Below are positions 1 to 20,833 of a stretch of DNA of 20,833 nt, piece by piece. Below the pieces are notes generated by a model, which was given only the letters and a program-made list of their open reading frames with translations, did no database searches and was not told the DNA's origin. Position 1 is the first letter of the stretch. Every line of letters begins with the position of its first letter. The translations under genes were made by a program, and so were the position numbers. The stretch comes from a virus. The DNA lies in the IMG/VR virus record IMGVR_UViG_3300025430_000132, positions 1-20,833 of that record. The stretch is one strand, 5' to 3'.

Positions 1-283
1 TGGATGGCGATTTCACGGCCGTGGATGTATTCAGTTGACTGGACACGATAACTACTGGCATTTTGGTCAAAATATTAACCAAAATATGGTAGCTAAACCA
101 GAGCTGGTAGCCACCCCTATGTATGCCGCTCTCTCAGCAGGTTGGTTTTGGAAGACCCACGGTTGCAATGAACTTGCAGAGGCAGAGAACTGGGAAGGGT
201 TAACAAAACGCATCAATGGTGGGACCTTTGGTTTGCAAGAAAGAATCCACTTAATACAACAGGCACTCCAAGTATTGTCATAA
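1..283 (+). CDS. GH19-family endolysin (chitinase-like lysozyme), C-terminal part
   Basis: This is the 3' end of a gene cut by the window edge; the frame is open from base 2 with no stop. The visible protein contains GRGCIQLTGHDNY near its start, which matches the GRG..QLTGR.NY signature of glycoside hydrolase family 19 enzymes. It is followed by the A/S-rich and W-rich helical end seen in phage GH19 endolysins (AALSAGWFWKTHGCNELA, then a TKRINGG block). GH19 phage enzymes cut the glycan of peptidoglycan during lysis. The catalytic glutamates normally lie upstream of this stretch and cannot be checked. The TTG at 35 is internal to the domain and is not a start. The stop TAA is at 281-283, followed by a 50-bp gap. 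No holin is visible. Confidence 0.85.
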   Translation, partial: GWRFHGRGCIQLTGHDNYWHFGQNINQNMVAKPELVATPMYAALSAGWFWKTHGCNELAEAENWEGLTKRINGGTFGLQERIHLIQQALQVLS

Positions 284-333
284 TTGTGCCTTAACCATGC
301 ATTAACATCCGAGCAAATTCAGCAGGGTAGTGC

Positions 334-753
334 ATGAAAATCAAGCAGATAGACACCACTGTTCAAGCAAACTTTGAGCTACTAAACAAGCTTCAAAAGG
401 ACTGTCTTCCCTATGATAAACCGTACGACATTTCTGATGGAGCTTGGTGGGTGGCTTATCAGGAAGGGAAGCCTATTGGTTTTGCAGGGATTGTTCGCTC
501 TGCTCGGTGGACTGATACTGGCTATCTATGTCGTGCTGGTGTTACCCCTAGCGCTCGTGGACGAGGAACGCAGAAAAGACTTATTCGAGTCCGTCAGCTA
601 TACGCTAAAAAGATGGGTTGGGCGTGGTTAATCACTAACACCTTTGACAACCCAGCCTCTTCAAATTCTCTCATTTCTTGTGGTTTTAAACTGTACGATC
701 CTTCCATCCCTTGGGGTGCTAAGGGCACACTCTATTGGAGGAAGAAATTATGA
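334..753 (+). CDS. GNAT-family N-acetyltransferase
   Basis: This 139-aa protein has the layout of a compact GNAT enzyme, which moves an acetyl group from acetyl-CoA to an amine. Residues 67-85 carry motif A: a beta strand (CRAGVTP) followed by ARGRGTQKRLI, fitting the acetyl-CoA pyrophosphate loop R/Q-x-x-G-x-G/A. Residues about 101-121 (TNTFDNPASSNSLISCGFKLY) fit motif B, with the usual N/S-rich turn and 'CGF'. The substrate cannot be read from sequence. The start ATG at 334 follows a GGGTAG-type ribosome site. Its TGA overlaps the ATG of the phosphoesterase gene (ATGA at 750-753), so the two are probably translationally coupled. It sits between the lysis gene and a phosphoesterase. Confidence 0.82.
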   Translation: MKIKQIDTTVQANFELLNKLQKDCLPYDKPYDISDGAWWVAYQEGKPIGFAGIVRSARWTDTGYLCRAGVTPSARGRGTQKRLIRVRQLYAKKMGWAWLITNTFDNPASSNSLISCGFKLYDPSIPWGAKGTLYWRKKL

Positions 754-1700
754 AGTATTACTCTGACGAAGAATTTATCATGTTGTTTCAGATGTACAAA
801 AGTCCGAGCGTTATGGCCGCCGAACTTGGTATGTCTGAAAGGTCGATATATGCTCGTAGAAACGCTTTAGAGGGCCGATATGAGATCCAATTAGAAACCG
901 TAGAGGTTAAGAACAGGGTTGAGCCAAAGCCCCCACAACTCGATTTAGGAATACTCAATGGCACAGTCATTGTTTTTTCTGACGCACACTTTTGGCCCGG
1001 TATTCGTACCACTGCTTATGATGGTTTGATTTGGGCTATCAAGAATTTAGAAAATGTCAAGGCGGTAATCAATAATGGTGACGCTTTTGATGGCGCTTCA
1101 ATTAGCAGGTTTCCCAGAATCGGCTGGGACAAAACCCCTAGTCTTATTGATGAAGTTAGGGCGTGTGAGATTGCTCTGGGTGAGATAGAAGACGAAGCCA
1201 AAAAAGTTAACAAAAATGTTAAGTTAATGTGGCCTCTTGGTAACCACGATGCTCGCTTTGAGAACCGTTTGGCCGCAAATGCCCCTCAATATGAGCACAT
1301 CAAAGGCTTTAGCCTAAAAGACCATTTTCCTGCATGGCATCCCTGTTGGTCAGTATGGTTAAATCAAAATGTTGTGGTTAAGCATCGTTGGAAGGGTGGA
1401 ATCCACGCTACCCACGCCAATACGCTGAATGCTGGTGTTTCTATGGTGACGGGGCACTTACATAGCCTAAAAGTCACACCTTATGATGACTATAACGGAA
1501 CACGATACGGTGTAGATACGGGAACTCTTGCAGAACCTTCTGGACCCCAATTTGAGAATTACTTAGAACACGCACCTACTAATTGGCGTTCTGGGTTTGT
1601 AATTTTAACTTTCCACAAGGGCAATCTATTGTGGCCTGAGGTGGTTAAGGTTTATGACAAGGACCACATTGAGTTTAGAGGACAAGTGATCAGGGTATAA
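750..1700 (+). CDS. Metallophosphoesterase with N-terminal helix-turn-helix
   Basis: This 316-aa protein has a calcineurin-like phosphoesterase core with the metal-ligand motifs in order: SDAH (D78, H80), GDAFD (D111, D114), GNHD (N165, H166, D167), GGIHATH (H219, H222) and GHLH (H236, H238). The family uses two metal ions to hydrolyse phosphomonoesters or diesters; the substrate here is unknown. Residues about 18-42 (SVMAAELGMSERSIYARRNALE) look like a helix-turn-helix, suggesting recruitment to DNA. The start was placed at ATG 750, which overlaps the preceding stop and has GGAGGAAG at 737-744. A TTG at 735 in frame would lie on that ribosome site and is less likely. The gene ends just before the terminator at 1703. 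Confidence 0.83.
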   Translation: MKYYSDEEFIMLFQMYKSPSVMAAELGMSERSIYARRNALEGRYEIQLETVEVKNRVEPKPPQLDLGILNGTVIVFSDAHFWPGIRTTAYDGLIWAIKNLENVKAVINNGDAFDGASISRFPRIGWDKTPSLIDEVRACEIALGEIEDEAKKVNKNVKLMWPLGNHDARFENRLAANAPQYEHIKGFSLKDHFPAWHPCWSVWLNQNVVVKHRWKGGIHATHANTLNAGVSMVTGHLHSLKVTPYDDYNGTRYGVDTGTLAEPSGPQFENYLEHAPTNWRSGFVILTFHKGNLLWPEVVKVYDKDHIEFRGQVIRV

Positions 1701-1702
1701 AA

Positions 1703-1725
1703 AAGGGGCCGAAGCCCCTTATTTT
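1703..1725. terminator. Bidirectional intrinsic terminator between convergent genes
   Basis: A perfect 7-bp stem, AAGGGGC (1703-1709) and GCCCCTT (1714-1720), closes a 4-nt loop. On the plus strand the loop is CGAA and the tail is ATTTTAATT. On the minus strand the loop is TTCG and a run of T follows, which is the stronger form and ends the leftward gene 1724-1993. It separates two convergent genes with almost no spare DNA. Confidence 0.85.
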
Positions 1726-1993
1726 AATTGCGAGTTATGGTGATTGTTGTGTGAGTATCATCATTATCATCTAGGACAAGCGTATGCTCGGAATCATTTT
1801 CATCTTCGTCTACTTCTTGGTCCTCCTCGTCTTCTTCCTCATCTTCAAATAAACCGTAGTCTTCCTCGTCCTTATGGTCTTCAATTGCCTGAGCAATAGC
1901 CATTTGGATGTCAGAAATTAGGTCAAAATTAGACGATTTGATCTCAACTTCGAGGTCAACGCTGAAATCTTCGATTTTTACTTCGTACTGCAT
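1724..1993 (-). CDS. Extremely acidic small protein, unknown function
   Basis: This is an 89-aa protein lying alone on the minus strand between two rightward blocks. I count 17 Glu and 17 Asp (38 percent) against 3 Lys and 1 Arg. The acid is concentrated in residues 38-79, where an almost unbroken D/E tract runs; the first 37 residues look like a small alternating beta/helix unit (YEVKIEDFSVDLEVEIK). The start ATG (1991-1993) follows AAAGGAG at good spacing, so it is very likely expressed. Strong negative charge is a hallmark of phage DNA mimics such as Ocr, but also of scaffolding-like and metal-binding proteins. I see no family signature, so the role is unknown. Isolation and reverse orientation suggest a late-acquired accessory gene with its own transcript. 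Confidence 0.8.
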   Translation of the reverse strand: MQYEVKIEDFSVDLEVEIKSSNFDLISDIQMAIAQAIEDHKDEEDYGLFEDEEEDEEDQEVDEDENDSEHTLVLDDNDDTHTTITITRN

Positions 1994-2006
1994 GGAAAGC
2001 TCCTTT

Positions 2007-2034
2007 GGGGGTTGAAAACTTCATTTTGACCCCC
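2007..2034. repeat. Inverted repeat upstream of the acidic gene and the late promoter
   Basis: GGGGGTTGAAA (2007-2017) pairs with TTTTGACCCCC (2024-2034) around a 6-nt loop. As plus-strand RNA this is an 11-bp hairpin with two G-U pairs; as minus-strand RNA it has two A-C mismatches. On the minus strand it lies immediately 5' of the AAAGGAG ribosome site of the acidic gene, so it could affect its translation. On the plus strand it could stop read-through into the late operon. Function is not established. Confidence 0.45.
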
Positions 2035-2085
2035 GTTTATGACAAAACAAGCATATTTTGAGCTTTGAATAATTATTTTGTTTTG

Positions 2086-2114
2086 TTGCCTGAAATGTGA
2101 TACAAAGATAAAAT
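2086..2114 (+). promoter_or_regulatory. Sigma70-like promoter for the structural operon
   Basis: TTGCCT (2086-2091), a 17-nt spacer, then TAAAAT (2109-2114). Transcription would start near 2121, giving a leader of only about 15 nt before ATG 2136. It is the only good match in the gap and it faces the adaptor-to-ejection gene block. Confidence 0.55.
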
Positions 2115-2135
2115 GTGTAAAAGACTGGGTAAATC

Positions 2136-2780
2136 ATGACCACGACTACAACACCATCATTCGTTTTGACGTACGACAGCCTAGTTACTACTGTAACCCA
2201 GTACCTAGAGCGTAATGATACAGCTACAGTCAACCAAATTCCAACATTTATTACAATGTGCGAATTTGAGATTGCACAAGAGATAAAAACCCTTGGCCAG
2301 TTACAAGTTGTCACAGCCACAATGAATGCAGGCAACAATGTCATTGCAAAGCCCGCCAGATGGCGTAAGACCGTTTCTTTTAACCTCACCAATGGTACGT
2401 CTAGGCAACCCGTGTATTTGAGGAAATACGAATATTTAAAGGCTTATGCTCCTGACAATACTGCCACAGGTACACCTGTGTATTATGCCGACTATAATTA
2501 TGACAACTGGTTAGTTGCCCCAACTCCTGATCAGAACTATTCTTTTGAAGTGCTGTTTTACGAAAGATTACAGCCTTTGTCGAGTACAAATCAGACTAAC
2601 TGGTTGACTCAAAATGCACCTAACGCCATGTTATTTGGTACTCTTTTGCAGGCCATGCCTTTCTTAAAGAACGATCAAAGAACGATTTTTCAACAAAAAT
2701 ACGATTTAGCTCTCCAAGCCCTGAAAGCTGAAGATACAACTCGTATGGCAGACAGACAAGCAATTGCATTGGATTCATAA
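2136..2780 (+). CDS. Head-tail adaptor protein (phage SU10 adaptor-like)
   Basis: This 214-aa protein resembles the adaptor family that joins portal and tail in short-tailed phages of the SU10 type. The N-terminal helix pair (SLVTTVTQYLERND followed by QIPTFITMCEFEIAQEI) matches the family's usual opening. The middle has a strand-rich part ending in WLVAPTPDQNYSFEVLFYER, and the C-terminal helices include NWLTQNAPNAMLFGTLLQA and PFLKNDQRTIFQQKYDLAL, which are typical of the family. It is the first gene of the late operon, right after the promoter at 2086-2114, and the ribosome site is weak (GGGTAAATC). Its stop TAA overlaps the next start (TAATG at 2778-2782). Portal and capsid genes would be expected elsewhere in the genome. 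Confidence 0.75.
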   Translation: MTTTTTPSFVLTYDSLVTTVTQYLERNDTATVNQIPTFITMCEFEIAQEIKTLGQLQVVTATMNAGNNVIAKPARWRKTVSFNLTNGTSRQPVYLRKYEYLKAYAPDNTATGTPVYYADYNYDNWLVAPTPDQNYSFEVLFYERLQPLSSTNQTNWLTQNAPNAMLFGTLLQAMPFLKNDQRTIFQQKYDLALQALKAEDTTRMADRQAIALDS

Positions 2781-4054
2781 TGACAACTTACCTCGACCCG
2801 TTTACAGGACAGACGATCTCCCCCTCGCAAACAGGGTATGAGGCATTAACGCTGTCATCCAATACCACCCTTCAGTGGCCTATCAACGGAAATAACACAA
2901 ATGTTGTAGCAACCATCATTGAAGTTACTGCTACAGCTTCTAATTTGGCTTTGGCGATGCCCCCAGCCTCTCAGGTTTCTACTGGTCAATCGGTCTTAAT
3001 TAGGAACACTGGAAGCATTGTTTTTAACGTCACAGACAATGCAGGAAACATACTTGCGACAGTTTTGTCAGGTATCTCTTGGTACATCTACGTAACCAGC
3101 AACTCAACCACAGCAGGCACTTGGAACTCTGTACAGTTTGGAGCTAGTGCAAGTAACGCCAACGCCTCAACTTTGGCTGGGTCTGGTCTAGTCTCTGCTG
3201 GTACAGCAATTAACCAAAACTACCCTATCCAGACTCTCAACTCTGGTACCACCCTGAATGCTGGCTATTTAGCTCAGGTAGTAGTGTGGACAGGTGGTGT
3301 AGGTACATTAACTTTACCTTCAGCCTCGTCTTTAGGTAATGGCTGGTTCACCATCATCAGAAACAGTGGCTCAGGCATCCTTACCTTGACTCCAAGTGGT
3401 TCAGATACCATTAACGGTAACTCTACCCAACAGTTACAGTTGACAGAATCCTTGGTAATTGTCTCTGCTGGAACAAATACAATCGTTGTGGGTTCTACGA
3501 CCTATACAGGCTTTAGCACCTACGCTTATGGCAGGTCAAACCTTTTTCCCTACACTCAGCTAGCCATCAGTGTGACTGGTATTTCTAGCTCTACATACAC
3601 TTTGACAGCTACCCAAGCGTCTAGCGTGATTCAGAGCTACAGTGGTGTTTTGAGCCAAAGTATCACAGTTATCTTGCCTCAGACTGTTCAGCTTTACTCC
3701 ATGTCTAACCAGACCACAGGAAGCTACTCTTTAAGCTTTAAGACAAGTGCTTCAGGTGGAACCAGCTACACTTTGACCCAAGGTAACTATGTGATGTTGG
3801 TTTCTGATGGAACAAACGTTTATAACGCTCAGTCTGCTTCAGTGGCGTTGGCAGGAACTGCACTATTTAACTCAGGTACAGCGTCAGCTCCTTCTGTGGC
3901 GTTTACGTCTGATAATACGACTGGATTGTATTTGGCAGGAACGGGCATCATGGGTGTTGCGGCAGGTGGTGCACAAGGTATTTTGGTTGGGTCTAGTTCA
4001 AGTGCAAGCCCCGGTCTCACCGTACCGCTAGGCATCTCTGGAGGCACATTTTGA
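2780..4054 (+). CDS. Tail fibre-like structural protein, modular beta-rich
   Basis: This 424-aa protein is rich in Ser, Thr, Gly, Asn and Val and is almost certainly beta-structured. It reads as three related blocks of about 90-100 residues, roughly 20-125, 140-245 and 255-355. Each has a pattern of a beta strand, a 'LPSAS..G' or 'LPQT' turn, and a strand ending in 'VSAGTN' or 'VSDGTN'. The last 70 residues contain [24 protein letters not shown], a motif common in phage fibre proteins. No peptidase or chaperone domain follows. It lies between the adaptor and the nozzle genes, so a tail-attached fibre or fibre connector is the best guess. The start overlaps the adaptor stop, and the stop TGA overlaps the TTG start of the next gene. 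Confidence 0.6.
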
Positions 4055-6012
4055 CCGCTAACGTCGTCAATCTACAAATCCCTGCTGGTATACAGAGGGA
4101 TGGAACGCAATTCGATGCTCCATGCTATGTGGATGGGCAGTGGGTGCGTTTTCAACGTGGTAGACCTCGTAAGATTGGTGGATATAACGGTTTGTTTTTG
4201 AATAGCCCCGGTATTTCGCGTGGGATGCTACAAAACTCCTACAACGGACTCAACTACATCTATTCAGGCTACAACACTGGCCTTTATTATTGGCAGACTA
4301 ACGATGTAAATGGCGTAGGTTTTGGCCCTCAAGCCATCACGATGCCCTCCAATTTCACGTCTAGCAACAACAATTTGTGGCAGTTTGACATTGGATACGA
4401 TGCAAATGGTACAAAGCTGTTGAACTTCATAGCTCATGCAGGTCAAAATTTAGGTGACATAAGCTCAACAACAAATACGCCTGTGTTTACGGGGCAGTTT
4501 CCCGGTGGTTCTCTCTCCAGCGTAGGCGTTTTCACAGCTACAGGCACTCCCTCTGGCACTCAAATTACCATCACTGGCCTCAATTACAAAATCAACACAG
4601 GCCAATTGGTGACAGGAACAGGTATTCCAGCCAATACAACCGTATCTTCTGTGACATTTTCAACAAACACAGTTGTGATGGTCAGCAACTCCATCACTGG
4701 AACGTCTCCCATAACAGTCACTTTTGACAACCAGATATCTGTGAGTGGTGGAGCTTGTATGCTCTACCCTTATCTTTTTGTTTATGGCAACAATGGGTTG
4801 ATACAGAACTGCGCGGCAGGTGACTTCACCAACTGGGTCTCTGCTGACTCTAACGCCAACAACGTCTCTGCTACAAAAGTAGTCAAGGGTATGCCTTTAA
4901 GGGGTGGTACAACCTCTCCAGCAGGCCTGTTTTGGTCTCTAGACCAGCTCACTCGTGTCTCCTACGCTCCTCAAACAGTAGGAACGAGCAACCTTTACTG
5001 GCGTTATGACATCATTTCTAGCCAAACCTCTATCATGTCCTCTAACTGCGTGATTGAGTACGATGGCATCTATTATTGGTGTGGAACTGACCGTTTCTTG
5101 ATGTACAACGGTGTTGTTCAAGAGATGGAGAACAGAACTAACCTCAACTGGTTCTTTGACAACTTGAACTATTCTCAGAGACAAAAGGTCTGGGTAAGCA
5201 AAGTTCCTCGTTGGGGTGAGATTTGGTGGTTCTACCCAAGGGGTAATGCTACTGAGTGCACAGATGCAATCATTTATAACGTCAGAGAGAAGACTTGGTA
5301 CGATGCAGGCCAAGCCATGGGAGCCAATCGCTCTGCTGGTACCTTCTCTGAAGTGTTTAGATACCCTGTTTGGGCAGGAAATACCTCTTTGAACAGTGCT
5401 TTGTTCACTGGTTCTATATCTGGTACGACTTTGACAGTTAGTTCCATGGCTTCTGGGCAGATTTTTGCTGGTGAAGTACTCTTGGGTACAGGAATAGCCA
5501 CAGGAACCGTTGTAACTGCCTTTGTGAGCGGAACTGGAGGCACTGGTACCTACACTGTGTCTATCTCCCAAACCGTCTCTAGCACCCAAATAACGGCTCA
5601 GAGCTATACCATTTGGCAACATGAGATTGGCACAGATGCCATCCTGCTGAACAACGTGGATGCCATAGATTCTTATATCGAGACCAACAGTATTGGCTGG
5701 GTCAATGGTGGAGCTGGTCAGAAAGCCACTTTGGGAACGAATAGGTGGGTAAGGTTAGAGCGTGTTGAGCCTAACTTTAACCAGACTGGACCCATGAATA
5801 TGTATGTCACTGGTAAGAGTTATGCGGATGGCACAGATGTTGTGTCTCAAGCGTATGCGTTTGACCCAACAACATCTAAAATTGACCTCAGAGAGCAACG
5901 TCGTGAGATGAGACTCAAGTTTGAGAGCAACGTCACTGGAGGTAATTACGAAATGGGTAACATCCTATTGAGTGTTGACCTTGGTGACGAGCGTGGAACA
6001 GGTAACCCATAA
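4051..6012 (+). CDS. Tail nozzle-like / tail tube protein with two inserted beta modules
   Basis: This 653-aa protein starts at TTG 4051, preceded by GGAGG at 4040-4044 and overlapping the previous stop (TTGA). Residues 10-46 ([26 protein letters not shown], then GRPRKIGGY) match the opening of a large family of phage tail-tip proteins (nozzle/DNA-stabilisation type), followed by a WD/kelch-like pattern of W- and Y-rich strands. Two Gly/Thr-rich Ig-like modules interrupt it, at about 160-226 ([14 protein letters not shown], then [14 protein letters not shown]) and about 450-520 ([15 protein letters not shown], then [11 protein letters not shown]). These are a repeat type common in phage structural proteins. 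The C-terminus (about 530-653) returns to the core. The role would be to close the tail and hold DNA. Family identity is good; the nozzle name is inferred from neighbours. Confidence 0.62.
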
Positions 6013-6254
6013 TGTTTACATACGATCCTCGCGGGCTTACTTGGGATCAATGGTGTGCTCGTATGGCTGAGTTGTTTGCCTCTAACCAATTAGGTACGCT
6101 ACCTGAGACCCACTGGAGAGATTGGGCGGACGGTATGCAAGGAATCGGGTATTTTGTTCAATCTGGAGTTCCAGACCAAAGAGGATTTGCTCATTGGTAC
6201 GATTGGGCAGAAACTTTGTGTGGAATTATGTCAATACAACCGAGTCAATCATGA
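6012..6254 (+). CDS. Small Trp-rich phage protein, unknown function
   Basis: This 80-aa protein is unusually rich in tryptophan (for example TWDQWCARMAELF, HWRDWADGMQGIGYF, HWYDWAE). It starts at ATG 6012, overlapping the nozzle stop (TAATG), and its TGA overlaps the next ATG (ATGA at 6251-6254), so it is coupled on both sides. Position between tail and ejection genes suggests a virion-associated or assembly role. I recognise no catalytic motif and assign no function. Confidence 0.75.
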   Translation: MFTYDPRGLTWDQWCARMAELFASNQLGTLPETHWRDWADGMQGIGYFVQSGVPDQRGFAHWYDWAETLCGIMSIQPSQS

Positions 6255-6652
6255 GTATTCCTGTTAACCATGTTAGTCATATTATTAAAAATCACATTCG
6301 TCACAATGGGATGGATGCGACTCATGACGACTTGATGAATGCTTTGGCTGAAAAAGTTAAAGAGGGATTCAAGATTGTTAAGTTCAACAATGTCCTTTTT
6401 GCTTATCAGTTGCAAGGGAATCATCTTTTGTTGACCATAGTCAACGGTGACCATCCTCGTGGTTATTTGATGGCTTTGCGTAAGTTTGTAAACTTTATGA
6501 GAAAGATTGGCGCAAAGTACTTGATGATGTATGTGCAGGATAAAGACTTGTCAGCCAAGATTGCGGCATCTTCTGGACTTGGGGATATCACATTTAGAGA
6601 TGCTGACCCATCAAAAGTTGATCCTTACTTAATGCTTGCGGAGGTATCATAA
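6251..6652 (+). CDS. Phage protein of unknown function, possibly GNAT-fold-like
   Basis: This 133-aa protein begins at ATG 6251, which overlaps the preceding stop. The open frame reaches back to 6122, but that part is antisense-free overlap with the previous gene and has no ribosome site. The sequence has helices at 24-38, strands at 43-63 (IVKFNNVLFAYQ, LLLTIVNG), a long helix with LMALRKFVNFMRKIG, then a strand LMMYVQDKD. That alpha/beta order, with a 'YLMMYV' strand after a basic helix, faintly recalls a degenerate acetyltransferase fold, but no acetyl-CoA loop is seen. It sits inside the structural operon, so a virion or assembly role is equally possible. The stop overlaps the next start (TAATG). 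Confidence 0.7.
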   Translation: MSIPVNHVSHIIKNHIRHNGMDATHDDLMNALAEKVKEGFKIVKFNNVLFAYQLQGNHLLLTIVNGDHPRGYLMALRKFVNFMRKIGAKYLMMYVQDKDLSAKIAASSGLGDITFRDADPSKVDPYLMLAEVS

Positions 6653-7773
6653 TGGGTTGCTGTGGTGGATTTGTTGGTGAGGTTCTTAATAAACCTACAG
6701 AAGCGGTTAACAAAGTTGTTGACACTGCTTTGAAGAACCCTTTTCAGACTGCGGCTCTCGTAGCAACGGCTATCTACGCCCCTGAATTGATTGATTCTTT
6801 GGGCGGTGGAAGTGAGTTGGGTGCAGACGTCATACCTGCTTCTACCCCAAGCGTTGCTACTTCTGCCGCTGAAGCAGATCAATTAAGTGGATTAACTGAT
6901 CTAGGTTATGGTCAAACAGGAGCAGTAACTCCTAGTATGTATGCACCTACTGCTGGAAGCACAGGCATGACACTGCCCGGCTCCGTCAATGCATCTGGTT
7001 TGTCTAATACTTATGGTTTACAAGCGGCTCCTGCTGGTGGTGCTGGTTTAAGTACTGCATCTTTGCCAACAGGCGTATCTTCCATCGCAACTAATGCAGG
7101 CTCTACATTGGCTGGTATCAACCCAGCAACAATTGATGCGGCGGCTATGACTGCAGGCACTGGTACTACCCTTGCTGACGTCGCCAAGGCCGCATCTGGT
7201 ATTGCCGCAGGTGCCTCCCTGCTCAACCAAGGTACTGGCTCAGGTGGTGGAGGTACAAATTATGGTTTTGCCCAACCACAGCAACTCAGTGGTACTGTTT
7301 CTGGTGGAAAAGCTGTCCAAGTAACACCTTACAACGAGAATTTGCCTGCACTTGCGGCCTTTCATTCTCCCAATGTTACGCCTGTCAGCACTTCTGGTAT
7401 TGTTCCTAGTTATAAATCTTTATCTAGTCCAACTTATGCCAAAGAAGGTGGAGAGATTCACGACCACGAAGGGCATCCTGAATACCCTAAATCACCCCTA
7501 CAAACGGTTTTCAGTACTAGGGGTGGCACACACTATGTACAAGGCAAAGGAACAGGCCAAAGCGATGATATTGATGCAAAACTTGCAGATGGAGAATATG
7601 TATTTGACGCTGACACTGTGGCCGCCCTCGGGGATGGGTCAAATAAAGCAGGTGCTCAAGCATTGGACAAGATGAGAGAAGCCATTAGAGCACACAAAAG
7701 ATCAGCTCCTGACAACAAAATACCACCCAAGGCAAAACAACCCTTTGCGTACCTTAAAGAAGGAAACAAATAA
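6652..7773 (+). CDS. Putative internal virion / DNA-ejection protein
   Basis: This 373-aa protein starts at ATG 6652 with GGAGG upstream. It opens with MGCCGGFVGEVLNKPTEAVN and a hydrophobic helix (FQTAALVATAIYA), continues with 200 residues of Ala/Gly/Ser/Thr-rich sequence, and ends in a folded domain. In that domain residues about 290-340 carry HYVQGKGTGQSDDIDAKLADGEYVFDA, then ALGDGSNKAGAQALDKMREAIR. The 'GTG.SD.I.A.L.DGE.V' motif is a recurrent phage module seen at the C-terminus of tape-measure-like and ejection proteins. It is the first of four consecutive large low-complexity genes, the usual place for ejected proteins in short-tailed phages. The exact role is inferred. Confidence 0.6.
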   Translation: MGCCGGFVGEVLNKPTEAVNKVVDTALKNPFQTAALVATAIYAPELIDSLGGGSELGADVIPASTPSVATSAAEADQLSGLTDLGYGQTGAVTPSMYAPTAGSTGMTLPGSVNASGLSNTYGLQAAPAGGAGLSTASLPTGVSSIATNAGSTLAGINPATIDAAAMTAGTGTTLADVAKAASGIAAGASLLNQGTGSGGGGTNYGFAQPQQLSGTVSGGKAVQVTPYNENLPALAAFHSPNVTPVSTSGIVPSYKSLSSPTYAKEGGEIHDHEGHPEYPKSPLQTVFSTRGGTHYVQGKGTGQSDDIDAKLADGEYVFDADTVAALGDGSNKAGAQALDKMREAIRAHKRSAPDNKIPPKAKQPFAYLKEGNK

Positions 7774-9116
7774 TGACAACGACAGCAACTCCAAATAGCG
7801 CATCTTTAGCGCAAGGAGCTTTGAGTTCTCTAAACAACTTAGGTAGCTCTAGCGGTACGACTTTGACTCAAGGTTCTGCACCTCCTAACATCACTACTGC
7901 CCAGACCACAGGCTCATCACTTGATCCTTACTATGCCCAACTGGAGCAAAACGCGGCTCAAATGGGTACTACAGGTGCTCAGGGTGCTCAATTTGCTGGT
8001 CCAACTGCTAACCAAAACCTTGCTTTCAACAACGCAGAGAACTTGACTGGTTCACAAACCTATCAACCTTATCTCAATCAAGCGTCAACTAACTTAGCTA
8101 ATGCGGCAAACAAGAGTGCGGCAGGAGCGGCTTCTGGATACCTTTCTCAAGCCACAGGTACCAGCCCCCTTTCTATGGCACAGCCTTATCTTACCCAAGG
8201 GGCTACTGCCAACAACGTAAATGCTTTTAACCCTTATGCTCAACAGGCTGTTCAGAATACGGGTCTAGCCGCCGCTTCTCCTTACCTTCAAGCTGGTACA
8301 CAAAGTGCCGCTGATTTGGTTGGTAAGTACATGGACCCCTACACACAGAATGTAGTAAACCAAATTGGTCAGTTAGGGCAGAATCAGATTGCTCAGAACT
8401 TGGCACCTTCTACCACAGCAGGTATTGTTGGAGCTGGTCAGTTTGGCTCTACAAGGGGCGCACAGGCTCTAGGACAGACGATCAGCAATGCTGAGCAGGG
8501 TATATTGGGTCAACAAGCTCAAGCCCTCCAAACAGGCTATGGACAAGCTTTGACTGCGGCTCAACAACAATTGGCTAACCAACTTACTGCTGGTCAGACT
8601 GCTGGAACTTTACAGCAACAGCAAGCTTCTAACTTGGCTAATTTGGGTCAAACTGCTGGTACATTGACCAACGCACAAGCTCAGAATGCCTTGACTGCTG
8701 GACAGAACATTGGAACTTTGCAGAATGCACAGAATCAAAACCTCTTGACTGCTGGCCAAACAACTGGACAATTGACAGGTACGGACTTGGCAAGTCAGAT
8801 TGCACAAGCACAAGCTCAACAGAACTTGGGTACAACCAACCAAGCGTTGGGGTACAACAACCTCAATACTTTGGCCACTTTGGGTGCTCAACAGCAGACC
8901 ATCAACCAAAATCAACAGTTGTTCCCCTTGCAGACAGCTCAAAGCTACGCAAACCTCCTTGGTTCTCTTACCAAGCCTACGTCTACCACAGCTCTTACAA
9001 ACGCTCCTGCAAGCGTTTATGGACCATCTGGCTTGGCTCAAATTGGTGCTCTTACATCTACCGCTGGTGGTGTTTTGAATTTAGTCAATCAAGCTAACAA
9101 TTTAGCAAACGGGTAA
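7773..9116 (+). CDS. Gln/Ala-rich putative ejection protein with heptad-like repeats
   Basis: This 447-aa protein is dominated by Gln, Ala, Asn, Thr and Leu. Residues about 188-235 have KYMDPYTQNVVNQIGQLGQN and then GAGQFGSTRGAQALGQTISN, a pattern found in phage ejection-type proteins (MNPY...GAFGGSR). Residues about 260-345 consist of repeats of LTAGQ-x2-G-x-L-x-N-A-Q-x-Q-N, predicted to form a long amphipathic rod or coiled coil. AAGGAAAC precedes the ATG, which overlaps the preceding stop (TAATG). No catalytic motif is visible. It probably is released into the host envelope with the DNA, but this rests on context and composition. Confidence 0.55.
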   Translation: MTTTATPNSASLAQGALSSLNNLGSSSGTTLTQGSAPPNITTAQTTGSSLDPYYAQLEQNAAQMGTTGAQGAQFAGPTANQNLAFNNAENLTGSQTYQPYLNQASTNLANAANKSAAGAASGYLSQATGTSPLSMAQPYLTQGATANNVNAFNPYAQQAVQNTGLAAASPYLQAGTQSAADLVGKYMDPYTQNVVNQIGQLGQNQIAQNLAPSTTAGIVGAGQFGSTRGAQALGQTISNAEQGILGQQAQALQTGYGQALTAAQQQLANQLTAGQTAGTLQQQQASNLANLGQTAGTLTNAQAQNALTAGQNIGTLQNAQNQNLLTAGQTTGQLTGTDLASQIAQAQAQQNLGTTNQALGYNNLNTLATLGAQQQTINQNQQLFPLQTAQSYANLLGSLTKPTSTTALTNAPASVYGPSGLAQIGALTSTAGGVLNLVNQANNLANG

Positions 9117-9122
9117 TCAAAC

Positions 9123-10769
9123 ATGGATACTTCATTAACCTCTACCCCAGAACCACAAGGTGCTTTAGCTCAAGCTCAAAGTGCTTATGAAAAGGCTCAA
9201 AATGAGTTGTTGGCTAAGATCGCATCTAGAGAAAGCAAAACAGACATCCCTTGGTTTGCTATCGCTGGTGCTTTGCTAAAACCCACAAGAACTGGTGCTT
9301 TGGGAGAGAGTTTGGGTAATGCTGGTGACGTCATGGGTCAGTGGCAGGAAAACCAAAAGAAGGAAGAGTTGACCAATGCTCAGATGAGAGCACAGATCAC
9401 CAAGTCTATTCTTGATAGTGCATATGACAGAAGTGCTAGCCAACAATTGGCTCAATTGAATGGTCAGGCTCCTACATTGGCGTCTGCAATGCCTACAATG
9501 GCTCCTCCTGTTAACCCAACGGCTGAAGCTACAACTGCTCCAGTGGCAACTCCAACTGCTGTCCAAGGAACGCCTTTGGCTCCAGCAGAAGCTCCTTCCA
9601 AGCTTGAATTGTTACAAAAATCCTATCCTTCTATTGCTTTGTCTCCTAAGTTTGGTCCAATTGCCAAGAGCATGATTGATTTTGAGACTGAGAACAGAAA
9701 AGCTGGTACTGAACTCAGAAAGGCAGATATTGATGCCATCAAAGGTTTAGAGAATGTTGCTAACCTCAATTCTCCTTTTGCTCAAGCTTTGATCCATAGC
9801 TTGTCTCCTGCTGGACAGAAGATGTTTGCAGAGCTTCAAGCGCAAAAGGGAGCTGTCGAGGCTCCTACTGCAACAGCGCCTAGTTCTACAGTAGCTCCTT
9901 CTTCAGCGTCATTGCCTACTGGTCCTTTGCCAGCCGCTGTCAGTAGCGCTTTGGGGTTAAAGCCAACTGATGTAGCTCCTGCTCCTAGTGCTTTGTCTGG
10001 TCAAAGACCTGATTTGAAAGCTACAGTTACTCCTCCTGCTGTTAGCAATACAGGATTGTCTCCTAAAGGTGAGAGTGAAGTTGCTTCTGAAATTGCTAAA
10101 CAACAAGCAATCATTGAGATGCAACTCCAGAAGTCTCGCCAAGAAACTCGTGAAGAGCCAACCAAAGAGAAGATTAAATCTATCTCTGTGTGGGATAAAG
10201 GGGCTACAACTGGAGAAAAACAATTGCTCGAAGAGTTGTATGGTTATACAAAACAACCTAAGCTTTGGGGACCTTTGCAACAAACGGGTGCTCTTGGCGC
10301 GTTGTTAACCGCCGCTCAACAGGGTTTCCAAATACCCAAGATTGGTAACATTGGTTTACCAGTTGAAGAGGCAACTAGAAAGTTTCACTTAACCAAAAAC
10401 GAGCAAACAGATTACACCAGAATTCAGCAAATTCTTGGTGAGTTGTTTTTTGAAAGAGCTAAGAATTACAAATCAGTTCTTGGCCCATCAATTTCAAATG
10501 CTGACGTAACCTTAGAGAAGCAACCTATTGCTACTTCTTCTGATTCTGCACAAGCTACTGCTTACTGGATTAAGCATAATCTTGTGATCAACCATCAAAA
10601 AGAACTTCTAAACAATGCTCTTAATGCTTGGTATGACAAACATGGCAACAAAGAGCCTGCAAATAATTTCTTCAATTCACCTGAATATAACAAAGTATTT
10701 GAAGAGACTAATTCAATGTGGAAAGATTTGATTGCTAACCATAGACCAAATTTGGGAGCAAAACAATGA
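9123..10769 (+). CDS. Putative internal virion / ejection protein
   Basis: This 548-aa protein has three zones. Residues 1-115 are helical (AQAQSAYEKAQNELLAKI; WFAIAGALLKPTRTG), residues about 115-330 are Ala/Pro/Thr-rich linkers interrupted by one helical unit (SKLELLQKSY to QKMFAELQAQ), and residues about 340-548 form a charged, mainly helical domain (for example FHLTKNEQTDYTRIQQILGE, HNLVINHQKELLNNALNAWY). The modular helical/linker design suits a protein that unfolds through a narrow tail tube. The gene is 6 nt after the preceding stop, and its stop overlaps the next start (ATGA at 10766-10769). No lytic transglycosylase motif is present. Confidence 0.55.
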   Translation: MDTSLTSTPEPQGALAQAQSAYEKAQNELLAKIASRESKTDIPWFAIAGALLKPTRTGALGESLGNAGDVMGQWQENQKKEELTNAQMRAQITKSILDSAYDRSASQQLAQLNGQAPTLASAMPTMAPPVNPTAEATTAPVATPTAVQGTPLAPAEAPSKLELLQKSYPSIALSPKFGPIAKSMIDFETENRKAGTELRKADIDAIKGLENVANLNSPFAQALIHSLSPAGQKMFAELQAQKGAVEAPTATAPSSTVAPSSASLPTGPLPAAVSSALGLKPTDVAPAPSALSGQRPDLKATVTPPAVSNTGLSPKGESEVASEIAKQQAIIEMQLQKSRQETREEPTKEKIKSISVWDKGATTGEKQLLEELYGYTKQPKLWGPLQQTGALGALLTAAQQGFQIPKIGNIGLPVEEATRKFHLTKNEQTDYTRIQQILGELFFERAKNYKSVLGPSISNADVTLEKQPIATSSDSAQATAYWIKHNLVINHQKELLNNALNAWYDKHGNKEPANNFFNSPEYNKVFEETNSMWKDLIANHRPNLGAKQ

Positions 10770-11845
10770 CAACTGATCTAGCTACCGTTAGCCCTGTTTT
10801 TTCTGATCAATCTGAAGCTCCCAAAGATTCTGGTCTGTCTGCGATCAGCTCTGTTTTTACGGATACCTCTTCTGATGATACTGACAAAAGCAAAGAACCT
10901 CCACCTCCTTCGACAACTGAGATACTAGGAGACGTTGGTAAGACTGCTGGGGCTGGTTTGATGGCGTTAGGAACTTCACCTGAATCATCTAAGGTGAGGC
11001 AAGCAAGAGCTTCAATGGTTACTGCTCCCAAAACGGTAACATCCATGCACACCAAGAATGTTCTTGATTTGATGGACAAGTCTAAGTTGCATGAGGCCAA
11101 TGTAGCTCTGACCAAGGATGAGTTCAACAGTGCTTTGGATAAAGCTCTGAGTTTGGGTGCTATTCCTGAAGACCCCAAAGAGGTAGAAGGATTGTTTGGC
11201 AAGAAGTTCACTTACCCCGGAATGTTGAGTCCCGGCGCTGAACGCCATACCGACATCATGTCTGAGATCAGACAAGGAAACAAAGTACAAAGAGGATTAG
11301 AGGGCGTTAAAGAGTTTTCTGACATGGGTGGACCCTTATCTGGCTTCACACGCAGTAGTCGTCTCATAGTGCCTTCTAGCTTGGCTACAGCGCCTTTGTT
11401 AACAGAAGATCAAATCAGAGCAAGAGATAGCCTTAAACAAGCCCATGAAGCTCATCAAAACGCTTTAGAAGCCCATGCAGGCCATCAAGTAGAGTTGGAT
11501 AATGCACACAAAGACTTGAAGAAAGCAACTCTAGATCAGATTGAGAAAGAATCTAAATTCTCAGGTTATGAAACAACACCTGCCATCAAGTTGCTTAAAA
11601 ACTTAGCCAAAGCTGGTGGAACTGCGATGTCTGGCCTTTCTTTGGTTGATGCTTATAACAAGCTCAAAGAAGGGGACTACACAGGTTTGGCAGATTTAAG
11701 CTTGGGAGCTGGTGGAGCGATGATGATGGTGCCCGGTCTCCAGCCCGCAGGAATTTTGACCTCTATACCCGGTGCCGCGTACACTGGAGGTAAGGCCGCA
11801 CTTGAGTTATTAGATCGTTATAAAGCATCACAAGAAAGTAAATAA
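10766..11845 (+). CDS. Putative internal virion protein, last gene of structural operon
   Basis: This 359-aa protein starts at ATG 10766 behind GGAGC and overlaps the previous stop. The first 70 residues are disordered and Ser/Asp-rich. Residues about 215-265 form a long charged helix (DSLKQAHEAHQNALEAHAGH onward) likely to be a coiled coil. Residues about 272-345 contain two Gly/Ala-rich hydrophobic stretches (AGGTAMSGLSLVDAY; LSLGAGGAMMMVPGLQPAGI) that could insert into or cross a membrane. Such a C-terminal membrane-active part fits an ejection protein. The gene is followed by a strong terminator, which ends the late operon. Confidence 0.55.
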   Translation: MTTDLATVSPVFSDQSEAPKDSGLSAISSVFTDTSSDDTDKSKEPPPPSTTEILGDVGKTAGAGLMALGTSPESSKVRQARASMVTAPKTVTSMHTKNVLDLMDKSKLHEANVALTKDEFNSALDKALSLGAIPEDPKEVEGLFGKKFTYPGMLSPGAERHTDIMSEIRQGNKVQRGLEGVKEFSDMGGPLSGFTRSSRLIVPSSLATAPLLTEDQIRARDSLKQAHEAHQNALEAHAGHQVELDNAHKDLKKATLDQIEKESKFSGYETTPAIKLLKNLAKAGGTAMSGLSLVDAYNKLKEGDYTGLADLSLGAGGAMMMVPGLQPAGILTSIPGAAYTGGKAALELLDRYKASQESK

Positions 11846-11876
11846 TCTTCTAGCAGTTGCCATGCAAAGAAGCTTT

Positions 11877-11901
11877 GGGGGGCGTGTGCCCCCTTTTTTT
11901 T
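11877..11901 (+). terminator. Strong intrinsic terminator of the structural operon
   Basis: GGGGGC (11878-11883) pairs with GCCCCC (11888-11893) around a GTGT loop, followed by eight T (11894-11901). The tract overlaps the stop codon of the converging minus-strand gene (TTA at 11900-11902). On the minus strand no T tract follows the stem, so it acts mainly rightward. Confidence 0.9.
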
Positions 11902-12133
11902 ATGCGTTACCCATAGGTGAGGAAAACAACAAAGCTGTTTGCATTTGCACAGATTGCACATCTTCCATGGCTTGGCAGTAGCCATGCTCCCAAATCATGT
12001 TTGCTATTTTTGCTCGATAGCATTCATCGGTTCTGTCGCCGTCATCGTAGGATTTAGATAATGTCTTGATCTTTTCGATGTAAGCATCAAGGTTATCACT
12101 CGTGGTTATTGCTGGTACCATGTCGTTTTGCAT
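11900..12133 (-). CDS. Hypothetical phage protein, last gene of leftward operon
   Basis: This 77-aa protein is of unknown function. It is mildly acidic and predicted mostly helical (NLDAYIEKIKTLSKSYDD; AKIANMIWEHGYCQAMEDVQ). The ATG at 12131-12133 makes a 38-nt overlap with the upstream gene; a second ATG four codons later (12119-12121) reduces it to 26 nt. Neither has a clear ribosome site, so it may rely on coupling. It shares no motif I recognise. Confidence 0.6.
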   Translation of the reverse strand: MQNDMVPAITTSDNLDAYIEKIKTLSKSYDDGDRTDECYRAKIANMIWEHGYCQAMEDVQSVQMQTALLFSSPMGNA

Positions 12134-12329
12134 CCACTATGTCGTCAAAATAACGTAAATCAGAGCGTTCTCTAGGATTATCCATGAACACGGGTTTTTT
12201 AGCAAAATCACGAATGAAGTAGTATCTTTCAGCATCGTTGTGCCATTGCTGTACAAAATGCAACAAAGTGGGGAGATGAGATTCCTCCCATTCCCCTACC
12301 AATGCCGTGACGAAATCGTCAGAAGTCAA
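12096..12329 (-). CDS. Hypothetical phage protein
   Basis: This 77-aa protein starts at a TTG (12327-12329) that overlaps the upstream stop (TTGA) and has AAAAGGGG just ahead, a good ribosome site. It is charged and rich in aromatic residues (LPTLLHFVQQWHNDAERYYF). No family or catalytic motif is seen. Its overlap with both neighbours places it in the leftward operon. Confidence 0.65.
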   Translation of the reverse strand: MTSDDFVTALVGEWEESHLPTLLHFVQQWHNDAERYYFIRDFAKKPVFMDNPRERSDLRYFDDIVDAKRHGTSNNHE

Positions 12330-12550
12330 AGGTTACCCCTTTTTTCACGCAACGCTTTTGCTACTTCAACATTGAGTGATTCTACAAACTCAATACAAAA
12401 CTCACGTTCTGTACGAGCTATATGGTAAGAAGCAAACAAAACCAACTTGTCTGCAAATTCCAACAATTCATCAAGATCAAACTCTCCATCTATGCCACTG
12501 CCAAATAGAACTTGTTTGACATCGTCTTCGTTAATCCATTTATTTTGCAT
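12326..12550 (-). CDS. Hypothetical acidic helical phage protein
   Basis: This 74-aa protein has ATG at 12548-12550 behind AAAAGGAAG. It reads as one helical domain (FDLDELLEFADKLVLFASYH; EREFCIEFVESLNVEVAKAL) with a basic tail. The stop overlaps the next gene's start. It could be a small binding partner, but nothing identifies a function. Confidence 0.7.
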   Translation of the reverse strand: MQNKWINEDDVKQVLFGSGIDGEFDLDELLEFADKLVLFASYHIARTEREFCIEFVESLNVEVAKALREKRGNL

Positions 12551-12806
12551 TTTTACTTCCTTTTGGTCTGCCTACCCTTTTAACTGGAACTGTTTCTGGC
12601 TCTTCTTTTTCCATCAACTTTTTTAAATCTTCAATGAATTCATCAATTTCTATATCTTTTATTTCTTCTTCTTCTTGTATGCGTTCAATGTACTCTTCTG
12701 TTTCAAACGTAATGTAATCGCAAATGTCTTTAGCTTTTAACATTATCGCACTGCGAATAAACGTAATATCAGCTACATCAAATTTAAGTTCAATTGTTTG
12801 TTTCAT
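12540..12806 (-). CDS. Small protein with C-terminal AT-hook-like motif
   Basis: This 88-aa protein has ATG at 12804-12806 behind AAGGAG. Residues 1-28 read as a strand and helix, and residues 30-72 are a strongly acidic helical stretch (YIERIQEEEEIKDIEIDE). The C-terminus, KRVGRPKGSKNAK, contains the GRPKGSK core of an AT-hook, which binds the minor groove of A/T-rich DNA. It may therefore be a small DNA-binding or DNA-bridging protein. It overlaps the next gene by 11 nt. The fold of the acidic part and any target are unknown. Confidence 0.7.
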   Translation of the reverse strand: MKQTIELKFDVADITFIRSAIMLKAKDICDYITFETEEYIERIQEEEEIKDIEIDEFIEDLKKLMEKEEPETVPVKRVGRPKGSKNAK

Positions 12807-12815
12807 TTCTACTCC

Positions 12816-12965
12816 TTAGTTAAACCATAAATAAAAACCATGCAAAATTCCTATGGGAAAGAAGATGGCACCTGCTAACAAAAAGCCCCAAGCGGCATGG
12901 CCAAAGCAAAAGAAGATGTGCGTTAGCCAAGCCCAGAAGCAAAAGAATGCGGCAATGTATCCCAT
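12816..12965 (-). CDS. Tiny two-helix membrane protein
   Basis: This is a 49-aa gene, below usual size cut-offs. The start ATG (12963-12965) has AGGTGAT just upstream, and the stop TAA (12816-12818) sits in the ribosome site of the next gene. The protein is almost entirely hydrophobic: residues about 3-21 (YIAAFFCFWAWLTHIFFCF) and 27-47 (GFLLAGAIFFPIGILHGFYL) are two membrane spans with a short turn. This is holin-like in size, but the gene lies in the early operon, so an anti-host or superinfection role is as likely. Tight packing between neighbours is strong support that it is real. Confidence 0.75.
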   Translation of the reverse strand: MGYIAAFFCFWAWLTHIFFCFGHAAWGFLLAGAIFFPIGILHGFYLWFN

Positions 12966-12968
12966 AGA

Positions 12969-13724
12969 TCACCTGTGTTGGTTTTTAGCTTGCCAATATT
13001 GCAGGAGTGCATTAAACATCTCCCAGCCCTTTTTCATATCTGAATCTGACCACTCGACGATCTTTACGAGGCCGGGTTGCGTCACAGATACAAAAACATT
13101 CGCACACCTCGCATTTGGTATGCCCAACCCCACACGATAGGCACAGAGTTGCATCAAGTGCTCGTCATAGCCATCCACCGTATTTGGGTCTGTGAATTCT
13201 TTGGTTTTAAAGTCGATTACAACTCCGTTATTTTGTGTTGTATGTAAGTCAACTTTGCCACCAAATCCTAGCTCATGGCAGAACGACTTTTCAGAAGACC
13301 ACTCAGGACGCCCAAAAGCCTCCTCTACGGCTTTATCTACACCGATTTGATACTCCATGTACCCATCAAGCCAAACCCCTTCAAAACTCGATTCAAGCGC
13401 TCCATGAATGTCTGTTCCTCGTTCGGCGGCTTTCTTTGCCTGCTCTTTTGAGTCTTTGACAATACGAGTAATGAACTCTTCTTCCCTTTCGCCATCAATT
13501 CTTGGTAGGGTAAGGCAGGCCAACATCATCTGATTGAGCTTCCAAGCCTCTAGAGCGGGCTTTGCGGCGGCGTTCAGAATGGTGGTGACCGAAGGTACTA
13601 AGTTCAGCTTTCGAGCGTCTCTGAGGGTTGTGGCTCGTGGGTTGCCGTCTTTGGCTAAAACAGTGTAGGCAGGATTGCCATCTCTGTCGTACCAGTGTTG
13701 TGATTCAGAAGCTCTAACTATCAT
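12969..13724 (-). CDS. PD-(D/E)XK exonuclease (RecB/Cas4-like)
   Basis: This 251-aa protein has the RecB-family nuclease motifs: G-T-D-I-H (103-107), a glutamate at 145 (SSEKSF), GGKVD (155-159), DFKTK (171-175, giving the D-x-K pair) and QLCAY (192-196, the motif with Q and Y). These are the catalytic and structural residues of phage exonucleases that resect DNA ends for recombination and repair. A GAGGG ribosome site sits 6 nt upstream of ATG 13724. It follows the SSB and a winged-helix-like gene, so together they look like a Red-like recombination module. I see no annealing protein of the Beta, Erf or RecT type nearby. Confidence 0.82.
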   Translation of the reverse strand: MIVRASESQHWYDRDGNPAYTVLAKDGNPRATTLRDARKLNLVPSVTTILNAAAKPALEAWKLNQMMLACLTLPRIDGEREEEFITRIVKDSKEQAKKAAERGTDIHGALESSFEGVWLDGYMEYQIGVDKAVEEAFGRPEWSSEKSFCHELGFGGKVDLHTTQNNGVVIDFKTKEFTDPNTVDGYDEHLMQLCAYRVGLGIPNARCANVFVSVTQPGLVKIVEWSDSDMKKGWEMFNALLQYWQAKNQHR

Positions 13725-14037
13725 GGATTACCCTCATTACTCTTTGTGGTTTACCTGAACGTCCATTTCTACGTTCGCCAGTGTCTTCGATTAACTTTTT
13801 TGTCATCAAAGCTCTATAACGAGCCGTGACACTGGAGTAAGGTAGATGGTTGAATTTGGCTAAAAGTTGATCGCTGATACAACCTTCTTTTCCATAATTT
13901 TTTATAGCCTCAAACACCATTTGTTCAAGGTTTGTTGTATTCACAGCATTAGCCGCATCATGGCTAGTATCTGGATCATTTTTGCGGACAAGCTTTTTAG
14001 GACTTGTCCCAAATAATTGAAAATTGAATAAATCCAT
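13714..14037 (-). CDS. Winged-helix-like DNA-binding protein
   Basis: This 107-aa protein has a helical core with KNDPDTSHDAANAV, then LEQMVFEAIKNYG, then CISDQLLAKF and YSSVTARYRALMTKKLIED. This is the order of a winged helix-turn-helix with YSSVTARYRAL as the recognition helix and a basic wing (RNGRSGKPQ). Such domains are common in small phage DNA-binding proteins. The stop overlaps the exonuclease start by 11 nt, and the gene begins 2 nt after the SSB gene. It may control or assist the recombination genes. The target is unknown. Confidence 0.65.
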   Translation of the reverse strand: MDLFNFQLFGTSPKKLVRKNDPDTSHDAANAVNTTNLEQMVFEAIKNYGKEGCISDQLLAKFNHLPYSSVTARYRALMTKKLIEDTGERRNGRSGKPQRVMRVIHDS

Positions 14038-14039
14038 GG

Positions 14040-14663
14040 TCAGAAAGGAATATCGTCTTCCATGTCAGCGATGCTATGGATAGCAGTTGCTGGCTTAGAC
14101 TTCCACTCAGGAGCATTGGCAATCTTCTCTTGTAAGTTCTTGCTGAATGTCTCAAACAACTCCATGTCTGGCTCTGCAAGTGTAAACAACTGATTTACAT
14201 TCACTGGGCTGGGTAGACCTGCTGATTTAATCATTGAGGGAACTGGAGCAATTGCGGCCACATTAGCGTACGTTTTTCCGTTCGACTCTCTGTGTATTAC
14301 ATTGATCATGCAATACGCGCCTAAAATTGATTTAAGGTCAAATCTACGTGCTTCTGCGTCTGTCCAAGGCTTACCCCTCCAAGACTGCAAATCTTTCCTT
14401 AGAGTGGACATTTCGGCCCAAGACAAGGTGTAGTTCTTGAAAATGCTCATGGGCTTACCATCGTCCATCTTCAAAGGTGTGCCATCGGTATCCTCTCCGA
14501 ACAACTCCCAACCCAACATAACTTTGCGTTGGATTTTGGTTTCCCCCATGTACTCAACTTTTTGTGAGCCAAGGTCAACGATTCTGTAGCAACGTGCCAG
14601 ATGTGATCCAGCGGGTACCATTTTGAAGTTGGATTCTTGTTTGTTTTCGACGTAAAAGCTCAT
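14040..14663 (-). CDS. Phage single-stranded DNA-binding protein
   Basis: This 207-aa protein ends in DMEDDIPF (200-207), the acidic tail with terminal phenylalanine typical of bacterial and phage SSBs, which recruits partner proteins. The body is a beta-rich domain starting with MVPAGSHLARCYRIVDLG and continuing with KVMLGWELF, then INVIHRESNGKTYANVAAIA, as seen in one group of phage OB-fold SSB-like proteins. The role is to coat single-stranded DNA during replication and recombination. The ATG at 14661-14663 overlaps the previous gene's stop (ATGA). The neighbouring exonuclease supports the assignment. Confidence 0.8.
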   Translation of the reverse strand: MSFYVENKQESNFKMVPAGSHLARCYRIVDLGSQKVEYMGETKIQRKVMLGWELFGEDTDGTPLKMDDGKPMSIFKNYTLSWAEMSTLRKDLQSWRGKPWTDAEARRFDLKSILGAYCMINVIHRESNGKTYANVAAIAPVPSMIKSAGLPSPVNVNQLFTLAEPDMELFETFSKNLQEKIANAPEWKSKPATAIHSIADMEDDIPF

Positions 14664-14824
14664 GATATTTCTTTCTGAAGTTCTGTTAAAAATTTAATTA
14701 CTAGTTCAAGGTCTTTTGGTGGTAAGTTTTTTGCTCTTTGTTCAATTTCCCATAGGTCTTCTTCGATTTCGTCTTGCTCGTTAAAAATGTCTTCAAATGC
14801 TTCGTAAAAGGTTCTGTTACTCAT
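14660..14824 (-). CDS. 54-aa acidic helical protein, unknown function
   Basis: The frame from ATG 14822-14824 to TGA 14660-14662 encodes 54 aa. It is framed by ATGA overlaps on both sides (stop over the SSB start; start under the preceding stop) and has an AGGGG ribosome site. The protein reads TFYEAFEDIFNEQDEIEEDL, then a stretch to KDLELVIKFLTELQKEIS, so it is probably two helices with an acidic middle. No motif is recognised. The continuous coupling makes it a likely real gene despite its size. Confidence 0.75.
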   Translation of the reverse strand: MSNRTFYEAFEDIFNEQDEIEEDLWEIEQRAKNLPPKDLELVIKFLTELQKEIS

Positions 14825-15039
14825 TGCTGTCCCCTTAATTTCAATCCACGTTGATTTAATGCAGTTTTGATTTGCTGAACAAATACTTTCCCAAGATTCT
14901 TTGTATTTAACAAATCACCTTCTGATTTATCTGTTAAATGACTGATTTTTGTTATGTTGTCCAACAATAAAAAACGATTTATTTTTGCGTTTAAATCTAA
15001 ATTTTTAATGTTGTCATCTTGTGTTTTTTTGTCCATCAT
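14821..15039 (-). CDS. RNA polymerase alpha C-terminal-domain-like protein
   Basis: This 72-aa protein from ATG 15037-15039 lines up over its whole folded part with the C-terminal domain of bacterial RpoA. Phage DLNAKINRFLLLDNITKISHL matches E. coli [21 protein letters not shown], and TKNLGKVFVQQIKTALNQRGL matches [21 protein letters not shown]. Conserved are the helix-hairpin-helix core (T46, N48, L49, G50, K51), I57, K58, L61, R64, G65 and L66. The DNA-contacting residues differ: R265 is Lys19, N268 is Arg22, K298 is Val52, S299 is Phe53. It has no N-terminal assembly domain. The start at 15039 overlaps the previous stop (ATGA); GGAG lies 3 nt before it and 6 nt before an ATG at 15036. It is probably a transcription modulator. 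Confidence 0.75.
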   Translation of the reverse strand: MMDKKTQDDNIKNLDLNAKINRFLLLDNITKISHLTDKSEGDLLNTKNLGKVFVQQIKTALNQRGLKLRGQQ

Positions 15040-15131
15040 GGTCTCCAAAAAGTTAAATCAAAGAAAATTACTACAAGTGCAATCAAAAAGATCACACGCG
15101 AAAAAAGTTCAAAAAATTTATGTTCGTTCAT
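15036..15131 (-). CDS. 31-aa single-span membrane protein
   Basis: The frame from ATG 15129-15131 to TGA 15036-15038 encodes 31 aa. The start overlaps the upstream stop and the stop overlaps the next start, with GGGTGAG ahead as a ribosome site. After a short charged N-terminus (MNEHKFFELFSR) comes one hydrophobic span (VIFLIALVVIFFDLTFW). It is a plausible microprotein acting at the inner membrane. No family is recognised. Confidence 0.65.
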   Translation of the reverse strand: MNEHKFFELFSRVIFLIALVVIFFDLTFWRP

Positions 15132-15343
15132 GATCTCACCCATGACATCAGTATTGAAACAAACGTCATGACTGATGAGCAGTAAACTGCAAACCAGAAC
15201 ATTCTTCGTAGAGACCAGTCGCTCTCAATGCCGAGTAGGACTGCTTGTATGTGCTCTTCTTCAGCGTTTAGCTGTCTCAGAGGTGGCGTGTAACAGGAAC
15301 CAATCTTGATGCCCGTCTTAGTTGTGTAAAAAACATTGTCCAA
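15128..15343 (-). CDS. First gene of the leftward operon: small membrane-anchored protein
   Basis: The start was placed at TTG 15341-15343, which has AAGGAG six nt upstream; a longer frame to 15373 would put that site inside the gene. The 71-aa product has a soluble N-terminal part (TKTGIKIGSCYTPPLRQL, then AEEEHIQAVLLG) and a C-terminal membrane span at about residues 48-69 (MFWFAVYCSSVMTFVSILMSW). It is the first gene after the predicted leftward promoter at 15378-15406, so it would be made earliest. Small early membrane proteins in phages often block superinfection or alter the host envelope, but that is only a possibility here. Confidence 0.7.
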   Translation of the reverse strand: MDNVFYTTKTGIKIGSCYTPPLRQLNAEEEHIQAVLLGIESDWSLRRMFWFAVYCSSVMTFVSILMSWVRS

Positions 15344-15377
15344 TTTTTTCTCCTTAAAACACCTGTGGTGCAAACAA

Positions 15378-15406
15378 ATAGTATCATGGTTTTAATAAAA
15401 AGTTAA
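15378..15406 (-). promoter_or_regulatory. Leftward early promoter (PL-like)
   Basis: Read on the minus strand: TTAACT (-35, 15406-15401), a 17-nt spacer, TACTAT (-10, 15383-15378). The start point would be near 15371, giving a leader of about 28 nt before TTG 15343. Its -35 box contains the AGTTA half-site of the operator-like dyad. Confidence 0.5.
15393..15405. promoter_or_regulatory. Operator-like dyad OL
   Basis: TAATA-AAA-AGTTA differs at two of thirteen positions from the perfect dyad at 15433-15445. It overlaps the -35 and spacer of the leftward promoter, so a bound repressor would block it. Its centre is 40 bp from that of OR, about four helical turns. Confidence 0.45.
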
Positions 15407-15427
15407 ACCCTTTTTGTCTGAAGGGTT
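15406..15427. repeat. Inverted repeat between the two divergent promoters
   Basis: AACCCTT (15406-15412) and AAGGGTT (15421-15427) are perfect complements around an 8-nt centre. It lies exactly between the two -35 boxes. It may be a second regulator site or the base of a hairpin; no T-tract follows on either strand. Confidence 0.45.
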
Positions 15428-15454
15428 GTTATTAACTAAAAGTTATGGTAAATT
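15426..15454 (+). promoter_or_regulatory. Rightward early promoter (PR-like)
   Basis: TTGTTA (15426-15431), 17-nt spacer, TAAATT (15449-15454). The start would be near 15461, exactly where the first pairing segment of the leader RNA begins. Two dyads sit in it: TAACT-AAA-AGTTA in the spacer and the palindrome GTAAATTTAC (15448-15457) over the -10. Confidence 0.5.
15433..15445. promoter_or_regulatory. Operator-like dyad OR
   Basis: TAACT-AAA-AGTTA is a perfect 5-bp inverted repeat with a 3-nt centre, located between the -35 and -10 boxes of the rightward promoter. The same half-sites and spacing recur at 19072-19084 within another predicted promoter. The Cro/YdaS-like protein encoded at 15698 is the obvious candidate ligand. 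Confidence 0.55.
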
Positions 15455-15460
15455 TACAAC

Positions 15461-15680
15461 TGTTGGCGAAGCGGGTTAGCGCCGTGAGGGCAATTCTTAG
15501 AAGTGTTGTGCAACCTCGTCACTGCTTTATGTGAACGCCAACACCAAGACGCATGGGGATTGAAGCGATGCATAGCTGTGGGACGCGTTCCGACTTTAAG
15601 TGCAGTCTCCAGCCGTGTTGGTGTGGCGAAAGCCTGAGACTGGCAACCTGCGTTAATGTTCAAGGCAGGACACCAACAGC
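15461..15680 (+). ncRNA. Structured leader RNA with four alternating pairing segments
   Basis: This non-coding stretch, part of a 354-bp gap between genes, is GC-richer than its flanks and dense in complements. Segment 1, TGTTGGCG (15461-15468), pairs perfectly with segment 2, CGCCAACA (15536-15543). Segment 3, TGTTGGTGT (15616-15624), pairs perfectly with segment 4, ACACCAACA (15670-15678). Segment 2's extension ACACCAA (15541-15547) can instead pair with TTGGTGT of segment 3 (15618-15624). Inside the 3:4 hairpin are GGC-GAAA-GCC (15625-15634) and CCTGC/GCAGG (15647-15651, 15665-15669). Outside it, AGTCTC (15604-15609) can pair with GAGACT (15636-15641), which would compete. Segment 4 ends 6 nt before the AAGGAT ribosome site of the regulator gene. 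It resembles an attenuator or a phage antisense RNA (C4-like) in location; the identity is open. Confidence 0.55.
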
Positions 15681-15697
15681 ACACAAGGATAAAAAAA

Positions 15698-15898
15698 ATG
15701 ACTTTGGAAGAATACTTTAAAGAAGAGCCGCTAGGAGCGGTCAAAGAGATGGCTGACTATTTGGGTATCAGTACCACATGGTTGTCATTGATAATCCATG
15801 GAAAACGCAACCCATCTCCCAAACTGGCAATAAGGATTGAGGAAGCGACTATAGGGTTAGTCACTAGAAAAGATTTGTTACCAGCCTTCTTTCAGTAG
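15698..15898 (+). CDS. Cro/YdaS-like helix-turn-helix regulator
   Basis: This 66-aa protein starts at ATG 15698, behind AAGGAT. Residues about 12-37 (LGAVKEMADYLGISTTWLSL, then IIHGKRNPSP) form a Cro/CI-type helix-turn-helix, followed by SPKLAIRIEEAT, which is the usual fourth helix of the YdaS/Cro group. It lacks a dimerisation/cleavage domain, so it resembles Cro rather than CI. It is the first gene of the rightward arm and probably binds the dyads at 15393-15445. No CI-type repressor is present in this window, which is unusual for a lambda-like switch. Confidence 0.8.
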   Translation: MTLEEYFKEEPLGAVKEMADYLGISTTWLSLIIHGKRNPSPKLAIRIEEATIGLVTRKDLLPAFFQ

Positions 15899-15908
15899 TA
15901 CAATTTGT

Positions 15909-15983
15909 TGAAACACGGCTAGGTGGGGGGTAGCTATCCCACCGAAAAGAGTTTAGACCCCTCCTGCCGAGGTTTCCTTTTTT
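15909..15983 (+). terminator. Structured RNA with T-tract after the regulator gene
   Basis: Outer arms GAAAC (15910-15914) / GTTTC (15972-15976), CGGC (15916-15919) / GCCG (15966-15969) and AGG (15921-15923) / CCT (15963-15965) form a bulged stem, followed by six T (15978-15983). Inside, GGTGGG (15922-15927) pairs with CCCACC (15938-15943); its loop GGGT can also pair with ACCC (15957-15960), a possible pseudoknot. The inner hairpin competes with the AGG/CCT part of the outer stem. It can act as a terminator or a regulated attenuator before the replication genes. Confidence 0.6.
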
Positions 15984-16011
15984 CAGGGTCTTGTTTTGGG
16001 TCTAAAAATCT

Positions 16012-16767
16012 ATGCATTACTACAAACGAAATTTAGGCGATTACGCCAAAAAAGCAGGTCGATTGACCATGCTTCAACATGGAGCGTACACGCTTCTTAT
16101 TGATGCGTGTTATGACCGTGAAATCTTTCCAACTATGGATCAAGCCATTGAATGGACTTGGGCTTCAACTCAACAGGAAATTGAGGCAGTTGAGTTTGTT
16201 TTGAAGAAATTTTTTACGCTTGAAGATGGTCGATATGTCCAATCACGTATTGTTGAAGAGCTGAATAATTACCATGCCAATGCTGAGACAAACAAACGAA
16301 TCGCTATAGAAAGAGAGGCGAAGCGTAAAGAAAAGATAACGAATGGTGCACGAACCGTGGACGAACCTCCACCTAACCATAAACCATTAACCATAAACCA
16401 AGAACCAATAACCAATAACCATAAACCAAAGAGAGAGAAGGCAACTGTCGTTGCCTGTCCGCCCACAGTCACTGAACAAGTTTGGAATGATTGGTTGGTC
16501 ATCAGAAAAACCAAAGGTCTACCTTTGACCGAAACTGCTTGGGGACAAATACAAGCTGAGTTCCGCAAGTCCAATCTTTCTGACCAACAAGGTATTGAGT
16601 ACTGTTGCCTAAGCAATTGGGCGGCATTCAAGACTGCTTGGTACGAGAAGCAGATGCAGGAACAGAACGCTGGTTTGACTAAACAAGGTCAGATGAATCA
16701 GCGTGTAATGGCTGGATTGACTCGTGGATTGATTAAGGGAGATGGAAATGTCAAATTACTTGGATGA
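16012..16767 (+). CDS. DUF1376/YdaU-type replication initiation protein
   Basis: This 251-aa protein begins with HYYKRNLGDYAKKAGRLTML and continues to DACYDREIFPT, the clear opening of the DUF1376 (YdaU) family, which stands where lambda has its O protein. A Pro/Asn-rich linker (about 120-145) is followed by a C-terminal helical domain (VWNDWLVIRKTKGLPLTETA, then CCLSNWAAFKTAWY). The linker is encoded by iteron repeats (16374-16428). The role is probably origin binding and helicase recruitment, as judged from gene order. Only a weak ribosome site (GGGTC, 9 nt away) precedes ATG 16012, and a structured RNA lies upstream, so expression may be restricted. The next gene follows at once. Confidence 0.8.
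   Translation: MHYYKRNLGDYAKKAGRLTMLQHGAYTLLIDACYDREIFPTMDQAIEWTWASTQQEIEAVEFVLKKFFTLEDGRYVQSRIVEELNNYHANAETNKRIAIEREAKRKEKITNGARTVDEPPPNHKPLTINQEPITNNHKPKREKATVVACPPTVTEQVWNDWLVIRKTKGLPLTETAWGQIQAEFRKSNLSDQQGIEYCCLSNWAAFKTAWYEKQMQEQNAGLTKQGQMNQRVMAGLTRGLIKGDGNVKLLG
16374..16428 (+). repeat. Iterons inside the replication gene; candidate origin
   Basis: The 13-mer TAACCATAAACCA occurs perfectly at 16374-16386, 16388-16400 and 16416-16428. A degenerate copy (GAACCAATAACCA, three mismatches) fills 16402-16414, so the period is 14 bp throughout. Because 14 is not a multiple of three, the copies are read in different frames, and selection must act on the DNA. Lambda likewise has its origin iterons inside O. 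Confidence 0.8.
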
Positions 16768-17143
16768 TAACTTTTGCTCACTAGACGATGGTCTTGACTA
16801 CATTTTCACCAAGATGGGTGCAATCTACGGTGCTTCATTTATGAGACATTTCGACGGTGTTGACTCATCAATCGTTCGTGAAGTTTGGAAAGAGCAGATT
16901 GGTGGCTTCCTCACTTACAAGCCATCCATGGATTTTGCTATTGAACATTTAAATTCTGAGTTTATTCCGTCAGCCATCAAATTCAGAGAACTGTGCAACT
17001 CTGGCCCATCTATCCCACTGAGGGGAGTTGTTCAGATCGAACACAATCCAACACCTGTTGACCCCAATGAGCTAGCTCGTGTCAAGGAAGAGGGATTGAA
17101 AAAGCTCAAAGAATTAAGAAACACTTTCAAAGGAAAATTTTAA
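16748..17143 (+). CDS. Putative helicase loader (lambda P-like position)
   Basis: This 131-aa protein is called from ATG 16748, which has GGGAG six nt upstream; an in-frame ATG at 16742 would sit directly on that site. The sequence reads DDGLDYIFTKMGAIYGASFM, WKEQIGGFLTYKPSMDFAIE and EFIPSAIKFRELC, with the last two resembling the 'SLPEFLRLC' region that follows the replication initiator in lambdoid loaders. It lies immediately after the initiator, overlapping it by 20 nt, as P follows O. The C-terminus is a basic helix. No Walker motif is present, so it is not a DnaC-type ATPase. The loader call is by position and weak resemblance. Confidence 0.5.
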   Translation: MSNYLDDNFCSLDDGLDYIFTKMGAIYGASFMRHFDGVDSSIVREVWKEQIGGFLTYKPSMDFAIEHLNSEFIPSAIKFRELCNSGPSIPLRGVVQIEHNPTPVDPNELARVKEEGLKKLKELRNTFKGKF

Positions 17144-17365
17144 ATGTTAGATAAACCACAACAATTTGATGAATCAAAGTTGATGTGTTCCGCTCACGGT
17201 TGCCCAAACAGATGGAGTGTGAACATGGGTAAGCCTCTATGCTCTGCCCATGCTTGGGCTGAACCTGAACATTGGGGGGCAATTACTGCTCGAATTTCTG
17301 CCAGAAACATTGGTAAAAGCGAGCATGGTATTGCGAACTTTTACGAGCCAAAGGATGAATTTTGA
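17144..17365 (+). CDS. Small zinc-finger-like phage protein
   Basis: This 73-aa protein starts directly after the previous stop, with AAAGGAAAA upstream. Cys15, His18 and Cys20 (CSAHGC) plus Cys33 and His36 (CSAH) form a likely zinc site; the repeated CSAH is striking. Such 'MCSAHGCPNRWSV' proteins occur in phages beside replication genes, and their function is unknown. The remainder is polar. Its stop overlaps the TTG start at 17362. Confidence 0.75.
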   Translation: MLDKPQQFDESKLMCSAHGCPNRWSVNMGKPLCSAHAWAEPEHWGAITARISARNIGKSEHGIANFYEPKDEF

Positions 17366-17613
17366 ACTACTACGAAGCACAAGAACTTTTAGAAGCGGTG
17401 AAGTATGGAAGACCAACAACCATTCGAGAAATTAACTTGGCGCTCTTTCTCACTGGAGACCTGTGTTCACCATTATGCGACGATGGCTTTGACGAAAGGA
17501 TGGATCGACTATGCGAGAGCGAGAGTCAGGGAGCTGGAGGCAGACGAGACTGGCTTATGGATCGGGCTTGGCAAACTCGTAGCGCAGAGAATAAAGGAGA
17601 TCAAGGATGCTGA
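17362..17613 (+). CDS. Hypothetical protein overlapping another frame; N-terminus family-like
   Basis: The frame opens at TTG 17362 (overlapping the previous stop, TTGA) and encodes 83 aa. Residues 1-34 (NYYEAQELLEAVKYGRPTTI, then REINLALFLTGDL) look like a recognisable phage protein type ending in 'AL..TGDL'. After that the sequence turns Cys/Arg/Asp-rich and reads like a shadow of the other frame (17405-17626). The start lacks a strong ribosome site. Either this is a short gene whose tail overlaps its neighbour by about 210 nt, or the two frames were once one. Confidence 0.45.
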   Translation: MNYYEAQELLEAVKYGRPTTIREINLALFLTGDLCSPLCDDGFDERMDRLCESESQGAGGRRDWLMDRAWQTRSAENKGDQGC

Positions 17614-17626
17614 TTTGCGGAATTGA
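17405..17626 (+). CDS. Hypothetical small helical phage protein
   Basis: The ATG at 17405 has GGTGA just upstream. The 73-aa product reads naturally throughout: FEKLTWRSFSLETCVHHYAT, WIDYARARVRELEADETGLW and IGLGKLVAQRIKEIKDADLR. That is two amphipathic helices and a Trp/His-rich front, with no known motif. It overlaps the frame from 17362 almost completely and the resolvase by 20 nt. Of the two overlapping frames, this one has the better coding character over the last 120 nt. Confidence 0.55.
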   Translation: MEDQQPFEKLTWRSFSLETCVHHYATMALTKGWIDYARARVRELEADETGLWIGLGKLVAQRIKEIKDADLRN

Positions 17627-18071
17627 TCCCGGTCTCTCTGGCGCATGGGGAATGATTGATCACCATGCCAATTACCATGCCTGTGGAGATATGCACCACG
17701 AAGACGATGGCGTCCTTGACACAGAAAAGATCTGGTCTGAGATGAAACAAGCTCGAAATGGTTACGACATTGTAATTGTTGTGGAAAAAGTACATTCCAT
17801 GCCAAAACAAGGAGTCAGTTCTACCTTCAAGTTTGGAATGGCCTTTGGAGGGGCTTTATCGCTCGCTAGACGCTTTAAAAGTGAGGTGGTAATGGTCAGC
17901 CCTCAACTTTGGAAAAAATCGCTTAAATTGGGTTCTGACAAAGATTTAAGTTTAGAGATGGCACGAGAATTGTTTTATGGAGCGCCTTTGGCTCGTAAGA
18001 AAGACAACGGTAGGGCAGAGGCATTGTTAATTGCAGAATGGCACAGAAGGGGAAATTATGGTCAAGAGTAA
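17607..18071 (+). CDS. RuvC-like Holliday-junction resolvase/endonuclease
   Basis: This 154-aa protein has the RNase H-fold motifs of RuvC: CGIDPGLSGAWGMID with Asp7, IVVEKVHSMPKQG with Glu60, and KKDNGRAEALLIAEW with Asp133 and Glu138. A Ser/Phe-rich turn (GVSSTFKFGMAFG) and VVMVSPQLWKK are also typical. The family cleaves branched DNA; in phages it resolves replication and recombination intermediates before packaging. AAAGGAG lies seven nt upstream of ATG 17607. The length is close to that of bacterial RuvC. Its 3' end overlaps the next gene by 14 nt. Confidence 0.85.
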   Translation: MLICGIDPGLSGAWGMIDHHANYHACGDMHHEDDGVLDTEKIWSEMKQARNGYDIVIVVEKVHSMPKQGVSSTFKFGMAFGGALSLARRFKSEVVMVSPQLWKKSLKLGSDKDLSLEMARELFYGAPLARKKDNGRAEALLIAEWHRRGNYGQE

Positions 18072-18456
18072 GTACACAGCAGGTTCCAAGATTCACCAAG
18101 CCTTAACAAAGCTTGAGATGGGTGGTTTAGATGCTTTTACATTGAGGAAAGCAATCAACTTTAAAGATTCGACAAAGTTGTTTTTTAAAAGGATCATAGA
18201 ACCTTTGGTGGGGGACAACATGATCAAACCAGCAGATGAGATTTACTTTTTAACGCCTAACGGTCAATCAAGATTAGAGACCATGGGGCGGTATGTTGTG
18301 CACGTCCCAAGGGTAAGGAGGGAGAGGGAGAAGTTTGAACCTTACAAGCCAGTTAAAACCCCATCGGTCAGGCCAAATGCTGACGACAATTTTAACTTCC
18401 CAAGCCGTAGGGGAAATCATTTGTTCTATCGTGACGGTAGAGTGGAGGCGGTATGA
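18058..18456 (+). CDS. Winged-helix-like hypothetical protein
   Basis: This 132-aa protein is called from ATG 18058, which has AAGGGG seven nt upstream; the frame runs back to 18031 but that start has no site. Residues about 10-75 (KIHQALTKLEMGGLDAFTLR, then STKLFFKRIIEPLVGDNMI and EIYFLTPNGQSRLE) fit a winged helix with recognition helix and wing. The second half is basic and disordered (RRERE, PSRRG). It may bind DNA or regulate the right arm; no partner is known. The stop overlaps the next start (ATGA). Confidence 0.6.
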   Translation: MVKSKYTAGSKIHQALTKLEMGGLDAFTLRKAINFKDSTKLFFKRIIEPLVGDNMIKPADEIYFLTPNGQSRLETMGRYVVHVPRVRREREKFEPYKPVKTPSVRPNADDNFNFPSRRGNHLFYRDGRVEAV

Positions 18457-18788
18457 AAATAGATCCAAATGCCGCAATTGACTTTATGTATGAAAACGCG
18501 GTCAAGTACGCGCAGGCCAAGGCAGATCGGTTTTACTTGGAGAAGTACAGGGAAAGCTTGAAGTCAATACTATGTAAAGAAGCTCTCTCTAATGGCTTTG
18601 AAGCAGTTAATGCTCAGGAAAGGGAAGCTCTAAGCAATCCTAAGTATATTGACCACCTGATGTCAATTAAACACGCTATGGAGATTGAAGAGACACTCAG
18701 ATGGCAGTTAATCGCGGCAGAAGCTAGAGTAGAGGTATGGAGAACTCAATCAGCCAATGACAGAGCCATGGATAGAGCAACGGTATGA
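18453..18788 (+). CDS. Conserved phage protein of unknown function
   Basis: This 111-aa protein is entirely helical in appearance. It opens with DPNAAIDFMYENAVKYAQAK and ends with LRWQLIAAEARVEVWRTQS, then ANDRAMDRATV. This signature ending is one I associate with a widespread family of small phage proteins beside replication or recombination genes. Its start and stop both overlap neighbours (ATGA), so it is translated with the winged-helix-like and Ref-like genes. The function is unknown; the length and lack of Cys or catalytic residues suggest a structural or adaptor role. Confidence 0.7.
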   Translation: MKIDPNAAIDFMYENAVKYAQAKADRFYLEKYRESLKSILCKEALSNGFEAVNAQEREALSNPKYIDHLMSIKHAMEIEETLRWQLIAAEARVEVWRTQSANDRAMDRATV

Positions 18789-19090
18789 ACAACACTCTGA
18801 CGGCCAAAGAGAGGGCTTACGTGGGGCTGGTAAAGCTTTTACCTTGCTCAGTATGTGATGCTCAAGGCCCAAGCTCTGCCCACCATGTCAAGCAAGGCAA
18901 CCAATACACAGTTGTGGCCCTCTGTTGGGACTGCCATCAAGGGCCTATGCTTGGCTGGCATGGGGAGAAGAGGATGTGGAAGATTAAAAAGATGGACATG
19001 GATGATGCGTTAAATACAACAATTAAAAGAGTTATTGAATTATTGAATAACCCCATGATTGACAGGGACATTAACTTTAAGTTAAGATAG
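18785..19090 (+). CDS. Ref-like zinc nuclease (HNH-type)
   Basis: This 101-aa protein has Cys21, Cys24 (CSVC), His33-His34 (SAHHV), Cys47, Cys50 and His51 (CWDCHQG), and His59 (GWHGE). This is the arrangement of the Ref family of phage P1, a RecA-dependent HNH-type nuclease with a zinc site and a catalytic His pair. It is also close in layout to lambda NinG-type proteins. A nuclease would suit a module with RuvC and an exonuclease. It lacks the long N-terminal tail of P1 Ref. The start overlaps the preceding stop (ATGA). The family assignment is by motif only. Confidence 0.65.
   Translation: MNNTLTAKERAYVGLVKLLPCSVCDAQGPSSAHHVKQGNQYTVVALCWDCHQGPMLGWHGEKRMWKIKKMDMDDALNTTIKRVIELLNNPMIDRDINFKLR
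19059..19088 (+). promoter_or_regulatory. Sigma70-like promoter with operator dyad in its spacer
   Basis: A perfect -35 TTGACA (19059-19064), an 18-nt spacer and TAAGAT (19083-19088). The spacer contains the perfect palindrome TTAACTT-T-AAGTTAA (19071-19085), which includes TAACT-TTA-AGTTA (19072-19084), the same dyad and spacing as at 15433. The start would be near 19095, in front of the gene at 19133. The box lies at the 3' end of the Ref-like gene. Confidence 0.55.
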
Positions 19091-19095
19091 CGTCA

Positions 19096-19110
19096 CCACA
19101 CTAGATGTGG
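19096..19110 (+). other. Short 5'-leader hairpin
   Basis: CCACA (19096-19100) and TGTGG (19106-19110) form a 5-bp hairpin at the predicted 5' end of the transcript from 19059-19088. There is no T-tract, so it is more likely a stability or translation element than a terminator. Confidence 0.4.
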
Positions 19111-19132
19111 GTTAACTTTAAAGGATTTAAAA

Positions 19133-19438
19133 ATGAACGCTTTTACATCACTCGAATCTCTCCTCTTCGCAGACATCAACAATGACATCGACCAGATGGT
19201 TTTGTTAGATAAGCAAATCAAAGAACTTGAGGCTCAACTCAAAGCTCGCAAGGACGCCATTGCTAACAAGTATGGTGAGGGTAAGCACCAAGGCAATCAG
19301 TACACAGCAGTTGTGAGCCTTTCACAACGCAACACAGTGGCATGGAAGAAGGTCGCAGAAGAAGTCGAGATTCCTGCTGACATCATTGCCAAGCACACAT
19401 CTACTACATCTATCATCACAGTATCTGCCAAAGCTTAA
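19133..19438 (+). CDS. Hypothetical coiled-coil protein (host-nuclease-inhibitor-like layout)
   Basis: This 101-aa protein follows AAAGGAT. Residues about 16-47 are a heptad-rich helix (DIDQMVLLDKQIKELEAQLK) and the rest is a strand-rich domain (YTAVVSLSQRNTVAWKKVAE, then IIAKHTSTTSIITVSAKA). The 'helical coil, then GEGKH.G..Y.A.VS...R.TVAWK' layout is seen in small phage proteins next to recombination genes, some named after Gam. I cannot confirm a nuclease inhibitor role. It is the first gene behind a predicted operator-bearing promoter. Confidence 0.6.
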   Translation: MNAFTSLESLLFADINNDIDQMVLLDKQIKELEAQLKARKDAIANKYGEGKHQGNQYTAVVSLSQRNTVAWKKVAEEVEIPADIIAKHTSTTSIITVSAKA

Positions 19439-19444
19439 CTAACT

Positions 19445-19458
19445 GCCCCTTCGGGGGC
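19445..19458 (+). other. UUCG-capped intercistronic hairpin
   Basis: GCCCC-TTCG-GGGGC is a perfect 5-bp stem with an extra-stable UUCG tetraloop, placed 7 nt after the stop of the upstream gene and just before the AAAGG site of the next. There is no T-tract, so transcription should continue. It may protect the 3' end of the upstream message or limit ribosome entry. Confidence 0.6.
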
Positions 19459-19471
19459 TAAAGGAACCATC

Positions 19472-19648
19472 ATGGAAAAAGAAGAAGTTGTTATCAAAGG
19501 TTTAGAAGATTCAAGAATTTTTGTCAGTGAGTTTGACGAAGACATTTGGTTATCCATTCAAGTGCGTATGGGTAGTGCTCGTTGCATTTTAAAAAGAGAC
19601 CAAGCTCAGTTGTTGCTTGAAGAATTGCAAAAACTTCTTGAACAATAA
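19472..19648 (+). CDS. 58-aa hypothetical protein
   Basis: ATG 19472 to TAA 19646-19648, with AAAGGAACC ahead. The protein reads EEVVIKGLEDSRIFVSEFDE, then DIWLSIQVRMGSARCILKRD, then QAQLLLEELQKLLEQ: an acidic strand-rich start and a C-terminal amphipathic helix. No family is recognised. Good ribosome site and a snug fit between the hairpin and the next promoter support it as real. Confidence 0.7.
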   Translation: MEKEEVVIKGLEDSRIFVSEFDEDIWLSIQVRMGSARCILKRDQAQLLLEELQKLLEQ

Positions 19649-19666
19649 ACTGTCATTATTTATAAG
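19638..19666 (+). promoter_or_regulatory. Sigma70-like promoter overlapping an AGTTA half-site
   Basis: TTGAAC (19638-19643), 17-nt spacer, TATAAG (19661-19666). AAGTTAA (19664-19670) overlaps the -10, and TATTT at 19657-19661 is a poor second half, so it would be a weaker member of the TAACT-N3-AGTTA set. It would drive the gene at 19709. Confidence 0.45.
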
Positions 19667-19708
19667 TTAATGTGTGGTTTAATGTAGTTTTAACAAGGAG
19701 TTAACGCC

Positions 19709-20152
19709 ATGAAGATTGAAGTCAAACAGCACACAGAAAACGGAGACGGAACCGCTGACGTTATCGTCTCTACAGATGAAGAGGGACAAGAGTTTCTTTT
19801 GAGGTATGGCATTGTTGCCGCATTAAAAGACGCAATTAAGCTGGCAGAGGATGAGTACACCCCAAGGGAGTCTAAGGAACCTGAACAGGTTGCGGATAAT
19901 CAGGTTGTGAACTTGCAGGCTGAGTTAGATGCTCTCAGGGACATACTGGGAACATATGACGAAGAATTGAGAGCCGCCAACGAGCAGATCGTCAAGTTAC
20001 AAAGAGAACCTTTGCCAGAAGAGCGTATTGTGGCTTTATACCGCCGTTCCATGGATTGGAGACAGTTTGCAAGGGATATTGAAAACGAACACGGTGTAAA
20101 GCCAAGAGAGCTAGACATCAGTGTTCCAGAAGAAGATGGTTACGACGAATGA
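19709..20152 (+). CDS. Acidic protein with central coiled coil, unknown function
   Basis: This 147-aa protein has ATG 19709 behind AAGGAG. Residues 1-50 look like a small beta/helix domain (MKIEVKQHTENGDGTADVIV). Residues about 66-104 form a coiled coil (VVNLQAELDALRDILGTYDE, then LRAANEQIVKLQRE), and the end is an acidic tail. The net charge is clearly negative. It is the first of a run of small coupled genes; the next start (ATGA at 20149-20152) overlaps its stop. It has no catalytic motif. Confidence 0.7.
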   Translation: MKIEVKQHTENGDGTADVIVSTDEEGQEFLLRYGIVAALKDAIKLAEDEYTPRESKEPEQVADNQVVNLQAELDALRDILGTYDEELRAANEQIVKLQREPLPEERIVALYRRSMDWRQFARDIENEHGVKPRELDISVPEEDGYDE

Positions 20153-20262
20153 CTTTATTAACTGCAACCATATTGGTGATGGCACTTATACCATCCATTA
20201 TTTGCGCTTTGATGGTCGTAACTCTTCTTTTATTTGTTTATAAGGCGATGAACAATGACTAA
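20149..20262 (+). CDS. 37-aa single-span membrane protein
   Basis: ATG 20149 overlaps the previous stop and TAA is at 20260-20262, 8 nt into the next gene. The product is nearly all membrane span (LTATILVMALIPSIICALMV, then VTLLLFVYKAMNND) with a short basic/polar end. It lacks a strong ribosome site and depends on coupling. It belongs with the other micro-membrane proteins of this phage. Confidence 0.6.
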   Translation: MTLLTATILVMALIPSIICALMVVTLLLFVYKAMNND

Positions 20263-20470
20263 AGATGAAATAGAAGAAATGGCTGAATTGTCAGGACTTT
20301 ATCTTTATAAAACAAATGAAGAATTTATATATTGTCTGGCTTATTTTGCAAATTTGGCTGTAAAAAAAGAACGTGAGGAATGTGCAAATATTGCAGACGA
20401 ATGGGTGTTTGCTTATCCTCACCCATCAAAAACTATTGCTGAAACAATAAGGAAAAGGGGACAAGAATGA
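20255..20470 (+). CDS. Hypothetical small phage protein
   Basis: This 71-aa protein starts at ATG 20255 behind AAGGCG and overlaps its neighbours at both ends. The sequence (FIYCLAYFANLAVKKEREEC, then ANIADEWVF and KTIAETIRKRGQE) follows the pattern 'FA.LV...ERE.CA.I...........A..IR.RG' that recurs in many small phage proteins of unknown function. The conserved Cys and the IR.RG end are its main marks. Confidence 0.7.
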   Translation: MTKDEIEEMAELSGLYLYKTNEEFIYCLAYFANLAVKKEREECANIADEWVFAYPHPSKTIAETIRKRGQE

Positions 20471-20652
20471 GCACAATAATAACTGCGAGTGAATTATCAA
20501 AAGAAATTTGGGAGATCATTGAGAACATTGCGCTTGATTATCCCGAAGAAGATCGAGAGCGATTGAAGGCAGTATTGCTTGGTGGTTTGGGAGCGTATGT
20601 GTTCAATGGTCCGAATAAGAAGAATAAGAAAAAGGGGAAGAAGCATGAATAA
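20467..20652 (+). CDS. Small protein with Lys-rich tail
   Basis: This 61-aa protein has ATG 20467 overlapping the previous stop, with an AGGGG-type site. It is helical at first (TASELSKEIWEIIENIALDY, then EEDRERLKAVLLGGLGAYVF) and ends in a very basic tail (NKKNKKKGKKHE) that could bind nucleic acid or membrane. The stop overlaps the next gene by 8 nt. Confidence 0.6.
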   Translation: MSTIITASELSKEIWEIIENIALDYPEEDRERLKAVLLGGLGAYVFNGPNKKNKKKGKKHE

Positions 20653-20833
20653 ATTTGGAATGGCAGAAGTAAAGGGTGAGGGTGAGCCAGTCTTTGGGCA
20701 TGACTTTGTACCGCCAGAAAAAGAACCTATGAACGCATACGATGAATTGATGAATTTCTTAGAGGACGGTGAAGTCGTAGAGGGTATTGTATTTGGTGAG
20801 TACGGATGGGATGGATATGGAGAAGAGAAAGGT
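20645..20833 (+). CDS. Conserved phage protein, N-terminal part (cut by window)
   Basis: ATG 20645, inside the end of the previous gene, opens a frame that stays open to the window end (63 codons). It reads FGHDFVPPEKEPMNAYDELM, then NFLEDGEVVEGIVFGEYGWDG. The 'DGE.VE.IVFG.(W/Y)GW' segment is typical of a widespread small phage protein of unknown function. The rest lies outside the window. GGGGAAGAAGC precedes the start. Confidence 0.65.
   Translation, partial: MNKFGMAEVKGEGEPVFGHDFVPPEKEPMNAYDELMNFLEDGEVVEGIVFGEYGWDGYGEEKG

Follow-up and report, generated by a model that had tools for sequence, protein, structure and literature searches.

The described RNAs that come closest to the element reported here resemble it in different respects. 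The C4 antisense RNA of P1/P7-like phages, too, is a phage leader RNA and precedes a regulatory gene; int-alpA RNA is a phage RNA also anchored at a start site, and a candidate relative occurs in the same region of the DNA studied; and the ornate RNAs GOLLD and ROOL are phage-associated and structured, of unknown role, some of them lying near tRNAs. The put RNA of HK022 is about 70 nt long, with putL located just downstream of an early promoter, and requires no phage protein (PMC9378689).

The window (the whole stretch of viral DNA that was analysed, 20,833 nt) carries at 15461-15680 an element that can be set beside each of these. Like put, it is predicted to be a short structured RNA near the start of an early transcript, upstream of early genes (PMC9378689); unlike put, which has two stem-loops and two copies per phage, it belongs to a type with a kissing loop, one array per genome and exchangeable modules. 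Antitermination by put goes through the zinc-binding domain of the RNA polymerase β' subunit. In contrast to C4, the window RNA gives no match to the C4 covariance model and has no conserved target pairing, and the int-alpA-like RNA is a separate element that does not cover 15461-15680. It also differs from GOLLD and ROOL in being much shorter, modular and mosaic, and in having no Rfam match. The element is very probably one version of a single-copy modular phage RNA: its first domain (type A) has a kissing loop, its second is a constant scaffold whose insert can be exchanged, and a further closed stem follows.

In terms of composition and folding, what the earlier note had described holds. 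Its four segments are all present (15461-15468, 15536-15543, 15616-15624 and 15670-15678), the first pairing with the second at 8 of 8 positions and the third with the fourth at 9 of 9. The alternative partner of segment 3, ACACCAA at 15541-15547, does pair with TTGGTGT at 15618-15624, as part of a longer imperfect helix given by a 22-nt inverted repeat (15541-15562/15603-15624, 77% complementary). The region is G+C-rich (about 0.52, against 0.28-0.44 in the flanks), no coding frame is conserved across it, and the motif TGTTGGYG is found six times in the window where 1.9 are expected, four of the six lying inside the region. Compared with shuffled sequences, the second and third domains fold stably (z = -3.1 and -2.6) and the first, taken alone, weakly (z = -1.1), while the region as a whole folds only moderately better than shuffles on the + strand (z = -1.7, against -0.4 on the - strand). 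Comparison with about 200 viral contigs shows that the region is a chain of three RNA domains (Table 1). The last segment ends beside the ribosome site of a gene with its ATG at 15698; the open reading frame as called mechanically begins at 15656, inside the third RNA module (Pfam YdaS_toxin, E 1.2e-7; HTH_3, E 1.9e-5), and the true start at 15698 is given by homology with the loci L066 and L072 and by the ribosome site.

Table 1. Position and make-up of the leader RNA and its flanking signals in the window
Feature	Position	Strand	Description and basis
Promoter	15426-15431 (TTGTTA); 15449-15454 (TAAATT)	+	17-nt spacing, extended TG; by eye
Type A RNA domain	15461-15543	+	covariation, loop-loop covariation, independent covariance model
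Type A, P1	15461-15468/15536-15543	+	
Type A, P2	15471-15474/15482-15485	+	loop GUUAGCG
Type A, P4	15520-15522/15531-15533	+	loop UGCUUUAU
Type A, loop-loop contact	15478-15480 with 15524-15526	+	AGC with GCU
Scaffold module	15541-15624	+	ACGCAUGGGGAUUG (15549-15562) pairs with CAGUCUCCAGCCGUGUUGG (15603-15621); CA/GC internal loop (2x2) is conserved; ACACCAA/UUGGUGU forms an outer pairing that runs into the modules on either side
Exchangeable scaffold insert	15563-15602	+	GUGGGACGCGUUCC..CUUUAAGUG type
Third module	15616-15678	+	closing stem UGUUGGUGU/ACACCAACA, own insert
Shine-Dalgarno AAGGA	15685-15689	+	unpaired in both folds
YdaS/Cro-like helix-turn-helix gene	15698-15898	+	66 aa

A type A scan of viral contigs matched 23 of them, and covariation across homologues, which the earlier note had proposed as a check, turned out to be strong. 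In 41 non-redundant copies, P1 averages 10.4 pairs, against 5.4 (maximum 6.5) when the partners are shuffled among sequences, and P2 and P4 covary as well; by a pair counter, 99.5% of the cells are paired and two-sided changes number 28, compared with 6.8 in shuffles. The copy in the window scores 49.5 bits (E about 1.7e-13) against an independent covariance model, built leaving out the window, L066, L072 and L222. The loops UUAGC and UGCUUUAU are nearly invariant, with the combination UUAGC:UGCU in 41 of 41 modules; where the first loop is UUGGC, the second becomes UGCC. Two scans in which UUGGC was fixed and the partner base left free returned UGCC in 14 of 14 distinct modules and C in six of seven further ones that passed on structure, counts that come from sequences related to one another and do not represent independent events, whereas the partner base in the 51 matches that do not fold was T in 20, G in 12, C in 10 and A in 9. 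The change occurs in two differently built groups. This covariation is direct evidence for the loop-loop contact predicted in type A.

Where would such an RNA start? The -10 box ends 4-6 nt before P1 in 18 of 20 5'-terminal type A copies, which have about seven different promoters, so that type A is expected to start at about +1. For the window itself, a consensus promoter scan did not report the promoter that the earlier note had placed upstream of 15461, and the start at segment 1 is instead supported by the promoter recognized by eye, which ends six bases before it, and by the conserved position in relatives. Among the genes downstream of 5'-terminal type A copies are Cro-like helix-turn-helix genes, in three groups, and a further gene that looks early. 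It is well supported that the window element would be the 5'-terminal part of a rightward early transcript of an uncultured phage, "early" being a status taken from the genes.

The scaffold of the second domain is present in at least 119 viral contigs. Its constant ends, ACGCAUGGGGAUUG and CAGUCCCCAGCCGUGUUGG, enclose an insert of 20-72 nt, and the inserts fall into recurring types, in a list that also includes reverse-strand echoes of the near-palindromic scaffold. At least eight of the nine stem pairs are formed in 134 of 136 units picked solely by their ACGCA and CCGTGTTGG anchors; since the search pattern for most of these units already fixed part of the stem, the informative ones are L175, L188 and L110, where the stem sequence is different but pairing is kept. 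As many as four units follow one another in a chain, and by the scaffold pattern there is one array per contig in 24 contigs of 19-58 kb. The closure of the third domain (GTTGG..CCAAC) is found after 107 of 138 scaffold units, compared with 18 of 126 for control stretches; its pairs beyond that motif exceed those with shuffled partners.

Relatives were also collected through close relatives of the downstream DUF1376 gene, which gave 80 viral loci. Among them, the leader is found in L066 and L072 (the first domain alone, directly before the ribosome site), in L042 and L011 (three domains each) and partially in L083; L002 has the same gene without the leader. A single downstream gene family is accompanied by many different S modules, insert types occur in both scaffold positions, and a relative of the window's insert is in the S position in L042. 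The loci L208 and L218 agree at 97.3% of positions across the upstream 600 nt, a stretch that includes type A, and at 93.5% across the downstream 336 nt; in between, they share the scaffold ends alone and their inserts are unrelated, L011 being a third version. Near-identical flanks around entirely different inserts point to cassette exchange. The modules of the window recur in unrelated contexts: the type A domain of L222, where the surroundings are different, shares 98.8% identity with that of the window, and the scaffold units of L111, L133 and L157, which lie beside a tRNA gene, share 88% (82-84 nt) with the window's unit, whose insert type occurs in these and in L124. The YdaS-like gene of the window, in contrast, is only about 70% identical to the nearest homologues. 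Arrays may be followed by genes, by tRNA genes or by a second terminator-closed RNA, and may themselves come after tRNA genes or terminators.

Known RNAs do not account for the element. Rfam 15 gave no match in the window at gathering score, a permissive search of 15340-16010 (to E = 10) gave none for the element, C4 included, and in 14 array loci nothing appeared except two S modules that resemble tRNAs; the tRNA covariance model, which does match these two, has no match in the window. When the region, or one module at a time, was compared with named phages, there was no match or only chance-level pieces of about 19-24 nt. The scaffold pattern had five matches in 84,980 species genomes, near chance (our estimate being 3-4). 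The type A model was also run on 369 genomes from a single bacterial class, and its two top-scoring candidates there (29.5 and 28.6 bits) were rejected, as they share the first half only and have no second hairpin. Two bacterial genomes, L231 and L232, share GGAATAGGGTTAGCGCCTAA near 1501-1580 (- strand), also with no second hairpin. In the phage L283, a methylase gene is 84% identical to that of Burkholderia phage BgManors32, on which the type A model found nothing. Integron attC sites and dispersed repeat elements were likewise discarded, the scaffold being longer than attC boxes and arrays occurring once per contig. No description of such an RNA was found in open-licence papers, and one may exist elsewhere. 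The element thereby represents a family of structured RNAs, absent from Rfam, in which a loop-loop contact covaries, and it shows that phages swap RNA domains as cassettes.

Between the YdaS-like gene and DUF1376 lies a separate int-alpA-like RNA (RF02996, 15912-15988, + strand; 31.9 bits, below the gathering score of 35.8; E 1.2e-4), and the -10 box ends 6 nt before the first stem in 26 of 33 distinct matches. A second stem, TTTAGACCC/GGGTCTAAA (15952-16006), overlaps it and is, by eye, paired with other letters in L002, L066 and L042; it is possibly a real switch.

How might the leader act? The earlier note was right to see a structured non-coding leader of a Cro/YdaS-like gene, and went further in seeing in segments 1-4 the logic of an attenuator or switch. 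Alternative folds do exist in the window (nested, -81.9 kcal/mol, versus local, -73.9 kcal/mol), and the GTTGG common to the outer pairing of the scaffold and the next stem recurs across arrays, so that a local either/or pairing at this junction is possible. Nevertheless, control of the gene by the leader as a whole, as an attenuator or riboswitch-like switch, seems very improbable: there is no + strand terminator in 15461-15700 and, by a stricter scan, none in the 320 nt that follow the third module; both folds leave the ribosome site free; the nested fold, with segments 1 and 4 paired, is impossible in L011, L208 and L218, where stem 1 is GCTGGTCAG/CTGACCAGC; L002 carries the gene with no leader; and the same modules precede unrelated genes, tRNAs and terminators. 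Its other suggestion, an antisense RNA of the C4 type (C4/CI), could find a basis in the perfect 9-nt complementarity of AGCCGUGUU (15611-15619) to AACACGGCU (15912-15920), at the start of the int-alpA-like RNA, but the former belongs to the constant sequence of the scaffold whatever the context of the phage copy, and the latter is equally conserved in L002 and other loci with no scaffold, so each side is conserved independently and we give this reading hardly any credence. A put-like leader has a stronger case. The kissing-loop domain would bind the emerging elongation complex and let early transcription pass terminators beyond the Cro-like gene, which would explain its place before such genes; it sits at about +1 of early or Cro-like transcripts in several unrelated phage groups, resembles put in size and place, and the U-tailed int-alpA-like RNA between the first gene and DUF1376 is a candidate terminator. 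Against it, put is described as two consecutive stem-loops and type A is one P1-closed domain with P2, a middle region and P4; the int-alpA-like element comes with a conserved -10 box of its own, making read-through unnecessary; and some array copies run straight into a terminator. On balance we consider this unlikely, albeit a serious contender, and if it held, protein-free antitermination would be common in uncultured phages. A 5'-terminal armour, with a stem at +1 blocking 5'-end-dependent decay and stabilising the mRNA while the inserts ride as passengers, would agree with P1 beginning at +1 and with the stable folds of the second and third domains; it is rather improbable, as it leaves unexplained the conserved loops UUAGC and UGCUUUAU, their covariation and the large recurring insert library.

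The reading that we tentatively favour, judging from sequence comparison, is that of a stable phage RNA that might act in trans, its inserts serving as separate binding or decoy domains. The structure, the anchoring at the start site, the modularity, the exchange and the single array per contig on which it builds are established by that comparison; expression, stability and action in trans are what we infer. The RNA would start base-paired at +1, fold co-transcriptionally into a string of closed domains, and accumulate and act on a host or rival-phage factor, and the inserts would be exchanged between phages by recombination at the common scaffold ends, as an arms race would predict. In the window, the array would form the leader in the transcript of the YdaS/Cro-like gene; in other contigs it would run into tRNAs or end at its own terminator. 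Most arrays have no terminator after them, and the window RNA continues into a gene; nonetheless, of 157 module ends 10 have an intrinsic terminator within 100 nt, compared with 4 among 567 control windows, which is not predicted for a leader acting purely in cis. A trans-acting RNA would explain these terminator-ended copies, the tRNA neighbours and the insert diversity, and tRNA-like modules and the one array per contig count in its favour as well. Type A alone, as a plain leader before unrelated groups of Cro-like genes, counts against it and suggests a cis role, and cassette exchange can be neutral. More generally, an undescribed and widespread class of phage RNA may exist as a cassette rack, with constant start-site-anchored scaffolds and interchangeable functional domains traded by recombination, a proposal that we hold as plausible, just short of probable, and that would be the RNA counterpart of the variable defence/anti-defence gene islands known for proteins. 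Should the inserts prove to be decoys or effectors, each could serve to probe a still unknown factor of the host or of a rival phage.

Some array loci show further features. The S modules of L102 (653-756) and L114 (2917-3024) match the tRNA model, but their loops are enlarged and CCA is missing from its usual position; they are candidate tRNA-like decoys. Downstream of the arrays of L113, L120, L123, L128, L163, L184 and L200 there is a second non-coding RNA with its own TTGACA/TATAAT-like promoter, and a long terminator stem of AAAGCCGTT..AACGGCTTTTTT type closes it. Finally, the G+C-rich phage L266 carries, around 5860-6200 (+ strand), diverged scaffold copies, CATCACGCATGCAGA..TCTGCAGTCGTGATGG, with type A within another palindromic stem; the family is broader than the patterns used here.
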